A DNA stretch of 64,000 nucleotides from Mucilaginibacter mallensis (GTDB lineage: Bacteria; Bacteroidota; Bacteroidia; Sphingobacteriales; Sphingobacteriaceae). Positions within the stretch are counted from its first letter, which is position 1. Each line of letters begins with the position of its first letter. Position numbers and translations under genes: made by a program. The DNA is taken from the NCBI RefSeq assembly GCF_900105165.1, contig NZ_LT629740.1:62001-126000 (forward strand), given 5' to 3'. Below, piece after piece: positions 1-64,000 of the stretch. Under the pieces are notes generated by a model. The model did not search any database. It was not told the DNA's origin and saw only the letters and a list, made by a program, of their open reading frames with translations.

Positions 1-1
1 T

Positions 2-736
2 AACCGTGAAAACGTTGTTAATCATCATAATTCCAGGCTGATACAGCATTTATGCGATCGCCGTTTTGGTATCGGTGGCGATGGTGCCATGTTCCTGCAA
101 AATGTTGATGGATACGACTTTGAGATGGTTTATTACAATGCCGATGGCAAACCGAGCAGCATGTGCGGCAATGGCGGTCGCTGTATTGTAGCTTTCGCGA
201 AGTTCCTGGGTATTATAGACGACGAAACAGAATTTTTGGCGGTTGATGGTCCGCATTATGCCAAAATTTCAGCAGAAGGCAACTGGGTAAGCCTGCAAAT
301 GACTGATGTTAACAGCATTACCAGCGATGATGATGCCTATGTATTAAATACCGGCTCGCCGCATTATGTAACTTTAACAGAAGGGCTTAAAGATAAAAAT
401 GTTTATAAAGAAGGCTACGCCATCCGCAATAACGATACTTACCGTGCCGAGGGCATCAACATCAACTTTGTTGAACCAACCGACAACGGCTACTTTGTAC
501 GCACCTTTGAACGTGGTGTAGAGGATGAAACCTTTGCCTGCGGCACTGGTGTTACAGCGGTTGCATTAGCTATGGCAAAACATAATAACATCACTGGGCA
601 GATAACTACTCCCATAAAAGTATTGGGTGGTGATCTCACCATCCGTTTTAATTATGACGGTAACACATTTACTGATATTTTTTTAGAAGGTCCTGCTGAA
701 AAAGTGTTTGAAGGGGATGTTGTGTTGAAGGACTGA
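2..736 (+). CDS. dapF: diaminopimelate epimerase, 5' end outside the window
   Basis: The enzyme interconverts LL- and meso-diaminopimelate in the lysine and peptidoglycan pathway, in the cytoplasm. The frame is open from base 2 and reads the family signature CDRRFGIGGDG before the first internal Met at base 89, so that Met is not the start; the true start lies upstream of the window. Both catalytic cysteines are visible, in MCGNGGRC and in FACGTGVTA, the two-base epimerisation pair of this family. Only the first few dozen residues are missing. The gene ends directly before a long repeat element, and nothing downstream appears to share its transcript. Confidence 0.95.
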   Translation, partial: NRENVVNHHNSRLIQHLCDRRFGIGGDGAMFLQNVDGYDFEMVYYNADGKPSSMCGNGGRCIVAFAKFLGIIDDETEFLAVDGPHYAKISAEGNWVSLQMTDVNSITSDDDAYVLNTGSPHYVTLTEGLKDKNVYKEGYAIRNNDTYRAEGININFVEPTDNGYFVRTFERGVEDETFACGTGVTAVALAMAKHNNITGQITTPIKVLGGDLTIRFNYDGNTFTDIFLEGPAEKVFEGDVVLKD

Positions 737-770
737 TCGTTCTTCTCTTTCGCGTATCTCTGTTCCTCCG

Positions 771-1367
771 CGCGTCATTGCGAGGCAAGAAACAATCCCC
801 GACTGTACAGAGCGGATATGCAAGGTTGTTACTTATCACATGGTATCGCTTTTCGCTAAGAAGTCACTTTTTGTCTTGATACAAAAAGTAACCAAAAAAA
901 TCAAGTCAGTAGATTAGGCTTCTTTGCCGCACAAGGCCATTCCCTGCAAACCAGGCAAAACCTGGGCTGGAAATATTTGCGGCCATAATGCGCTCACCAC
1001 CCCATGCGCTGCAAAAATTTCCTATACCCTGCCACACACCAGGCCACCATTGTTTTGCCTGATTTCGCCCGAAGCTGTTCTACTGACGGGGAAGGAAGAA
1101 CCCTAGTTCACCCAACCCTCGCCAAAGATGAGGGCATTAATTGAACCATAATGAAAAGCGGGTAAAGGCCTGACAAAAAGCGCGGGTCTGGGTGTTTTGC
1201 CTGTGGGCGGAAGGATCTTTTTGTCTTGATTTTTTGTTTCTTTTGTATCAAGACAAAAGAAATAGGCCTTAGCGGCTATGAGCGATACCATGCGACTCAA
1301 TAGACATTCAAATCTACAAATTCGCTCTGTACAGTTGGGGATTGTTTCTTGCCTCGCAATGACGCGC
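771..1367. repeat. ~600 bp non-coding repeat element with terminal inverted repeats, copy 1
   Basis: The 780 bp gap between dapF and the helicase holds no credible gene. It is filled by an element whose ends are inverted copies of each other: GTCATTGCGAGGCAAGAAAC at the left, followed by a CAATCCCCGACTGTACAGAG stretch, and the complement at the right. Inside are two smaller inverted modules built on TTTTGTCTTGATACAAAA. The whole element is homologous, in reverse orientation, to the one at about 16.9-17.5 kb. Short open frames inside it (for example on the minus strand at 1103-1402) reappear in the other copy only because the DNA is repeated; I do not regard them as genes. Confidence 0.8.
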
Positions 1368-1466
1368 GGTTGTATAAATCCTGTAAATCCATCCAATCCC
1401 ATAAACCCTGGTTCATTGTTTACAATTATTTAACACTAAACATTTTTAATTACTGCAAATTCTCAT

Positions 1467-1474
1467 TACGTTTG
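1467..1474 (+). promoter_or_regulatory. predicted -7 element (TACGTTTG)
   Basis: TACGTTTG matches the Bacteroidota -7 consensus TAnnTTTG exactly and lies 44 bp before the helicase start codon. The -33 element is weak. It is the only consensus match I noticed in this gap and supports an independent transcript starting near 1481. Confidence 0.5.
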
Positions 1475-1518
1475 AATTTTTTGTTGATGTAGCTTCTATA
1501 AATTTTTTACCAAATAGG

Positions 1519-4413
1519 ATGCTACGAGTCGACAGTACAAAACCTTGCCAGATAATTTATGCTATTGCCAAGCATGAATACCTGTCGTTTGTTATTGAGC
1601 CGCACATAGTTCAGCTTAATCCTAATGGCGAATTTTCGCTCACTCACCAACGCTTATTTTCCAATACCGCCAAAGAGTTTGCTCATTGTATTGATGAAAC
1701 AGATCTGAAGCTCGTTAAAATACTGGAAGAAATAGAGCAGGGGAATCTGATCAAAAAATTCTATAAAAAGCCAATACGTCCGTTTGAGTTTTTTACCAAG
1801 ATATTTAACGAGCAGCTATTTGATGCCATAAGGCCAAAAATGGAAAAACGCATGGCCGAAGCTTTGGGCATGCTGGGTAATAAAGAGATCTACCTGATGA
1901 GTAAGGAGGGCTACCCTGCCGAGCGTAAATTGCATATAGCCGAAGAGCCTGCATCGGTACTGTTCCATTTCAGGCGCGATGATGTGGAGATCAGGTATTT
2001 CCCGACCATCAAATACCAGGGCATGCGCATTGAGTTCATATTTAAGGGGGCGGAGATCATTTGCAATCATCCCGCATGGATGCTGCTTGAGGACACGCTG
2101 TATTACTTTGATAAGGAGATAGAGGGCAAAAAACTATTACCTTTTCTTAACAAACGCTATATAGCCATCCCACGGTCGTCAGAGAAATCATATTTCGAGA
2201 AATTTGTTGTGCCGCTGATAGAAAAGCACAGCGTATATGCCGAAGGCTTTGTTATCAATACTGAAAAATATGAAGCTACGCCAATTTTAAAGCCCATATA
2301 CATTGAGGGTGGCACATCACAACTACAGCTTAACTTTAAATATTCAGGATATATTTTTCCTTATGGCGATGGCCGGCATGTTTCGGTACGTATGGATCTG
2401 AACGGCGATGTGCCTGTTTTCCACCGCATAAAACGCTCTTTAGGTTGGGAGAAGAATAAGCTTTACGAGCTGGAAAAGCTCGGTTTAAAAACAGTATCTA
2501 CATTATTCCAAAATTTGGAGGTAGCGGTAAGTGATGAAGATGCCGATCACTCATTCTCGGTATTTGAATGGCTGAACTTTCATCATGATGCGCTTGCGGA
2601 GCTTGGTTTTGTAATTGAACAGCCGGAGGGCCAGAAGCGCTATGTATTCGGCTCAACCCGGATCGATCTGGAAGTTAAAGAGAACAACGATTGGTTTGAT
2701 ATTTATGCTGTGGTGTATTTTGGTCCGTACCGGATACCGTTCATCCAGCTAAAAAATCATATCCTTAACCATAAAAAGGAATTTACGCTGCCATCGGGCG
2801 AGATAGCGGTGATTCCTGAAAAATGGTTCTCGCAATATGGCAACCTGCTGCATTTTAGCGAAGGCGGCGATGATATTAAACTCCGCAGGCACCATATTGG
2901 CCTGGTAAGCGACCTTGCCGAAAGTGAACTGGCCGATGTAACCATGACCCGCAAGCTGCAAAAGCTAACCGATTTTGAAGCGTTGGAAGAAATTGCCCTG
3001 CCGCAAAATTTTAAAGGTAATTTAAGGCCATACCAAAAGGCAGGCTATAACTGGTTCCACTTTTTAAAGAACTATCATTTTGGCGGTTGCCTGGCCGATG
3101 ATATGGGACTTGGTAAAACCATACAAACGCTGGCATTGCTGCAAAAGCATAAGGAAGATACCGAGGCTGGTGATAGTAAAAGCACTTCGCTTATCATTAT
3201 GCCAACCTCACTCATTTATAACTGGTTGAACGAAGCTAAAAAGTTCACTCCTAAGCTAAGGCTGATGGTGCATACCGGTACCATGCGCTATAAATCGCCG
3301 GAAGTATTCAGTAATTATGATGTGATCATCACTACCTATGGTATCAGCCGGATAGATATTGATCTGCTTACCTCCTTCTTTTTTGATTATGTAATTTTGG
3401 ATGAAAGCCAGAATATTAAAAACCCATCGTCGAAATCATACCAGTGTGTAAGGCAGCTTAAGTCGCGTTTTAAACTGATACTCAGCGGTACCCCGGTTGA
3501 AAACTCGGTTAATGATTTGTGGACGCAGATGTCGTTCATTAACCCGGGCTTGTTGGGTACACAGCAGTATTTTCAGAATGAGTTTGTAACGCCTATTGAA
3601 AAGAAAAAAGACGAAGACAAGGCCCGCAAATTACAAGCATTAATAAAACCATTTGTACTGCGCCGTACCAAGGAGCAGGTAGCCACCGAGCTTCCTCCAA
3701 AAACCGAAACCTTGTTCTATTGTAAAATGAGCGAGGAGCAATCATCGGTTTATGAAAAGGTAAAATCGGAATACCGTAACGAGCTGCTGAAGAGCCTGGA
3801 AGACGGCACCTATGCCAAAACCCAGATACAGGTGCTTCAAGGCCTGATAAAATTAAGGCAGATCGCTAACCATCCATCTATGATTGATAGCGAGTATGAG
3901 GGCGACTCAGGCAAATTTGAGAACGTGGTACATACGCTGGCTAACGTGCTTGATGGCGGGCATAAAGTGCTCATATTTTCGCAGTTTGTAAAACAGCTGA
4001 CTATTTACAGGGAGCATTTTGATAAGGAAAAGATCCCGTATGCTTACCTGGATGGCAGCACGCAGAACCGTGGCGATATTGTAAAGCATTTTCAGGAAGA
4101 TGAGAAAACAAGGGTGTTCTTAATATCCATAAAAGCGGGTGGCGTAGGCCTGAACCTTACCGAAGCCGACTATGTATTTATCCTCGACCCTTGGTGGAAT
4201 CCTGCCGTTGAACAACAGGCTATCGACCGTACACACCGCATAGGCCAAACTAAAAATGTGTTCATCTATAAATTCATCACCAAAGATTCTGTTGAAGAAA
4301 AGATACTGGCCTTGCAGCAACGTAAACTAAGCCTGTCGCGCGCGTTGATCACCACCGAAGAAAGCTTTATAAAATCGCTTACTGCTGATGATATTAAGGA
4401 GATTTTGAGGTAG
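1519..4413 (+). CDS. SNF2-family DEAD/DEAH-box helicase
   Basis: This is an SNF2/RapA-type double-stranded DNA translocase of 964 residues. The ATPase core occupies roughly residues 500-960. Walker A reads ADDMGLGKT at residues 526-534, the Walker B box is DESQ at 628-631 (a common SNF2 variant of DEAH), motif III is SGTPVEN, and motif VI is DRTHRIGQ at 903-910. The N-terminal 500 residues resemble the extended region of bacterial SNF2 proteins but I cannot name a domain there, and I see no clear SWIM zinc finger. The start follows a consensus promoter by a plausible distance. No partner gene (methylase or nuclease) is adjacent, so a role in transcription recycling or DNA repair is more likely than a defence island, but this is inference. 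Confidence 0.9.
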   Translation: MLRVDSTKPCQIIYAIAKHEYLSFVIEPHIVQLNPNGEFSLTHQRLFSNTAKEFAHCIDETDLKLVKILEEIEQGNLIKKFYKKPIRPFEFFTKIFNEQLFDAIRPKMEKRMAEALGMLGNKEIYLMSKEGYPAERKLHIAEEPASVLFHFRRDDVEIRYFPTIKYQGMRIEFIFKGAEIICNHPAWMLLEDTLYYFDKEIEGKKLLPFLNKRYIAIPRSSEKSYFEKFVVPLIEKHSVYAEGFVINTEKYEATPILKPIYIEGGTSQLQLNFKYSGYIFPYGDGRHVSVRMDLNGDVPVFHRIKRSLGWEKNKLYELEKLGLKTVSTLFQNLEVAVSDEDADHSFSVFEWLNFHHDALAELGFVIEQPEGQKRYVFGSTRIDLEVKENNDWFDIYAVVYFGPYRIPFIQLKNHILNHKKEFTLPSGEIAVIPEKWFSQYGNLLHFSEGGDDIKLRRHHIGLVSDLAESELADVTMTRKLQKLTDFEALEEIALPQNFKGNLRPYQKAGYNWFHFLKNYHFGGCLADDMGLGKTIQTLALLQKHKEDTEAGDSKSTSLIIMPTSLIYNWLNEAKKFTPKLRLMVHTGTMRYKSPEVFSNYDVIITTYGISRIDIDLLTSFFFDYVILDESQNIKNPSSKSYQCVRQLKSRFKLILSGTPVENSVNDLWTQMSFINPGLLGTQQYFQNEFVTPIEKKKDEDKARKLQALIKPFVLRRTKEQVATELPPKTETLFYCKMSEEQSSVYEKVKSEYRNELLKSLEDGTYAKTQIQVLQGLIKLRQIANHPSMIDSEYEGDSGKFENVVHTLANVLDGGHKVLIFSQFVKQLTIYREHFDKEKIPYAYLDGSTQNRGDIVKHFQEDEKTRVFLISIKAGGVGLNLTEADYVFILDPWWNPAVEQQAIDRTHRIGQTKNVFIYKFITKDSVEEKILALQQRKLSLSRALITTEESFIKSLTADDIKEILR

Positions 4414-4420
4414 GATTTCG

Positions 4421-4457
4421 GATGTGCAGATGTGCGAATATGCAAATGTGCAAATAA
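4421..4457. repeat. short GTGCAGATGTGCA-type tandem repeat
   Basis: Degenerate tandem units of about 9 bases (GATGTGCAG, ATGTGCGAAT, ATGTGCAAAT) follow the helicase stop codon. The same unit recurs after rng at about 23.92 kb, so this is a dispersed intergenic repeat and not a local feature of this gene. Confidence 0.6.
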
Positions 4458-4462
4458 AAAAG

Positions 4463-4571
4463 CGTCATTGCGAGGAGTGAAACGACGCGGCAATCCCCGA
4501 CTGTACAGAGGGGTTTGCTCGGTCGCCCTGTACAGTCGGGGATTGCTTCGTTCCTCGCAATGACGAGATGT
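4463..4571. repeat. REP-like inverted repeat with GTCATTGCGAG ends
   Basis: An element of about 110 bp begins CGTCATTGCGAGGAG and ends CCTCGCAATGACGAG, with an inner inverted pair CAATCCCCGACTGTACAG / CTGTACAGTCGGGGATTG. The termini and the inner module are those of the 600 bp element at 771-1367, without its central part, as if this were a deleted or minimal form. It occupies most of the gap between the helicase and the permease gene. Confidence 0.8.
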
Positions 4572-4658
4572 GATATTATCCCACAAATAAACACTAACTT
4601 CACTGTAACAAACAGCTACCTTACACAGTCATAGCAGCAAGTTTTTTAAATTGATTAC

Positions 4659-5900
4659 ATGCCGGTAAAAACCACTTACAAAGAAAATATCGCCATAGCA
4701 TTAAACTCTATAAAGGGTAACAGGCTGCGTACAGCGCTTACGGCTTTAATTATTGCCATTGGTATTATGGCGCTGGTGGGTATTTTAACGGCGATAGAGG
4801 GCATTAAACAACAAACTACCGAGGCATTTGCGGGCCTGGGCGCCAATTCATTTACTATTGAGAACCAGGGCTCTGATCTTGGTTTTGGTAATGGCGGACA
4901 CCGGAAAATTTTCCCGCCTATAACCTATGAGCAGGCTACCCGTTTTAAGGAGACTTTTAAGCTACCCGCACTGGTTTCGGTTAATCTCGACCTGTCGGGT
5001 ACGGCGGTTGTAAAATATGGTAACAAAAAAAGCAATCCAAACATTTCATATACAGGGACCAATGAAAATTATTTGATGACTAGCGGTTATAAGCTGGCAT
5101 CGGGCCGTAACTTCTCCAGCGCGGAGCTCGACCAGGCCCAAAGTGTGGTTATTGTTGGTGATGAGATAAAAAAACGTTTCTTTAAAACAGTCGACCCGGT
5201 TAACCAATCTATTTTTATAGGTAATAACCGTTTCAGGATAATTGGCGTATTCGCTACAAAAGGTTCATCAAATATAGGCCCCGGCGATAGAAACTGCATT
5301 ATACCTGTGCTGCGTGCCAAGCAAATTGATACGGTTTCGAACCCATCATTTACCATATCAATTATGGCAAACAGCCCAACGGCGGTAAATGCCACTATTG
5401 ATGAGGCTACATCATTATTCAGAAATGTACGTGACCTACGGGTATCAAATGATAATAATTTTAACATTAACCGCAGCGATTCCATCGAGAAACAATTATC
5501 GGGGCAAATACAAGGCATGACCATAGGCGGTATGGCTATAGCCTTTATAACTCTTATTGGCGCATCTATCGGCTTAATGAATATTATGCTGGTTTCGGTG
5601 ACTGAACGCACACGCGAAATAGGCGTAAGAAAAGCTATTGGCGCCACCCCGGCCATTATACGCAAGCAATTTTTAATTGAGGCCATTGTAATATGCCTTA
5701 TAGGAGGTATTTTGGGTGTCTTTTTTGGGATACTGATAGGCAACCTTATTGTGCTGTTAACCAAAGGCAGCTTTGTTATTCCCTGGTTGTGGATAGTGGT
5801 GGCACTGATAGTTTGTACTGTAATTGGCCTTTTATCGGGCTTCTATCCCGCTAAAAAAGCCTCAAAGCTCGATCCTGTTGAGGCATTGAGATACGAATAG
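4659..5900 (+). CDS. ABC transporter permease, MacB/FtsX family
   Basis: The 413-residue protein has one N-terminal membrane helix (about residues 20-45), a MacB-type extracytoplasmic core domain (about 50-260), and an FtsX-type block of three C-terminal helices (about 285-405). It contains the family signature TERTREIGVRKAIGA between the helices and ends DPVEALRYE, both typical of MacB-like permeases. Such permeases act with a LolD/MacB-type ATPase and often with a periplasmic adaptor. Neither lies next to this gene here, so the ATPase must be encoded elsewhere. The substrate cannot be inferred. The downstream gene is convergent, separated by a short inverted repeat. Confidence 0.88.
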   Translation: MPVKTTYKENIAIALNSIKGNRLRTALTALIIAIGIMALVGILTAIEGIKQQTTEAFAGLGANSFTIENQGSDLGFGNGGHRKIFPPITYEQATRFKETFKLPALVSVNLDLSGTAVVKYGNKKSNPNISYTGTNENYLMTSGYKLASGRNFSSAELDQAQSVVIVGDEIKKRFFKTVDPVNQSIFIGNNRFRIIGVFATKGSSNIGPGDRNCIIPVLRAKQIDTVSNPSFTISIMANSPTAVNATIDEATSLFRNVRDLRVSNDNNFNINRSDSIEKQLSGQIQGMTIGGMAIAFITLIGASIGLMNIMLVSVTERTREIGVRKAIGATPAIIRKQFLIEAIVICLIGGILGVFFGILIGNLIVLLTKGSFVIPWLWIVVALIVCTVIGLLSGFYPAKKASKLDPVEALRYE

Positions 5901-5902
5901 CC

Positions 5903-5966
5903 AGATTCAAGAGTCAAGAAAGACTTTTAAAAAGGTCTTGATTCCTGACTCTTAACTCTTGATTCT
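5903..5966. repeat. imperfect inverted repeat (AAGAGTCAAG type)
   Basis: Between the two convergent genes lies an inverted repeat built of AGTCAAGA / TCTTGATT and AAAGACTT / AAGGTCTT units. It could fold into a hairpin and serve as a bidirectional terminator, but its simple, repeated units also resemble the dispersed intergenic repeats found elsewhere in this window. Confidence 0.45.
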
Positions 5967-5968
5967 CT

Positions 5969-6712
5969 CTATTTTAGCATTATATTTTTAAGCGGATAAT
6001 TGAAAAGCAGTTTCTCAATATAGCTGGTGCGCAGTGCATCGGTGAACGCGGCAGCATGCCTTGGGTGGTGCATATCGCTCGATATAAAATCTATCAACTC
6101 ATTGTCAATCAGCATTTCAGCAGCAGCTTTAATATCCTTGCCATAATAGCCTGTTAACGATATGGTATTCAATTGGAAGTTGCAGCCCCAGTCGTGCAGC
6201 ATTTTGTACTGTTCAAGGTTCATGTATGAATACCTTTCGGGATGTGCCAAAATGGGTTTATAGCCAAGGTCTCTCATCTTTTGTATTACAGGAATGTAAT
6301 TAGGCGGCAGGCTAATGAATGAGAACTCAAAAAGCACATAGTTATCGCCCATGGTCATTAAGCTGCCGTTATTTATACTGGCTTCAAACGACTCATCAAA
6401 ATAATGTTCGGCAGCTGTTTCAATATCAATAACGATATTTTCTTTTTTCAGCTCGGCTTTAAGTGTTTCAAGTGCATCGCCGATGGTTTTAGGCGTGTTC
6501 TTATAGAAGTCGGCCATTATGTGCGGCGTAGCAATAATTTTGCTGATACCCAGCTCCATCATTTTTTTGATCAGTACGATCGATTCTTCAGGAGTTTGCG
6601 CGCCATCATCAATTCCAGGCAAAACATGTGAATGCATATCAACCATGATCGATTCATAATTGAACGTTATATGCTTCTTTAACTTCTTTTTCTTCTTAAA
6701 TAAACCAAACAT
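5969..6712 (-). CDS. CpsB/CapC (YwqE)-type PHP-fold tyrosine phosphatase
   Basis: The 247-residue protein is a PHP-superfamily metal-dependent phosphatase of the kind that dephosphorylates bacterial tyrosine kinases controlling capsule or exopolysaccharide export. Metal-ligand motifs are visible in order: MHSHVLPGIDDGAQ near residue 27, EAAEHYFDE near 100, LAHPERY near 155 and SSDMHHP near 213. A Lys-rich N-terminal segment precedes the domain. It lies 31 bp downstream of galE on the same strand as three UDP-sugar genes, which fits a regulatory role in a surface polysaccharide pathway. The cognate tyrosine kinase is not in the window. The function is assigned from family and context. Confidence 0.85.
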   Translation of the reverse strand: MFGLFKKKKKLKKHITFNYESIMVDMHSHVLPGIDDGAQTPEESIVLIKKMMELGISKIIATPHIMADFYKNTPKTIGDALETLKAELKKENIVIDIETAAEHYFDESFEASINNGSLMTMGDNYVLFEFSFISLPPNYIPVIQKMRDLGYKPILAHPERYSYMNLEQYKMLHDWGCNFQLNTISLTGYYGKDIKAAAEMLIDNELIDFISSDMHHPRHAAAFTDALRTSYIEKLLFNYPLKNIMLK

Positions 6713-6743
6713 TATTATCCTTTAATCTGCTCTGTAACAAATA

Positions 6744-7769
6744 TTAGCCTAAAGGGTTTTCGGCTAAATATTTCTCCCATTCCCAGGCTGATGCCATCAT
6801 GTCGTCAATATTAAGTTCTGTTTTCCAGTGCAGCTTATTTGTCGATTTGGTTACATCCCCCCATACTTTCTCTACATCCCCCTCACGTCTTGGGCCTATT
6901 TCGTGTCTTAATTTAACACCTGTAACGCGTTCAAAAGTGTTAATAACCTGTAATACTGTACTGCCATCGCCTGTTCCGATATTGAAAACATCATAACCGG
7001 TAAATTCTGGTTTTTCCATTAATTTAAGCGCGGCAACATGAGCCTTAGCCAAATCAACCACGTGGATATAATCACGCACGCAACTACCATCAGGGGTATC
7101 GTAGTCATTGCCAAATACGGTTAATTTTTCGCGTTTGCCAATAGCTGTTTGGGTGATGAAAGGTACTAAATTTTGTGGCACTCCAATAGGTAACTCACCA
7201 ATTAATGCTGAATCATGCGCACCTACCGGGTTAAAATACCTTAATGATACCACTTTGTAGTCGCTGCCGGCCGCAATCATATCTTTCAGCATTTCTTCAG
7301 CTATTTGCTTGGTATTGCCATATGGAGATTGTGCCGCTTTTACAGGTGCATCTTCGGTTACCGGCAACACATCAGGCTGCCCGTATACCGTACAGCTTGA
7401 TGAAAACACAAAATTTATTGGTTTGCCGGCATAAGCATCCAGCAGGTTAAGCATAGAGTAAAAGTTGTTGCGGTAATATTTTAATGGTAAGTGCACTGAT
7501 TCACCTACTGCTTTAAAAGCGGCAAAGTGGATAATGCCCTCAACATCGGGCTCAGTTTCAGCCAGCTTTTTTACCGCATGCTCATCGCAAAGATCAATTT
7601 TATGAAAAATGGGCTTAAAGCCGATGATCTTTGTAAGCTGATCTAATATTTTGGGAGAGGAATTTGATAAATTATCAATAATTACCGGTTCATATCCTGC
7701 GTTTACAAGTTCAACAACTGTGTGCGAACCAATAAAACCTAAACCACCGGTCACTAATATTTTAGCCAT
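6744..7769 (-). CDS. galE: UDP-glucose 4-epimerase
   Basis: This short-chain dehydrogenase fold enzyme interconverts UDP-glucose and UDP-galactose. The NAD-binding motif TGGLGFIGSHT is at the N-terminus, the substrate Ser is in FSSSCTVYG, and the catalytic Tyr-Lys pair is in SPYGNTK. At 341 residues it has the normal family length. It starts 3 bp after the stop of the UDP-glucuronate decarboxylase gene on the same strand, so the two are very probably cotranscribed with ugd upstream, giving one block for UDP-hexose and UDP-pentose supply. Confidence 0.94.
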   Translation of the reverse strand: MAKILVTGGLGFIGSHTVVELVNAGYEPVIIDNLSNSSPKILDQLTKIIGFKPIFHKIDLCDEHAVKKLAETEPDVEGIIHFAAFKAVGESVHLPLKYYRNNFYSMLNLLDAYAGKPINFVFSSSCTVYGQPDVLPVTEDAPVKAAQSPYGNTKQIAEEMLKDMIAAGSDYKVVSLRYFNPVGAHDSALIGELPIGVPQNLVPFITQTAIGKREKLTVFGNDYDTPDGSCVRDYIHVVDLAKAHVAALKLMEKPEFTGYDVFNIGTGDGSTVLQVINTFERVTGVKLRHEIGPRREGDVEKVWGDVTKSTNKLHWKTELNIDDMMASAWEWEKYLAENPLG

Positions 7770-7772
7770 AGC

Positions 7773-8756
7773 TTATTTGTTATAATAGGTGAAATCTTTA
7801 TGTAAAATTTCCTTTTCAGGAAGGGATTTGAAATATTCATAAGTGATCTTCAGGCCTTCGCTGCGGGATACTTTGGGTTCCCAACCCAGCAGGGCTTTAG
7901 CCTTGGTAATATCCGGGCGCCTTTGTTTAGGATCATCTGTAGGTAATGGCAAGCTGATCAGCTTTTGGTCGGTACCTGTTAGCTTAATGATCTCCTCGCC
8001 AAACTGCCTTATCGTAATCTCATCCGGGTTGCCGATATTTACGGGTTGTGCATAATCGCTGTGCAGCAATCTGTATATGCCTTCAACCAAGTCATCTACG
8101 TAGCAAAACGAGCGTGTTTGTGATCCGTCGCCAAAAATAGTCAATGGTTCACCTCTTAGTGCCTGGCCAATAAAAGCGGGCAATACGCGGCCATCATTCA
8201 GCCGCATGCGAGGGCCATAAGTGTTAAATATTCTTACTATCCTGGTTTCTAAACCATGGAAAGTATGGTAAGCCATTGTAATGGCTTCCTGAAAACGTTT
8301 AGCTTCGTCATATACGCCACGTGGCCCTACGGGGTTTACGTTACCCCAGTATTCTTCGGGCTGCGGATTCACATTTGGGTCACCGTATACCTCTGATGTA
8401 GAGGCGATCAGCATCCTTGCTTTTTTGGCACGTGCCAAACCAAGCAGGTTGTGTGTACCCAATGAACCTACCTTTAAGGTTTGGATCGGGATCTTTAGAT
8501 AATCTATCGGGCTTGCGGGTGACGCAAAGTGCAGGATATAATCGAGCTCACCCGGTACGTATACAAATTTGGAAACATCGTGGTTATAAAATTCGAAGTT
8601 CTCCAGTTTAAATAGGTGTTCTATGTTCCGCAAGTCACCGGTGATCAGGTTATCCATGCCGATTACCTTGTAATCTTCCTTAATAAACCTGTCGCACAGA
8701 TGCGAACCCAGGAAACCGGCAGCACCGGTTATCAATACTGTTTTTCTTGTTGCCAT
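7773..8756 (-). CDS. UDP-glucuronate decarboxylase (UDP-xylose synthase)
   Basis: An extended SDR enzyme of 327 residues that converts UDP-glucuronate to UDP-xylose. It has [11 protein letters not shown] at the N-terminus, STSEVYGDP (substrate Ser/Thr region), and the catalytic YDEAKR motif typical of UDP-xylose synthases, followed by [10 protein letters not shown] and [14 protein letters not shown]. Its start codon overlaps the ugd stop codon by one base (TAATG), so the product of Ugd is the substrate of the next enzyme in the same transcript. Related SDR families such as dTDP-glucose dehydratases lack this exact motif set, so the call is fairly secure. Confidence 0.9.
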
Positions 8757-10066
8757 TATCCGATTACTTTTCTGCCTATACTGTTATAATAGAAACCATA
8801 TTCTTTCATTCTTTCCAGATCATACAGGTTACGGCCGTCAAAAATAACAGGTGCTTTCAATTTTTCTTTCATAAAATCAAAATCAGGTGTGCGGAATACC
8901 GGCCATTCGGTTATTATCAACAACGCGTCGGCACCGTTAAGCGCATCATAGCGGTTTTCTGCGTAAGTGATCTTATCGCCTAACAGTTTCTTTACGTTTG
9001 GCATACCTTCGGGATCGAAAGCTACAACAGTAGCGCCATCTTTCAATAGCTCCTCAATAATATATAAAGCAGGTGCTTCGCGAATGTCGTCGGTATCTGG
9101 TTTAAAGGCCAGTCCCCATAACGCGAACTTTTTACCTTTTAATCCATCTTTATAATAGCCGCGCATTTTCTCAACCAAAACCTTTTTCTGGATCTGGTTT
9201 ACATCCATCACCGCGTTCAGTATCTTAAAATCGTATTTGTTCTCGGCTGCTGATTTCTCCAGCGCCTGCACATCCTTAGGGAAACAGCTGCCGCCATAAC
9301 CAATACCTGAGAACAGGAAGCGTTTACCGATACGATCGTCAGAACCAATACCTCTTCTTACCATGTCCACATCAGCGCCTACCAGTTCGCACAGGTTAGC
9401 TACCTCATTCATAAACGAGATTTTGGTAGCAAGGAAAGAGTTTGCCGCATATTTTGTAAGCTCCGAAGAGCGTTCATCCATAAAAATAATAGGGTTGCCC
9501 TGGCGCACATATGGGCCGTACAGTTCGCCCATTAACTTGCGGGCGCGTTCATCCATAGTACCTACTACTACGCGGTCGGGTTTCATAAAGTCGTCTACCG
9601 CTACACCTTCGCGTAAAAACTCGGGATTTGACACCACCGCGCATTCTACTGTAGTGTTGGCTTTTAATACCGCGGTTACTTTATCGGCTGTGCCCACCGG
9701 CACCGTTGACTTGGTAACGATAACCTTATAATCGGTTATCAACCCGGCAATATCTTTAGCAGCGCCCAAAACATAACTCAAATCTGCTGAGCCATCACCA
9801 CCCGGAGGCGTTGGCAGCGCCAGGAAGATGATTTTTGCTTCTGCTATAGCCTCAGCCAGGTTAGTGGTGAACAGTAGCCGGCTTTCATTAATATTCCTGT
9901 TAAAAAGCACTTCTAAGCCCGGCTCGTATATTGGTAACTGGCCTGCCTGCATCATTTTTACTTTCTGTTCATTGATGTCAACACAGATCACCTGGTTGCC
10001 GGTCTCGGCTAAACATGTTCCTGTTACCAGGCCCACGTACCCGGTCCCCACTACAGCTATTTTCAT
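8756..10066 (-). CDS. ugd: UDP-glucose 6-dehydrogenase
   Basis: The enzyme oxidises UDP-glucose to UDP-glucuronate with NAD. The N-terminal Rossmann motif is [12 protein letters not shown], the catalytic cysteine lies in [10 protein letters not shown], and the C-terminal UDP-binding domain has the usual [11 protein letters not shown] motif. At 436 residues it is full length. It is the first gene of the minus-strand polysaccharide block and is divergent from waaA, with 62 bp between the two start codons that must hold both promoters; I found no exact consensus box there. Confidence 0.94.
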
Positions 10067-10128
10067 AAGTGTTTATTGTAATTTATTGTTATTACTTTTA
10101 TCCCGACGAAGATAATAATTCATAGTTA

Positions 10129-11346
10129 ATGCTGCTAATATATAATATCGCTTTACGTTTATACTATTGTGCTGTTTTCACGGTTTCATTTTTTAACGGG
10201 AAAGCAAAGCTTTGGGTTTCCGGCAGAAGAAATATAAGCTATAAAAAGTATGAGCAAAGCATTTGGTTCCACTTTGCTTCGCTTGGCGAATTTGAGCAGG
10301 GCCGGCCGGTACTGGAGTATTACCGTGAAAAGTACCCGGATAAAAAGATAGTCATCACCTTTTTTTCACCATCGGGCTACGAGATCAGGAAGAATACACC
10401 GCTTGCCGATGCAGTATATTATCTGCCCCTTGATACTGCCGCCAATGCGCGGAACTTTATTGATGCCATACAGCCTGCTATAGCCATATTTACCAAATAT
10501 GAGTACTGGTATCATTTCTTTAACGAGTTGAATAAGCGCGAGATACCGCTTTATATTATCTCCGGTATTTTCAGGCCTGAGCAGGTTTTTTTTAAATGGT
10601 ATGGTAGCCTGCACCGCAAAATATTAAGTTTTGTAACCTGGTTTTTTGTGCAGGATGAGCGCTCAACGGAGCTGCTGAAAAATCTCGGAATTGAAAATGT
10701 TTCTATCAGTGGCGATACTCGTTTTGATCGTGTTTGGGCAAATGCACAGCAGCCAAAAGAATTGCAGCCAGTAAACGATTTTAAAAACGGGCGCAAGGTT
10801 TTTATAGCCGGCAGTACATGGCCCGATGATGAGGTTTTGACAGCAGCTTTGGTAAATGATTATGCTGATTGGAAATTTATTTTTGCCCCTCACGAAATAA
10901 GCGAGGAAAAGATCACTAAGCTTATCAGCCTATTGCCATTTAATTCAGCTATAAGATATTCGCAACTGGCAACGGATCATCTGCCGCTTACCAACTATCA
11001 AACACTCATAATTGATAATATAGGCATGCTGTCGTCGCTATATCAATATGGCGATCTGGCCTATATAGGTGGCGGCTTTGGTGTGGGGATACACAATACG
11101 CTCGAGGCAGCCGCTTTTGGTCTGCCGGTAATATTCGGGCCAAATTACAGCAGGTTTAAAGAGGCAAATGACCTGGTAACCCTGCAGGCCGGATACAGCA
11201 TTAATGACGAGGCCGAATTAAAAAGCACCGTGGCTTATTTGCTGGAGAATGGGGAACGCTATAAAACGATATGCCAAAAAGCGGCAGCCTATGTGCAGGA
11301 GCATACCGGTGCTACAGCAACAATTGTAGAGCATATAAAGCTGTAA
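10129..11346 (+). CDS. waaA: 3-deoxy-D-manno-octulosonic acid (Kdo) transferase
   Basis: WaaA adds Kdo to lipid A precursor at the inner membrane. The 405-residue product has an N-terminal hydrophobic anchor (about residues 1-22), the WFHFASLGEFEQGRP segment matching the WxHaxSxGE signature, and the C-terminal FGVGIHNTLEAAAFGLPVIFGP donor-site region (the G/N/E motif of this GT30 family). It is followed after 6 bp by an acyltransferase gene and probably leads the transcript that runs through the carotenoid-type genes to cruF. The link between Kdo transfer and these genes is only by position. Confidence 0.92.
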   Translation: MLLIYNIALRLYYCAVFTVSFFNGKAKLWVSGRRNISYKKYEQSIWFHFASLGEFEQGRPVLEYYREKYPDKKIVITFFSPSGYEIRKNTPLADAVYYLPLDTAANARNFIDAIQPAIAIFTKYEYWYHFFNELNKREIPLYIISGIFRPEQVFFKWYGSLHRKILSFVTWFFVQDERSTELLKNLGIENVSISGDTRFDRVWANAQQPKELQPVNDFKNGRKVFIAGSTWPDDEVLTAALVNDYADWKFIFAPHEISEEKITKLISLLPFNSAIRYSQLATDHLPLTNYQTLIIDNIGMLSSLYQYGDLAYIGGGFGVGIHNTLEAAAFGLPVIFGPNYSRFKEANDLVTLQAGYSINDEAELKSTVAYLLENGERYKTICQKAAAYVQEHTGATATIVEHIKL

Positions 11347-11352
11347 GGGAAT

Positions 11353-11985
11353 ATGATCTACCCCAAAAAGAACCCTGTCATATTTTGGACGATGCACTAT
11401 TATGTGAAATGGATAGTGGGCAGGCATTTTCATGAGTTGCTGTTTAACAGGATTGAAACTGATAAAAGCCGATCAATACTTTTAATAGTTAATCATTATA
11501 GTTTTTGGGATAGCCTCATCTTATATTGTGTAAATACCCGTTTGTTTAAGAAAAAGATGTACATTATGATACTGGAAGAAACTGCCAGGGGGAATGCTTT
11601 TTTTAAATATGCGGGCGCTTTTTCAATCAATAAAAAATCAAAGGACATGCTGCTATCGCTGGATTATGCGGCAAATCTGCTGAATGATCCGCAAAACATG
11701 GTGGTGATATTTCCGCAAGGTAGACTGTATTCAAATTTTGTAGATCATATAATTTTTGAAAAAGGAGTATTGAGGATAATAAAGCAGGCTCAGGGCAGTT
11801 TTCAATTAGTATTTGCCGCTGCTTTTGTGCAGTACTTTAAACACAAAAAGCCAACAGCAACCGTTTATTTAAAAACAGCTGATGAAAGTTTTGCTGATAC
11901 AACTATTAATGAATTGCAAAGTGCCTATCAGCAGTATTACGATCGATCAAAACAGTTACAAACCGAAATAGATATAGAACAGTGA
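11353..11985 (+). CDS. PlsC-type lysophospholipid/glycolipid acyltransferase
   Basis: A 210-residue acyltransferase with the HX4D motif NHYSFWD (His48, Asp53) and a second conserved block IFPQGRLYSN, as in the 1-acyl-glycerol-3-phosphate acyltransferase superfamily. There is a hydrophobic segment near the N-terminus, so a membrane location is likely. It lies between waaA (6 bp upstream) and a glycosyltransferase whose GTG start overlaps its stop. Because the next genes modify carotenoids, it may acylate a carotenoid glycoside and not a phospholipid; sequence alone cannot settle this. Confidence 0.8.
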   Translation: MIYPKKNPVIFWTMHYYVKWIVGRHFHELLFNRIETDKSRSILLIVNHYSFWDSLILYCVNTRLFKKKMYIMILEETARGNAFFKYAGAFSINKKSKDMLLSLDYAANLLNDPQNMVVIFPQGRLYSNFVDHIIFEKGVLRIIKQAQGSFQLVFAAAFVQYFKHKKPTATVYLKTADESFADTTINELQSAYQQYYDRSKQLQTEIDIEQ

Positions 11986-13070
11986 TCATAGCCATATTTG
12001 TTACTCTCTTTTTTATGGTACTGCGCTTTACGGTGTCGCTGTTTAACTTTTTGTCAAACCCTAAGCTGCCGCATATAAAAAAGCCGTATGGCCAGCTCGT
12101 GTCTATATTAATACCGGTGCGTAACGAGGAGGGAAATATTTTAACGCTGCTCCAATCCATACAAAAACAAGATTACGGTAATTACGAAGTGATCATACTG
12201 GATGATGATTCAACAGATGATACCTACCGGGTTTGCTCGGAATTTGCGGCTGAACACCCGCGCTTTAAAGTGATAAAAGGTAAAAAATTACCGCACGACT
12301 GGCTGGGAAAAAACTATGCCTGCTACCAATTGGCCAAACAAGCCAATGGCGATTACTTTTTGTTTTTAGATGCCGATGAACAGGTATATAATGGTTTGAT
12401 CAATAGTGCTCTGCACCGCATGCATCTGTATAATCTCGGCTTATTAAGCCTGTTTACCAACCAGCAAATGGATACATTAGGCGAGAAGATAGTGGTACCG
12501 CTTATGCACTTTATACTTTTAAACCTGTTGCCATTGCGCCTGGTTTATCTTACTAAAAACAGTTCGGTTGCGGCGGCAAGCGGGCAGTTTATGTTGTTTG
12601 ATGCAACGCTTTACCGGCAGTACGAATGGCATAAGCAGGCTAAGGACAAAGTAGTTGAGGATGTAGAGATCATGAAATTTGTAAAAGCAGCAGGGTATAA
12701 CGGTGAGGCTTTGCTGGCAAATGGCATGATAAGCTGCCGAATGTATAAAGGTTATACCGACGCGGTTAATGGCTTTAGTAAAAATTTTTTGGCGGCATTT
12801 AATTACAGCATTATGTGGCTGCTTATTTACCTGGTAATAATTATTGGGGGGCCTATGATCATATTAATGACATTGAACTTTCAGCTGATGTTATTTATGG
12901 TGGGTTTAATTATTCTTACCCGTATCATGATCTCCTTATCGGCAAGCCAGAACGCCTGGCTCAATGTGTTGCTCCACCCTGTGCAAATGATCAATTTAAT
13001 GCTGATAGCTTTTATAGCGATACAAAAATACCTCACCAAAACCACGGTATGGAAGGGCCGCAGAATTTGA
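11982..13070 (+). CDS. family 2 glycosyltransferase (CruG/CrtQ-like)
   Basis: The 362-residue membrane-associated GT2 enzyme has an N-terminal helix, the nucleotide-sugar motif ILIPVRNEEGN, EVIILDDDSTDDT, a DAD (DxD-type) site in FLFLDADEQ, and two or three C-terminal membrane helices. This arrangement resembles carotenoid glycosyltransferases (CruG, CrtQ). The start is GTG, with a 4 bp overlap (GTGA) onto the preceding stop, so translation is probably coupled. The downstream cruF-like gene starts inside its end. The context points to glycosylation of the hydroxyl made by CruF; the exact sugar is unknown. Confidence 0.8.
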   Translation: MIIAIFVTLFFMVLRFTVSLFNFLSNPKLPHIKKPYGQLVSILIPVRNEEGNILTLLQSIQKQDYGNYEVIILDDDSTDDTYRVCSEFAAEHPRFKVIKGKKLPHDWLGKNYACYQLAKQANGDYFLFLDADEQVYNGLINSALHRMHLYNLGLLSLFTNQQMDTLGEKIVVPLMHFILLNLLPLRLVYLTKNSSVAAASGQFMLFDATLYRQYEWHKQAKDKVVEDVEIMKFVKAAGYNGEALLANGMISCRMYKGYTDAVNGFSKNFLAAFNYSIMWLLIYLVIIIGGPMIILMTLNFQLMLFMVGLIILTRIMISLSASQNAWLNVLLHPVQMINLMLIAFIAIQKYLTKTTVWKGRRI

Positions 13071-13726
13071 AACCAAAACCATACGAATCATCGAAAAAGT
13101 CGCAGCTAACGCTCATAATAATTATTGTGCTTTTTCATACGGTGGGGCTCATCGGCTTAGTTATGCCGTCTCTTCGCCCCATTTTTTTACAGCTAGTACC
13201 CTGGCATATATTGTTAATGCTGATAGTAATAATTGCCAGTCACAGGCCCTCAGATTATCGCATATTATTATTTGCCCTGCTGATATTTATAATAGGTTAC
13301 GGCGCGGAGTGGATCGGCGTACACAAAAGTTGGCTGTTTGGTAATTATGGCTACGGCACAACCCTGGGCCTGCAGTTTTATGATATCCCGTTAATTATAG
13401 GCGTGAACTGGTTCCTGCTGATTTATTCTGCGGGGGTTTTGATGCAGCAATTGAGGATTAGGAGTGTTTTTGCCCGCGTAATAACTGCTGCTTTTACTTT
13501 GGTTTTAGTGGATCTGCTGATAGAACCCGTTGCCATAAAATTGGATTACTGGCATTGGACTGATAATATCATCCCCCTAAGTAATTATGCAGGCTGGTTT
13601 TTGCTGAGTGCTTTAATGCTGTTTGTATTTGAAAAATTCAACTTTAAAAAGCAAAGCGTGGTAGCGCCGGTGTTTTTGCTGATACAGGTTGTGTTTTTTG
13701 CTGTTTTGAGATTGATAATTATATAA
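13049..13726 (+). CDS. cruF: CruF-like carotenoid 1',2'-hydratase
   Basis: The protein of 225 residues is an integral membrane protein with about seven hydrophobic helices and the RPSDYR, AEWIGVHKSWLFGNYGYG and EPVAIKLDYWHW motifs of the CruF family (DUF422), which hydrates the acyclic end of gamma-carotene-type carotenoids. The frame is open further upstream (Met at 12815), but that stretch is the out-of-frame shadow of the glycosyltransferase. I place the start at the ATG at 13049, overlapping the upstream gene by 22 bp; a TTG at 13067 is an alternative. It ends just before a long inverted repeat. Confidence 0.82.
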   Translation: MEGPQNLKPKPYESSKKSQLTLIIIIVLFHTVGLIGLVMPSLRPIFLQLVPWHILLMLIVIIASHRPSDYRILLFALLIFIIGYGAEWIGVHKSWLFGNYGYGTTLGLQFYDIPLIIGVNWFLLIYSAGVLMQQLRIRSVFARVITAAFTLVLVDLLIEPVAIKLDYWHWTDNIIPLSNYAGWFLLSALMLFVFEKFNFKKQSVVAPVFLLIQVVFFAVLRLIII

Positions 13727-13822
13727 TTCCCTCCCTTGGGAGGGGTGCGGCTGATTGTGCGGTGACAGGTAGGGGTTTCGCCGCAGATTACCCCTACCTG
13801 CCCTTCCCCAGGGAAGGAATCG
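13727..13822. repeat. long imperfect inverted repeat (CCCTCCCTTGGGAGGG type)
   Basis: The gap after cruF carries a GC-rich inverted repeat: CCCTCCCTTGGGAGGG at the left, GGTAGGGG / CCCCTACC in the middle, and CCCTTCCCCAGGGAAGG at the right. It can fold into a branched hairpin and may terminate the waaA-cruF transcript. It differs from the other repeat families here. Confidence 0.6.
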
Positions 13823-13902
13823 CCCCAGGCCTTCGCTTTTTTAAAGTACAAGACACAAAATATTGCATCTCTACAACGGTGTATTTGTTTAATTTTTTAC
13901 CG

Positions 13903-13910
13903 TAAATTTG
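13903..13910 (+). promoter_or_regulatory. predicted -7 element (TAAATTTG) for ispH
   Basis: TAAATTTG matches the Bacteroidota -7 consensus exactly and ends 7 bp before the ispH ATG. With the usual distance from box to start point, the transcript would begin at or next to the start codon, so the mRNA is predicted to be leaderless or nearly so. Confidence 0.5.
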
Positions 13911-13917
13911 CAGCACA

Positions 13918-14769
13918 ATGGGAGAGTATAATCTACAGGTTACCATAGACCAGGATTCCGGCTTTTGCTTTGGAGTGGTTTACGCTATTGATATGGCCGA
14001 AGAAATTCTGGCCGAGGATGGATACCTGTATTGCCTTGGCGATATAGTGCATAATGATGAAGAGGTGGAACGCTTAAAAGCCAAAGGCCTGCGCATTATT
14101 GAACATGAGGCGCTTAAAGATCTCAAAAACGAAAAGGTACTCATCCGCGCGCATGGCGAGGCTCCTGATACCTATCGTACCGCTTTAGAAAATAATATTA
14201 CCCTTATTGATGCCTCATGCCCTGTAGTGTTAAAGCTGCAGAACCGCATCAAAAATTCATACGACTCCAACGAGAAAATATTGATCTTTGGCAAACATGG
14301 CCATGCTGAGGTAATTGGTTTAGAAGGCCAAACCAATGGCGAGGCACTGGTTTTCCAGGATATTGCCGAACTGGATAATGTGGAGCTACCCCATAACATC
14401 ACCCTTTACAGTCAGACTACTAAAAGTATGGCGAAGTTCTACAGCGTAAAGGATGAACTGATCTCACGCGGATATGATCTGAAAGCAAATGATACGATCT
14501 GTCGCCAGGTATCAAACCGGGATAAGGACCTGCCAAAGTTTGTTGCGAAGTTTGATAAGATCGTATTTGTATCGGGCCGGAAATCATCCAACGGCAAGGT
14601 GTTGTATGAGGTATGCCTTAAAAATAATCCCAACACTTATTTTATATCATCAGCCAGCGAGCTTGATAAAGCATTATTCGCCCCCGGTGATAAAGTAGGT
14701 ATAGCAGGCGCCACATCAACCCCCATGTGGCTAATGCAGGAAGTAAAAGCGGAACTGGAAAGATTATAA
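13918..14769 (+). CDS. ispH: 4-hydroxy-3-methylbut-2-enyl diphosphate reductase
   Basis: IspH (LytB) makes IPP and DMAPP in the last step of the MEP pathway using a [4Fe-4S] cluster. The three cluster cysteines are visible at residues 17 (SGFCFGV), 101 (DASCPVV) and 195 (NDTICRQV), and substrate-binding histidines lie in GDIVHN and RAHGEAP. The length (283 residues) is normal. Upstream is a predicted promoter almost touching the ATG. Its position between cruF and a CrtW-like ketolase suggests precursor supply for carotenoids, although ispH is also essential for all isoprenoids. Confidence 0.95.
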   Translation: MGEYNLQVTIDQDSGFCFGVVYAIDMAEEILAEDGYLYCLGDIVHNDEEVERLKAKGLRIIEHEALKDLKNEKVLIRAHGEAPDTYRTALENNITLIDASCPVVLKLQNRIKNSYDSNEKILIFGKHGHAEVIGLEGQTNGEALVFQDIAELDNVELPHNITLYSQTTKSMAKFYSVKDELISRGYDLKANDTICRQVSNRDKDLPKFVAKFDKIVFVSGRKSSNGKVLYEVCLKNNPNTYFISSASELDKALFAPGDKVGIAGATSTPMWLMQEVKAELERL

Positions 14770-14781
14770 TATTTTCTCTAT

Positions 14782-14875
14782 GTCATTGCGAGGAGGAACG
14801 ACGAAGCAACCTCGTCGCGTTCAATATGCAAGCGACGAGGTTGCTTCTCCGCTATCCAGCGGATCGCAATGACAT
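14782..14875. repeat. REP-like inverted repeat with GTCATTGCGAG ends
   Basis: This 94 bp element begins GTCATTGCGAGGAGGAACGA and ends GATCGCAATGAC, with an inner inverted pair AGCAACCTCGTCGC / GCGACGAGGTTGCT. The termini match the elements at 4.5 kb and 0.8 kb, but the core differs. It lies just after the ispH stop codon and could act as its terminator. Confidence 0.8.
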
Positions 14876-14883
14876 GATGGTAT

Positions 14884-14891
14884 TAAATTTG
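14884..14891 (+). promoter_or_regulatory. predicted -7 element (TAAATTTG) for the ketolase gene
   Basis: An exact TAnnTTTG match 17 bp before the ATG, directly after the REP-like element. It suggests that the ketolase gene is transcribed on its own and not by readthrough from ispH. Confidence 0.45.
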
Positions 14892-14908
14892 TACATTACC
14901 ATTATCAC

Positions 14909-15595
14909 ATGCAAAAGCGTCCATCAAACATTGGTTTATTAGTTGCCCTATTGGTTATAGGTAGCTGGGTAACCTCAATCATTTTGTTAATGCGCTGGCA
15001 GGTGAATTTTGCAAATCCTTTGCTATACCTGTTTATTTTAGTGCAGATGCATTTGTATACGGGGTTGTTCATCACCGCGCATGATGCTATGCATGGCACC
15101 GTTTCATCAAACAAAACACTTAATAATTTGGTGGGATATCTCTCCACATTGCTTTATGCTTCATTCTGGTATCCGAAGTTATATACCAAGCATCACCAGC
15201 ATCATAACCACGTTCATACTGCTGCCGACCCGGACTATCACGAAGGTAATTTTATACAATGGTATACACGGTTTATCCGTAATTATTTATCCATCTGGCA
15301 AATTGTGCTGATGGCAGTAATATTCAACATCCTGAAGATCTGGATCCCGCAGCCAAACCTGTTACTGTTTTGGGTAGCGCCATCGTTATTAAGCACCGTA
15401 CAGTTATTTTATTTTGGTACTTACCTGCCGCATAAAGGTGAGCATGATAACAAGCACCAGGCATGCAGTCAATTTCGTAACCATGTGCTGGCATTTTTGT
15501 CGTGTTACTTTTTCGGTTATCATTATGAGCACCATGATTCACCGGGGACGCCGTGGTGGAAATTATGGAGGGAACCGGCTGGTCCATCAAATTAA
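14909..15595 (+). CDS. crtW: CrtW-type beta-carotene ketolase / fatty acid desaturase family
   Basis: The 228-residue membrane di-iron enzyme carries the three histidine clusters of the desaturase superfamily: HDAMHG near residue 58, HHQHHNH near 96, and YHYEHHDSPGTPWW near 205. The motif LFYFGTYLPHKGEH is characteristic of CrtW ketolases, which put a 4-keto group on the beta ring, and helps tell it from fatty acid desaturases. Four hydrophobic helices are apparent. Close to cruF and ispH, it would give a keto-carotenoid of the flexixanthin type. A generic desaturase role cannot be excluded without homology scoring. Confidence 0.78.
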   Translation: MQKRPSNIGLLVALLVIGSWVTSIILLMRWQVNFANPLLYLFILVQMHLYTGLFITAHDAMHGTVSSNKTLNNLVGYLSTLLYASFWYPKLYTKHHQHHNHVHTAADPDYHEGNFIQWYTRFIRNYLSIWQIVLMAVIFNILKIWIPQPNLLLFWVAPSLLSTVQLFYFGTYLPHKGEHDNKHQACSQFRNHVLAFLSCYFFGYHYEHHDSPGTPWWKLWREPAGPSN

Positions 15596-15598
15596 AGA

Positions 15599-15625
15599 AG
15601 CCCAAACATAGATGTCTGGGCCCTT
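15599..15625 (+). terminator. hairpin terminator after the ketolase gene
   Basis: AGCCCAAACAT and ATGTCTGGGC form a stem with a short loop immediately after the ketolase stop codon. The following sequence is not strongly T-rich, so termination efficiency is uncertain. Confidence 0.5.
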
Positions 15626-15824
15626 GGCGGATAAAATTAATTAACTATTTACATCAGCTTCTTGTTCTGAAAGGATAACGTTCTAATAGGTGTAAATATA
15701 AATAATAGCCTTTGTGTGGTTTTGCTAAACACCGCACAATCGATTGCTTAAATGCTTACGTCATGAATTTCGGGGAGATATTCCGGGGTCTTTTCTAATC
15801 ATCTATTCGTAATAAAATGAAGCA

Positions 15825-15857
15825 TTTGAAAATTCAGTGGCAAAATATTTACTTTTG
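15825..15857 (+). promoter_or_regulatory. predicted promoter TTTG-N21-TACTTTTG for hemH
   Basis: TTTG at 15825-15828 and TACTTTTG at 15850-15857, separated by 21 bp, match both Bacteroidota consensus elements. This settles the hemH start: the in-frame Met at 15837 lies inside the promoter spacer, so translation must begin at 15867. Confidence 0.65.
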
Positions 15858-15866
15858 CGCTTCATT

Positions 15867-16883
15867 ATGAGCAAAAAGGGAGTTTTACTGGTTAATTTAG
15901 GTACGCCTGATAGTCCTTCAACCGCGGATGTGCGCAAATACCTCAGAGAATTTTTAATGGACCCGAGGGTAATTGATGTAAACCCTGTTTTACGTACAAT
16001 ATTGGTTAAAGGCTTTATTGCCCCTACCCGCGGACCGAAATCAGCCAAACTTTATCAGCAGATCTGGGATGAAAAAACCGGCTCGCCACTTTTGCATTAC
16101 AGCAAACTACAGCAACAATTATTGCAGGATCGCTTAGGCGATAAATATATGGTTGAACTAGCCATGCGTTATCAAAGCCCATCGATAGAGTCAGCATTAA
16201 CAAGGCTGAAAGATGCTTTAGTGCAGGAAATACAGGTAATCCCGATGTTCCCGCAATATGCATCGGCAAGTACAGGCTCAGTGTATGAAAAAATAATGGA
16301 CATTGTGGGTAAATGGCCCACATCGCCAAATATATCCTTCATTAACTCATTCCATGATAATGAACTGATGATTGAGACCTTTGCCAATAACGCGCAAAAA
16401 CATGATCCTGAAAGTTATGACCACATCTTGTTCAGCTTTCATGGCCTGCCGCAACGGCAATTGATAAAATCAGACCATACCCACAGTTACTGCCTTAAAG
16501 TTGATGGTTGCTGCGAAACGCTTAACGATACCAACAAGTTTTGCTATTCGGCGCAATCGCACCACACAGCGAAACTCATCGCCCAAAAATTAAATATCCC
16601 GAAAGAAAAATATACCATTTGTTTTCAATCACGCTTGGGTAGCGACCCCTGGGTACAACCCTACACCAGCGAGATTGTAGCTAAACTAGCCAATGAGGGC
16701 AAAAAACGCCTATTGGTATTTTGCCCCGCTTTTGTTGCCGATTGTTTGGAAACCGTATTTGAAGTAACCAAAGAATACGGCGACGAATTTAAAGCCTTAG
16801 GGGGTGAGCATGTGCAATTAGTAGAAAGCCTGAACGATTCCCCAACATGGATTGACGCGCTGGAGAAAATGGTGAGGGAATAG
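15867..16883 (+). CDS. hemH: ferrochelatase
   Basis: HemH inserts ferrous iron into protoporphyrin IX (or coproporphyrin III, depending on the organism). The protein begins MSKKGVLLVNLGTPDSP, the usual N-terminus, and contains FSFHGLPQRQ with the catalytic His and DPWVQPYTSE and FCPAFVADCLET with the conserved Glu. It is 338 residues when started at 15867; a Met ten codons earlier is rejected because the predicted promoter spans it. The cysteine-rich stretch CLKVDGCCETLNDTNKFC is notable and could hold an iron-sulfur cluster, as in some bacterial ferrochelatases; this is inference. Confidence 0.93.
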   Translation: MSKKGVLLVNLGTPDSPSTADVRKYLREFLMDPRVIDVNPVLRTILVKGFIAPTRGPKSAKLYQQIWDEKTGSPLLHYSKLQQQLLQDRLGDKYMVELAMRYQSPSIESALTRLKDALVQEIQVIPMFPQYASASTGSVYEKIMDIVGKWPTSPNISFINSFHDNELMIETFANNAQKHDPESYDHILFSFHGLPQRQLIKSDHTHSYCLKVDGCCETLNDTNKFCYSAQSHHTAKLIAQKLNIPKEKYTICFQSRLGSDPWVQPYTSEIVAKLANEGKKRLLVFCPAFVADCLETVFEVTKEYGDEFKALGGEHVQLVESLNDSPTWIDALEKMVRE

Positions 16884-16896
16884 GTCTCTTCACCAC

Positions 16897-17543
16897 GTCA
16901 TTGCGAGCGATAGCGTGGACAACCGACCGGAGGGAGCTCATTAATACCATTGAAAAACAAATTACAACATTAATAATCCCCGACTATGCAGAGCAGATAT
17001 GTAATTGTGAATATCGCATGAAGCCGCTCATGGGCGCGGAGCCCTATTTCTTTTGTCTTGATACAAAAGAAACAAAAAATCAAGACAAAAAAATCCTTCC
17101 GCCCACAGGCAAAACACCCAGGCCCGCGCTTTTTGTCGGGCCTTTACCCGCTTTTAATCATGGTTCAATTAAAGCCATTTCCTTTGGAGAAATTAGGTAA
17201 AGTTCCTTTCCCTGTCAGTAGAACAGCTTCGGGAGAAAGCAGGCAAAACGATGGTGGCCTTGTGCGTGGCAGGGCATAGCAGATTTTTACAGAAGCGTAA
17301 AGGCTGGGTGCGTAGCGACAGCAGGGGTAAAAATATAGCAGCCCAGGTTTTGCCTGATTTGCAGCGTAGAGGCCTCGTGCGGAAAGAAGCATTTCTACTG
17401 ACTTGACTTTTTGGTCCTTTTGTGTCAAGACAAAAGGACTAGGCCTAGCGGCTATGAGCGATACCATGCGACTCAATATACCGTGCATAGTCGGGGATTA
17501 TTAATGAGCTCCTACGGTCGGCTGTCTTCGTACCTTGCAATGA
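16897..17543. repeat. ~650 bp non-coding repeat element with terminal inverted repeats, copy 2 (inverted)
   Basis: The 700 bp gap between hemH and the serine hydrolase gene is filled by a second copy of the element at 771-1367, in reverse orientation. Homology runs across the whole unit, including the CAAGACAAAA modules, the GCCCACAGGCAAAACACC block and the GAAGCTGTTCTACTGAC block. Its terminal repeats are longer than in copy 1: GTCATTGCGAG followed by a GGACAACCGACCGGAGGGAG region pairs with the other end over roughly 50-80 bases. It has no transposase gene, so if mobile it must be moved in trans. Open frames inside (for example 16901-17200) are chance frames shared between copies. Confidence 0.8.
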
Positions 17544-17592
17544 CGCGTGGAGCGAATTCCGAAATCAAAAATCCGATATCGAAATCAATCTA

Positions 17593-19134
17593 CTACTCCT
17601 TCTTAAAATCATACGGAGTACGCTCCAACTCGTCATCAACCTTAATCCTTACCCCTGTTACGGTGCCGTTTTGTACAAGGAAGGGGAACACCGCCTTGCC
17701 AAGCTCCGGATCGGAGAAAACAGCGTAGAAACGATTGCCGCCTAAAGGCATCAAATGTGCATACATTTTAGGGTGATGTTCAAAGCGCATTTCAAGATCA
17801 TTACCCTCGCCGGCTGTAACTACCATGTTGCCGTAAAGCTCATTAGTATATTTGCCAAGATAGGCCGTTGCCGGTAAGGCAGGAGGGTGTAATAGGGCCA
17901 CAGTATCTTTCCGCCTTTTGTCGAGCTGTTGCTCTTTATCCTGATTATCTTTAAAGCGGGCCAGGTAATTATCGCAATAATTGCGAAATGGCATTTTAAA
18001 GTAGGCATCCATTATATCCCAGCGCAGGGCATCATATAAACGGTTCTGATCGGTATTGGTAAGTATGATGATGCCCAGGTGCTCTTTAGGCACCAGTGTA
18101 ACGGAGGTTACATAACCGCCTACGCCGCCATCGTGCATTACGATACTATGGCCCGAGTAATCTTGTAAAAACCAGCCTAAACCATAGAGTTCATAATCAT
18201 CTTCGCCGTTTAAGTGGTGTGCGGTTGTTACTATATCCTGCGGCTCGCGGGTGGCCTGTATGGCGGCTAGGGGTATTACCTGCCTGTTGCCTACCTTGCC
18301 ATCGTTAAGCAGGCAAAGTACCCATTTGCTCATATCGTTAACACTTGAGCAGATGCTGCCGGCAGGTGCAAGGCCATCCAACTGATCGTAAGGGATAGCG
18401 GTAAGCCGACCATCGACAATAGTATGCGGTACGGTGCGGTTTAGCGCGGCTGGCATGTTTTTGCTTAAAGCAAGGGTATTGCCCATGCCAAGTGGCGCAA
18501 AAATATAATCCTTTATATAAGCCTCCCATGATTTACCTGTTACAACCGGGATCACCTGCCCCGCGGTTAAAAATGCAGAGTTGGTATACCCCCATTTGCT
18601 CCTGAAGGGATAGGTGGCCTTAACGAGGCTCATCTTGCCAATAATATCCTCGCGACTAAGGTTGGTGTTATAAAAAGTAAAATCGCCCTGAAAGGTCTGG
18701 AAACCTATACGGTGACACAACAGATCGCGTATGGTTACCATATCACCGGCTGGCTTATTGTCCAGCTTAAATGAGGGAATATATTTGGTTATTTTATCAT
18801 CAAGGTTGAGTTTGCCCTGGGCCTGCAACATGGCCAGCATGGTAGCTGTAAAAGCCTTGGTATTGCTGCCGATCATAAACAAGGTATTTTCGTCAACTGG
18901 ATTGGTAAGGCCAAGCTCTTTAATGCCATAGCCTTTCATGAGCACTACTTTGCCATCTTTTACTATACAAACCGCCGCCCCGGGAATGCGCCAATTAGTT
19001 AATGCCCGGCTCATATAATTTTGCAGGCTATCGGTAATAAATTTGCTTCTGTCAATATTCTGTGCGTTTGCAGCAGATATTTCTATGCTACTTATTATAA
19101 GCAGCAGTAATAGTTTTTTCATCAAATTAAACAT
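17593..19134 (-). CDS. secreted class C beta-lactamase-like serine hydrolase
   Basis: This 513-residue protein has a signal peptide (MKKLLLLLIISSIEISAANA), a beta-lactamase/DD-peptidase fold with the nucleophile motif SNTK (in IGSNTKAFTATML), the YTN second motif (GYTNSAFL) and an HDGG motif as the third box. The C-terminal ~110 residues resemble the DUF3471-type domain that often follows this fold. It is probably periplasmic and hydrolyses esters or D-amino acid peptides; it is not evidence of antibiotic resistance. The start may be the Met at 19134 or the one at 19122, which gives a tidier signal peptide. It stands alone between two intergenic regions. Confidence 0.85.
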   Translation of the reverse strand: MFNLMKKLLLLLIISSIEISAANAQNIDRSKFITDSLQNYMSRALTNWRIPGAAVCIVKDGKVVLMKGYGIKELGLTNPVDENTLFMIGSNTKAFTATMLAMLQAQGKLNLDDKITKYIPSFKLDNKPAGDMVTIRDLLCHRIGFQTFQGDFTFYNTNLSREDIIGKMSLVKATYPFRSKWGYTNSAFLTAGQVIPVVTGKSWEAYIKDYIFAPLGMGNTLALSKNMPAALNRTVPHTIVDGRLTAIPYDQLDGLAPAGSICSSVNDMSKWVLCLLNDGKVGNRQVIPLAAIQATREPQDIVTTAHHLNGEDDYELYGLGWFLQDYSGHSIVMHDGGVGGYVTSVTLVPKEHLGIIILTNTDQNRLYDALRWDIMDAYFKMPFRNYCDNYLARFKDNQDKEQQLDKRRKDTVALLHPPALPATAYLGKYTNELYGNMVVTAGEGNDLEMRFEHHPKMYAHLMPLGGNRFYAVFSDPELGKAVFPFLVQNGTVTGVRIKVDDELERTPYDFKKE

Positions 19135-19260
19135 AGGTACGGGCTAATAAAATAAATATATAGGTTTTAAACACTATAATTTATTAACTGCAACTAATTT
19201 AATGCAAAAAACTTGTCGGTAATGTTTAATTTATAAATTATCAGGAAAGCAGGTAGAAAT

Positions 19261-19290
19261 AAAGCCCTCCTGAATTAACAGGAAGGCTTT
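19261..19290 (-). terminator. intrinsic terminator of the mutY-ssb transcript
   Basis: On the minus strand AAAGCC-TCCTG and CAGGA-GGCTTT pair around a short loop and run into ATTT. It lies 22 bp beyond the ssb stop codon. Confidence 0.65.
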
Positions 19291-19311
19291 GTTATTTAGG
19301 TTTATAATTGA

Positions 19312-19731
19312 TCAATATTTAATATCGTCATCATTCAGGCTTTCCAATATATCATCTTCGCCTGCTTTATGTTGTTTGGCAATATTGTCTAATTCAAAAT
19401 CACTTTTTCGGCCCAGCAGGGTAAAATTTTCGGCCACTATTTCGGTAGTATATTTTTTGATGCCTTCTTTATCTTCAAATGAACGGGTCCTTAATTTACC
19501 TTCAATATAAACCAGTTTGCCCTTTTGCAGAAACTTAACCGCCACATCGGCCAGGCCCCGCCACATAACTATGTTGTGCCATTCGGTTTGTTCTACTTTT
19601 CGTCCATCCTTGTTAAAAGTTTCAGAAGTTGCCAGCGGAAAACTCGTTACAGATACTCCCCCCTCCAGATAGCGTACTTCAGGATCTTTGCCCAAATGAC
19701 CTACAAGAATCACTTTATTTATTCCAGACAT
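19312..19731 (-). CDS. ssb: single-stranded DNA-binding protein
   Basis: A 139-residue OB-fold protein starting MSGINKVILVGHLGKDPEVR, with the family blocks TEWHNIVMWRGLADVA and GKLVYIEGKLRTRSFED. It protects single-stranded DNA in replication, repair and recombination. The linker after residue 110 is short. The C-terminal tip reads NDDDIKY: it keeps the acidic run but not the usual Pro-Phe end that recruits partner proteins. It lies 24 bp after mutY on the same strand and is probably cotranscribed with it, ending at the terminator at 19261-19290. Confidence 0.93.
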   Translation of the reverse strand: MSGINKVILVGHLGKDPEVRYLEGGVSVTSFPLATSETFNKDGRKVEQTEWHNIVMWRGLADVAVKFLQKGKLVYIEGKLRTRSFEDKEGIKKYTTEIVAENFTLLGRKSDFELDNIAKQHKAGEDDILESLNDDDIKY

Positions 19732-19755
19732 ATTTTTAAATCGACAAAAATTATA

Positions 19756-20802
19756 CTACAAATTAAAAAAATTTTTTATAAATATAAAAATGATTTTTGG
19801 CATTGCCAATTTTTGTAAGCTTTCTACATCGGTATAAAACCAATTTTGTTCTAAGTTAACATTTTTAACCTGTATATTTATGAAACGCACGTGCAGGCGC
19901 TGGTGAGTAAGTATATGCTTGTAAATGGGCGATATTTCAAGTATTTTAATGTGCTGCCCAAAATGGTCACTCAGTTGGGGTAAATTCAACAGATCTGTTT
20001 CAGACATCAAAAACGATGTTTCTATCAGTGGCAGATCGTACATATTTGCCCAGACATCTTTCTCATCGCGTTTGTTCATCAATAGTTTATCGCCGTCAAC
20101 TATTAAGAAATAGTTGAGATATCTGTCACGAACTTTCAGCTTATTTAATTTTACTGGTAAAGTGGTAATTGCATTATTAATAAAAGCAAAGCACCCCGTT
20201 CTGACCGGGCATATGCCGCAAGCCGGGTTTTTAGGTTTGCACAGCATAGCGCCAAACTCCATCATAGCCTGGTTATGCAGGCCGGGTTGATCATGATTAA
20301 GCAGCTCATCGGCCATTTGCTGGAATATTTTTTTGCCTTTTGTGCTGTTTATAGGCTCATCAATACCGAAATAACGGGCTATCACCCGGTAAACATTGCC
20401 ATCAACAACGGCTTTTGCTTCATTTGCTGAGAATGAGGATATGGCCGCCGCTGTATATTCACCAATACCTTTCAGTTTTATAAGCTGGTTATACTGCTCA
20501 GGGAACTTACCATGGTAAAGCTCATTAACCAGGCGTGCTGTTTTAAGCATGTTGCGCCCGCGCGAGTAATAGCCCAGGCCCTGCCAAAGCTTTAATATAT
20601 CATCTTCATGGGCGGCGGCAAAGCTGCCTACATCGGGATATTTCTCAACAAAACGGTTAAAGTAAGGCATTCCCTGCTCAACGCGTGTTTGTTGCAGAAT
20701 AATTTCGGATAACCATATAATATAAGCGTTATTGGTGTTGCGCCAGGGTAGGTCGCGTTTATTTTGTATGTACCATTGTACCAATTCGTCAGAGAAATTC
20801 AT
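19756..20802 (-). CDS. mutY: A/G-specific adenine glycosylase
   Basis: MutY removes adenine mispaired with 8-oxoguanine. Starting at 20802 the protein has 348 residues; a Met nine codons upstream is less likely because the extra leader is unlike the family. Catalytic Glu33 (WLSEIILQQTRV) and Asp134 (VDGNVYRV) are present, as is the helix-hairpin-helix KGIGEYTAAA. The [4Fe-4S] cluster cysteines are at 188, 195, 198 and 204 (C-X6-C-X2-C-X5-C). The C-terminal NUDIX-like domain that recognises 8-oxoG follows from about 225. It is divergent from the HU gene and heads an ssb-containing transcript. Confidence 0.94.
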   Translation of the reverse strand: MNFSDELVQWYIQNKRDLPWRNTNNAYIIWLSEIILQQTRVEQGMPYFNRFVEKYPDVGSFAAAHEDDILKLWQGLGYYSRGRNMLKTARLVNELYHGKFPEQYNQLIKLKGIGEYTAAAISSFSANEAKAVVDGNVYRVIARYFGIDEPINSTKGKKIFQQMADELLNHDQPGLHNQAMMEFGAMLCKPKNPACGICPVRTGCFAFINNAITTLPVKLNKLKVRDRYLNYFLIVDGDKLLMNKRDEKDVWANMYDLPLIETSFLMSETDLLNLPQLSDHFGQHIKILEISPIYKHILTHQRLHVRFINIQVKNVNLEQNWFYTDVESLQKLAMPKIIFIFIKNFFNL

Positions 20803-20896
20803 GCGTAGCAAAAGTAGGATGATAAGCATAGATTTGCTTATTTAATGTAAGATTTACACCTGTTTTTATCGCCTGAGAAAAAAAACGTATTAATTA

Positions 20897-20928
20897 TTTC
20901 AATCTTTCGTTATAAAGCGATACTTTTG
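20897..20928 (+). promoter_or_regulatory. predicted promoter TTTC-N20-TACTTTTG for the HU gene
   Basis: A near-consensus -33 element (TTTC at 20897-20900) and an exact -7 element (TACTTTTG at 20921-20928) are 20 bp apart. The start point would be near 20935, giving a leader of about 43 bases for the HU mRNA. Confidence 0.6.
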
Positions 20929-20977
20929 CAACCCCAAAACAGTTAAGTATTTATATAATTAAAAAAGAAAATCAGAT

Positions 20978-21277
20978 ATGACTAAGGCAGAAATTATAAC
21001 TGAAATCTCAACTAAAACAGGCATAGAGAAAGTTGACGTACAAGAAACCGTTGAGGCGTTTTTTAAAGTAGTTAAGAGTTCAATGGTTGGCGGCGAGAAC
21101 GTATACGTTAGAGGATTCGGAAGTTTTGTAGTAAAGAAAAGAGCGAAAAAGACAGCTCGTAATATTTCAAAGAATACTGCCATTATTATTCCTGAGCATT
21201 TTGTACCTAGCTTTAAACCAGCTAAAACTTTTGTTGAAAAAGTTAGAACAGGTAACAAAGCAAAAGCAAGCAAATAA
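20978..21277 (+). CDS. HU/IHF-family DNA-binding protein
   Basis: A 99-residue nucleoid protein. It begins MTKAEIITEISTKTGI, contains RGFGSFVVKKRAKKTARNI (the conserved GFGxF region followed by the DNA-binding arm with IIPEHFVPSFKP), and ends in a Lys-rich tail (NKAKASK). It bends DNA as a dimer. It is the first gene of a probable operon with the TPR protein 6 bp downstream and the tiny basic ribosomal-type protein after that. An exact promoter match lies upstream. Confidence 0.93.
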   Translation: MTKAEIITEISTKTGIEKVDVQETVEAFFKVVKSSMVGGENVYVRGFGSFVVKKRAKKTARNISKNTAIIIPEHFVPSFKPAKTFVEKVRTGNKAKASK

Positions 21278-21283
21278 TTTAGC

Positions 21284-22132
21284 ATGAAAAAAGAACAAAT
21301 AGCCGTTATTGTAGCAGTAGTTATTGTTATAGGCTATTTGTATTCATTGCCCGTTAAGGGATTGGTACAGCCAAAAGTACAGCAAGGTACCGGAAAGGTT
21401 GCTTCAACAACTGAACGCCCGAATGCCAATATCAATGTTGATATGGTGTCCACTTCAGCCAAGAATGTGATCGGTGCAGGTTTATCAGCCAAAATAATTG
21501 ATTTGGAAGGCCAGTTGAAAAACGCTTCGAATGATGCTGATAAATTGAGTTTGCAAAAACAATTGGCCAAAGCCTGGGACGACGTAAGTCAGCCAGCGCC
21601 GGCAGCATTTTATTACCAGGATGTAGCCCGTAAAGAAAATACGGCCGAAAACTGGATAAATGCCGGTAGCCGTTTTAATGATGCTTACAAGCTTACACAG
21701 GATACTGCAGCACAGCCAACTTTTGATGCAAATGCCGTTGAGGCATTCCAAAACGCGACGAAGCTGAAACCTGAAAGCCTTGACGCAAAAGCAGGCTTAG
21801 GTATTGCTTACGTAAATGGAGGTGGCCCGCCAATGCAAGGTATTGGTTTATTGCTTGACGTTGTTAAGCAGGACCCAACCAACAGAAATGCGCAACTTAA
21901 CTTAGGTTTGTTTGCCATGAAATCAGGACAGTTTGAAAAAGCTGTTGACAGGTTTAAAACGCTGATAGCGCAAAAGCCTGAAGTTGAGCCCTACTTTTAT
22001 TTAGCCGAAAGCTATAAACAGCTAGGCATGAGAAAGGAAGCGATTGACGCTTACCAGAAATGTAAGGAAATGATGCCTGATCAGAATTTCGATCAACGCA
22101 TCGATCAATATATTAAGGAATTAAAAAATTAA
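21284..22132 (+). CDS. membrane-anchored TPR protein
   Basis: A 282-residue protein with one N-terminal membrane helix (about residues 5-22) and tetratricopeptide units from about residue 150 to 275 (segments such as LDAKAGLGIAYVNGG, AQLNLGLFAMKSGQFEKAVDRF and PYFYLAESYKQLGMRKEAIDAY). The anchor suggests the repeats face the periplasm. TPR proteins scaffold other proteins; no partner can be named. It starts 6 bp after HU and is part of a gene order (HU, TPR, small basic protein, rng) that I recall as common in Bacteroidota. Confidence 0.82.
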   Translation: MKKEQIAVIVAVVIVIGYLYSLPVKGLVQPKVQQGTGKVASTTERPNANINVDMVSTSAKNVIGAGLSAKIIDLEGQLKNASNDADKLSLQKQLAKAWDDVSQPAPAAFYYQDVARKENTAENWINAGSRFNDAYKLTQDTAAQPTFDANAVEAFQNATKLKPESLDAKAGLGIAYVNGGGPPMQGIGLLLDVVKQDPTNRNAQLNLGLFAMKSGQFEKAVDRFKTLIAQKPEVEPYFYLAESYKQLGMRKEAIDAYQKCKEMMPDQNFDQRIDQYIKELKN

Positions 22133-22155
22133 ATAACATTTAAATTATTATTATT

Positions 22156-22245
22156 ATGCCAAGCGGTAAAAAACGTAAGAGACACAAAATGGCTACCCAT
22201 AAACGTAAAAAACGTTTAAGAAAAAATAGACATAAAAAGAAATAA
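22156..22245 (+). CDS. 29-residue basic AURKAIP1/COX24-type ribosomal protein
   Basis: This very short frame encodes 29 residues of which more than half are Lys, Arg or His, with KKRKRHK near the start and HKRKKRLRKNRHKKK at the end. The pattern matches the AURKAIP1/COX24 domain, the family of mitochondrial mS38 and of the small actinobacterial 30S protein bS22. It is 23 bp after the TPR gene and is followed by a strong terminator, so it is the last gene of the HU transcript. Codons AAA and CGT dominate, as in highly expressed genes. It is easily missed by gene callers because of its size. Confidence 0.8.
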   Translation: MPSGKKRKRHKMATHKRKKRLRKNRHKKK

Positions 22246-22270
22246 GCGGCTTTTTTAAGCATTGCTTATG

Positions 22271-22310
22271 AACCTGCCCGTTAAGGCAGGTTATTTTAGT
22301 TTTTGTTTTT
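22271..22310 (+). terminator. intrinsic terminator after the HU-TPR-small protein operon
   Basis: AACCTGCC and GGCAGGTT form a perfect 8 bp stem around a six-base loop, followed by a T-rich run (ATTTTAGTTTTTGTTTTTT). It ends the transcript 25 bp after the small protein gene, before rng. Confidence 0.85.
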
Positions 22311-22338
22311 TACCCTCTTATAACCAAACGGCATTTTT

Positions 22339-23916
22339 GTGTCGTTTTTAAGAAATGGAGTAGCATTGATAAAGGAGTTAATTATCGATTCAACCCCCAA
22401 CGGGGCTACTATTGCATTATTACAGGATAAACAACTTGTAGAGCTACACAAAGAGCAGATCAGCAACAATTATACTGTTGGTGATATTTATTTGGGCCGT
22501 ATTAAAAAAATAATGCCCAGTTTAAATGCTGCCTTTGTAGATGTAGGCTACGAGAAGGACGCCTTTTTGCATTACCTTGATCTTGGTCCGCAGGTGCAAA
22601 GCCTGTTGAAGTTAACCAAGCAAGTACGTAGCGGGGGGTATCAATCAAAGCTTTTAGATAACTTTAAGCTTGAGGCTGATATCAATAAGGGAGGCAAAAT
22701 CTCCGAGGTTTTAACAAAAGGCCAGCTTATACCTGTACAGATTGCTAAAGAGCCCATCTCAACAAAGGGGCCGCGCTTAAGCGCCGACTTATCCATAGCC
22801 GGTCGTTACGTAGTGCTGGTGCCGTTTTCTGAAGTGGTTTCTATCTCTAAAAAGATAAAGAGCAACACCGAGCGCAATCGACTGCGTAAAGTAATTGAAA
22901 GCATAAAGCCAAAGCATTTTGGGGTAATTATACGTACCGTATCTGAAGGTAAGGGCGTAGCCGAAATGCAAAAGGACCTGCTCGACCTGGTATCAAAATG
23001 GGAAGCATTTGTTACCCGTTTACCATCAGTTGAGCCTGCTAAAAAAGTACTGGGCGAAATTGGCCGTACCTCAACTATTTTGCGCGATCTGCTGAATGCC
23101 GATTTCCAGGGCATCACTGTTAATGATAACGCGATGTTTGAGGAAGTACGTTCTTATATTCACGAGATCTCGCCCGATATGGAGAACATAGTTCGTTTGC
23201 ATAAGCATAAGGAACCATTGTTTGAGCATTTTGGTGTTGATAAGCAGATAAAAGGAGCTTTTGGCAAAACGGTAAACCTTGCCGGTGGCGCTTATTTGGT
23301 GATTGAGCATACCGAGGCACTGCACGTTATTGACGTGAACAGCGGTAACCGCACAGCCAGTAAGGAAAATCAGGAGGAGAACGCTTTCCAGGTGAATAAG
23401 GAAGCAGCCAAAGAGATAGCCCGCCAGTTACGCCTGCGCGATATGGGTGGTATTGTGGTGATCGATTTTATCGATATGCACAAGCCAACTAACCGTAAAG
23501 ATCTTTTTGATTTTTTAAGGGCCGAGATGGCGCATGACAGGGCCAAGCACACCATTTTGCCGCCAAGTAAATTTGGACTGGTGCAGATCACCCGTCAGCG
23601 TGTACGCCCCGAAATGAACATCGTTACCAACGAAGTTTGCCCGGCTTGTGGTGGAACAGGAACCATAAGGCCAACTATTTTGCTCATAGATGATATTGAA
23701 AACAACTTCAATTATATTCTGGATGAGCAAAACGAAAAAAATATTACGCTTTGCGTGCACCCCTACATTGAAGCCTACATCAAAAAAGGCCTCATTAACC
23801 GCCAGATGAAATGGTTTTTCAAATATGGCCAGTGGATAAAAGTAAAGAGCAACCCCGCTTACCAGATAGCGGAATTCCACTTCTTCTCATCAAAGGACGA
23901 AGAGATAAAATTATAG
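22339..23916 (+). CDS. rng: ribonuclease G/E family endoribonuclease
   Basis: A 525-residue endoribonuclease that processes rRNA and degrades mRNA. It has the N-terminal S1-like region (VGDIYLGRIKKIMPSLNAAFVDVGYEKDAFL read in pieces), the DNase I-like catalytic core with VIDVNSGNRT and GGIVVIDFIDM (metal-binding Asp residues), and the zinc-link CPACGGTG near residue 434. It lacks the long C-terminal degradosome scaffold, so it resembles RNase G. The start is uncertain: GTG at 22339 gives the listed frame, but the usual family N-terminus (KELIIDSTP) suggests TTG at 22366. It lies directly after the terminator of the HU operon. Confidence 0.9.
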   Translation: MSFLRNGVALIKELIIDSTPNGATIALLQDKQLVELHKEQISNNYTVGDIYLGRIKKIMPSLNAAFVDVGYEKDAFLHYLDLGPQVQSLLKLTKQVRSGGYQSKLLDNFKLEADINKGGKISEVLTKGQLIPVQIAKEPISTKGPRLSADLSIAGRYVVLVPFSEVVSISKKIKSNTERNRLRKVIESIKPKHFGVIIRTVSEGKGVAEMQKDLLDLVSKWEAFVTRLPSVEPAKKVLGEIGRTSTILRDLLNADFQGITVNDNAMFEEVRSYIHEISPDMENIVRLHKHKEPLFEHFGVDKQIKGAFGKTVNLAGGAYLVIEHTEALHVIDVNSGNRTASKENQEENAFQVNKEAAKEIARQLRLRDMGGIVVIDFIDMHKPTNRKDLFDFLRAEMAHDRAKHTILPPSKFGLVQITRQRVRPEMNIVTNEVCPACGGTGTIRPTILLIDDIENNFNYILDEQNEKNITLCVHPYIEAYIKKGLINRQMKWFFKYGQWIKVKSNPAYQIAEFHFFSSKDEEIKL

Positions 23917-23922
23917 AATTTA

Positions 23923-23975
23923 ATGTGCAGATATGCAGATTACAGATGTGCAGATGTTGATGAAACACCTGCACA
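23923..23975. repeat. short GTGCAGAT-type tandem repeat
   Basis: ATGTGCAGAT units repeat after rng and are followed by the partial complement CACCTGCACAT, so the stretch is also weakly inverted. It is the same family as the repeat at 4421-4457. Confidence 0.6.
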
Positions 23976-23989
23976 TTTTTGTTTTAGAG

Positions 23990-24023
23990 CCGTCCGTTCA
24001 AGCGTCCACGCTTGAACGGACGG
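23990..24023. repeat. perfect 16-bp-arm palindrome of the AGCGTCCACGCT family
   Basis: CCGTCCGTTCAAGCGT and ACGCTTGAACGGACGG are perfect reverse complements separated by two bases. The core AAGCGTCCACGCTT recurs five times in or around this gene gap and the next (see 24588-24723). It lies upstream of the 153-residue orphan gene. Confidence 0.75.
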
Positions 24024-24114
24024 AGCGGGAGAGGCGGTATAATCCAGGAAGAAATAAACGCTGTCATTTATCTATGATCAATAATTATTACCTTTAATTT
24101 CTTGATCCGCAAAA

Positions 24115-24576
24115 ATGAAATGGCAGCAACTAAGGAATAGTATATATTATCTTGATGGAACATTACGGGATATTTACGTTCAGGGAACCACAAAAGACGA
24201 TTGGCTAATATGGGCCGACTTCGTAAATCAAAATTATAAAGTATCCTTTAATCCTGTGGGGACTAATTTAGTTGAGGGTAAGATAGACGTAAATAAAGCT
24301 TTTGAAAATTGTTTTAATTCGGACGAGGGAGAATGTTCAATCGCAACAGTTTTTCTTGATGATATACTTGTTCAGATCTATTTCTTCTCAGCGGACGAGA
24401 TCGAAAATGACATTACACCTGTAGAAATCAACTCAATTGAAGATCATAATAAGTTAGTAAATTACATGTTGGGCGTTTCGAGGGCGCTTAAGAAAAAGGT
24501 TATCCTCACTCCTGATAGCCAGCCTGAAAATGAGCTTATCTCAGTTTATCTGGACGAGGTGATAGTTAATGTATAG
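24115..24576 (+). CDS. hypothetical protein, 153 residues, flanked by repeats
   Basis: I do not recognise this gene. It encodes an acidic soluble protein with no signal peptide or membrane helix. The frame looks genuinely coding, with a start (MKWQQLRNSIYYLDGT) and aromatic-rich beta-strand-like segments (DDWLIWADFVNQNYKVSF, FLDDILVQIYFF). The overall look (small, acidic, one domain, isolated) is like immunity proteins of polymorphic toxin systems, but no named motif supports that and no toxin gene is next to it. It is enclosed on both sides by the AGCGTCCACGCT repeat family, and its AT content is higher than its neighbours, which fits acquisition by transfer. Confidence 0.6.
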   Translation: MKWQQLRNSIYYLDGTLRDIYVQGTTKDDWLIWADFVNQNYKVSFNPVGTNLVEGKIDVNKAFENCFNSDEGECSIATVFLDDILVQIYFFSADEIENDITPVEINSIEDHNKLVNYMLGVSRALKKKVILTPDSQPENELISVYLDEVIVNV

Positions 24577-24587
24577 TTATCAAATAT

Positions 24588-24723
24588 CCCGCCTGTTCAA
24601 GGGTCCACGCTTGAACTTACAGAGGATATAAGCGTCCACGCTTACGTTTAAGCGGCTTTAGTAAAGTAAGCGTGGACGCTTACAAAAAATAACATTCAAG
24701 CGTGGACGCTTGAACGGGCGGCG
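24588..24723. repeat. cluster of AGCGTCCACGCT inverted repeats
   Basis: Four copies of the core (GGGTCCACGCTTGAAC, AAGCGTCCACGCTTAC, TAAGCGTGGACGCTTA, CAAGCGTGGACGCTTGAAC) alternate in orientation over 136 bp, bounded by CCGCCTGTTCAAG at the left and CTTGAACGGGCGG at the right. The outer pair equals the palindrome at 23990-24023 split open with two more copies inserted inside. Confidence 0.75.
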
Positions 24724-24778
24724 ATGGCGATAGGATTTTAACCACTCACCACTCTCTATTTACCACTCACCAAACCAA

Positions 24779-26713
24779 CTACCTCACCACCAGCACCCAT
24801 CCCGAAAAAATATTGCCGTTTTTCAAATCTATTTTATAATAATAAGTTCCTACCGGGATGTTTTGGCCGTTGTATCTACCATCCCAGGGGGTAGCATAGC
24901 CTACACTTTTAAATACCTCGGTACCATAACGGTTAAACACCTGTGTTGTAGCTGTTGGGTAGGTGCTTAATGCGGTAATATCCCAGTAATCATTAATACC
25001 ATCGCCATTTGGGGTGAATGTATTGGGGATAGTTATTTTTTTATAAACGCGGACAAAAACAGCATCTGTAGCTTCGGCACCGCAACCAACGTTTGATACT
25101 ACGTGCAGTGTGTAGGTAATATCATCAGGCGGGCTGGCAACCGGATTAAGCACGGTGTTGCTGCTTAAATATTCGTTGGGCGTCCAGTAATAGCTTATAT
25201 CTGATCCGCTGGCTTTGCCGTTAAGCGTTACGGATTGTCCCTGGGTCATTACTTTATCTGCCCCGGCATTAGCTGTGGGTTTTTGCTGTACGTTCACAAT
25301 TACCGTATCCTTTGAGGTGCAGGCATTGCTGTTGCTCACAGTAACCACATAGGTGGTAGTATCAGTAGGGCTTGCCACCGGATCGGCTATTGTTGGGTCA
25401 GACAGGCCTGTTGTTGGCGACCAGCTATAGCTTGTGCCACCCGAGGCATTTAGTGTTGTGGACTCACCTGAACAGATAGTAACATTGGCACCTGCATCGG
25501 CTACGGGCTGGGCATAAACACTTACCGTTGCGTATGCTGTGGTACTGCAATTGCCTGTTGTAACCGTTGCTGTATAAACGCCCGCCGCTGCCGCAGTTAT
25601 ATTGGTGATAGACGGTTTTTGTTCAGTTGACGTAAAGCCATTAGGCCCTGTCCATTTATAAGTTGTGCCGCTTGTGGTGCTTAAATTTAGGGTGTTGCCT
25701 ACACACAAAGGTGTATTGGCGGTTGCAGATGATGTGGCGGCCGTATTAACCACCAGCGTTAATACGTTTGATACGATACGGCAGCTTAGCGAACCAATAT
25801 TAGTTGCTTCGGCACTTGCGAGGCGATACTCATAAGTGCCGGCTGTTGTGGGATTGGCGGTGTATGATAATGTTGTGGCCCCGGCTATATCTGTCCACCC
25901 GCTGCCTGTGTTTACCTGCCATTGGTATGCCGGGCTGGTATAGCCCGTAACTGCAGGGACTGTCATGGTATAAGGCTCGGTTTGGCCAGCACATTCTGTT
26001 TCGGTAGTGGTTGATGCGGCTAAATTAAAGCTGGCTACAAGCGCTGGTCCGTATGGGCTGAAGGTTATATCGTCCAAAGCAAGATCGTTGGCTGGAGCGC
26101 CTCCATTGCTGTTATTGGTCATTTTAATGATCACATTTGATGTGCCTGCAGGTAGCGTAAAATTAAACTTGTATTGTATCCACTTAAAGCCTGAAGTTGA
26201 AAGGGCTATTGCCCCGGTAGCGAAACTTTGGATAACCGTAGTGCCATCTGTTTGCAAAATGGCGAAGGTGATATTCGGCGGACTATCATCCTGGCTCCGG
26301 AGCAAATTGCCTGCCCATGCCGAAAACTGGTAGGTAGTCCCGCCGCATAAGCCATCAACCTCGCGCTTATAAAAATAATCTGTTCTGGCATAGCTGGCGT
26401 TTACTATCATCATATAGCCGCCGGTATTGCCGGTATGGTCGGTTGTGCTCCACCATACATTGCCCGCACCGGCTGTGGTATTCTCAATAGTATATGAACC
26501 ATCAATCGGGAAATCCGCTGTTGAATAGGTATAGCTGGTGGTTCCGGAATCGGCAGGTAATGCCCCTGCATGTGTGCTTGTACCCGCCCCAAAAGTAATG
26601 TGTACAACGGGGTCACCCAGGCTGCCGGTTTGGGCCCGGCTTTTAGTAACTGCGAAAATCAGAAAGCAAATCAGGCTGATAAAAAGTGACCTACATTTAA
26701 AACCGGATATCAT
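24779..26713 (-). CDS. secreted PKD/Ig-repeat protein with type B gliding/T9SS C-terminal domain
   Basis: A 644-residue exported protein. A signal peptide (LFISLICFLIFAVTKSRA) is followed by a carbohydrate-binding-like region (about residues 45-220), Ig/PKD-like repeats (about 235-550) with segments such as YQWQVNTGSGWTDIAG and YSWSPTTGLSDP, and a C-terminal domain (about 560-644) reading IPNTFTPNGDGINDYWDI and ending YYKIDLKNGNIFSGWVLVVR. The last is the gliding-motility-associated C-terminal domain used as a type B sorting signal by the type IX secretion system. The protein is therefore probably displayed on the cell surface. Its ligand is unknown. Confidence 0.88.
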   Translation of the reverse strand: MISGFKCRSLFISLICFLIFAVTKSRAQTGSLGDPVVHITFGAGTSTHAGALPADSGTTSYTYSTADFPIDGSYTIENTTAGAGNVWWSTTDHTGNTGGYMMIVNASYARTDYFYKREVDGLCGGTTYQFSAWAGNLLRSQDDSPPNITFAILQTDGTTVIQSFATGAIALSTSGFKWIQYKFNFTLPAGTSNVIIKMTNNSNGGAPANDLALDDITFSPYGPALVASFNLAASTTTETECAGQTEPYTMTVPAVTGYTSPAYQWQVNTGSGWTDIAGATTLSYTANPTTAGTYEYRLASAEATNIGSLSCRIVSNVLTLVVNTAATSSATANTPLCVGNTLNLSTTSGTTYKWTGPNGFTSTEQKPSITNITAAAAGVYTATVTTGNCSTTAYATVSVYAQPVADAGANVTICSGESTTLNASGGTSYSWSPTTGLSDPTIADPVASPTDTTTYVVTVSNSNACTSKDTVIVNVQQKPTANAGADKVMTQGQSVTLNGKASGSDISYYWTPNEYLSSNTVLNPVASPPDDITYTLHVVSNVGCGAEATDAVFVRVYKKITIPNTFTPNGDGINDYWDITALSTYPTATTQVFNRYGTEVFKSVGYATPWDGRYNGQNIPVGTYYYKIDLKNGNIFSGWVLVVR

Positions 26714-26735
26714 TTTTTAGGGGTTCATTTAAACT

Positions 26736-26765
26736 TAAATAAGCGCCTGTATTGCTACAGACGCT
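26736..26765 (-). terminator. hairpin terminator for the 26.8-28.2 kb minus-strand genes
   Basis: On the minus strand AGCG-CTGT and ACAG-CGCT pair around a short loop and run into TTATTTAAG. It lies about 45 bp beyond the stop codon of the 190-residue gene. Confidence 0.6.
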
Positions 26766-26807
26766 CTTCACTAAAACATTAATTATGAAAACAGGGGTAT
26801 TAAATTA

Positions 26808-27380
26808 TTACAATGCATTGCCTTTTATATTGTACTTCAACAGGGTATCATGCCCGTTGACTTCTGCCATTTGCAGGTTAATCAGTTCATGATAAAACAC
26901 TACTGAAAGGCCCGGCTGCATTTTAAGCGTAAAGCTTTCAAACGTTTCGCTGTCTGCTACATCACCAGTTGCCAGTATCATGTATTCGCCAATAACATCC
27001 AGCAGGGTTAATACACCTGTACAATAGTTTATAGCAACCAGGTGCTTTGTTTTGTCGGTAAGATCGGATTCTATCAGCTCAAATTTGGGCACCTCAAATA
27101 CCAGATTGTTGTCGGCATTATCGGTTAAAACAGGGATCCGGTTATTTAGCCTGTTAATGAAATTCCCCACCGCAAAACTCAATTTATAATGTAGTGAGTT
27201 TGCCCGGCCGTCGTTTGCTTTTAGCTCGCTGAAAGTTTTAAACTTACCTTCCATATTATAAGCCTGTGATTTAAAAAGAAACTCCTGGTACGACGCGTTA
27301 AAAACGTTTTTTTCAAAGTCACCGGTTGATGTGTTATCGATCACCTGCTTATATGCCAATTTTATTAATGCCTTATTCAT
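26808..27380 (-). CDS. hypothetical protein, 190 residues
   Basis: I do not recognise this protein. It is soluble, with no signal peptide or membrane segment. The N-terminal third is Lys- and Tyr-rich (LIKLAYKQVIDNTSTGDFEKN), and the rest looks like mixed alpha/beta. It starts 24 bp after the stop of the intradiol dioxygenase-like lipoprotein on the same strand and shares its terminator, so the two are probably expressed together. No function can be inferred from the sequence. Confidence 0.6.
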   Translation of the reverse strand: MNKALIKLAYKQVIDNTSTGDFEKNVFNASYQEFLFKSQAYNMEGKFKTFSELKANDGRANSLHYKLSFAVGNFINRLNNRIPVLTDNADNNLVFEVPKFELIESDLTDKTKHLVAINYCTGVLTLLDVIGEYMILATGDVADSETFESFTLKMQPGLSVVFYHELINLQMAEVNGHDTLLKYNIKGNAL

Positions 27381-27404
27381 ATAAAATCGTATTAAATATT
27401 CATT

Positions 27405-28154
27405 TTATAATGCAAGCCCTATAGTATACGAACCGCTGTAGCCAGCCGAAATACTTCCGGTAAGTGCCACAGTTTCATTAGCCAGATCCGTGGCGGAGTC
27501 GCCAAATACGCTATCGCTGGCATTTCTGATTGGGTTTACACCTAAGCCTGCATATAAGGTTGATACATCAACGGCATCGCTTATTGTTTCTGAAAAGGTG
27601 ATCTGTGTGGTTTTCTTTAAAACACTATCTACATAAACCTCAAAGTGTATATGTGTAGCCCTGCCGCCATACCAGCCCGGATAAATAGTTGAAAACTTAA
27701 CCACACCATCAGTATCACTTAGCTGGTAGCCTCTTAAAAAAGTTTTCCCAACATAGCTTAACTCGCCTGATATACCGGGCTGATTGGCATAACCCGAGTA
27801 ATAGCCATCCTTATTACAGTGCCATATATCAACCCTTGCGCCTGAAACTGCTGCACAACTACTATTGGTATTTACTACGGTTAAGGTTAATGAAAGTGGG
27901 ATCCCTGTTTGGGTTTCTATAATATCAGACCTGTCTAAAGGGTTTGTTAATTCCCCTCCCGGATAAGGATATGGGCCTTCTGTTTCTGTTGGTGTAAGCG
28001 TACAACTGCTTGAATCGGTAGTGGTAGTTGTGGTAGATTTGGTGGTTGTAGATGTTGTAGATGCAGAGGATGAATCCTTTTTACAGGCATCGATTAGCAT
28101 TGGACCTGCAGCGGCTGCCACTGCAAATGCCTTTAAAAAGTTCTTCCGTTCCAT
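27405..28154 (-). CDS. lipoprotein with intradiol ring-cleavage dioxygenase domain
   Basis: The 249-residue protein has an export signal ending in the lipobox LIDAC (Cys24), a low-complexity Ser/Thr linker (about residues 28-50), and a dioxygenase-type domain. Motifs of the intradiol (catechol / protocatechuate 3,4-) family are visible: TETEGPYPYPG, GARVDIWHCNKDGYYSGY and YPGWYGGRATHIHFEV, which supply the two Tyr and two His iron ligands. Most relatives are cytoplasmic catabolic enzymes; this one would sit in the envelope, facing the periplasm or the cell surface. Its substrate is unknown and no aromatic degradation genes are near. The next gene downstream is a hypothetical protein. Confidence 0.85.
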   Translation of the reverse strand: MERKNFLKAFAVAAAAGPMLIDACKKDSSSASTTSTTTKSTTTTTTDSSSCTLTPTETEGPYPYPGGELTNPLDRSDIIETQTGIPLSLTLTVVNTNSSCAAVSGARVDIWHCNKDGYYSGYANQPGISGELSYVGKTFLRGYQLSDTDGVVKFSTIYPGWYGGRATHIHFEVYVDSVLKKTTQITFSETISDAVDVSTLYAGLGVNPIRNASDSVFGDSATDLANETVALTGSISAGYSGSYTIGLAL

Positions 28155-28323
28155 ATTTTTATAATTAGTTCAAACAATAGTTTTGAATCACATTATAAAA
28201 GTCAGGATACTTTTTTGGCTATAATTTTATGTGTCGGCGAATAAGGATTTTGTGCCGACGAATATTTTTTTAAATGGAATTTATTGGATTACAGCAGTAT
28301 GAGTTAATAGTCGTCAGTCTGGA

Positions 28324-28358
28324 GTTTTAAGTCTTAAGTCGATTTTTTGACTTAAAAC
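28324..28358. repeat. 10-bp-arm hairpin (GTTTTAAGTC / GACTTAAAAC)
   Basis: Perfect 10-base arms around a 15-base loop, 21 bp beyond the miaE stop codon. It may terminate miaE on the minus strand, or be a simple intergenic repeat like those at 5.9 kb and 30.4 kb. Confidence 0.5.
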
Positions 28359-28379
28359 TAATTACTCAGAACTAAACAA

Positions 28380-28979
28380 CTACCCGTGGATGCGCTCCAT
28401 TTTGCCGTAGTTTTGTATCACTATGGCTTCGTGCTCCAGGTATTCTTTCCAGCGTTTGTCGACATCTATATCACCGGCATATTTTTTAGCCAGCCGGATG
28501 AAGGTGGCATAGTGGGTGGCTTCGCTTACCATCAGCTCATAATAAAAGGCAGCTAATTCCTCATCATTAATATTTTCTGATAATACCTTAAAGCGCTCGC
28601 AGCTCCGAGCTTCAATCATGGCCGAAAATAACAGGCGATCAACTAACTGATCGGTACGGCTGCCGCCTTTCTTCATGAATTTTTGCAGTTCGCCAACGTA
28701 ATTATCCTTGCGCTCGCGGCCAAGTACAAACCCGCGTTGCAGTATAATATCATGCACCCGTTTAAAGTGGTCCATTTCTTCCTGCGCAAGGGCAATCATC
28801 TCCTGCACCAGGTCTGACAGGTTATGATTTTGAACAATTAGTGTAATAGCATTGCTGGCCGCCTTTTGCTCGCAGAACGCGTGGTCGGTTAAAATTTCTT
28901 CAATATTGCTTTCCACCACATTGGTAACCCAAATAGGGTCGGTAGGCAGCTGTAGTTTAAGTATTGTTTTCTCGCTCAC
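28380..28979 (-). CDS. miaE: tRNA 2-methylthio-N6-isopentenyl adenosine hydroxylase-like protein
   Basis: MiaE is a ferritin-like di-iron monooxygenase that hydroxylates the isopentenyl group at tRNA position 37. The 199-residue sequence is almost wholly helical, with the iron-ligand pattern AFCEQKAASNA, AQEEMDHFKRVHDI, IEARSCERFK and VSEATHYATF, as expected for the EX..EXXH-type four-helix bundle. It stands alone between two non-coding repeats, so it is probably monocistronic. Confidence 0.87.
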   Translation of the reverse strand: MSEKTILKLQLPTDPIWVTNVVESNIEEILTDHAFCEQKAASNAITLIVQNHNLSDLVQEMIALAQEEMDHFKRVHDIILQRGFVLGRERKDNYVGELQKFMKKGGSRTDQLVDRLLFSAMIEARSCERFKVLSENINDEELAAFYYELMVSEATHYATFIRLAKKYAGDIDVDKRWKEYLEHEAIVIQNYGKMERIHG

Positions 28980-29046
28980 GATAACAAAGATAAATGTTAT
29001 TCGTCATCCTTGAAAGCGGGTTATTACTTGAAATTATTGCTGTGGG

Positions 29047-29117
29047 GGCATGCTGAGGTACTCGAAGCATGTGGGCAAAGGCCTTTACGCTCACACTTCG
29101 AGTGCCTCAGTGTGACG
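29047..29117. repeat. REP-like element of the GTCATnCTGAG family, copy 1
   Basis: GGCATGCTGAGGTACTCGAA at the left and TTCGAGTGCCTCAGTGTGAC at the right frame a central palindromic GGGCAAAGGCCTTTACGC. A second copy is at 37729-37796 in the opposite orientation. The ends resemble, but are distinct from, the GTCATTGCGAG family. Confidence 0.75.
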
Positions 29118-29139
29118 GCCAATAAATTTGTAATAAACC

Positions 29140-29721
29140 TCACTTAATCTTCCCGTACAAATTTTTACTCTCAATAAACTCCAGCACAGGGTCAGGTACA
29201 AAATAACGAACATCCTTTTTCTCCGATAATGATTTGCGGATAAAGGTTGCGGATAGTTCCATCTGTGGTGTCATGGTGATGGTTACGGATGGATGCGAAG
29301 CATATTCGGCATTTTCATAACCAGGGCGAGGGTATACATAAATGCGGTAATCGCGCAGTATCAGCTTAAAATTTTTCCATTTAGGCAGTGATACCAGGTT
29401 GTCAGAGCCCATAATGAGCGCGAACTCATGCTCGGGGTACTTTTCGTTCAGGTGCGTGAGCGTATCAATGGTATAAGATGGCTGCGGCAGTTTAAGCTCC
29501 ACATCACTTACAGCCAGATTGCGCGAGTTATCGGTGGCCAGTTTAGCCATCTCCAGCCTGTCATAAGTATTAATGAGGTCGCCGTATTTTTTTAGCGGGT
29601 TTTGGGGCGATACTACCAGCCATACCTTATCAAGATCGGTATAGTTGGCCATATAATTGGCTATAATTAAATGGCCGATGTGTATTGGATTAAATGAGCC
29701 GAACAGTAAGCCTATTTTCAT
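29140..29721 (-). CDS. nadD: nicotinate-nucleotide adenylyltransferase
   Basis: NadD adenylates nicotinate mononucleotide in NAD synthesis. The 193-residue protein has the nucleotidyltransferase motif GSFNPIHIGH at the N-terminus and LSATFIRKSL (the ISxTxIR equivalent) near the C-terminus, plus the family block IMGSDNLVSLPKWKN. It is 52 bp after gmk on the same strand and is probably in one transcript with yicC and gmk. Confidence 0.93.
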   Translation of the reverse strand: MKIGLLFGSFNPIHIGHLIIANYMANYTDLDKVWLVVSPQNPLKKYGDLINTYDRLEMAKLATDNSRNLAVSDVELKLPQPSYTIDTLTHLNEKYPEHEFALIMGSDNLVSLPKWKNFKLILRDYRIYVYPRPGYENAEYASHPSVTITMTPQMELSATFIRKSLSEKKDVRYFVPDPVLEFIESKNLYGKIK

Positions 29722-29773
29722 CAGTTAATGTGTGGCAGGTATTTAAATTTTACGATAGTAATATAGCTAATAT

Positions 29774-30346
29774 TTATTTAACTATGAAATCCTTTACCAA
29801 TTTTTCTGCATCAGCGCAGGCTGTACTCAACTCATAGTTTTTAAGGATGATATCAAATTTAGGAGCATAGTTCAGTTCCTTCTCCGCCTTGGCAAAACGT
29901 TCCTTTAATTTTTCGGAACTATCAGTACCACGACCGGTTAATCGCTCAATCAATACTTCTAATGATGGTGGCTGTACAAATATAGCCAGTGCCTGGTTGC
30001 CGTATTTACGTTTAAGGTGCAGGCCGCCCTCAACATCAATATCAAATATTACGGTTTTGCCTTTTGCCCAGATGCGCTCAATTTCAGTACGGAGTGTGCC
30101 GTAAAATGTGCCTGAGTAAACTTCTTCAAACTCAACAAATTCCTTTTTGGCTATACGGTGTAAAAAATCTTCCTTGGTTATAAAGTAGTAATCGGTGCCA
30201 TCTTTTTCCTCACCCCGCGCGGGCCTGGTGGTTGCCGATATAGAAAATTCCAGCTCATTCATTTTTGATAGCAAGTGGTGTACAATAGTAGTTTTACCTG
30301 CCCCCGATGGCGCCGAAAATATAATTAGTTTGCCTTCCTTGGTCAT
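29774..30346 (-). CDS. gmk: guanylate kinase
   Basis: Gmk phosphorylates GMP to GDP. The P-loop reads SAPSGAGKTTIV at residues 11-22, followed by ISATTRPARGEEKDGTDYYF (GMP-binding) and FDIDVEGGLHLK. The length of 190 residues is normal. It is separated from yicC by a 90 bp inverted repeat and from nadD by 52 bp. Confidence 0.95.
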   Translation of the reverse strand: MTKEGKLIIFSAPSGAGKTTIVHHLLSKMNELEFSISATTRPARGEEKDGTDYYFITKEDFLHRIAKKEFVEFEEVYSGTFYGTLRTEIERIWAKGKTVIFDIDVEGGLHLKRKYGNQALAIFVQPPSLEVLIERLTGRGTDSSEKLKERFAKAEKELNYAPKFDIILKNYELSTACADAEKLVKDFIVK

Positions 30347-30347
30347 T

Positions 30348-30436
30348 AGTCATTCGTCATTGAGTCATTGGTCATTGAGTCATTATATTTTACATCAGCC
30401 AAATGACTAATGACATAATGACCAATGACTCAATGA
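30348..30436. repeat. inverted tandem repeat (TCATTGGTCAT / ATGACCAATGA)
   Basis: Units of about 10-12 bases (AGTCATTCGTCATTGAGTCATT, read in pieces) face their complements (AATGACTAATGACATAATGACC) across a short AT-rich centre. It fills the gap between yicC and gmk, inside a probable operon, so it may form a stabilising or attenuating mRNA hairpin. Confidence 0.65.
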
Positions 30437-31315
30437 TTATAAAACATTCAATAATTGTTCTTTAATTTTTTCGAGCTCTTCTTTCATGCCTACTACCAGC
30501 TTTTGCATGTTGGCATCATTGGCTTTTGAGCCCAGGGTATTTACTTCGCGGCCTATTTCCTGCGCTATAAAGCCTAGTTTTTTGCCATTGGCATCGGCAT
30601 TTTTTAATGTCTCGATGAAATAGTCGCAATGGCTTTTTAGCCTTATTTTTTCTTCGGTGATGTCCAGCTTATCAATATAATAGATCAGCTCCTGTTCAAA
30701 ACGGTTCTGGTCAATGGCTTCACGGTTGGTGGCTTCCAGTAAAAACTGGTTCAGACGCTCGCGTATCACCGGCACACGTTTAGGTTCTTCAATTTCAACC
30801 AGTGCCAGGTTCTGTAATATGATATTGATGCGGTATTTCAGGTCGCCTTCCAATACATTACCCTCATCGGTCCTGAACTGCTGGAAAGCCGCTACAGCCT
30901 GGTTAAAGGTTTTTTCAACCAATTTCCACTCATCTTCGGATACAGTTTCCTCATCGTATTTAACCACCTCGGGTAAGCCCAAAGCCAGTTGCAATAAGTT
31001 AGTCGTAGGTTCGCCCAGATCATCACTAACGGCTTTTAACTGCTCATAGTAGTTTTTCAGCAATGCGGTATCAATACCGGCGGCGCGTACAGCAGCGCCA
31101 TTTTGCTGCTCAATAGTGATGGATAAATTTACCTTGCCGCGCTCTATCTGCTTATTGCAATCATTACGCAGCTGGAACTCTTTATCAGAAAATATTTTTG
31201 GCAAACGCAGGGCAAGCTCAAGGAACTTACTGTTCAGGGATTTTATCTCAACGGTATATTTTGTACTGCCTGAGTCGGAAGTAGCAATTCCATACCCTGT
31301 CATAGATTTTATCAT
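30437..31315 (-). CDS. yicC: YicC-family endoribonuclease
   Basis: A 292-residue protein of the YicC family, characterised in other bacteria as an endoribonuclease. It begins MIKSMTGYG; a Met two codons earlier (31321) is possible but unlike the family. The C-terminal domain contains QNRFEQELIYYIDKLDITEEKIRLKSH and KLGFIAQEIGREVNTLGSKAND (read in pieces), the most conserved signature of the family. It is first in the yicC-gmk-nadD order, an arrangement in which gmk commonly follows yicC in bacteria. Confidence 0.9.
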   Translation of the reverse strand: MIKSMTGYGIATSDSGSTKYTVEIKSLNSKFLELALRLPKIFSDKEFQLRNDCNKQIERGKVNLSITIEQQNGAAVRAAGIDTALLKNYYEQLKAVSDDLGEPTTNLLQLALGLPEVVKYDEETVSEDEWKLVEKTFNQAVAAFQQFRTDEGNVLEGDLKYRINIILQNLALVEIEEPKRVPVIRERLNQFLLEATNREAIDQNRFEQELIYYIDKLDITEEKIRLKSHCDYFIETLKNADANGKKLGFIAQEIGREVNTLGSKANDANMQKLVVGMKEELEKIKEQLLNVL

Positions 31316-31454
31316 GCGCAAAGATAGTATTTTTAGAGATTAGTGATTAGCGGTTGTAGATTAGTTAATTTAAGGTAATAACATACCCATCTGTCCGTTA
31401 ATTTGTAACCGCTGATCTAAACCACAATCATTAACTTTGCCCCTTTAATAACGG

Positions 31455-32198
31455 ATGACGCTGAATAAATTTAAAATATATCTTCTTATAACCACCCTAT
31501 ATTGCCTGCCATTTATTGTAAACGCGCAGCAACAGCCACTTAACATTAAAGGCGTGGTATGTAAGCGAGGGAATACTGAAAGACTGGCACAAGCTGTTAT
31601 TACCGACCTGAAAACACGGGTGGTAATGATGAGCGATGAGCTTGGTGGCTTTAACATCAAGACTGCCGTTGGGGATACGCTACTATTTAGTAAAATAGGA
31701 TTTGCCGATCAAAAACAATTGGTGGCCGGCCCGGAAGATATATTTATATACATGCAGCCGGTGATAGAGTTAGACCAGGTTAATATAAAAGACAAAAGCA
31801 CCATGCAGGAGTTGAACGACGTAGTAAATACCTACCGCAGCAAGGGCTTATACTTTGATGGCAAACCGCCGGCGTTACTATTTAACCCATTTGGTGGCTC
31901 GCCTATAACGGGTTTGTATGAGCTGTTTAGTCGTGATGCCAAAAACGAGCGCCATTTCATTAAGTTTTCAAAAGATGAAATGGAGGCAGCTGGTATACGT
32001 AAACGTTATAACCCCCAACTGGTGAAACACGTTACAGCACTGCCGGATAGCGATGTGGTAAAATTTATGCAGCAATACACGCCATCGGCTGACGACATAA
32101 AACAGTGGAACGACTATGAGCTGATCACCCATATTAAACAATACCTGGAGTATTTTAAAGTGCATAAGAATGATATGCCGATGGAAAAGCTTTATTAG
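31455..32198 (+). CDS. exported protein with carboxypeptidase regulatory-like domain
   Basis: A 247-residue protein with a signal peptide (IYLLITTLYCLPFIVNAQ) and a CarboxypepD_reg-like beta-sandwich (about residues 28-105: NIKGVVCKRGN, DELGGFNIKTAVGDTLLFSKIGF). This domain is also found as the plug-preceding extension of SusC-like receptors, but there is no receptor here. The C-terminal half (about 110-247) is helical and not recognised. It probably acts in the periplasm or at the outer membrane. No partner is adjacent. Confidence 0.75.
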   Translation: MTLNKFKIYLLITTLYCLPFIVNAQQQPLNIKGVVCKRGNTERLAQAVITDLKTRVVMMSDELGGFNIKTAVGDTLLFSKIGFADQKQLVAGPEDIFIYMQPVIELDQVNIKDKSTMQELNDVVNTYRSKGLYFDGKPPALLFNPFGGSPITGLYELFSRDAKNERHFIKFSKDEMEAAGIRKRYNPQLVKHVTALPDSDVVKFMQQYTPSADDIKQWNDYELITHIKQYLEYFKVHKNDMPMEKLY

Positions 32199-32264
32199 CC
32201 TCTAAATGTAATTATATGATTGGGGACAAACCATTAGCTATTACTCATATAACAAACAAGATAA

Positions 32265-32615
32265 TTATTTGCCAGTATTAAATAAGTACTTCATCACAAA
32301 ATTAAATATAACTATTACGTTGGCTGTAGTTGTTGTCAGTAACGCCACTATTACTGTATCCGAATAAGTTAATTTTTTTTGGCCAATAGCTACAAATATT
32401 GCCAAAACTATTATTAGCCACATACAAATAAGAACAAAGGATAGATTTGCATAAAGTTTTCTTTCCTTTCGATCTTGTTTATTTCCTTTTAATTTCTCTT
32501 TGGATTCGGCCCTATCTCTTTCTTCTGCAATATAACTAGCCTCACTCAATAGATAATCTTTGGGTGTGCCCCGTTCAAAATGTAAATCTTCGGGATTTTT
32601 AGGCTCTGAACTCAT
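32265..32615 (-). CDS. small two-helix membrane protein, candidate toxin of a Panacea pair
   Basis: The 116-residue protein has a charged cytoplasmic N-terminus (about residues 1-55, rich in Lys and Glu) and two membrane helices (about 57-77, LSFVLICMWLIIVLAIFVAI, and 86-108). It follows the Panacea-domain gene with only one base between stop and start, so the two are cotranscribed. Panacea antitoxins are known to pair with many unrelated toxins, including small membrane-acting ones, so this is the natural toxin candidate. There is no motif that proves toxicity. Confidence 0.6.
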   Translation of the reverse strand: MSSEPKNPEDLHFERGTPKDYLLSEASYIAEERDRAESKEKLKGNKQDRKERKLYANLSFVLICMWLIIVLAIFVAIGQKKLTYSDTVIVALLTTTTANVIVIFNFVMKYLFNTGK

Positions 32616-32616
32616 T

Positions 32617-33090
32617 TTAAGAATATAAAAAATTCTTGAAATAGGCCTTTATATCATTGTCATCTATTTTGATCGATGGTTCAAGTTGATTGTATACTTT
32701 TGCCCATGGTCCATCTTCTTTATGCGTCCACTTTGATAAATCGGCCGCTGATAAGTGTGCGGTTGCTTTCCATGTATAATTTATAGCATCTTTAGCATCT
32801 TCACCTAAAGAAGATTCATCAAAACCAAGCGATCCATATATCGATCTTGATTTATCAAAGTTTGATATCGCCATATTGCCATAAAGCTGATAATCATTAT
32901 ATATAGTTGGAACAACCGGACCAAACTTCCAGGCTTGAAAATCTTCCTCAATTAATTTTTGATCTCTTTTAGCTAAATTATATCCGTTAGCGAAATAAAC
33001 CATCTTTTGAAGTTTCATTTGTGTTACCGGATCGCCCTCATCGATAGCTTTCTGAACTATTGCGGCTGCTATAAGTGATGCTGAATACAT
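32617..33090 (-). CDS. Panacea (DUF4065/SocA-like) antitoxin
   Basis: The 157-residue protein has the Panacea antitoxin signature: TQMKLQKMVYFANGYNLA near residue 23, FQAWKFGPVVPTIYNDYQLYG near 50-70, and the C-terminal SKWTHKEDGPWAKVY. It is 474 bp long, and its stop is one base from the start of a small membrane protein. In characterised cases the Panacea protein neutralises the toxin encoded next to it, with antitoxin first. The upstream 200 bp (33091-33298) holds no gene. The name fits the family; activity here is inferred. Confidence 0.85.
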   Translation of the reverse strand: MYSASLIAAAIVQKAIDEGDPVTQMKLQKMVYFANGYNLAKRDQKLIEEDFQAWKFGPVVPTIYNDYQLYGNMAISNFDKSRSIYGSLGFDESSLGEDAKDAINYTWKATAHLSAADLSKWTHKEDGPWAKVYNQLEPSIKIDDNDIKAYFKNFLYS

Positions 33091-33298
33091 AATGCTAATT
33101 TACTAAAAATATTAGTTATTGTCAAGTGTACGAGGGCAGGTAAGGGAATATTTTACGCAATTTAAACAATCATAGTTTGAAATTTGCAGTTGAGCAGTGA
33201 AAAAGTTTTGCACTGTTGGAATAAATCTAAAAAAACAATATGCAAATGATAAAATTTTTATCCAAAATAGTATTAGGCTGTATCTTAGTACGATGGGC

Positions 33299-34024
33299 TT
33301 AGATTCCCAAGGTTTCACAAGCTCTTTCAGCAGCAAGTTTCTCCGCGTTCTTTTTGCTGAATTCTTTTCCAAGGCCCACCACGTCGCCATCGACACTGGC
33401 TTGTACGGTGAATAACTTTACGTTCTCGCCTTCAGTATTGTTCACCAGGTCGAACGAGATATCTTTGCTATGGCGCTGGCACCATTCAATCAGCTTGCTC
33501 TTAAAGTTTGTTTCGGTTTGCTCCAGCGTGTGGATATCAATGTGTGATTTGATGATGTGGTTCACCAAAAAATTGCGGGTAAAGTCGTAGCCCTTATCCA
33601 GGTATACGGCGCCTATTAAAGCCTCAAAAGCATCGCCCAATAATGAGCCTTGCCTTGATGAGTTTAGCGCGCGGCTATCAAACTCTATCAGTTTATCAAA
33701 GCCAAGTTTGCGGGCAAGCTGGTTAAGGTTTACACGGCTTACGATCTTTGATCGCAGCTCGGTTAAGAAACCTTCATCCTCATACGGGTATAGTTTGAAG
33801 AGCACTTCGGCAACAACGCTACCCAATACTGCATCACCCAGAAACTCAAGGCGTTCGTTACTATTCTTTACTCCTTTTTTTATGTTTTGGGCTACAGATT
33901 TATGGCGAAAAGCAAGCCTGTATAAAGATAAATTGCCCGGAACAAAGCCGAGCAAATTCTTTAACACTTTTACATATTTTCTGTTAGGCGATAAGTAAAG
34001 TTTGTAAAAACGACTTATAGGCAT
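33299..34024 (-). CDS. rnc: ribonuclease III
   Basis: RNase III cuts double-stranded RNA in rRNA and mRNA processing. The 241-residue protein carries the catalytic signature NERLEFLGDAVLG near residue 55, LLGDAFEALIGAVYLDKG with the second acidic pair, and a C-terminal double-stranded RNA-binding domain ending KKNAEKLAAERACETLGI. It begins 7 bp after the fabF stop codon on the same strand, the common acpP-fabF-rnc order of Bacteroidota. Confidence 0.95.
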   Translation of the reverse strand: MPISRFYKLYLSPNRKYVKVLKNLLGFVPGNLSLYRLAFRHKSVAQNIKKGVKNSNERLEFLGDAVLGSVVAEVLFKLYPYEDEGFLTELRSKIVSRVNLNQLARKLGFDKLIEFDSRALNSSRQGSLLGDAFEALIGAVYLDKGYDFTRNFLVNHIIKSHIDIHTLEQTETNFKSKLIEWCQRHSKDISFDLVNNTEGENVKLFTVQASVDGDVVGLGKEFSKKNAEKLAAERACETLGI

Positions 34025-34031
34025 CTAAATT

Positions 34032-35285
34032 TTAATCTTCTAGTTTTTTAAATATCACAGAAGCATTATGACCGCCAAAGCCAAACCCATTACTCTGGGC
34101 CACCCTTACCTCTCTTTTCTGGGCAGTATTAAATGTAAAGTTAATCCGTGGGTCGAACGCCGGATCGTCAGTAAAATGGTTTATTGTTGGTGGAATGATA
34201 CCATGGTTCATGGCCATTATAGTAGCAATAGCCTCAACAGCGCCCGCTGCACCTAATAAGTGCCCGGTCATTGATTTGGTTGCGCTAATATTAAGCTTAT
34301 AAGCATGGTCGCCAAAAACATTCTCAATCGCTTTTATTTCCTGCGGATCACCTATCGGGGTTGATGTACCGTGAACATTCACATAATCAATGTCTTCAGG
34401 TTTCAAACCTGCATCGCGTAAAGCTTCCCTCATTACAATGGCTGCTCCAAGTCCGTCAGGATGTGGTGCTGTCATATGATAAGCATCGGCACTCATGCCT
34501 CCGCCAACCATTTCAGCATAAATTTTAGCGCCTCTTGCCTTAGCGTGTTCAAGTTCCTCTAAAATAAGAGTACCTGCACCTTCGCCTGCCACAAAACCAT
34601 CACGGTCCAGATCAAACGGACGTGATGCCGTTGCCGGATCATCGTTACGTGTTGACAGGGCGTGCATAGCGTTAAAACCGCCTATACCAGCTTCGTTTAT
34701 AATGGCTTCTGATCCGCCGGTAACAAACATATTGGCCTTACCCATACGGATATAGTTAAAGGCATCAATAAGCGCGTTGTTGGACGAAGCACAAGCGGAA
34801 ACGGTGGTAAAGTTTGGCCCACGAAGGCCGTATTTGATAGAGATATGGCCCGGGGCAATATCAGCAATCATTTTAGGGATAAAGAACGGGTTTATATGAG
34901 GAGTACCATCGCCTTTGGCAAAATTGGTTATCTCATCCAAAAACGTTTTTAACCCGCCAATGCCTGATCCCCAGATAACGCCAATACGGCTGGTATCCAG
35001 CGTGCTGAAATCCAGACCGGCATCTTTTACGGCTTCTTCGGTTGAATAAAGGGCATATTGAACAAAGGGATCCAGTTTCCTGGCGTCTTTTCTGCCCAAA
35101 AAGGCATCTGCGTCGAAGCCTTTCACTTCGCACGCAAATTTAGTTTTGAACTTCGACGTATCAAAGCTCTTAATAGGCGCAGCGCCACTCACTCCATTGA
35201 TCAACGCTTCCCAATATTCAGGAACGCTGTTGCCAATTGGAGTAAGTGCCCCAAGCCCGGTTACAACGACTCTTTTAAACTCCAT
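34032..35285 (-). CDS. fabF: beta-ketoacyl-ACP synthase II
   Basis: FabF elongates fatty acids by condensing malonyl-ACP with acyl-ACP. The nucleophile is Cys165 (TVSACASSNN), and the two catalytic His residues lie in VNVHGTSTPIGD and TGHLLGAAGAVEA. The protein has 417 residues, the usual length. It lies 17 bp after acpP, whose product is its substrate carrier, and 7 bp before rnc. Confidence 0.96.
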   Translation of the reverse strand: MEFKRVVVTGLGALTPIGNSVPEYWEALINGVSGAAPIKSFDTSKFKTKFACEVKGFDADAFLGRKDARKLDPFVQYALYSTEEAVKDAGLDFSTLDTSRIGVIWGSGIGGLKTFLDEITNFAKGDGTPHINPFFIPKMIADIAPGHISIKYGLRGPNFTTVSACASSNNALIDAFNYIRMGKANMFVTGGSEAIINEAGIGGFNAMHALSTRNDDPATASRPFDLDRDGFVAGEGAGTLILEELEHAKARGAKIYAEMVGGGMSADAYHMTAPHPDGLGAAIVMREALRDAGLKPEDIDYVNVHGTSTPIGDPQEIKAIENVFGDHAYKLNISATKSMTGHLLGAAGAVEAIATIMAMNHGIIPPTINHFTDDPAFDPRINFTFNTAQKREVRVAQSNGFGFGGHNASVIFKKLED

Positions 35286-35302
35286 TAGTAAATTTAAGGA
35301 GT

Positions 35303-35539
35303 TTATTTAACGTTTTTTTCAAGGTAAGCAACAGCCTGGCCAACTGTACCAATAGTTTCAGCCTGATCGTCAGGGATAGCCACATTGAATTCTTTCTCGA
35401 ATTCCATGATCAGTTCCACGGTGTCTAAAGAATCTGCACCAAGATCATTGGTGAAGCTAGCTTCCGGGGTTACTTCGTTTTCGTCAACACCCAATTTTTC
35501 TACGATTATAGCTTTTACTCTTGAAGCGATATCAGACAT
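35303..35539 (-). CDS. acpP: acyl carrier protein
   Basis: A 78-residue acidic carrier with the phosphopantetheine site GADSLDT at Ser37. It is the first gene of the acpP-fabF-rnc transcript and is divergent from the IPExxxVDY protein gene, with 144 bp in between. A near-consensus box (TTTCTTTG on the minus strand) lies about 35 bp upstream. Confidence 0.96.
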
Positions 35540-35683
35540 AGTCTTATAGTTTAATGATTAATAATTTCAGTGCAAAGAAAAATAAATTCTGTTAAATATC
35601 AAATCTAAAACTTTTTACATATTTAGCTCAACAAAATTTTACTTGCAAAGGTTTCAATTTGTATTTTTACCGCGGCAAATGTA

Positions 35684-36109
35684 ATGATTTTGAACAGAAA
35701 AATCTTAAAGTTTGAGATCGATCTTGATTTTGTGCTGATTGCAGTTACAACATCGCTGAAAGATTATCGTATTTGTTATTTAATTAACAAGTATTTGAAT
35801 TTTAATTTCCTGAAAACCAGCGATCTGGCTATTGATATTAACCATAGTCCGGAATCCGTCTACTTCTCTATGTATACCTACCACTGGGAGGCCAGCGATA
35901 CTTTTTTTTATTTTATAGCCAATAAAGGATCAGATGGTTACCTTGTACCCGAAATGCGCAAGACGGATTATTTTTTTATGATCAAGAATTATATTGATGA
36001 TGAGGACCTTGAAAAGCTGATATCGGGCCTTAACCGTATCCCCGAAATTGTTGCCGCGGTAAAGATTGATCCAAAAAAAATAAAATCACGTGAAAATCTT
36101 CTATTTTAG
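35684..36109 (+). CDS. IPExxxVDY-family protein
   Basis: A 141-residue protein of the Bacteroidota-restricted family named after its C-terminal motif; here it reads LNRIPEIVAAVKIDP. The rest includes FEIDLDFVLIAVTTSLKDYRICY and TYHWEASDTFFYFIANKG (in pieces), with no export signal. Its function is not known. It lies 65 bp before pyk on the same strand; members of this family are typically found next to pyruvate kinase, so a link to glycolysis control is plausible but unproven. Confidence 0.82.
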   Translation: MILNRKILKFEIDLDFVLIAVTTSLKDYRICYLINKYLNFNFLKTSDLAIDINHSPESVYFSMYTYHWEASDTFFYFIANKGSDGYLVPEMRKTDYFFMIKNYIDDEDLEKLISGLNRIPEIVAAVKIDPKKIKSRENLLF

Positions 36110-36174
36110 CGCCGAAATTGAAAGTGTTCTAACTACACTATATAAAGGCTTATAGCCACATTAAACTAAAAATT

Positions 36175-37611
36175 ATGAAATTAGAGTATAACCGAACCAA
36201 GATTGTTGCTACCATGGGGCCTGCATCATCGCCAAAAGAGGTATTATTAGCCATGATAAAGGCTGGCGTAAATGTTTGCCGATTAAATTTTTCGCACGGA
36301 AAGGTTGAAGATCATAAAAAAGTGATCGACACTATCCGCGAAATAAATGCAGAATATAAAACCAATGTTGGCATACTTGCCGATTTACAGGGACCAAAGA
36401 TCCGTATTGGTTTGGTAAAAGATGGAGGTATTCACCTGGTTAACGGTACTCACATTAATATTACAACCCATGAGTGTATAGGTGACGATAACCAGATCTA
36501 CATTACTTATGATACTTTCCCTCAGGATGTACAGGCAAATGAAATTATTTTGCTTGATGACGGAAAGATCCAGATGAAAGTTATTGAAACCAACAGGAAA
36601 GATGCAGTTGTTTGTGAAGTTATACACGGCGGTATATTAACATCACGCAAAGGTGTTAACCTGCCAAACACTAAAGTATCTATCCCAAGCTTAACCGAAG
36701 ATGACCTGGAGCACCTGCATTTTGCTTTGGAGCAGGATGTAGAGTGGATAGGCCTTTCATTTGTGCGTAACGCTCAGGATATAGTTGAACTAAAACATAT
36801 CATTAACCAAAAAGGCAGCGCTGCCCGTGTTATTGCTAAAATTGAAAAACCTGAAGCTATTGATAACATTGATGCAATTATTGCTGTTACTGATGGCGTA
36901 ATGGTTGCCCGTGGCGATCTTGGTGTTGAAATGCCGCTTGAAGAAGTGCCTTTGTTACAAAAAATGATAGCCCGTAAATGCCGCGCGGCATCAAAACCGG
37001 TAATTGTTGCTACCCAGATGCTGGAATCAATGATAACCACCCCGCGCCCAACACGTGCCGAAGTTAATGACGTTGCCAACTCTGTACTTGATGGTGCTGA
37101 TGCGGTAATGCTTAGCGGCGAAACATCGGTTGGTGAATTCCCGGTAATAGTTATTGAAACTATGGCTAAAATTGTACGCAATGTTGAAGAACTGGGTTAT
37201 CCGTATAACTCGGCAAAGGAAACCAATATGGATCCTGCTTCACCTGAGTATTTGAGAGACGCAGTTTGCGGATCGGCAGTATATTTAGCTGAGCACACCA
37301 ACGCGGTAGGTATTGTAGCCATGACCGTATCAGGTTATACCGCATATGAAATATCAAGCTATCGCCCTAAAGCAAGTACTTATATTTTCACATCAAACAA
37401 GCAATTGCTTAACGCGTTGAGCCTGGTTTGGGGTGTAAAAGCGTTTTACTACGATAAGCTGGAAAGTACCGATCAAAGCATAAGCGATGTAAACGCTGCC
37501 CTTAAAAATGAACTGTTGATAAAAACTGGCGATGTAGTAATTAACACTGCAGCAGTGCCAATTTACAAACAAGGCAAAACCAATATGCTAAAGGTTAGCG
37601 TTATTGAATAA
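36175..37611 (+). CDS. pyk: pyruvate kinase
   Basis: Pyk converts phosphoenolpyruvate and ADP to pyruvate and ATP. The N-terminus reads TKIVATMGPASS, the active-site block is VIAKIEKPEAIDNIDAI with the catalytic Lys, and MVARGDLGVEMP and ATQMLESM follow. The 478 residues include the barrel, the B domain and the C-terminal regulatory domain. It may be cotranscribed with the IPExxxVDY gene and ends at a strong terminator. Confidence 0.96.
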   Translation: MKLEYNRTKIVATMGPASSPKEVLLAMIKAGVNVCRLNFSHGKVEDHKKVIDTIREINAEYKTNVGILADLQGPKIRIGLVKDGGIHLVNGTHINITTHECIGDDNQIYITYDTFPQDVQANEIILLDDGKIQMKVIETNRKDAVVCEVIHGGILTSRKGVNLPNTKVSIPSLTEDDLEHLHFALEQDVEWIGLSFVRNAQDIVELKHIINQKGSAARVIAKIEKPEAIDNIDAIIAVTDGVMVARGDLGVEMPLEEVPLLQKMIARKCRAASKPVIVATQMLESMITTPRPTRAEVNDVANSVLDGADAVMLSGETSVGEFPVIVIETMAKIVRNVEELGYPYNSAKETNMDPASPEYLRDAVCGSAVYLAEHTNAVGIVAMTVSGYTAYEISSYRPKASTYIFTSNKQLLNALSLVWGVKAFYYDKLESTDQSISDVNAALKNELLIKTGDVVINTAAVPIYKQGKTNMLKVSVIE

Positions 37612-37636
37612 GTTGGTATAACATTTTGAAATTTTA

Positions 37637-37669
37637 AAAGCCTCTCCAAATTTTGGAGAGGCTTTTTTT
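37637..37669 (+). terminator. intrinsic terminator of pyk
   Basis: AAAGCCTCTCCAAA and TTTGGAGAGGCTTT form a near-perfect stem followed by a T run. It lies 25 bp after the pyk stop codon. Confidence 0.9.
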
Positions 37670-37728
37670 GTTTCCGTAGAAAAAGTGTTCGGAAGAATAT
37701 ATTTTCTACAAATATTGAGCGTGGGGTC

Positions 37729-37796
37729 ATACTGGCACTCGAAGGGTAAGCGTAAAGGCCTTTGCCCGCATGCTTCAAGTGCCTCAGCATGACCTC
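37729..37796. repeat. REP-like element of the GTCATnCTGAG family, copy 2 (inverted)
   Basis: GTCATACTGGCACTCGAAGG at the left and CTTCAAGTGCCTCAGCATGAC at the right frame GCGTAAAGGCCTTTGCCCGC. Read on the other strand it aligns with the element at 29047-29117 over its full length. Confidence 0.75.
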
Positions 37797-37964
37797 TTTT
37801 TTAATCTTCCCAACACCTATGGTTCCTCTAGAAAAAAATATGACTTGATTAAACATCAATAGTTATATATAATTTATCAACCTAAATAATATTTTAATAA
37901 AGTATAGGCATAGCTTTTGCTGTTAATGCTTTATTATATCTTTACTTTTTTCCACTATCCATCA

Positions 37965-39923
37965 ATGAGTAACGCCCAGCAGCCCTTAAATTTAAATAAT
38001 GAAGAGTTATTAAATGTATTGTCTTTTTCTGGAGACGCAACCGCTATCCATGTTACTGAAGATGCTGTAATACAATATGCTAATGATGCTATGCTAGCTT
38101 TCTGGGGCAAGGGAAAAGATGTTATAGGAAAATCACTTGAAAATGCTTTGCCCGAACTAAAAGGGCAGCCTTTTATTGAAATGTTTAAAAAAGTATGGGA
38201 TGAGGGCATAACTATTAAAGGCACTGACACGCGTGCTCAATTAATAGTTGATGGTATACTCCAGACATTTTATTTCGATTATGAATATCGTGCGGTAAAA
38301 AACAGTGCAGGCCAAACCTACTGCATTTTGCACACAGCAAAAGATGTAAGCGAGCGTATGCTGGCTAAGAACAGGGAACAGGACCTAACTGAAGAACTAC
38401 GGGCAGCCAATGAAGAGTTGCAGGCCGCCAATGAAGAGATGAACGCATCGAACGAGGAGTTGAGTGAATCGCGCCAGGAACTGTTTGAGCTTTATGAAGA
38501 CCTTAAGGAAAGTGATATCCGTTTTCGTAACATGGTTAAGCAGGCGCCTGTTGGGATATGCATAATAAGGGCCCATGACCTGTTTATACAGGACGTAAAT
38601 GATAATTACCTTGAATTGGTAGGTAAAAAGCGCAGCGAGCTGGAAAATCATACCATATGGGGTGCAATACCTGAAGCAGCTGATATTTATGCGCCTATTA
38701 TGAATGATGTAATTAATAGCGGCGTTCCATTTAATGCCATAGAACATGAGCTTGTTTTAATAAGAGACGGCGTACCTGAAACGGTTTTTATTGACTTTGT
38801 TTATGAGCCGGTAAAAAACGATGGTATGGTGAGCGCTATAATGGTGCTGGCCATTGATGTATCAGACAAAGTGATTGCCAGGCGCAGTATTGAGGACATG
38901 GAAGAAAGAGTAAGGCTGGCCGTTGAAGCTGCCGAAATAGGAACTTTTGACCTGAATGTTGTAAAAAATGTAATGCTGACCTCCGAACGCTTTGATGCTA
39001 TTTTGGGTTTTAACAGCCATGTATCCTGGAAAAAATATAAAGACGCGATACATCCTGATGACAGGCATAACCGTGAGGCGGCCCATGAAGCAGCCCTGCT
39101 AAACGGGAAACTACTTTACGAAGCAAGAATAATACACCCTGACAGATCGGTACATTGGATACGGGTGCAGGGCAAGGTTTATTATGGTAAAGAACGCAGC
39201 CCCTTAAGAATATTGGGGACACTGCTTGATATAACGCAGGTTAAGCGCCTTGAGCAGCAAAAGGACGATTTTATAAGTATTGCCAGTCATGAGCTTAAAA
39301 CACCTATTACCAGTTTAAAGGCATCACTGCAATTGTTGGAGAAAATAAAGGGCGACAGGTCATCACTATTAATACCAAAGCTGATAGATCAGTCGATTAA
39401 GGGGGTTAAAAAAATAAGCACTTTGGTTGATGACCTGTTAAATGTGAGCCGTACAAGAGAAACACAGTTGAAACTGAATAAGTCTATCTTTAATGTATCG
39501 GAATTATTGGAGGGCTGCTGTAACCATGTACGAGTTGCCGGTAAACACGAGCTCATATTTCAGGGCGATAAAATGCTCACTGTGTTTGCTGATGAACATG
39601 CCATTGACCAGGTATTAGTAAACTTTGTGAACAATGCGGTAAAATATGCGCCCGATTCACCAAAAATATTTCTGATAAGTGAAAAGGTGGGTAGCATGAT
39701 GAGGATAGCTGTTAAAGATAATGGCCCCGGCATTTCAGCCGATAAGATCCCTTACCTGTTTGAACGTTATTACCAGGCCCAGCCCGGTGGTTTCAATAAC
39801 TCCGGCTTAGGCCTGGGCTTATATATATGCGCCGAAATAATCAGGAAACATGGCGGAGAAATTGGCGTGGAAAGCGAATTAGGCAAAGGCAGTACCTTTT
39901 GGTTTACATTACCATTGCGGTAG
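37965..39923 (+). CDS. multi-PAS sensor histidine kinase
   Basis: A cytoplasmic (no membrane helix from this start) kinase of 652 residues. Domain order: PAS (about 10-115), a heptad-rich coiled coil (about 125-170) made of repeated AANEELQ/ASNEELS units, a second PAS (about 180-300), a third PAS of the PAS_3 type (about 310-425), then HisKA with the phospho-accepting His442 in ASHELKTPITSL and an HATPase domain (NNAVKYAP, DNGPGISADKIPYLF, GLGLGLYICAEII). I chose the ATG at 37965 (MSNAQQPLN); the one at 37917 adds a hydrophobic stretch atypical for the family. No response regulator gene is adjacent, so it is an orphan kinase. Confidence 0.9.
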   Translation: MSNAQQPLNLNNEELLNVLSFSGDATAIHVTEDAVIQYANDAMLAFWGKGKDVIGKSLENALPELKGQPFIEMFKKVWDEGITIKGTDTRAQLIVDGILQTFYFDYEYRAVKNSAGQTYCILHTAKDVSERMLAKNREQDLTEELRAANEELQAANEEMNASNEELSESRQELFELYEDLKESDIRFRNMVKQAPVGICIIRAHDLFIQDVNDNYLELVGKKRSELENHTIWGAIPEAADIYAPIMNDVINSGVPFNAIEHELVLIRDGVPETVFIDFVYEPVKNDGMVSAIMVLAIDVSDKVIARRSIEDMEERVRLAVEAAEIGTFDLNVVKNVMLTSERFDAILGFNSHVSWKKYKDAIHPDDRHNREAAHEAALLNGKLLYEARIIHPDRSVHWIRVQGKVYYGKERSPLRILGTLLDITQVKRLEQQKDDFISIASHELKTPITSLKASLQLLEKIKGDRSSLLIPKLIDQSIKGVKKISTLVDDLLNVSRTRETQLKLNKSIFNVSELLEGCCNHVRVAGKHELIFQGDKMLTVFADEHAIDQVLVNFVNNAVKYAPDSPKIFLISEKVGSMMRIAVKDNGPGISADKIPYLFERYYQAQPGGFNNSGLGLGLYICAEIIRKHGGEIGVESELGKGSTFWFTLPLR

Positions 39924-40008
39924 CAGATGTGTAGACGCAGTCTACAGGCGTAATAGTCCGGTGTCAGAGACATCGGACAGTATAATATTTGTATAGCGAT
40001 AGTGCGTA

Positions 40009-40302
40009 TTATTTAACAGCCAACAGGTCAACTTTCTGTATAACCGGGTCTTTAGAGAACAGGTCTGGCGCATTTGCCATTAAAGCTTTTGCAATCTCGC
40101 CGGATAAGTGTGCATTTCTGCCTTCCTCTGTTTCAAACGTATCGAAAACGCCAAAGGTTGATGCGCCAAATTGCAAGGCATACCAGTTAATGGTTCCGGT
40201 TTCAGCCATAGCTAAAGGTATTGCGCTTTTTAAAAAGCTTGCTACTTCCTGTTCTTTACCTGGTTTAGCCTCAAGGGTTGCCAGTAATGCGAATTTTACC
40301 AT
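40009..40302 (-). CDS. antibiotic biosynthesis monooxygenase (ABM) domain protein
   Basis: A 97-residue single-domain protein of the ABM ferredoxin-like fold (MVKFALLATLEAKPGKEQEV, TINWYALQFGASTFGVFDTF in pieces). Members include YgiN-type quinol monooxygenases and many of unknown function. It has no signal peptide. The genes on both sides are not clearly related; it may be monocistronic. Confidence 0.82.
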   Translation of the reverse strand: MVKFALLATLEAKPGKEQEVASFLKSAIPLAMAETGTINWYALQFGASTFGVFDTFETEEGRNAHLSGEIAKALMANAPDLFSKDPVIQKVDLLAVK

Positions 40303-40655
40303 GATTTAATTTTTTAATGCTGATTGGTTATTTACGTTAATAGGGGGACGACCGGTTTTGTTTTGTAAAAACTTAGTCGGGTTTAACGTATATTCCTTAC
40401 ACTACAATTAATACAAAAAAGTAAAACGTAATGCAGGGCGTGTGTACTTAAGATGATACAGTAGCCGTTGGTTTAAATTATGCTTTTTCAATAGAGCTAA
40501 GATGGAAAGAAATAAGTTCGGCAAACAACTTAAAGGTCATGATCGTCGCCGGATTATTAATCATATTATAATCAAGTGGGTAAACAGATTGGTTTATCGT
40601 CAATCTGTATGATCGCATCCTGAACTTACTTCAACGTTATTACACCGCATGCAAA
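40303..40655. other. gene-free stretch
   Basis: I found no convincing gene here. A 36-codon frame on the plus strand (40502-40612, starting MERNKFGKQL) has no recognisable features or clear promoter. No strong hairpin or repeat was seen. Confidence 0.5.
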
Positions 40656-41045
40656 CTACACGCCGGGGATAAGATATATGGCTAATAAGGCGCCGATAAT
40701 AACTATAGCCAGTGTTAGTATTAATGCGGGGATTGAAGATGGTTTATAGGCTTTGTTTATCAATTGTTTTTCAGTGATGCTATATCGTACATAAGCATAT
40801 AATACGATGAATGCACCCAATACAACTAACAATATCCCAATTTCGCTGGAATGGCCCTTAGTGGGCAAAACGGTTTGTTTGTCTGTTATTACAAAGGAGA
40901 TTTGTTTGATGAACAGCGCGAATTTTACCACAACAAATCCAAACCCCATTATGGCCACGCCGGTTCGTATCCAGGCCAGAAATGTGCGTTCATTTGCTAA
41001 ATGATCTGATGGGTTAGCAATAGGCTGATTTTCGTTCTCTTTCAT
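40656..41045 (-). CDS. YidH-family (DUF202) membrane protein
   Basis: A 129-residue inner membrane protein with the DUF202 signature LANERTFLAWIRTGVAIMGFG (in part) and three membrane helices (about residues 25-50, 68-90 and 105-127). The function is unknown in the family. It is divergent from the 638-residue membrane protein. Confidence 0.85.
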   Translation of the reverse strand: MKENENQPIANPSDHLANERTFLAWIRTGVAIMGFGFVVVKFALFIKQISFVITDKQTVLPTKGHSSEIGILLVVLGAFIVLYAYVRYSITEKQLINKAYKPSSIPALILTLAIVIIGALLAIYLIPGV

Positions 41046-41107
41046 AGGTTTAGCATTATAACGATAAAACTTGAATTTGTGTTACCACATTGCTAAAGTG
41101 GTTTATT

Positions 41108-41115
41108 TATCTTTG
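41108..41115 (+). promoter_or_regulatory. predicted -7 element (TATCTTTG)
   Basis: An exact TAnnTTTG match 20 bp before the ATG of the 638-residue membrane protein gene; the transcript would start near 41122. Confidence 0.5.
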
Positions 41116-41135
41116 GGCTTCATAATATAGTATTA

Positions 41136-43052
41136 ATGGCCCTTACCCTACTCATACTCTGCTTTATTTCCATCTTTTTAAGTATTGGCGCTTTTCAATC
41201 ACAGGCAACCGGTAAAAAGGAAGTTTTGCTGATAACGGTACTTGTTTTTTCTACACTCGTAGTATTCATTACTGAAATACTAAGCATTCTGCACTGCTTC
41301 AACTTTCAATCAATCTTAATTTCATGGAGTATAGTTTTAATTGGTAGCCTGCTCTATCTATATCTTAAAAAGGAAAAATTAGCTGTATTTACCGGCAACT
41401 TAAGTCAAAATATTTATAATGTATTTAAGAGTCTCAGCATTTTCGAGAAAATTTTACTGGGCAGCGTATCTGTAATACTGCTGCTGATTTTTGCGCAGGG
41501 CATCATATATCCGCCCAATAACTGGGACTCCATGACCTATCACATGGCCCGTATTACCAGTTGGGTAAGCCACCAGTCGGTTGCTTATTATCCTACCCAC
41601 GTTGTAAGGCAGTTGTATGAGCCGCCCTTTGCCGAATATCTGATCGCCCACATTGCCATCCTGAGCAAAGGCGATTACTTTGCCAACCCGGTACAGTTGT
41701 TTTTTCTGTTACTCACCGTTGTTGGCATTGTGCTGATACTTGAAGAGTTTGGTTTAAATCGCAGCTACAAAGTAATTGCAGTAGTATTGGCCGTTACCAT
41801 TCCCGAGGTGGTGCTGGAAGCATCAAGCACGCAAAATGATATTGTAGTTTCCTTTTTTATTATCGCGGCATGCTGTTTTGCGCTCAGGGCAGTTAAGAGT
41901 GGCCGGTTTAGCGATCATTTATTTTTAGGGCTGGCCGTTGGCCTGGGCATACTTACAAAGGGTACAGCTTATATATACCTGGCACCGGTTTTACTTTTTT
42001 GGGGGATAGGATCATTAGTGTGCCTATTCCGTACCCGGAACTATAATTACCTGATTTTCCCGTTGATGGTAGCAGTGCTATCCATAAGTATAAATGCCGG
42101 GCAATACTACCGCAATTATAACTATAGCAAAAATGTATTGGGTACCGACAAGGAAGAAGGGAAAACCTATGCAAACCAAAAAATGAGCGCGGGTATATTC
42201 CTGTCGAGTGTGATAAAGAATGCCGGCATGCACTTTAGTTTAATGTATGCCAAGCCAGTGGCGAAGGTTTCAACCAAAGTGGTCTACGAGCTACATGCTA
42301 TAGCTGGTACGGACATTAACGATCCGGCTGTTAACTACCGCAATAATATTTACATTATAAATAGCGGTGTAACCGATGAGGATGGCGGGCCCAATATGAT
42401 CCACTTTATATTGATCGCTGCCGCATTTGTGATATTAGGATGGGGTATAATAAAAGGCAATCGCGAGTTCATAGTTACTACATTGCTGGCGATAATGATA
42501 CTCCAGGTGGTATTCTTCTGCGCTTACTTAAAATGGCAGCCATGGGTATCCCGACTGCATGTGCCTATGTTTTTACTGTCGGTACCGCTGGTGTGTTATG
42601 CTTTAAGTATTAGTAAGCTGTTTAAAAAGATAGTGTACATAATTACACCGGTACTTTTGGTTTACGCGCTATTGGTGGTATTCCATAATATCAGGAGGTC
42701 ATATTCCAATACCATGTTCAATAGCCGGTACCAGAATTATTTTGCCGGTAACCCATTGGTTTACGATGAATATAACGCGGTTTATACAGCTATATCACAA
42801 TCAGGCGCTAAAAATATAGGCCTCCTTTTCGGTGTTGACGACTGGGAATATCCCCTGTTTAAAGATAGTTTCAGCAGGCATATCAACCCGTTTTATATCG
42901 GGGTTGATAATGTTTCAAAGTCGCTGCCGCAAACTGTACCAACGCTTGATTATATCATTAGTACAACTACAAATCATCCATTTATCGACTTTAATGGTAA
43001 ACGGTTTTATAATCAAAGTACAGGGAATAAATATCTGTTTTTGTACAGGTAA
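41136..43052 (+). CDS. GT-C-like polytopic membrane glycosyltransferase
   Basis: A 638-residue membrane protein with about 12 hydrophobic helices. After the first helices comes PPNNWDSMTYHMARITSWV, an acidic loop in the position of the catalytic Asp of GT-C (ArnT/PMT-type) glycosyltransferases, followed by YEPPFAEYLIAHIAIL. The last ~120 residues form a soluble domain (GVDDWEYPLFKDSFSRHINP). It probably uses a lipid-linked sugar, at the periplasmic face. The acceptor is unknown. A fragment resembling its C-terminal tail appears at 48916-49026. Confidence 0.75.
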   Translation: MALTLLILCFISIFLSIGAFQSQATGKKEVLLITVLVFSTLVVFITEILSILHCFNFQSILISWSIVLIGSLLYLYLKKEKLAVFTGNLSQNIYNVFKSLSIFEKILLGSVSVILLLIFAQGIIYPPNNWDSMTYHMARITSWVSHQSVAYYPTHVVRQLYEPPFAEYLIAHIAILSKGDYFANPVQLFFLLLTVVGIVLILEEFGLNRSYKVIAVVLAVTIPEVVLEASSTQNDIVVSFFIIAACCFALRAVKSGRFSDHLFLGLAVGLGILTKGTAYIYLAPVLLFWGIGSLVCLFRTRNYNYLIFPLMVAVLSISINAGQYYRNYNYSKNVLGTDKEEGKTYANQKMSAGIFLSSVIKNAGMHFSLMYAKPVAKVSTKVVYELHAIAGTDINDPAVNYRNNIYIINSGVTDEDGGPNMIHFILIAAAFVILGWGIIKGNREFIVTTLLAIMILQVVFFCAYLKWQPWVSRLHVPMFLLSVPLVCYALSISKLFKKIVYIITPVLLVYALLVVFHNIRRSYSNTMFNSRYQNYFAGNPLVYDEYNAVYTAISQSGAKNIGLLFGVDDWEYPLFKDSFSRHINPFYIGVDNVSKSLPQTVPTLDYIISTTTNHPFIDFNGKRFYNQSTGNKYLFLYR

Positions 43053-43095
43053 TTCTGGGATAATATTAATGCAATGCTAAATTAGTTATTGAAAA

Positions 43096-43812
43096 ATGAA
43101 GATACCTACTCTTAGCGGAGTTATAGACAGACGTATATTGGTTAACTTTACAGTTGAAGCCGATATAGCCAGCTTGATAGTGCCGTCACCATTTAAGCCT
43201 AAACTTGTTGAAGGTAAAGCTATTGCCGGGATATGTCTCATCAGGCTAAAACAAGTCAGACCTAAAGGCTTGCCTCCATTTGTTGGTATTGGATCAGAAA
43301 ACGGTGCGCACCGGATTGCAATAGAATGGGTGGAAGATGGTGAACTGAAGGAAGGGGTTTATGTACCACGGAGGGATACTTCATCCCTGTTTAATACTAT
43401 TGCAGGTGGCAGGGTATTCCCTGGTAAGCACCACCATGCAAAATTTGATGTTCAGGAAAATGGGAATGATTACCATGTGGCTTTTAACAGCTCTGACAGA
43501 ACAATTATTAGCGTTGATGCCAGGATAACGGATTCATTTGATCCAAAGTCTATTTTTAAGGATCTGGAAACAGCTTCTAACTTTTTTAAAGCGGGATCGT
43601 TAGGTTATTCTCCCAACAACAATAAATATGACGGCTTATTACTTAATACTTATAAATGGGAAGTTAAACCTCTTGAAGTAAGCAAAGTTGTATCAAGCTA
43701 TTTTGAAAATGAACAGATCTTTCCTAAAGGATCTGTTCATTTTGATAATGCATTGCTCATGACAAACATTGCGCATGAGTGGTCATCAGTTGCGGATAAA
43801 AGCTGTTATTAA
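43096..43812 (+). CDS. DUF2071 / acetoacetate decarboxylase-like protein
   Basis: A 238-residue soluble protein similar in pattern to the DUF2071 and acetoacetate decarboxylase superfamily (ILVNFTVEADIASLIVPSPF, GKAIAGICLIRLKQVRPKGLP, in pieces; GVYVPRRDTSSLFNTIAGG). A Lys in the position of the catalytic Schiff-base lysine is not obvious, so enzymatic activity is uncertain. It starts 43 bp after the membrane glycosyltransferase on the same strand and may share its transcript. Confidence 0.65.
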   Translation: MKIPTLSGVIDRRILVNFTVEADIASLIVPSPFKPKLVEGKAIAGICLIRLKQVRPKGLPPFVGIGSENGAHRIAIEWVEDGELKEGVYVPRRDTSSLFNTIAGGRVFPGKHHHAKFDVQENGNDYHVAFNSSDRTIISVDARITDSFDPKSIFKDLETASNFFKAGSLGYSPNNNKYDGLLLNTYKWEVKPLEVSKVVSSYFENEQIFPKGSVHFDNALLMTNIAHEWSSVADKSCY

Positions 43813-43832
43813 CATCGTATGATCGCCAATTA

Positions 43833-44390
43833 TTAAAAATCATCCGTTCTCGCGCTCATAGCTCTGTTTACCGAGGCAAGGGTAGATAGCATTTCACTGT
43901 TCATGCTTTCAAGCATGCGCCTGGCCTGCTTAGCATTAAAAGGAGAACTGCCGGTGCCCAGCAACTTAGCAATTAATTCTTCAGGTGTAGTAGTAACCTG
44001 CCCACCTACGGGGCTGCTTAAAAGCTGTTCGTAAATCCGTACTCTATATTTACCATCTTTACAATCAACCTGTATACTTAAATTGTCATCATAGATCACT
44101 TGTGTGCCCATTGCGCCATTGAACAGCACCGGTAAAATACCCTTACCTACAATTTTACCGTCGCCCTTATCCTCACTCTGAATCACATCCCTTGAGCTTT
44201 TGAAATAATCAACAAACCATTGTTTAGCATTTTTATACAAGTCTGCTTTGCTTTTTCCCGGAATTTCTACCACCCGTTCATAAACTACATTACCATCTTT
44301 AACAGGGATGTTTAAGCCCGTGGTATCCTTTTGGGCGAATGCTGTACCCGAGCTAATAAGTATTAGTACAAAAAATAAAATTCTTTTCAT
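43833..44390 (-). CDS. exported DUF4468 (TBP-like fold) protein
   Basis: A 185-residue protein with a signal peptide (MKRILFFVLILISSGTAFAQ) and a DUF4468-type domain (VVYERVVEIPGKSKADLY, GKIVGKGILPVLFNGAMG). Such proteins are secreted and of unknown function in Bacteroidota. It is convergent with the DUF2071-like gene and followed by nothing else on its strand. Confidence 0.8.
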   Translation of the reverse strand: MKRILFFVLILISSGTAFAQKDTTGLNIPVKDGNVVYERVVEIPGKSKADLYKNAKQWFVDYFKSSRDVIQSEDKGDGKIVGKGILPVLFNGAMGTQVIYDDNLSIQVDCKDGKYRVRIYEQLLSSPVGGQVTTTPEELIAKLLGTGSSPFNAKQARRMLESMNSEMLSTLASVNRAMSARTDDF

Positions 44391-44658
44391 GTGATATGTT
44401 TAGAGTGCTAACATAACGAGTTCACTTTAAAAATACAATATATGCCAGTGATTTAAACGGATACAAGAGCTTGTTAACACCCCCCGTTTTAGGATTATAT
44501 TTAAACTTTAGTAATAGTAATAAAGTAGCAGCCAACGTGATATACGGTTTAGGTTCAAAAATGGAATAGTAAATATCTGTTCGTGTAATAAATCCTTCAC
44601 ATTCCATTTGGATTTATCCCATCATCGTATATCTTTGCACTCCGGAAATTTTCCCTTT

Positions 44659-44732
44659 CGGGATGTAGCGTAGCCCGGTATCGCGCCACATTTGGGATGT
44701 GGAGGCCGCAGGTTCGAATCCTGCCATCCCGA
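44659..44732 (+). tRNA. tRNA-Pro(TGG)
   Basis: A 74-base cloverleaf: acceptor arm CGGGATG / CATCCCG with discriminator A, D arm, anticodon stem CCACA / TGTGG with loop TTTGGGA (anticodon TGG), and T arm GCAGGTTCGAATCCTGC. CCA is not encoded. A hairpin terminator follows at 44757-44796. Confidence 0.95.
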
Positions 44733-44756
44733 CAAAAGCGATACCAATCGAGTCGA

Positions 44757-44796
44757 AAACCCTCTAAATCGTATGATTTAAGGGGTTTTTCTTTTT
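44757..44796 (+). terminator. terminator of tRNA-Pro
   Basis: AAAACCC-TAAATC and GATTTA-GGGGTTTT pair around GTAT and run into TTTTTCTTTTT. It lies 25 bp beyond the tRNA. Confidence 0.75.
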
Positions 44797-44972
44797 ATTT
44801 CAACCCAAGTTATTCAAGTAAAACCAAAGAAAATGAGACCTATTCGGTTACCCATTTTAATTTCATACGTTTGGGTTGCCAAAAGTATTTTAATATATTG
44901 ATAGTAAATTAATTGATTGGTTTATTTTGACATATTTTGATGCGGTTTGATACCTGTTTTTTACTCAAATCA

Positions 44973-44993
44973 GTGCCCCTTTTCAAGGGGCAC
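44973..44993. other. 7-bp GC hairpin (GTGCCCC / GGGGCAC)
   Basis: A stable hairpin 34 bp beyond the esterase stop codon. It lacks a T run on either strand, so it may be a Rho-dependent or processed 3' end of the esterase mRNA. The rest of the stretch 44797-45026 shows no gene. Confidence 0.45.
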
Positions 44994-45026
44994 ATCAAAA
45001 TCAGTCAAATCCATGCTTTTGTTAAA

Positions 45027-46136
45027 TTATTTTTCCCCCTCATTCAATAACTTCTCTAATTTCTCTTTGGTTTCTGGAATTGCTTGCAGCGTTAACGCCT
45101 TTTTGAAGGCTTCTATCGCTTTAGCTTTATTATTAATTGCCAAATAAAAATCGCCAATTGAATCATAATCATTACCACTAGAAGGATTATTGGCGATATT
45201 GAGCTTAAATAGATTCTCGGCTTTATTATATTGTTTTTTAGCTAACATTTCGTATCCCAAATTATTAACCTGAGTTTCATCTGGCTTAACCAGGTAACCC
45301 ATAGTTTCAGAAACCTTTTTATAATGCGCAATCAGTACTGAATCTATCTTAAAGTTTGGATCTCTCAGTTCGCTGTCATATATCTTTAGCTTGTAAAAAC
45401 CAAAGACAAACCGCAGTGCGTCGTATTCTCCAATTAATCTTACTGATGGATGGTCGTCGTCCTTATAGAACTTGTAGCTATATCGCAATTGATTTTTTTT
45501 ATTGTTATTGAGGATTTTAATAAATTCCAAGTTACTGCGAATAAGGTCAGTAAATGAGTTTGTATCCTTTTGGACACTTAGCGTGTCCATTTCTCTTTCC
45601 AGGCGATTGGCCATCGCCATGAATAGCGTTTTTCCTTGATAATTTTGAGTACGTAAGATTGTCTTTGCTTCTTCCACAGGTTTCTTGTGATTGTACCACA
45701 ATGACGCGTCGAGAGAAACATAAGCGTTAAACCAATTTGGATGATGAAGTAACGTGTTGATGACCGTTAAGCCTCCCAGGGAATGACCGATCAATGTTTT
45801 GTAAGTTGTGGTTGGATAGTTCGTATCGATATAAGGAATTAGTTCGTTCTCCACAAAAGACATGAATTTATCGCCATTGCCTACAACGTTAGGCAATTCT
45901 TTGTCTGTAGCGGTTGTGAGTTCGCTTAAGCGATCTGCAGGCACAATGCCAACTACAATTATTGGAGGACAAAGACCTGATTCTTCCATGTGCTCCGTTA
46001 TACTGACAACTGTATTGAAATTATCATCGCCATCCAGCACGTAAACAACAGGATAATGTCCTTTGTCCTTAACTTTATTCCCTCCGTTGCTGTTCGGAAT
46101 ATGTATCCAGATTTTACGCTGCTGGCTCAATATCAC
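45027..46136 (-). CDS. alpha/beta-hydrolase (esterase D-like) with TPR tail, possibly N-terminally truncated
   Basis: A 369-residue esterase of the enterochelin-esterase / esterase D type: nucleophile GHSLGG near residue 115, preceded by YPVVYVLDGDDNF, with the C-terminal 100 residues containing TPR-like helices (NLGYEMLAKKQYNKAENLFKLN). Relatives usually begin with a signal peptide and about 30 residues before the segment RKIWIHIP. Here the start codon is GTG, the Arg-Lys-Ile-Trp segment comes only eight residues in, and an in-frame stop lies seven codons upstream. So either the export signal has been lost or the enzyme is cytoplasmic. No related gene is adjacent. Confidence 0.78.
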   Translation of the reverse strand: MILSQQRKIWIHIPNSNGGNKVKDKGHYPVVYVLDGDDNFNTVVSITEHMEESGLCPPIIVVGIVPADRLSELTTATDKELPNVVGNGDKFMSFVENELIPYIDTNYPTTTYKTLIGHSLGGLTVINTLLHHPNWFNAYVSLDASLWYNHKKPVEEAKTILRTQNYQGKTLFMAMANRLEREMDTLSVQKDTNSFTDLIRSNLEFIKILNNNKKNQLRYSYKFYKDDDHPSVRLIGEYDALRFVFGFYKLKIYDSELRDPNFKIDSVLIAHYKKVSETMGYLVKPDETQVNNLGYEMLAKKQYNKAENLFKLNIANNPSSGNDYDSIGDFYLAINNKAKAIEAFKKALTLQAIPETKEKLEKLLNEGEK

Positions 46137-46321
46137 ACCGGCTAAGAAGCGGAGTTAAAACTTGCACAGCTTAATCTCATCATCCCATCCCTTCAACAAG
46201 CTATAACAGCTTAAATTACAATTATATACAAGCTTATCTTAGCTTGCTGTAAACACCCTCAATTTAACCACGCAAATCTGCGTGGTCACGCTCGCGCTGC
46301 TTTTTTATTTTCATTTGCGAC

Positions 46322-46516
46322 ATGGATTTAATCAACCACGAAGCCCTAAGCCGATGTATCAGGGATGCAGTCAGGGCAGAATTACAGGTAGAGGGGATGT
46401 TTAAGAAAAAGGCCGAGATTATACCCGGGTTTTTAAATAAGCTATCATCAATTGGCGCACGGTATATAAATAAATCGCTAATTGAACGTATTACTGCAGG
46501 GCTTTATAAAAAATAG
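46322..46516 (+). CDS. small hypothetical protein, 64 residues
   Basis: A short frame starting MDLINHEALSRCIRDAVRAE, with a basic amphipathic C-terminal half. A near-consensus -7 box (TTCATTTG) lies just before the ATG, leaving almost no leader. The codon mix looks coding, but I recognise no family, and it could be a remnant. It ends upstream of the promoter of the PhyH gene. Confidence 0.4.
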   Translation: MDLINHEALSRCIRDAVRAELQVEGMFKKKAEIIPGFLNKLSSIGARYINKSLIERITAGLYKK

Positions 46517-46525
46517 AAAATAAAT

Positions 46526-46555
46526 TTTGGTATGATAAATATTTCTCTACATTTG
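46526..46555 (+). promoter_or_regulatory. promoter TTTG-N18-TACATTTG of the PhyH transcript
   Basis: TTTG (46526-46529) and TACATTTG (46548-46555) are separated by 18 bp and match both Bacteroidota elements. The start point would be near 46562, inside the dyad at 46557-46581 and 30 bp before the poly-Cys leader frame. Confidence 0.7.
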
Positions 46556-46556
46556 T

Positions 46557-46581
46557 AATGTCTACTATATATATAGACATT
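46557..46581. promoter_or_regulatory. dyad AATGTCTA-N9-TAGACATT over the predicted start point
   Basis: Perfect 8-base arms around an AT-rich centre lie across the predicted transcription start. It could be an operator for a repressor, or a 5' mRNA hairpin. No similar dyad is at the other leader promoters. Confidence 0.5.
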
Positions 46582-46591
46582 ATAGAGTTAA

Positions 46592-46675
46592 ATGAATCAA
46601 AACAGTAAGATAAACACCGCAAACTCCATGCGAATGCCTTTCCCCCAGATTGGCTTGTGTTGCTGTTGTTGTTAA
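46592..46675 (+). CDS. poly-cysteine leader peptide (27 residues, five terminal Cys)
   Basis: A 27-codon frame begins Met-Asn-Gln-Asn, contains MRMPFPQIG and ends Leu-Cys-Cys-Cys-Cys-Cys-stop. Five consecutive Cys codons (TGT/TGC) immediately before the stop are very unlikely by chance. It begins 30 bp after the predicted start point and ends 57 bp before the PhyH start codon. The natural reading is an attenuation or translation-coupling leader: when cysteinyl-tRNA is scarce, ribosomes stall on the Cys run and the downstream genes respond. Related poly-Cys frames are at 49157 and 55535. Actinobacterial poly-Cys leaders work in this way, but I know of no described Bacteroidota case, and the peptide itself is not expected to have a function. 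Confidence 0.65.
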   Translation: MNQNSKINTANSMRMPFPQIGLCCCCC

Positions 46676-46732
46676 ATGCCACAAGTATTTTTAATTAACA
46701 AATTCATTTATTATTCCTCCTTTTTATTTTTA

Positions 46733-47536
46733 ATGGACACAACTTATCAAAGGTTCAGCCTTGGTACTGAAATTACTGACGAACAACAAGCTTTTTTTAA
46801 CCGTAACGGTTTTATACATTTTAAGAATTTTATCAACCCCGAAACAGTGCGGGATATTATCCGTGCATCAAAAGAGGTGGAAAAAAACTGGACAGAGAAC
46901 AACGTTGAAAAGATAAACGGTGTGCCGATCAAATATGGTAAGGACCTTGACGGATCCGTTATCGTGCAACGTTTTGCATTCGTCAATCAGCATCATCCCT
47001 TACTTTCAGAGTTTACGCTCGATCCGCGTTTCCAGACTTTATTAGATCTGGTACCGGACTCCCGTTTAGGAGTTGATGAAAAGGATGGTATGGTTTTTAA
47101 TCATTATGTAAACAGTGAGGAAAGCAGCTTTACCAAAATGGGCTGGCATACCGATGGCTTGCGCGATATTTTCCACGGCACAAAATTAAACCCGATGCTG
47201 AACGTAGGCATACACCTGAGTGATGCATCGCCCAATAATGGTGGCCTGCGCATCCTGCCGGGAACACATAAACAAAGCCTGTACCAGGTGCTGTTCCGTA
47301 AAAAGTACTTTCTGGATCATGATGTTGATGAGAACGAAGTAGCTATTACGCCTAAAGCCGGTGATCTCACCATTCACGATGGGCGCCTTTGGCACCGGGT
47401 GGCTCAGTCATCGGTAGTGGGAGAGGAAAGCCGCAGGCGGGTAATTTATATTCCGATAGTAGCAGGGAAATATAAGCCGAAGAATGAGGATAGTCCTACG
47501 GCATTGTACCAGCGCCTGGCCAAAATTGTTAAATAA
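46733..47536 (+). CDS. PhyH-family Fe(II)/2-oxoglutarate dioxygenase
   Basis: A 267-residue enzyme of the phytanoyl-CoA dioxygenase family. The iron triad is visible: HTD in KMGWHTDGLRD and the distal His in DGRLWHRVAQ, with the 2-oxoglutarate-binding Arg in the SRRRVIYIP region. The frame is open upstream to 46676, but that Met directly abuts the leader stop; I chose the ATG at 46733 (MDTTYQRFSLG), after the hydrophobic-looking stretch. Substrates of this family range from acyl-CoA to small metabolites. Its poly-Cys leader suggests a sulfur-related substrate (for example release of sulfite from an organosulfur compound), which is inference only. Confidence 0.78.
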   Translation: MDTTYQRFSLGTEITDEQQAFFNRNGFIHFKNFINPETVRDIIRASKEVEKNWTENNVEKINGVPIKYGKDLDGSVIVQRFAFVNQHHPLLSEFTLDPRFQTLLDLVPDSRLGVDEKDGMVFNHYVNSEESSFTKMGWHTDGLRDIFHGTKLNPMLNVGIHLSDASPNNGGLRILPGTHKQSLYQVLFRKKYFLDHDVDENEVAITPKAGDLTIHDGRLWHRVAQSSVVGEESRRRVIYIPIVAGKYKPKNEDSPTALYQRLAKIVK

Positions 47537-47542
47537 ATTGCC

Positions 47543-47632
47543 ATGATCATAGCAATTATTATTGGCTACTTTATCAGGCGGAAAAAACTGACGGCCGCAA
47601 AAGTTCAGGTATTAAGTTCAGGCAGATCTTAA
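47543..47632 (+). CDS. 29-residue single-helix membrane peptide
   Basis: A short frame (MIIAIIIGYFIRRKKLTAAK at the start) encodes one hydrophobic helix followed by a basic tail. It begins 6 bp after the PhyH stop and ends 10 bp before the antiporter ATG, so it fills the gap between the two genes in the same direction and may be a small subunit or leader for the antiporter. No family can be named. Confidence 0.4.
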   Translation: MIIAIIIGYFIRRKKLTAAKVQVLSSGRS

Positions 47633-47642
47633 AAACATACAT

Positions 47643-48899
47643 ATGATTACTAAACTAAGCTCTACAGAAATCATTCACTTTTTAATCATCTTATTGATTA
47701 TTCTAATACCGGCCAGGCTGCTTGGCGAGCTTTGCCGCAGGTATAAACTCCCGGCAATTATTGGTGAAATTTTTGCCGGAATAATTGTTGGCCCTACTTT
47801 ATTGGGTGCTTTTTCTCCGGGTCTGTTTAATGCTATCTTTATTTCAGCTCCAAAAGCCAGCGGGGCGTTTGACGGGATAGCTAATATTGGCATTATCCTC
47901 CTAATGTTTATAGCAGGTTTTGAAGTTGATTTAAAACAAATAAGGCAAAATGGGAAACAAGCCATCGCCATTAGCTTATCCGGTATATTATTTCCATTCG
48001 CAATTGGATTTGTAACAGTGTGGTTCCTGTTTAAAGACCATTTTGCTAATGGCTTTAATAACCAATTGGTTACATCGCTGTTTTTTGGCACTGCACTTTC
48101 CATTACTGCGCTTTCTGTTATCACTAAAATATTGCTCGACCTGGATATTCTCAAAACAAGGATTGGTAATATAGTATTGACAGCAGCGATGGTAGATGAT
48201 TTTCTGGGGTGGATACTGTTTTCAATCATCATCCAGATGATGATTGCCGGGAAAGAACAGGTTTCTTTTTGGTCGGTTATCACAGTTGTACTATTCGCGG
48301 TGTTTATGCTAACCGGCGGCCGCTGGATTATTCACCGCTTACTTGCCTATGCTGGTAAAAGCGGGAAGATGAGTAACGTATTTACGGTAGCTGTTTGCCT
48401 TTGTTTTGTAGGTGCCGCGGTTACAGAAGCCCTTGGTGTACGCGCAGTTTTTGGTGCATTTTTAGTAGGGGTGGCTATCAGCGATTCCGAGTATTTCACC
48501 GAGACGCATAAGCAGGTATTGCATCAATTTACTATCAACGTTTTGGCTCCATTGTTTTTTGCATCAGTAGGATTAAGGTTAAATTTCATATCCAATTTCA
48601 ACCTCGAAATAGTAGTACTTATACTGGTAATCGCTTTCCTTGCAAAATTGATCGGTGCCCGCATTGGGAGCTCCTTAAGTGGCATGACCAGGAACGAATC
48701 CATAGCGGTGGCTTTTGGCATGAATGCACGTGGTTCACAGGAAATTGTTTTGGGTTTAATTGCTTTACAAGCTAAAATTATTAGCGGCCCTGTGTTTGAA
48801 GGACTAGTAGTTATGACAGTGGTTACCATGGTTATTTCGGGGCCAATTATGAAGTATTATTTTTTAAAGGAGCAAAAATTACAACTGGCTCCAATATGA
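47643..48899 (+). CDS. CPA2-family cation:proton antiporter
   Basis: A 418-residue membrane protein with about 12-13 helices and the CPA2 (KefB/NapA-like) pattern: PAIIGEIFAGIIVGPTLLG, SITALSVITKILLDLD and MVDDFLGWILF with a conserved Asp pair, and NARGSQEIVLGL. It lacks the RCK/TrkA-N nucleotide-binding domain found at the C-terminus of KefB and KefC. It probably exchanges K+ or Na+ for protons. It follows PhyH and the 29-residue peptide in the same direction, so it lies under the poly-Cys leader promoter. Its link to sulfur metabolism is not obvious. Confidence 0.85.
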   Translation: MITKLSSTEIIHFLIILLIILIPARLLGELCRRYKLPAIIGEIFAGIIVGPTLLGAFSPGLFNAIFISAPKASGAFDGIANIGIILLMFIAGFEVDLKQIRQNGKQAIAISLSGILFPFAIGFVTVWFLFKDHFANGFNNQLVTSLFFGTALSITALSVITKILLDLDILKTRIGNIVLTAAMVDDFLGWILFSIIIQMMIAGKEQVSFWSVITVVLFAVFMLTGGRWIIHRLLAYAGKSGKMSNVFTVAVCLCFVGAAVTEALGVRAVFGAFLVGVAISDSEYFTETHKQVLHQFTINVLAPLFFASVGLRLNFISNFNLEIVVLILVIAFLAKLIGARIGSSLSGMTRNESIAVAFGMNARGSQEIVLGLIALQAKIISGPVFEGLVVMTVVTMVISGPIMKYYFLKEQKLQLAPI

Positions 48900-48915
48900 A
48901 TTTTAAAAAAGCACG

Positions 48916-49026
48916 ATGAAAAATTTGCTGATCTGGCTAACCGACTTAAAACCGATTGGCGACTATCCCTTATTTCACGATAGTTTCAGTAATCACGTTA
49001 GGTTTAGCATTGAAGCATTTTATTAA
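48916..49026 (+). pseudogene. fragment of a GT-C-type membrane protein tail
   Basis: A 36-codon frame ending immediately before the tRNA reads DYPLFHDSFSNHVRFS, closely resembling EYPLFKDSFSRHINPF near the C-terminus of the membrane protein at 41136-43052, also at DNA level (TATCCC, GATAGTTTCAG). Nothing upstream continues it. It looks like the decayed tail of a second copy of that gene. Confidence 0.55.
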
Positions 49027-49097
49027 GGTCAGGTGGCCGAGTAGTTAGGCACAGGTCTGCAAAACCTGATACAGCGGTTCAATTCCGCTTCTGACCT
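49027..49097 (+). tRNA. tRNA-Cys(GCA)
   Basis: A 71-base cloverleaf: acceptor arm GGTCAGG / TCTGACC with discriminator T (the Cys identity base U73), anticodon stem CAGGT / ACCTG with loop CTGCAAA (anticodon GCA), and T arm GCGGTTCAATTCCGC. CCA is not encoded. It directly precedes the leader of the desulfurase-like gene (60 bp), inside the cysteine gene cluster. Confidence 0.95.
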
Positions 49098-49156
49098 CAA
49101 TTATTTATGAAAATAGATAATTGGTTAGTATTTTTTTAGTTGCAGAAGCGGAAAGA

Positions 49157-49219
49157 ATGATCGGTAAGGCCAACGCTTGTTGCTGCCAGCAGAGGACAGG
49201 CTGGTTATCTTTCTGCTAA
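49157..49219 (+). CDS. Cys-rich leader peptide (20 residues, CCC motif)
   Basis: A 20-codon frame reads MIGKANACCCQQRTGWLSFC and stops 16 bp before the desulfurase-like gene. Three consecutive Cys codons and a fourth Cys just before the stop repeat the theme of the leader at 46592. It lies only 60 bp after tRNA-Cys, and I found no consensus promoter between them, so tRNA and leader may be on one transcript. Confidence 0.6.
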   Translation: MIGKANACCCQQRTGWLSFC

Positions 49220-49235
49220 AGCTTAATTTGATTTT

Positions 49236-50288
49236 ATGAAAGTTTATTTTGACAACGCGACATCGACGGTGATTGATGAGGCTGTATTTATTACTATGCT
49301 CCCTTATTTACGTGGTAATTACGGTATACCAAGTGCCTTGCATGCGCATGGTAGGGCGGCGAATACAGTTATTAAAAAGAACAGGTCAAAGCTGGCAGCC
49401 ATTCTCGGTGTTAACAGTGAAGAAATTGTGTTTACTTCGGGACATTATGAATCGCTGAAGTTGGCAATCAGTTCAGTAATTGAAAGTACCGGCATTGACC
49501 ACATCATAACTAGCAAATATGAGCATCCTTCAACTGTAGCTATATTTTTAACCTTGCAAAGGAAGTTTAATGTAAAAATAAATTACTTGGAACAGGGAGC
49601 TGATGGAACAGTAGATCTGGATCATCTTGGTGTTTTACTGAAGAAAAATACCAATAATTTTATATCGCTTAGCCACGCAAATGTAGAAACCGGAGGTTTA
49701 AACGACATTCAAAAAATAACGGACCTTGCAAGGCAATACCGATCACTTTTACATATCGACGCAGCTTATACGGCGGGCAATTTTCGATATGACTTGAGTA
49801 AGATTGATTTTTTATCTGCTTCGGCTGATAGGTTCCACGGTCCGGCAGGCATCGGCTTTTTATATAATAGGTGGCGTACCAGCTTGATTTATCCTGAACA
49901 GGAAAATACTAATATAGTAAGCATAGTTGGTTTGACGGAGGCACTGACGCTCGCTTATGATAGTTTGGAAGAAAGACGTGAATATATCGGACAGCTTAAA
50001 CAGCGACTGGCGATAGAACTAAGCGAATACATCCCTGATAGTGAAATTATAGGTAATCACGGGCTTGATGATAAAGGTTATTTTGCTTTTTTGAGCGTTA
50101 AATTTCCATCGCTTTTTCAAAATAGGAGTTTACAACAGTATCTCGATGAATGCGAAATTTCGGTATCAGGTAAAATTGAATCGGGTTTTGAGATCATTTA
50201 TTTTACCTTTAGCAAGCTAAATACTCTGGAAGAGATCGATTACGTGGTAGATAACTTGTCTGCTGTTTTTGCGCGCATCAACTATTAA
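49236..50288 (+). CDS. cysteine desulfurase-like protein lacking catalytic Lys and Cys (pseudoenzyme)
   Basis: A 350-residue fold-type I aminotransferase V protein clearly related to NifS/IscS: MKVYFDNATSTVIDEAV at the N-terminus, FTSGHYESLKLAIS (FTSGATE in the family), SKYEHPS with His97, SHANVETGG with Asn149, HIDAAYTAG with Asp175. But the PLP-binding lysine of the SxHKxxGPKG motif is Arg199 here (SASADRFHGPAG), the PLP-contacting Gln is Tyr178, and the loop that normally holds the nucleophilic Cys (SSGSACTS) reads SVSGKIESG. The C-terminal block resumes normally (FSKLNTLEEIDY). It should therefore be unable to act as a desulfurase. Frame and length are intact, so it is maintained as a protein, not a decaying gene. 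It precedes metNIQ and follows a Cys leader. Confidence 0.8.
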   Translation: MKVYFDNATSTVIDEAVFITMLPYLRGNYGIPSALHAHGRAANTVIKKNRSKLAAILGVNSEEIVFTSGHYESLKLAISSVIESTGIDHIITSKYEHPSTVAIFLTLQRKFNVKINYLEQGADGTVDLDHLGVLLKKNTNNFISLSHANVETGGLNDIQKITDLARQYRSLLHIDAAYTAGNFRYDLSKIDFLSASADRFHGPAGIGFLYNRWRTSLIYPEQENTNIVSIVGLTEALTLAYDSLEERREYIGQLKQRLAIELSEYIPDSEIIGNHGLDDKGYFAFLSVKFPSLFQNRSLQQYLDECEISVSGKIESGFEIIYFTFSKLNTLEEIDYVVDNLSAVFARINY

Positions 50289-50460
50289 CCCCATCAATTT
50301 TGATGGACAAATATTCAATCTTTAGCGGTTATGCGGGAACCTTGAAAACTCTAAACAACGGTTCGAACCCATTCTCACGCTTCAAAGCGAAGTAAGTATA
50401 ATCGTTATCTCTTGTATGTGTCATAATATCTATATAATCTATGGCTATAATGGAATAATT

Positions 50461-50468
50461 TATCTTTG
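50461..50468 (+). promoter_or_regulatory. predicted -7 element (TATCTTTG) for metNIQ
   Basis: An exact TAnnTTTG match 140 bp before metN, with a start point near 50475. The metN leader therefore includes the short frame at 50522-50590. ATATCTATATAATCTATGG lies just upstream at 50426-50444 and resembles the AAATCTATA elements before cysE and the TonB receptor. Confidence 0.5.
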
Positions 50469-50521
50469 CATAAAATCAAATTTAAATAATCAGATAAAGA
50501 GAGCTTAATAGTTGGTTTACC

Positions 50522-50590
50522 ATGATTATGCCATTTGTTCGATGTTACGATACAAAACCCCAGCGGCCTTTGACGCATCGAATTATTTAA
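50522..50590 (+). CDS. possible leader peptide of metNIQ (22 residues)
   Basis: A 22-codon frame (MIMPFVRCYDTKPQRPLTHR at the start) lies in the metN leader and stops 18 bp before the metN ATG. It has one Cys codon only, so its regulatory role is much less clear than that of the poly-Cys frames. It matches their position, size and spacing to the first gene. Confidence 0.4.
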   Translation: MIMPFVRCYDTKPQRPLTHRII

Positions 50591-50608
50591 TCAAGAACAA
50601 CAGACATA

Positions 50609-51640
50609 ATGATCGAACTGAGAAATATTACAAAAACATTTTATAAAAAAAACAGCCAGGTAAGCGCTTTGTCTAATGTTTCGCTGATAGTTCCTAAGGG
50701 TAAAATACTGGGGGTGATTGGTGCTTCAGGTGCTGGGAAAAGTACATTAATACGTTGTGTTAACCTGTTGGAACGGCCAACCTCGGGTGAGGTAATCATC
50801 GGCGGGCTTAATTTAACTCAACTTGCCCCTTCAGCGCTCGCTAAAGCGAGGCGGGAAATAGGAATGATCTTCCAGCATTTTAACTTACTATCCTCACGTA
50901 CCGTAGCAGGCAATGTGGCGTTCCCTTTGGAGCTAAGCAATAGGCCGGGCGACGAAATAAAAAAGCGGGTAGCTGAGCTACTGGAATTAGTAGGCCTGGG
51001 GGATAAGGCAAATGAATATCCGGCAAACTTATCGGGCGGGCAAAAACAACGGGTAGCCATCGCCAGAACGCTGGCAAACAACCCTAGAGTGCTGTTATGC
51101 GACGAGGCAACGAGTGCCTTAGATCCAGCAACAACGCTTTCTATTCTTAACCTGTTAAAAGATATTAACAAGCGTTTCCAGATCACTATCCTGCTTATAA
51201 CACACGAAATGAATGTGGTAAAAGCTATTTGCGACGAAGTAGCTATTATCAGCGAAGGGAAATTGATTGAGCGCGGCTCGATAAGTGAAGTGTTTGCCTA
51301 TCCCGAAACTACCATTGCAAAGCAGTTTATCGCGTCTTCGCTGCACGCAACCTTACCTGCCGAATATGAACAACGCCTTTCAGCAACACCTGCGGGTAAA
51401 AATCATCCGGTCATCAAACTGGAATTTAACGGACATTCGGCCGAAGCGTCCATTTTGTCTGAGGCCAGCAGGATGTTTCAGGTAGATAACAACATTATCA
51501 GTGCTCAAATGGATTATACAGGAGGGGTGAAATACGGTGTGATGCTTATAGAGGTTACAGGTAGTAAAAAAGATACGCAAAATTCTCTTGAATATTACCG
51601 CAGTAAACATATAGAAGTGGAGGTGTTAGGTTATGTCTGA
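50609..51640 (+). CDS. metN: methionine ABC transporter ATP-binding protein
   Basis: MetN energises uptake of methionine (and in some bacteria other sulfur compounds). Walker A is [10 protein letters not shown], the ABC signature is [12 protein letters not shown], and Walker B ends [11 protein letters not shown]. The 343-residue length includes the C-terminal NIL domain (about 265-343), which in characterised MetN binds substrate to give feedback inhibition. The gene overlaps metI by 8 bp, so the two are translationally coupled. Confidence 0.95.
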
Positions 51641-52289
51641 ACCTATGCTTATGATGATTCTACAAGGTTTATGGGAAACCATTGTCATGACTTTCGTGTC
51701 CGGTTTTTTTGGCTTTTTGCTAGGATTACCTACGGGAGTATTGCTATTTATGACCCGGAAGGGGCAGGTATCTGAAAGTCGTTTGATAAATGGTGTAGTA
51801 TCTGTACTTGTAAATATATTTCGGTCCATCCCATTTATTATTCTGATTGTATGGATGATTCCCTTTACCAGGGCATTGGTAGGGACATCTATAGGGGTTC
51901 AGGCAGCGCTGGTGCCATTGAGTATTGGCGCCGCGCCTTTTATTGCCAGGATGGTGGAAAATAGTTTGATCGAAATACCAGGTGGGTTAATAGAAGCAGC
52001 TCGCTCAATGGGCGCAACCCCATTGCAAATTGTTTTTAAAGTGCTGATTCCTGAAGCGCTGCCTTCCATTATTGGCAGTGCATCAATCACACTTATTACC
52101 CTGGTTGGCTATTCAGCAATGGGTGGTGCGGTTGGCGCAGGTGGTTTAGGGCAGATTGGCTACCAGTATGGCTATGTGGGCTATGATGTGGTGGTTATGA
52201 ATACAGTGCTTGTCCTTTTAGTTTTACTCGTGTTTATTATTCAAGTTGCGGGTGAGTTTATTGCAAAAAAAGTAGACCACCGTAAATAA
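51633..52289 (+). CDS. metI: methionine ABC transporter permease
   Basis: A 218-residue inner membrane permease with five helices. The EAA-type loop that contacts MetN reads [24 protein letters not shown]. It overlaps the metN end and is 12 bp before metQ, completing a standard metNIQ transporter. Confidence 0.95.
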
Positions 52290-52301
52290 TTTATATAAAA
52301 A

Positions 52302-53111
52302 ATGAAAAATTTATCCCTCATTACTATCGTTGTCATATCCCTTGGATTATCAGCATGTGGAAGAAAAACCCAGCCTAATAATTCTAACCATATTAAAGTT
52401 GGTGTTGAATCAGGGCCGGAGTACACAGTTGCACAGGCAGCCCAGAAAGTGGCTAAAGAAAAATACGGGCTTGATGTTGACCTGGTTCAATTTAACGACT
52501 ACGTAATGCCTAACGAGGCCCTGAGTCAGGGTGACATTGATTTAAATGTTTTTCAAAATAAGCCTTATTTGGATGTGCAGGCAAAGCAGCGTGGCTATAA
52601 ATTTGCTATACTCGGCAATACCTTTGTTTATCCTTTGGCGGGTTATTCCGGAAAGATCAAAAGCATCACGGAGTTGAAAGATGGAAGTACAATTATTATC
52701 CCGAATGATCCTACTAATAGCGGAAGATCTTTACTGCTGTTACAAAAAGCCGGTTTAGTAAAACTAAAAGATAATGTAGGCTTGCTGCCAACTGTAAATG
52801 ATATTGTTGCTAACCCTAAAAGCTTAAAAATCCTGGAACTGGAAGCTCCACAATTGCCAAGAGCGCTCGATGATCAAAAGGTAACTATTGCTATTATTAA
52901 TAACACTTTTGCAGGTCCGGCGGGCCTTGTAGCTAAACGGGATGGATTATTTGTTGAGGATGAAAAATCTCCTTATGTAAATATCATCGTTTCAAGGGAA
53001 GATAATAAAGATCAGGATAACGTGAAGAAATTCGTAAAGTCCTATCAATCTCCCGAAGTTGCAGCTGCTGCTGAAATAGCATTTAAAGGCGGGGCAATTA
53101 AAGGCTGGTGA
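52302..53111 (+). CDS. metQ: MetQ/NlpA-family substrate-binding lipoprotein
   Basis: A 269-residue lipoprotein with lipobox LSACG (Cys20) and the NlpA/MetQ domain (EYTVAQAAQKVAKEKYGLDV, VMPNEALSQGDIDLNVFQNKPYLD in pieces, NDPTNSGRSLLLLQKAGLVKL). It binds methionine or a related compound outside the inner membrane. Given the leaders and neighbours, the transporter may accept cysteine/cystine derivatives as well; sequence cannot decide. Confidence 0.93.
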   Translation: MKNLSLITIVVISLGLSACGRKTQPNNSNHIKVGVESGPEYTVAQAAQKVAKEKYGLDVDLVQFNDYVMPNEALSQGDIDLNVFQNKPYLDVQAKQRGYKFAILGNTFVYPLAGYSGKIKSITELKDGSTIIIPNDPTNSGRSLLLLQKAGLVKLKDNVGLLPTVNDIVANPKSLKILELEAPQLPRALDDQKVTIAIINNTFAGPAGLVAKRDGLFVEDEKSPYVNIIVSREDNKDQDNVKKFVKSYQSPEVAAAAEIAFKGGAIKGW

Positions 53112-53420
53112 TAGACAATTAACAGGAGTTTTAGATCGGAGTTTCACATGAACTTCTATAACTTTCCGAATATTATAAAATAAAGGTTCATTATAAGTTT
53201 ACTAGCTCTAAAACTATTTGGGGAACGTTAATTAAGATTATGAAATTAAAATACATCATTATCCTTAGCGCCACTATGTTGTTCCCATGCCCAAAATAAA
53301 CAAAAAAGATGTTTGACAATTAAAAGGCTGTAAATTCGAATGCTTAAATTGCGAGTAAATAATCCTACTAACAAACTGTTTGGCGGCTAGCCAGACGAAA
53401 AAATAAATTAATTCCTCATT
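53112..53420. other. metQ-cysM gap with remnant of an exported-protein start
   Basis: The 309 bp gap holds no intact gene. At 53240-53299 a frame reads MKLKYIIILSATMLFPCPK and stops, like a lipoprotein signal peptide cut off at its Cys. Further on, a frame without a start reads KGCKFECLNCE. The stretch is either the ruin of a small lipoprotein gene or a weak leader for cysM. I found no exact -7 box here. Confidence 0.4.
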
Positions 53421-54293
53421 ATGGCAGGTATTATTGATCTTATAGGCAATACGCCCCTTATTAAATTAACCAGGCTCAACACAAATCCGGATGTGGAAAT
53501 TTATGCCAAGCTGGAAGGTAATAATCCAGGAGGTAGTGTGAAAGACCGCGCTGCTCTCAACATGATTCGGAGCGCTATAGAACTCGGTGAAATAAAGCCC
53601 GGCACTAAACTAATAGAAGCTACAAGTGGTAATACCGGAATAGCCCTCGCTATGATCGCCAGCCTTTACAGCCTTGAAATTGAACTGGTAATGCCATCAA
53701 ACTCGACGCGGGAGCGCACACTTACAATGGAAGCTTTTGGTGCCAAGGTGACTTTGCTAGATAGTATCGAAGCTTGCCGCGATTATGCAGAGGGAAAAGG
53801 AGCAACGAATGGATATTACCTGCTTAACCAATTTGCTAATCCGGATAATTACCTGGCACACTACAAAACAACGGGGCCTGAGATATGGCGTGATACGGAA
53901 GGCAAAATCACGCATTTTGTCAGTGCAATGGGTACAACGGGTACAATCATGGGATGTTCAAAATTCTTAAAGGAGCAAAATACAGCTATACAAATCGTAG
54001 GTTGCCAGCCTACGGAAGACGCCTCTATACCAGGGATCCGCCGCTGGCCCGAGGCTTATCTACCAAAGATATTTGATCCGAATCGTGTAGATCATATCAC
54101 CGATATCAGCGAAACCGATGCTATAGAAACCGCTCGCGCACTGGCTAAGGTGGAAGGTATATTCGCCGGGATGAGCTCGGGTGGTGCTTGTTACGCAGCA
54201 CTTAAATTGGCTGAAGAACTAACATCTGGCGTTATTGTATTCATCGCTTGCGATAGGGGCGACCGATATTTGAGCAGTAACCTCTTCGGATAG
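53421..54293 (+). CDS. cysM: cysteine synthase B (O-acetylserine sulfhydrylase)
   Basis: CysM makes cysteine from O-acetylserine and sulfide (or thiosulfate). The PLP lysine is in GGSVKDRAALN, with EATSGNTGIALAM and MGTTGTIMGC for phosphate and substrate binding. GCQPTEDASIPGIRRWPEAYLP distinguishes CysM from CysK. At 290 residues it has normal length. It lies between metQ and the cysE (EpsC-type) gene, which supplies its substrate, so this is a compact cysteine synthesis pair. Confidence 0.92.
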   Translation: MAGIIDLIGNTPLIKLTRLNTNPDVEIYAKLEGNNPGGSVKDRAALNMIRSAIELGEIKPGTKLIEATSGNTGIALAMIASLYSLEIELVMPSNSTRERTLTMEAFGAKVTLLDSIEACRDYAEGKGATNGYYLLNQFANPDNYLAHYKTTGPEIWRDTEGKITHFVSAMGTTGTIMGCSKFLKEQNTAIQIVGCQPTEDASIPGIRRWPEAYLPKIFDPNRVDHITDISETDAIETARALAKVEGIFAGMSSGGACYAALKLAEELTSGVIVFIACDRGDRYLSSNLFG

Positions 54294-54331
54294 CTAAAGT
54301 ATCTATACAAGGCATAAAAATAACCTCATAC

Positions 54332-54339
54332 TATATTTG
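54332..54339 (+). promoter_or_regulatory. predicted -7 element (TATATTTG)
   Basis: An exact TAnnTTTG match 153 bp before cysE. A second exact match lies closer to the gene at 54426-54433; which is used is unknown. Confidence 0.35.
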
Positions 54340-54408
54340 CCCGGAACCAATTTTACTCAGTTTCGTATTGTTTGCGTTACGATAGATAAAAGAAGGTTTA
54401 ATACTACT

Positions 54409-54433
54409 AAATCTATAGATTTTTATATGTTTG
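54409..54433 (+). promoter_or_regulatory. palindrome AAATCTATAGATTT adjoining a -7 element (TATGTTTG)
   Basis: A perfect 14-base palindrome (54409-54422) is followed 3 bp later by TATGTTTG (54426-54433), an exact -7 match 58 bp before the cysE ATG. A regulator bound there would cover the promoter spacer. Parts of the palindrome recur before the TonB receptor leader and metN. Confidence 0.5.
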
Positions 54434-54491
54434 TAGAGAGCGTTAACTATATTTCAAAACTTTTAGTAATTGACTTTAAATAATTTTATCT

Positions 54492-55307
54492 ATGAGGGAT
54501 AATAATTTGGACGATTTCATAGCGCTTCTTCATCAAACGCATAAAATGGAATGGGAAGCTACACCCAAAACAAAGGAGTGTGTGGCCTGGCTTTCTGATC
54601 TGTTCGAATTTCTATTTCCCAATAACCAAGCCAATAAATTATCTATTTATAGCGGGCAACTTAAAAAGAACCAAATCGATCTGATAAATATTTTGTTAAG
54701 TTACCTTGATGCAAACGATATTAGCATAGAAGACGCTGTAAATTCCTTTTACGATTCGCTGAAGGAAATCTATCTTGACCTGCGCCAGGACGCAACTATG
54801 ATATACGAAAAAGATCCGGCGGCTATCAGCATACATGAAGTAATCGTTTCCTACCCCGGTTTTTATGCCATTGCGGTTTATCGCATTGCTCATAGGTTAA
54901 CCCAATTGGCAATACCAATTTTACCCCGAATTTTATGCGAATATGCACACGGTAAAACGGGTGTCGATATACATCCAAAAGCCAAAATAGGCGTACCTTT
55001 CTGCATAGATCACGGTACCGGGATAGTTATAGGTGCAACAAGTATAATAGGTAAAAATGTAACTATTTATCAAGGTGTAACCATAGGAGCATTGCAGGTG
55101 AGTAAACAACTTTCCGAAACAAAAAGGCACCCAACGGTAGAGGATAACGTGATTATTTACGCTCGGAGTACCATATTAGGTGGCCAAACTGTTATCGGCC
55201 ATGGCAGTGTGATCGGTGGTAGCGTTTTCCTTGCTAAAAGTGTTCAGCCTTATTCACATGTTTTTAATACGCATCAGTTGCGGATTGAAGTAAAAGAACA
55301 ATTATAG
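54492..55307 (+). CDS. cysE: serine O-acetyltransferase, EpsC type
   Basis: The enzyme acetylates serine to O-acetylserine, the CysM substrate. The 271-residue protein has an N-terminal helical domain (1-150) and a left-handed beta-helix made of hexapeptide repeats (about 155-260: GVDIHPKAKIGVPFCIDHGTG, VIGATSIIGKNVTIYQGVTIG, GGQTVIGHGSVIGGSVF). The longer N-terminus is typical of the EpsC-type enzymes of Bacteroidota. It follows cysM by 198 bp, with its own predicted promoter and operator-like palindrome. Confidence 0.92.
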   Translation: MRDNNLDDFIALLHQTHKMEWEATPKTKECVAWLSDLFEFLFPNNQANKLSIYSGQLKKNQIDLINILLSYLDANDISIEDAVNSFYDSLKEIYLDLRQDATMIYEKDPAAISIHEVIVSYPGFYAIAVYRIAHRLTQLAIPILPRILCEYAHGKTGVDIHPKAKIGVPFCIDHGTGIVIGATSIIGKNVTIYQGVTIGALQVSKQLSETKRHPTVEDNVIIYARSTILGGQTVIGHGSVIGGSVFLAKSVQPYSHVFNTHQLRIEVKEQL

Positions 55308-55462
55308 TAGTGCTGTTGCTCCCGTATATAGATCGCATCACCTTTTAACCATCAATACCTAATCCTTCAACGTCATACTTATGTGCCGAAACTGACAGTA
55401 CAGGGTCAGAGTTCGTGGTTTTCTGAAATATCCGGCAAAGAGTGCCTGTTAAAAAATCAATT

Positions 55463-55515
55463 AAAATCTATAAAATCTATAGGAATTGTAGAATTAAAAA
55501 ATAATTATATATTTG
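55463..55515 (+). promoter_or_regulatory. promoter with AAAATCTATA direct repeats before the TonB receptor leader
   Basis: AAAATCTATA occurs twice in tandem at 55463-55482. Just downstream are a -33-like ATTG (55485-55488) and an exact -7 TATATTTG (55508-55515), 19 bp apart. The start point would be near 55522, 13 bp before the leader peptide ATG. Confidence 0.55.
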
Positions 55516-55534
55516 TCACAGAAATTTTACGCGC

Positions 55535-55621
55535 ATGACTTCGCCTACCATTAAAGGTTTATCACAATCTCAACAATCACTTTTCACATTCAAAGTGATA
55601 AAAATGTTTTGTTGTTGTTAG
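55535..55621 (+). CDS. poly-cysteine leader peptide (28 residues, three terminal Cys)
   Basis: A 28-codon frame begins MTSPTIKGL and ends MFCCC before a TAG stop. Like the frame at 46592 it places its Cys run directly at the stop codon, and it starts 13 bp after a predicted start point. The next gene, a TonB-dependent receptor, begins 258 bp downstream, with a perfect hairpin in between. The design is what one expects of a Cys-sensing attenuator: stalling at the Cys codons would change folding or termination further along. Confidence 0.6.
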   Translation: MTSPTIKGLSQSQQSLFTFKVIKMFCCC

Positions 55622-55755
55622 CAACAAGGATCCCTCAATCTCTTTTATTTAACGGCTGATTTTAAAGATAGATTTATTCAATCGGTCTTTTATAATGCAC
55701 AGACGCAATCTTTAAACAATTTAAATTTATTGGTATGAAATAGAATTTACAAAAA

Positions 55756-55786
55756 ATGGACCGGCAAGGTAGCCTTGCCGGTCCAT
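55756..55786. other. perfect 14-bp hairpin in the receptor leader
   Basis: ATGGACCGGCAAGG and CCTTGCCGGTCCAT form perfect 14-base arms around TAG. On the plus strand there is no T run after it; on the minus strand it runs into TTTTT like a terminator, but there is no minus-strand gene to end. It lies within the mRNA leader between the poly-Cys peptide and the receptor. Confidence 0.65.
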
Positions 55787-55879
55787 TCATGGAAGATCAG
55801 TCGTAACGCCAATCACTAAACTGAATTCCCTAAGTTTCAATTAACGAATTATCATTAACACAAAACCATATCAAAGATA

Positions 55880-58618
55880 ATGCAATTATTTATACGTAAA
55901 AAACAGGTGCCTGCCTTATCAAGGCTATTATTAAGTTTTATCATTCTTTTCACAGCATATGGCGCTTCGGCCCAATCAATATTAAAAGGCAAAATTTCCG
56001 ACCCACAGGGAGCGCCGCTGGTAGGCGCCACTATTAAGACCGATGAAAGTGGTGGAACAAGTTCTGATGCAAACGGAGCATATTCAGCAAAAGTGACTAA
56101 TGGCAAACATAAATTAACTTTTTCGTTTACCGGATTTGAAACCATAGTACTTCAAATTAACATTGCTGGTGCAGATACAACGATAAATGTGACATTAAAT
56201 CCGTCGTCAGGGAATACTCTAAAAGAAGTAGTTATTTCTACAGGTATCAGAACAAAGCCCCGCACGATAACAGATAGTCCGGTGCCGATTGACATTGTAG
56301 GCGGAAAAGACCTGGCCAGCACAGGGCAGCCTTCGTTTGACAAGGCTTTAGAATACCGGGTACCGTCTTTCAATACAGTAAATACACCTGTAAATGATGC
56401 TACTTCCCTATTAGACCCCTATGAAATACGCAACCTGGGGCCAAGTCGCACCCTGATTTTAATAGACGGTAAACGTAAGAACCCTAGTGCCCTTACTTAT
56501 ATAGTGCCATCCCCTGGTCGGGGAGAAGGCGGTGCAGATCTTTCGGCAATTCCAATCGACGCCATTGACCATATCGAAATATTGCGTGACGGAGCTTCGG
56601 CACAATATGGTTCGGATGCGATAGCAGGTGTTTTGAACGTAATTTTGAAAAAGAAAAGTAATTATGGCGCTATAACATTAAACAGCGGTATAACAGGCAA
56701 AGGGGATGGTGGACGCCTTGGGGTAAGCTTAACAAACGGAGTTATTCTCAATAATGACGGCTACATCAATTATACCCTTGATTTAAGCCATATAGGTAAA
56801 GCGGACAGGCCGGGAATCGTTTCTGCAATTGGAGAAGCAAACAGCAGCACTGGTTTTGGTGCCGACATCAATGTTGTTAATGCCTATCTGGCAAAATATC
56901 CTACTGCAAACAATCATAACGCTGACCCGGAAAAAACGGCAGGTAAATTTCTGATCAATGGCGGCATCCCACTCGATGAAAATAGTCAGGTTTATTTTAA
57001 TGCTGCCTATGTTGCCAAAAAGGTGAACAGTTTTGCCAATTTCCGCACACCATATTGGCAGAGTACAGACTATGGCCTGCTCCACGCGGCAGGTACAGAA
57101 TACATCGGCTATGGGCCAACCTTTGAGGGCGACTTGTCAGATTACAATGGAACAATTGGTATCAAATCCCAAAAAAATGGCTGGAATACAGATGTAAGTT
57201 TTACCACCGGGGGGAATCAACAATTGTATACCGTGAATAATACTATAAATAACAGCTTAGGTGTAAACAGCCCTATTAGTTTTAAAACAGGTGGGTTCTC
57301 ATTCTCCAATAATATCGGCAATATAGATATATCAAGAAAGGTGACCGACCAGTTAAATATTGCCTTTGGTAGTGAGTTCAGGGTAGAACGGTGGCAATTG
57401 ATTCCTGGCGATACGGCCTCCTACTCTGGTGGTGGTGCACAGTCGTTTCCTGGTTACCAGGCCAAAAATGCAATCATAGCCAATAGATACAATCTTGGCG
57501 GATACTTTTCGTTGGATTATGACGTCACTCATGACTTTCTCGTAAGTGGTACCATACGTGATGAACAATATAGCGATTTTGGTAATACCTTTGTTTGGAA
57601 ATTAAGTTCCAGATATAAACTGCTTGATGATAAACTGACTTTACGTGGTTCAGCATCTACCGGCTTTAAAGCTCCTTCGCTGGCACAATTGTATGAACAG
57701 TTATCGACGCCTGCAGTTAGCGGTGGCACGGTTATCACCCAGGGCCTTGTGAACAATATCAGCCCGCAGGCAAAGGCAATCGGAATACCCGAACTCAAAC
57801 CGGAGAAATCGCTCAATTTAACTGCAGGTGTTGGCGTAAACCCTGTAGATAATTTAAATATTACGCTTGACTACTATAATATTAAAATCACCGACCGTAT
57901 CATTTTGAGTAATACGATAGGGCCTGGCACCGGGCCCGGCGCGGCAGGATTAGATAGTGTATTATCTAAAAACCATATTGCGAAAGTTATTTTTTTTACC
58001 AACGGGTTGGATACAAGAACACAGGGACTTGATTTTGTAGCATCTTATCGCAATATATTATTGGGATCAGGCAGATTGGGATTAAATGTTTCAGGTAATT
58101 ATACCTTGGAAAATAAAAATCTGGGCACCATAAATCCACCGCTGATTGAAGCAGCGGGCGCTTCCGTTATTAACGCCAACTTTGAGGCTTTACTGTTAAC
58201 CTCTCGCCCCAAATTTAAATATATACTCGGGGCAGATTATAGAATTGGTAAATGGTCGTTCAATGCCAATGAAACCATATTTGGCCCAACAACTTTTCAT
58301 GATACCGACAATGAATTGAACCCCAATTTAAATGTTGTATTTAAAACAAAAGGGGTAACAGATATTGGCTTCAACTTTGATATTTTAAAAAACCTGACGT
58401 TTAGTGGAGGGGTTGAAAACCTGTTTAATGTTCTTCCCAAATGGCATTTTGTGGCGCCCAATGCCGCAGGGCAAGCAGTGCTAGCGGATCCGGCCCAGGT
58501 GTTGTATAATACCAATGGGATAACCTTCAATGGCAGATATCCGGTAACTACTAATAATGGCTCGCAATTTAGCCAACTGGGCATAATTTATTCTGCCAGT
58601 TTAAAATTAAAATTTTAA
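55880..58618 (+). CDS. TonB-dependent outer membrane receptor
   Basis: A 912-residue receptor. A signal peptide (LLLSFIILFTAYGASAQ) is followed by a carboxypeptidase-like regulatory domain (about 32-115: LKGKISDPQGAPLVGATI), a plug domain (about 120-260, including LILIDGKRKNPS and EILRDGASAQYGSDAIAGVLNV) and a beta-barrel ending SLKLKF, the usual aromatic C-terminus. There is no SusD gene next to it, so it is not a typical glycan receptor. A poly-Cys leader precedes it and a DAACS symporter follows, so it may import a sulfur compound such as cystine or a peptide. The ligand is inferred. Confidence 0.9.
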   Translation: MQLFIRKKQVPALSRLLLSFIILFTAYGASAQSILKGKISDPQGAPLVGATIKTDESGGTSSDANGAYSAKVTNGKHKLTFSFTGFETIVLQINIAGADTTINVTLNPSSGNTLKEVVISTGIRTKPRTITDSPVPIDIVGGKDLASTGQPSFDKALEYRVPSFNTVNTPVNDATSLLDPYEIRNLGPSRTLILIDGKRKNPSALTYIVPSPGRGEGGADLSAIPIDAIDHIEILRDGASAQYGSDAIAGVLNVILKKKSNYGAITLNSGITGKGDGGRLGVSLTNGVILNNDGYINYTLDLSHIGKADRPGIVSAIGEANSSTGFGADINVVNAYLAKYPTANNHNADPEKTAGKFLINGGIPLDENSQVYFNAAYVAKKVNSFANFRTPYWQSTDYGLLHAAGTEYIGYGPTFEGDLSDYNGTIGIKSQKNGWNTDVSFTTGGNQQLYTVNNTINNSLGVNSPISFKTGGFSFSNNIGNIDISRKVTDQLNIAFGSEFRVERWQLIPGDTASYSGGGAQSFPGYQAKNAIIANRYNLGGYFSLDYDVTHDFLVSGTIRDEQYSDFGNTFVWKLSSRYKLLDDKLTLRGSASTGFKAPSLAQLYEQLSTPAVSGGTVITQGLVNNISPQAKAIGIPELKPEKSLNLTAGVGVNPVDNLNITLDYYNIKITDRIILSNTIGPGTGPGAAGLDSVLSKNHIAKVIFFTNGLDTRTQGLDFVASYRNILLGSGRLGLNVSGNYTLENKNLGTINPPLIEAAGASVINANFEALLLTSRPKFKYILGADYRIGKWSFNANETIFGPTTFHDTDNELNPNLNVVFKTKGVTDIGFNFDILKNLTFSGGVENLFNVLPKWHFVAPNAAGQAVLADPAQVLYNTNGITFNGRYPVTTNNGSQFSQLGIIYSASLKLKF

Positions 58619-58641
58619 CCTATTTTACACCAGCAAATAAA

Positions 58642-58677
58642 AGTCTGGAACATCAATTCGATGTTCCGGACTTTTTA
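58642..58677 (+). terminator. intrinsic terminator after the TonB receptor
   Basis: AGTCTGGAACATC and GATGTTCCGGACT form a long stem followed by TTTTTAG. It lies 24 bp after the receptor stop. The symporter gene would need readthrough or its own promoter. Confidence 0.8.
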
Positions 58678-58710
58678 GTTGGGTAAACAACGATGTAAAA
58701 ACATGATAGT

Positions 58711-59946
58711 ATGAGTAAAAAGCAAGGCAATTTCTTAAAACACTATGGTAGCATCTTATTGCTATTGGCCGGGTTAATCATCGGGAGCGTCCTGGGTATT
58801 TTTTTTGGAGCGAAAGTTGAGCTCATAAAACCTCTGGGTGATATTTTTATCAATCTATTATTTACTGTAGTAGTGCCGCTGGTATTTTTTGCCATCGCGT
58901 CGGCCATCGCCAACGTTGAGCGGGGGGAAAACTTTGGAAAGCTGATAACAATAATGTTTTTGGTGTTCATCGGTACCGAATTATTAGCCGCATCACTTAG
59001 CCTTATTTCAGCATGGTGGTTCCCTATTCACGCGGAACTGGCTGACAAAAAAATCATTTTAGAAAGTATCGAGAAAAAAACGATTGGCGACCAAATAACG
59101 CAACTGCTTACGGCAAGCGATTTTTTTGAACTACTCTCCCGAAAAAGCATGCTGGCACTTATTATTTTTTCTATACTCACCGGTTTTGGTGTATTACAAT
59201 CGGGAGATAAAGGTAAACCATTTAAGGATTTTCTCAATTCTGGAAACGAAGTGTTAAAAAATATTTTAGCTATCATTATGAAAATAGCACCGCTGGGGCT
59301 TGGTGCATATTTCGCGGTGCAGGTGGGTACTATTGGGCCAAAATTATTTGGTACTTACAGGGATGCTATGCTTTTGTACCATGGCGTGTGCCTGGTGTAT
59401 TTTGTGATATTCTTCAGCCTGTATGCTTTTTTAGCCGGAGGTTTTACAGCCGTAAAGCTTTATTGGCAAAATAATATTGTTCCATCGGCCACGGCTATCG
59501 GCACATGCAGCAGTATTGCCACCATACCTGCCAATTTAGAGGCTGCAAAGAAAATGGGGATTCCTGAACATATTCGCAATTTGGTTATTCCATTGGGCGC
59601 TCCTTTGCACAAGGATGGTTCTGCAATATCTGCAGTTATAAAAATTGCTACCGTGTTTGCCATGTTTCATAGGCCACTGGCTGGTGTAGATGTAATAGTT
59701 ATTGCCCTGGGCATAAGCGTGGTGTGCAGTATTGTAGAAGGGGGTATTCCCAACGGCGGGTATATTGCCGAACTTCTGGTAATATCAGTGTATGGTTTTC
59801 CACCGGAGGCCCTGCCAGCGGTAATGATTATTGGCACATTGGTTGATCCGGTGGCTACGGTGTTGAATGCTACCGGTGATACCGTGGTGGCAATGCTGAT
59901 AGCCAAGATAATAAAACCGGCCAAATATGTCAAAGTGATAGGTTGA
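58711..59946 (+). CDS. dicarboxylate/amino acid:cation (DAACS) symporter
   Basis: A 411-residue membrane protein of the DAACS family with about eight helices and two re-entrant loops: GTCSSIATIPANLEAAKKMG (serine-rich HP1 region) and PLGAPLHKDGSAISAVIKIA (the NMDGTxL-type motif in helix 7, altered). Family members carry dicarboxylates, glutamate or, in the TcyP group, cystine. Its place beside a poly-Cys-controlled receptor favours cystine or another sulfur amino acid, but that is inference. It lies just beyond a terminator. Confidence 0.85.
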   Translation: MSKKQGNFLKHYGSILLLLAGLIIGSVLGIFFGAKVELIKPLGDIFINLLFTVVVPLVFFAIASAIANVERGENFGKLITIMFLVFIGTELLAASLSLISAWWFPIHAELADKKIILESIEKKTIGDQITQLLTASDFFELLSRKSMLALIIFSILTGFGVLQSGDKGKPFKDFLNSGNEVLKNILAIIMKIAPLGLGAYFAVQVGTIGPKLFGTYRDAMLLYHGVCLVYFVIFFSLYAFLAGGFTAVKLYWQNNIVPSATAIGTCSSIATIPANLEAAKKMGIPEHIRNLVIPLGAPLHKDGSAISAVIKIATVFAMFHRPLAGVDVIVIALGISVVCSIVEGGIPNGGYIAELLVISVYGFPPEALPAVMIIGTLVDPVATVLNATGDTVVAMLIAKIIKPAKYVKVIG

Positions 59947-60020
59947 ATACCGAGATCTCGCCATTACAATGTGCATGCAATGGTATTAAATGGCGATTAG
60001 GATGGTTTGTGCAATTATAA

Positions 60021-60297
60021 TCGGCTTTCCCTACCGAGTATGACAGTCAGCCACATTTTGCACAATACGAATTTAAACTCGATCAGAGGAAGATAGAAAA
60101 TGCAGTTACGTCCGGATAATTATATTGAATAAGGAGAACGTGAATATTTCTACAAGAAAGCCACCGAATGGAATTACATTATATGTGCCCTATTCGGTGC
60201 CCGTTATTTATTTGCGATTTATCTTATTGAATATTATAGATTTAAATGGCCGGATAATCGTCCTGCCATTAGCTTATTATATTACCATGTGTTTTAA
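60021..60297 (+). pseudogene. decayed coding remnant with frameshift
   Basis: The 584 bp gap before the lyase gene contains two coding-looking pieces in different frames: FPTEYDSQPHFAQYEFKLDQ (60021-60119) and, after a stop and shift, GEREYFYKKATEWNY followed by a membrane-helix-like stretch to 60297. Both look like real protein sequence but neither has a start or intact length. I do not recognise the parent gene. The remaining parts of the gap (59947-60020, 60298-60530) show nothing firm. Confidence 0.4.
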
Positions 60298-60530
60298 AGA
60301 ATGAAAGAACGATAAATCTCGATATCCATACTATTTGAGAACTAAACCCTCCCATATTTGTCAGAATCTCTACTCTCGACATCTGGTTGCAGGAACATTA
60401 TGAAATCTTAGTTAGCTAACTTATGATCGCTAATTAATGACTTAATATTTTTAATGCTTTTGGGGGAATATACACTTTGAACACACTTGTATAGGAGCAT
60501 GATTGCTTATATGAAGTTACTGATCAGAGT

Positions 60531-63284
60531 ATGAATAACAGGTTCGATTTTTCGCGCAGAAAATTTTTAAAAGATTCGATAGTACTGGCTGGTACGCCTT
60601 TAATAATAAAAAACACACCATTAGATTTTGCCTCTTTATATAATCCGGGCTTAAGTGCCAAATTATTTTGGATAGAAAAAGGCGGAGGGCCGGCTGCTAC
60701 CGGATTAACTTGGGGCACGCCATGGCCTAAGGGGAAATTAAAACGTGGAAGTGACTTTTATTTGACAGATGCCGTTGGAGAAAAAAAAGCATTACAGAGC
60801 TGGCCATTAGCTTACTGGCCTGACGGAAGCCTTAAATGGACGGGACATGCTGCCGCCGCTGGACTGTCTGTAAATAGTGATTATACTGTTGTTGCAGGAA
60901 AAACTGTTCCCTATCAGGAAGAAGTAGTCATCAAGGAGTCTGCTGGCTCAATTTTGATAAACACAGGTAAAATTACTTGTGCCATCAATAAAAAGGGTAA
61001 GGTACTGATAGAAAATATTAGCATAAATAATAAACCTGTCGCTACAGAAGGCCGGCTCATCGTGTTGGTACAGGATCAACCAGATGACGATGATATTGAA
61101 ATCATCAACAAGCAGGAATTGCAAGGATCGATTGACTCAGTTACTGTCGAGCAAAATGGTCCGCTAAGGGCAATTGTAAAAATAACAGGAACACATATTG
61201 GTCAAGAGGTTACTTTACTACCCTACGTTATCCGATTATATTTTTACGCGAATAGTGATGAAATACGTTTGCTACATACCCTTATTTATGATGCCGATGA
61301 AAAAAAACAGTTTATAAAAGGGGTAGGTATTTCTTTTGATGTCCCCCTAAATGATGAATTGCATAACCGGCATATTCGTTTTGTAAACAGCGCGCATAAC
61401 GGGATGTTTGCTGAAGCAGTAAGAGGACTAACCGGCTTGCGCAGAGACCCCGGTAAACAAATTAAAGAAGCGCAGCTGAATGGTAAAGCAACTGTCCCGG
61501 TGAGTCAGTTTCCACCTGAGATAGCGGAGAATCTGAAATATATACCTGCCTTTGGTGATTATACTTTATTTCAGGGAGACTCAACAGGTTTCAGTATAAA
61601 GAAACGCACCGCATCAGGTTATAGCTGGTTGGCATCCGGTCGTGGTGAGCGTGCGCTAGGTACCGTCTACCTGGGTACACCACAAGGTGGTTTGGCCGCC
61701 GGAATCCGCAATTTCTGGCAGAGCTTTCCCGCTCAACTGGATATCCGCGACGCTGCAACAGCTACGGGTAAAATTAATTTATGGCTATGGGCACCAAATG
61801 CACAGGCGATGGATTTGCGCTTTTATCATAACGGAATGGGGCAGGATACTTACGAGCTGCAGCGTGAAGGATTGGATATTACATATGAAGATTATGAGCC
61901 TGGTTTTGGAACACCGCATGGCGTGGCACGAACCAGCGAAATTGTGCTGAAAGGATTGGCGGCTACACCAACTCGCGATGAGTTATTATACATTGCACAT
62001 AACATTCAGGAACCGGCCAGGTTGATTTGCGACCATACTTATTTGGAGCAACTACGTGTATTTGGTGGTAATTGGACGGTAGAGGACCGTTCTGTCCCGC
62101 CAAAAGCTGCTATAGAACAACAGTTGGAATCTTATTTTGAGTATTACCAACAGCAAACCGATTTTCATAATTGGTATGGCTACTGGAATTATGGGGATTT
62201 TATGCATACCTATGACCAGGACAGGCACACCTGGCGGTATGATGTAGGTGGTTTTGCCTGGGATAACTCCGAATTATCGTCTGATCTCTGGATATGGTAT
62301 TATTATTTAAAAACGCAGCGAAGCGATGTTTTTCGTGTCGCTGAAGCCATGACCAGGCATACAGGAGAAGTTGACGTGCATCATATAGGCAGGTTTGCGC
62401 CCTTAGGCTCCCGGCATAATGTGATGCATTGGGGCGATAGCGCAAAACAGTTGCGGATAAGCACGGCCGCAAACCGCAGGTTTTACTACTACCTTACCGC
62501 TGATGAACGCGTAGGCGATTTATTACGCGAACAGGTAGATGCGGCAAAAGCGTTAAATATTATACAGCCTAACCGTAAGCTGGAGGGTATTAGAGATAAA
62601 AAACAACCTGATTACACCACTAATAAAATACCGGCCAGTTTTGGTACAGACTATGGTGCTATTGCAGCAGCCTGGTTAACGGAGTGGGAGCGCACAAATG
62701 ATGCCGGAATGAAAGAAAAACTGGTGAATAGCATGGTTACGATCGCGGCGCAGCCCCACGGTTTTTTTACAGGAAGCGGCATATTGCATTTGGATACCGG
62801 CAAGTTTGATATTACTACAAGTGAGGCATTAAGCGTATCACACCTTAACGCGGTATTTGGTCTTACCGAAATTGCAGAGGAATTAATCAGCCTTATAGAT
62901 GTGCCGGGATTTACAAAAGCATGGCTTCAATACTGCAGGTTATATAATGCGCCACCGGAAGAACAGCAAAAGGAATTGGGGCAAGCATTAAGTAAACTTA
63001 ATTTAGGACAGGGACATTCCCGACTCACAGCCTATGCAGCCTACTATAATCAGGATTCCAAATTAGCAGCGCGTGCATGGGATGAATTTTATAGTGGTAA
63101 GGCTGGAATAGTACCCGGCCAAATTCAGGCACGAAAAATAAGCGGCCCGTATGTGCTCAATCCTGTTGAAGAAGATGTGGCAGTTTCTACCAACGCTGTT
63201 GCCGAATGGGGGCTGGCAGCAATACAGTGCCTGGCTTTTGCCGGAAAAGACATCAGGCCTTTAATACCGTATAATAATCATTAA
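60531..63284 (+). CDS. PL26-like exo-rhamnogalacturonan lyase
   Basis: A 917-residue protein with a twin-arginine-like start (SRRKFLKDSIVLAG), so probably exported folded. The main body matches the exo-rhamnogalacturonan lyase family: GGPAATGLTWGTPWPKGKL near residue 55, WPDGSLKWTGHAA near 95, the NWYGYWNYGDFMHTYD and YDVGGFAWDNSELSSDLW blocks near 565-600, and HVLNP-type end. PL26 enzymes remove unsaturated galacturonyl-rhamnose from the ends of rhamnogalacturonan I. Its neighbour downstream is a second RG-I lyase, so the two probably act together on pectin. Confidence 0.82.
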   Translation: MNNRFDFSRRKFLKDSIVLAGTPLIIKNTPLDFASLYNPGLSAKLFWIEKGGGPAATGLTWGTPWPKGKLKRGSDFYLTDAVGEKKALQSWPLAYWPDGSLKWTGHAAAAGLSVNSDYTVVAGKTVPYQEEVVIKESAGSILINTGKITCAINKKGKVLIENISINNKPVATEGRLIVLVQDQPDDDDIEIINKQELQGSIDSVTVEQNGPLRAIVKITGTHIGQEVTLLPYVIRLYFYANSDEIRLLHTLIYDADEKKQFIKGVGISFDVPLNDELHNRHIRFVNSAHNGMFAEAVRGLTGLRRDPGKQIKEAQLNGKATVPVSQFPPEIAENLKYIPAFGDYTLFQGDSTGFSIKKRTASGYSWLASGRGERALGTVYLGTPQGGLAAGIRNFWQSFPAQLDIRDAATATGKINLWLWAPNAQAMDLRFYHNGMGQDTYELQREGLDITYEDYEPGFGTPHGVARTSEIVLKGLAATPTRDELLYIAHNIQEPARLICDHTYLEQLRVFGGNWTVEDRSVPPKAAIEQQLESYFEYYQQQTDFHNWYGYWNYGDFMHTYDQDRHTWRYDVGGFAWDNSELSSDLWIWYYYLKTQRSDVFRVAEAMTRHTGEVDVHHIGRFAPLGSRHNVMHWGDSAKQLRISTAANRRFYYYLTADERVGDLLREQVDAAKALNIIQPNRKLEGIRDKKQPDYTTNKIPASFGTDYGAIAAAWLTEWERTNDAGMKEKLVNSMVTIAAQPHGFFTGSGILHLDTGKFDITTSEALSVSHLNAVFGLTEIAEELISLIDVPGFTKAWLQYCRLYNAPPEEQQKELGQALSKLNLGQGHSRLTAYAAYYNQDSKLAARAWDEFYSGKAGIVPGQIQARKISGPYVLNPVEEDVAVSTNAVAEWGLAAIQCLAFAGKDIRPLIPYNNH

Positions 63285-63294
63285 TACACCGTAC

Positions 63295-64000
63295 ATGACT
63301 AAATATTATAAATTCGTTTTGCTGTTGATACTGTTTTATACAAGTATAACACGCTTAAGTTGTGCTCAGCAGCAGGTAGAAAATTTAGGCCGGGGCTTGA
63401 TCGCCATTAAATATGATAATCGCCATGTTTTTTTAAGCTGGAGATTATTAGCCAATGACCGGGAAACGGCCAGTTTTAACGTTTACAGACAGCAGAAAGG
63501 TGAAAAAGCAATCAAATTGAACAGGGTATCATTAACCGCCGGTACCAATTTTACCGATAGTACGGCTGATCTTTCAAAAGATAATACCTGGTTTGTAAAA
63601 AGTGCTGGCGGTTTAAATAATGGGAAAAGCTCATCATATACGTTATTTAGTAGTAAAAAGCCGCAGCAATATCTTTCTATCCCATTACAACAACCGCCCG
63701 GTGGCGAAATAGATGGCGTAAAATATACTTACTCAGCTAATGATGCCAGTGTGGCCGATTTGGATGGCGATGGAGAATACGAGATTATTCTAAAATGGAA
63801 CCCTAGTAATGCACAGAATCCCCCTCAAACCGGGTTTACGGGCAACCAGATAATTGACGCCTACAAGCTGGATGGTACACGGCTATGGCGTATTGATCTG
63901 GGTAAAAATATACGCTCGGGTGCTGCATATACACAGTTCTTAGTTTATGATTTTGATGGCGATGGCAAGGCCGAAATGATTACTAAAACAGCAGATGGTA
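63295..64000 (+). CDS. PL11-like rhamnogalacturonan lyase, 3' end outside the window
   Basis: The frame opens at ATG 63295, 10 bp after the lyase upstream, and remains open to the window edge (235 codons). It has a signal peptide ending in LSCAQQQ and the PL11 pattern VENLGRGLIAIKYDN, SWRLLANDRETASFNVYR and SVADLDGDGEYEIILKW, with the calcium-binding DGDGKAE motif at the end. PL11 enzymes cut the backbone of rhamnogalacturonan I. With the PL26-like gene this makes the beginning of a pectin utilisation group that continues beyond the window. Confidence 0.88.
   Translation, partial: MTKYYKFVLLLILFYTSITRLSCAQQQVENLGRGLIAIKYDNRHVFLSWRLLANDRETASFNVYRQQKGEKAIKLNRVSLTAGTNFTDSTADLSKDNTWFVKSAGGLNNGKSSSYTLFSSKKPQQYLSIPLQQPPGGEIDGVKYTYSANDASVADLDGDGEYEIILKWNPSNAQNPPQTGFTGNQIIDAYKLDGTRLWRIDLGKNIRSGAAYTQFLVYDFDGDGKAEMITKTADG

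Follow-up and report, generated by a model that had tools for sequence, protein, structure and literature searches.

The 27-codon frame that precedes a PhyH-family dioxygenase gene in the window (the whole 64,000-nucleotide stretch of Mucilaginibacter mallensis DNA analysed here) is very probably a leader peptide that senses cysteinyl-tRNA, and one member of a cysteine/sulfur regulon of about 12 loci that mostly lie beneath a shared operator-like motif (Table 1). At PhyH, the leader frame, its Cys run and the operator-like motif are conserved in sequence, and at the sulfite reductase gene (cysI) the terminator and its complementarity to an antiterminator are, by the same kind of comparison, conserved within the genus. 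That the ribosome stalls in the leader, and that a shortage of cysteine leads to expression, we infer by analogy and from the antiterminator/terminator anatomy at the genome's own sulfite reductase leader.

Table 1. Features of the PhyH leader region and its sulfur-related neighbourhood in the window
Feature	Position	Strand	Basis or remark
Duplicated segment including the leader; other copy behind an intact SDR-like gene	46387–47659	.	99.5% over 1275 columns
Bacteroidota-type promoter: TTTG 46526–46529, TACATTTG 46548–46555	46526–46555	+	Found by eye
Operator-like palindrome TCTACTATATATATAGA, just 3' of the -7 element	46561–46577	.	Motif search; not in the sequence-only reading
Leader ORF, 27 aa, MNQNSKINTANSMRMPFPQIGLCCCCC	46592–46675	+	Translated frame; near-identical long form in close relatives, e.g. 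L064–L066, L081, L082
Conserved leader core, 15 aa, MRMPFPQIGLCCCCC	46628–46675	+	Inner ATG at 46628
Weak remnant of the Mucilaginibacter in-leader hairpin	46636–46654	+	Window segment not among the 25 folded; near relative L064 z -2.34
Five Cys codons TGT TGC TGT TGT TGT, proposed Cys-tRNA-Cys sensor	46658–46672	+	Sequence, genome-wide pattern count, ortholog comparison
PhyH-family dioxygenase (Pfam PF05721), predicted controlled gene	46733–47536	+	E 8.5e-18; start by conservation
tRNA-Cys (GCA)	49027–49098	+	In the PhyH cluster
Candidate Cys sORF MIGKANACCCQQRTGWLSFC before the NifS-like gene	49157–49219	+	sORF reading; weak, left out of the leader count
NifS-like class V aminotransferase	49236–50288	+	Below NCBIfam cut-offs
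MetN, MetI-like permease and MetQ, methionine uptake	50609–53111	+	MetN and MetQ by family search; MetI-like ORF 51633–52289 by position
Cysteine synthase CysM	53421–54293	+	Family search, above cut-off
Operator-like site ACTACTAAATCTATAGA before serine acetyltransferase	54403–54419	.	Motif search
Serine O-acetyltransferase, CysE/EpsC type	54492–55307	+	Family search, below cut-off
Operator-like site TCTATAAAATCTATAGG	55467–55483	.	Motif search
Second Cys leader of the window, MTSPTIKGLSQSQQSLFTFKVIKMFCCC	55535–55621	+	sORF between operator-like site and TonB gene
Strong GC hairpin TGGACCGGCAAGG-TAG-CCTTGCCGGTCCA (ACCGGCAAGG...CCTTGCCGGT), between second leader and TonB gene	55757–55785	+	Folding, -28.6 kcal/mol
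TonB-dependent receptor behind the second leader	55880–58618	+	Below cut-offs; best matches are TonB receptor families

The sequence-only reading had described a 27-codon frame ending in five Cys codons before its stop, and this was confirmed, the TAA at 46673–46675 following the Cys codons directly. It had also called such runs rare by chance, and a pattern of five Cys codons plus a stop indeed occurs three times in the 6.01 Mb genome, compared with no occurrence of a reversed control pattern. The three matches are the window leader, an identical copy (G000:C1:3834807–3834890) and an antisense case (G000:C1:5055665) that faces the Gln-rich end of another ORF and was rejected as an artefact. 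The two identical leaders belong to the 1.27 kb duplication, whose copies are 3.7 Mb apart. A minus-strand sORF in the window (16097–16165) was likewise rejected as a Cys leader, being antisense within a 348 aa ORF. Among the short ORFs with five adjacent Cys (40 stretches), 6 of the 11 listed lie inside larger ORFs, so many of the TGY-run matches elsewhere are probably artefacts too. Such an antisense or compositional origin does not apply to the frame at 46592–46675. The ATG at 46676, which abuts the leader stop, was considered as the start of PhyH and rejected; the conserved start lies 57 nt after the stop.

The region upstream of PhyH was compared across the best 80 of 139 relatives drawn from named records, a sample that leans to close relatives and contains, among others, Mucilaginibacter, Flavobacterium and Pedobacter. 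Within the 300 nt that precede PhyH, every one of the 80 loci has a frame that starts with ATG and contains three or more Cys codons in a row, and in 60 of them the run is four or longer. Dinucleotide shuffles gave a run of at least three in only 20 of 8000 cases, with none longer than three. The longest runs consisted of three (20 loci), four (12), five (16), six (19), seven (6), eight (6) or nine (1) Cys codons; the leader of Flavobacterium johnsoniae strain CI04 (L115), for instance, has six. As a control, 740 regions preceding other genes of these loci were examined; 21 reached a run of three, and 19 of these 21 belong to three gene clusters that themselves carry such leaders. A chance origin of the window leader was rejected on the genome-wide pattern count together with the ortholog and shuffle comparison.

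While the Cys run is kept, the rest of the peptide drifts, as can be seen in the leaders of different orthologs (MRMPLITRAMCSCCC, MSNKRSKFNFRKDRMQANMRMCCCCCCCCC, MSIKTDNNYSLNRSMAMLQMMKPMQCCCC and MFESIMKFNNTRKFYLYSFSKICCCC), which range in length from 14 to 62 aa. Pairwise mismatches in the N-terminal part are spread nearly evenly over the first, second and third codon positions (904, 932 and 1011, respectively), without a marked third-position excess, and the peptide before the Cys run is therefore, as judged from this pattern, hardly selected as a protein. The Cys tract varies in length by whole codons among loci. In the aligned tracts from Flavobacterium, 27 of 35 differences from the consensus, counted over distinct tracts, fall at third codon positions; in Mucilaginibacter the figure is only 13 of 24, with Ser codons and shifted alignments contributing. 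The retention of frame and run in relatives was the check that had been proposed for the leader, and together with the drifting N-terminus it supports the earlier view of the Cys codons as the conserved, sensing part. It also bears on the possibility that the Cys-rich sORF has no role in cis and instead encodes a functional small protein that binds metal or thiols or is itself the dioxygenase's peptide substrate. A poly-Cys peptide could bind metal and an oxygenase gene adjoins, but the N-terminus and length vary freely. Similar Cys-rich ends also precede unrelated genes (cysI, TonB receptors, carbonic anhydrase and thioredoxin-like proteins), and at cysI the Cys sORF is tied to a terminator and an antiterminator. 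We consider a small-protein function extremely unlikely.

In 17 of the 80 loci (16 named Flavobacterium and one [Flexibacter]) the Cys tract is not followed by a stop, and the leader overlaps the PhyH start out of frame. Within the Mucilaginibacter group, 22 of 30 loci have no in-frame ATG before that of the MRM motif (46628 in the window). The sequence ATGCGAATG is invariant in an alignment of 26 sequences, which comprised L041, L209 and 24 of these 30 loci but not L085, where ATGCGAATG is missing. In L041 (1507–1554) and L209 (approximately 2213–2260), PhyH-type MRM...CCCC leaders stand before other genes, serine carboxypeptidase-like by eye. In a phylum sample of 198 genomes, PhyH matches with an E value of 1e-60 or lower came from 13 genomes and 15 loci. 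The leader was present at all six loci with at least 70% identity (five genomes, including both copies from M. mallensis), and no run of three Cys was found at any of the nine loci in this sample with more distant homologs (48–69% identity). One of these nine, L302, keeps an operator-like site.

Upstream of the leader, the sequence CTA-N9-TAG is found in 75 of the 80 PhyH orthologs and TAnnTTTG in 70. When the M. mallensis genome was searched with the operator-like motif TCTACTAAATCTATAGA, allowing up to three mismatches, 36 sites were found, compared with 21 for the reversed pattern, and 30 of the 36 were read in context. All ten sites with no more than two mismatches lie upstream of ORFs and outside ORFs. 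At seven of these ten a Cys-rich sORF stands between the site and the gene, six of them with three adjacent Cys and two being the duplicated PhyH. Altogether 12 Cys leaders were counted in the genome. Eleven of them lie near the operator-like motif, and the leader of the sulfite reductase operon has no match to it. Besides sulfite reductase and the two copies of PhyH, the leaders precede three TonB-dependent-receptor-like genes (one in the window and two outside it named by eye), a Porin_O_P gene with a Pst-type ABC transporter behind sulfate assimilation genes, and genes for an AhpC/TSA-domain protein of 438 aa, a fatty acid hydroxylase family protein, a carbonic anhydrase, a 336 aa protein without an assigned family and a 213 aa protein that is redoxin-like by eye. 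Poly-Cys sORFs thus occur at several sulfur loci of one genome, though not all of the targets plainly belong to sulfur metabolism. An sORF in L277 ending SHTCCCHYNI has no operator match just upstream and was excluded from the count. In Flavobacterium, an operator site (L295) precedes a TonB-receptor-like gene with MKIMQNCCCK upstream.

The spread of the motif raises the possibility that the operator alone is in control, bound by a repressor perhaps of the Rrf2/CymR type, with the sORF a by-product of the 5' UTR. The palindrome presumably resembles an Rrf2/CymR-type site, and it recurs at nearly all PhyH loci. Operator-like sites without a Cys leader are found before the serine acetyltransferase gene of the window, an encapsulin shell gene and a sigma-factor-like gene, as well as in L302, and the sulfite reductase operon has an Rrf2 gene immediately before it, whose product is by its position a candidate repressor. 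Control by the operator alone would nonetheless leave the Cys runs at 80 of 80 PhyH loci and the attenuator anatomy at cysI unexplained, and no operator match was found at cysI. We regard it as very improbable.

Several tRNA-Cys genes stand beside regulon loci, one in the window, one in L277 (14221–14292) and two in L278 (5748–5819 and 5905–5977), and a DNA search with the window gene gave a further match at G000:C1:4010619–4010690 (86%). Bacteria commonly have one tRNA-Cys gene. SAM-I riboswitches were located at three places among the regulon loci (L277 13075–13178 and 14543–14657; L278 4394–4513), and one of these immediately precedes a Cys leader. A fluoride riboswitch near the locus of the 213 aa protein (L282 2255–2317) is probably unrelated.

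In the genome's own sulfite reductase operon (L276, minus strand) the Rrf2 gene stands before sulfite reductase, and more genes follow, CysH-, CysD- and CysN-like ORFs among them; CysD, sulfite reductase and Rrf2 were named by search and the others by sequence and position. The cysI leader, MKINHTNCPCCKINCYCCMNSDNPLL, starts with GTG almost on top of the -7 element and contains seven Cys. On its 3' side lies AACGCCTCTTTAGCCTTAAAGCCAAAGAGGCGTTTTTAT, followed by the sulfite reductase start codon. A standard terminator scan did not report the cysI terminator, probably on account of its loop limit, but folding reveals it, and the attenuator fold has a z of -4.0, with none of 200 shuffles as good.

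A genus sample gave a cysI match in 40 of 60 genomes and 30 loci including the M. mallensis one, of which 29 were examined (L344 was dropped as its start was not recognised). An sORF with at least two Cys lies upstream of cysI in 23 of the 29 loci and one with at least three in 13, a count made without a shuffle control; L337 and L342 gain an sORF when the bounds of the upstream stretch are set differently. A stem with a T tract ending 20–34 nt before cysI is present in 24 of the 29, where the lenient filter alone passes 27. In the 22 loci with both leader and terminator, the region of the leader stop is complementary to the 5' arm of the terminator (mean z -1.97), with p < 0.05 in ten and a positive z in one. 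Many of the leaders end in CGG CTA TAA or TGG CTG TAA and the terminator arm has TAGCC or CAGCC. A terminator with an alternative antiterminator is thus found at cysI, and the anatomy of this leader, as read from the sequence, is that of a textbook transcription attenuator. A ribosome running through to the leader stop would cover the antiterminator strand and allow the terminator to form, and one stalled at the Cys codons would free that strand so that transcription continues. Of 30 CysD loci only one had an intergenic sORF with CCC, and the leader is taken to belong to the start of the operon.

Leaders of this type at cysI extend to several families. Nine further cysI upstream regions included five with a Cys leader and four without, two of the four from the genus of M. 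mallensis. In L355, L356 and L357 (families f19, f10 and f13) the leader is followed by a terminator, recognised by eye, and the other two with a leader, L361 and L362, belong to the genus of M. mallensis. L356 has two Cys leaders and two terminators (by eye) in tandem before a single sulfite reductase gene. In a phylum sample of 148 genomes, 22 had a cysI match and all 22 were examined. Five carry a leader, namely three of the six f1 loci, L380 (f51) and L381 (f68). The last of these lies outside the class, is only 37% identical and has a terminator; no terminator was found for the leader of L380. No cysI leader was found at any of the ten f50 loci or at the other three f1 loci of this sample. 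In total, Cys leaders at cysI are found in six families (f1, f10, f13, f19, f51 and f68), five of them with a terminator.

At PhyH, neither a terminator nor a fold masking the ribosome binding site (RBS) was found between the Cys run and the gene, either in fold scans or in an alignment from Flavobacterium, in which 34 of 41 eligible loci gave eight pairs, none of them compensated. The stretch from the Cys run to 40 nt into PhyH is less folded than its shuffles (mean z +1.15). From the leader start to PhyH the RNA is slightly more folded than shuffles (mean z -0.85), and a weak fold is possible. The locus therefore shows neither the terminator and antiterminator of a classical attenuator nor the RBS-masking mRNA structure, opened by a stalled ribosome, of the mycobacterial type. 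Since no such structure was found, the output at PhyH would probably be translational or Rho-dependent, a proposal that we hold at about an even balance.

In Mucilaginibacter, the leader contains a hairpin with changing stem sequence between MRM and the Cys codons; over 25 distinct segments, its mean z against mononucleotide shuffles is -2.74. This hairpin and the invariance of ATGCGAATG would be consistent with a signal that resides in the RNA structure of the leader, as in a riboswitch, rather than in translation of the Cys codons. A search of the whole window against Rfam gave no match to the leader at the gathering score, however, and even at E values up to 5 only a distant minus-strand hit at chance level. 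The lack of compensated structure in the Flavobacterium alignment and the variation of the Cys tract, which changes in length by whole codons and in Flavobacterium differs mostly at third positions, also argue against an RNA signal, which we find exceedingly improbable.

Under the preferred reading, a leader that senses cysteinyl-tRNA, the frame would be translated as soon as the mRNA appears. With ample Cys-tRNA the ribosome would pass the Cys codons and leave the leader, and with scarce Cys-tRNA it would stall in the Cys tract, leading to higher expression of PhyH downstream. Ribosomes that do not stall, or the bare RNA left behind them, may disfavour PhyH, and a ribosome parked in the Cys tract some 50–100 nt upstream may leave the start free and shield the mRNA.

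The run of codons for the regulating amino acid stands before a gene of matching metabolism, clearly so for cysI and for PhyH by its neighbourhood. The nearest named relative by PhyH is Mucilaginibacter sp. X5P1 (95%), and the nearest solved sequences are distant (ectoine hydroxylase EctD, E 0.0011; leucine hydroxylase, E 0.0026). Together with a CPA2 antiporter and an SstT/DctA-like symporter, the genes listed in Table 1 make the region look like an island for cysteine and methionine supply. Control of the antiporter by the leader, as proposed in the sequence-only reading, was not borne out, as a CPA2 antiporter lies near PhyH in only 11 of the 80 loci (some of which are short) and none was called beside the second PhyH copy of the genome. 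Behind PhyH in L071 lie genes for a family 2A encapsulin shell and its cysteine desulfurase cargo, and 10 of the 80 PhyH loci contain a member of the shell cluster. The encapsulin shell cluster, the cysteine desulfurase cargo cluster and an acetyltransferase-like cluster are near PhyH in L071, L072, L074, L078, L079 and others, shell and cargo being named for L071. The encapsulin/desulfurase neighbourhood suggests a link of PhyH to sulfur storage. The hairpin between the second leader of the window and its TonB gene is terminator-like but lacks a T tract on the plus strand, and a similar hairpin (-21.7 kcal/mol) is present at another leader-bearing TonB gene in L280.

Several observations weigh against a Cys-tRNA-sensing leader. 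They are the low degree of folding between Cys run and PhyH, the overlaps with the PhyH start in 17 of 80 loci, the 20 of 80 loci with only three Cys, the lack of compensated pairs in Flavobacterium, the 13 of 24 third-position differences in Mucilaginibacter, and the absence of leaders from distant PhyH loci and some cysI loci.

Polycysteine leaderless sORFs before several sulfur loci of mycobacteria were reportedly described by Canestrari et al. in 2020 as a ribosome-directed regulon in which Cys-tRNA is sensed by ribosome pausing. Here a single genome has short ORFs with consecutive Cys codons in front of several sulfur loci, and the same is said of mycobacteria. The present system differs in its phylum, in the 5' UTR of the PhyH leaders (the cysI leader may be nearly leaderless), in the operator-like motif beneath most leaders and in the classical terminator and antiterminator at cysI. 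The mycobacterial model is also said to need a structure masking the RBS, whereas none was found at PhyH. The S-box (SAM-I) riboswitch regulon is another case of sulfur regulation by RNA, but it senses SAM by an aptamer, and the PhyH and cysI leaders fall below every Rfam gathering score.

Candidate Cys leader peptides have been reported in Mycobacterium, Propionibacterium and Bifidobacterium (Seliverstov et al. 2005, PMC1262725). As described there, they resemble the PhyH leader in having Cys runs near the stop and no conserved terminator, with Rho suggested; they belong to Actinobacteria, and "Bacteroid-" is absent from the main text of that paper. In Rhodobacterales, the uORFC-8-2 motif before cysS (PMC8632094) is presented as a uORF in which tandem Cys codons are combined with an intrinsic terminator. 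It resembles the cysI leader in this, but has cysS as its single target, contains two Cys codons and is alphaproteobacterial. Within the phylum, leader-peptide attenuation has been inferred for amino-acid operons of Flavobacterium psychrophilum (PMC9723704), where the passages concerned name no cysteine leader, and statements on leader peptides in Bacteroides thetaiotaomicron (PMC7366714) are, in the relevant passages, general ones. No Cys leader in Bacteroidota was found in the open-access full-text literature searched, which accordingly does not contradict the earlier statement that no described case was known from this phylum. What would be new here is the use of a known kind of sensor in another phylum, where a single genome combines two types of output and most leaders lie beneath an operator-like motif.

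On a wider scale, we lean slightly towards a phylum-wide, ribosome-read cysteine regulon in Bacteroidota. It would combine an operator-bearing transcriptional layer with poly-Cys leaders, one for each of about a dozen loci, and have two outputs, a terminator at sulfite reductase and a terminator-free form at PhyH and others. It would share loci with SAM riboswitches and also with a number of tRNA-Cys genes, which would set the sensed pool. If this is true, control by poly-Cys leaders would not be peculiar to Actinobacteria but a general means of cysteine sensing in a major phylum of soil, water and gut. It would tie genes of unassigned role, such as PhyH and its SDR neighbour, the lipid hydroxylase and the TonB receptors, to cysteine supply, and would make it possible to look for sulfur genes in thousands of genomes by a test at the DNA level. 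Bacteroidota make little use of Shine-Dalgarno initiation, and the terminator-free leader would offer a model of the way in which a ribosome, by stalling, turns on the gene behind it.
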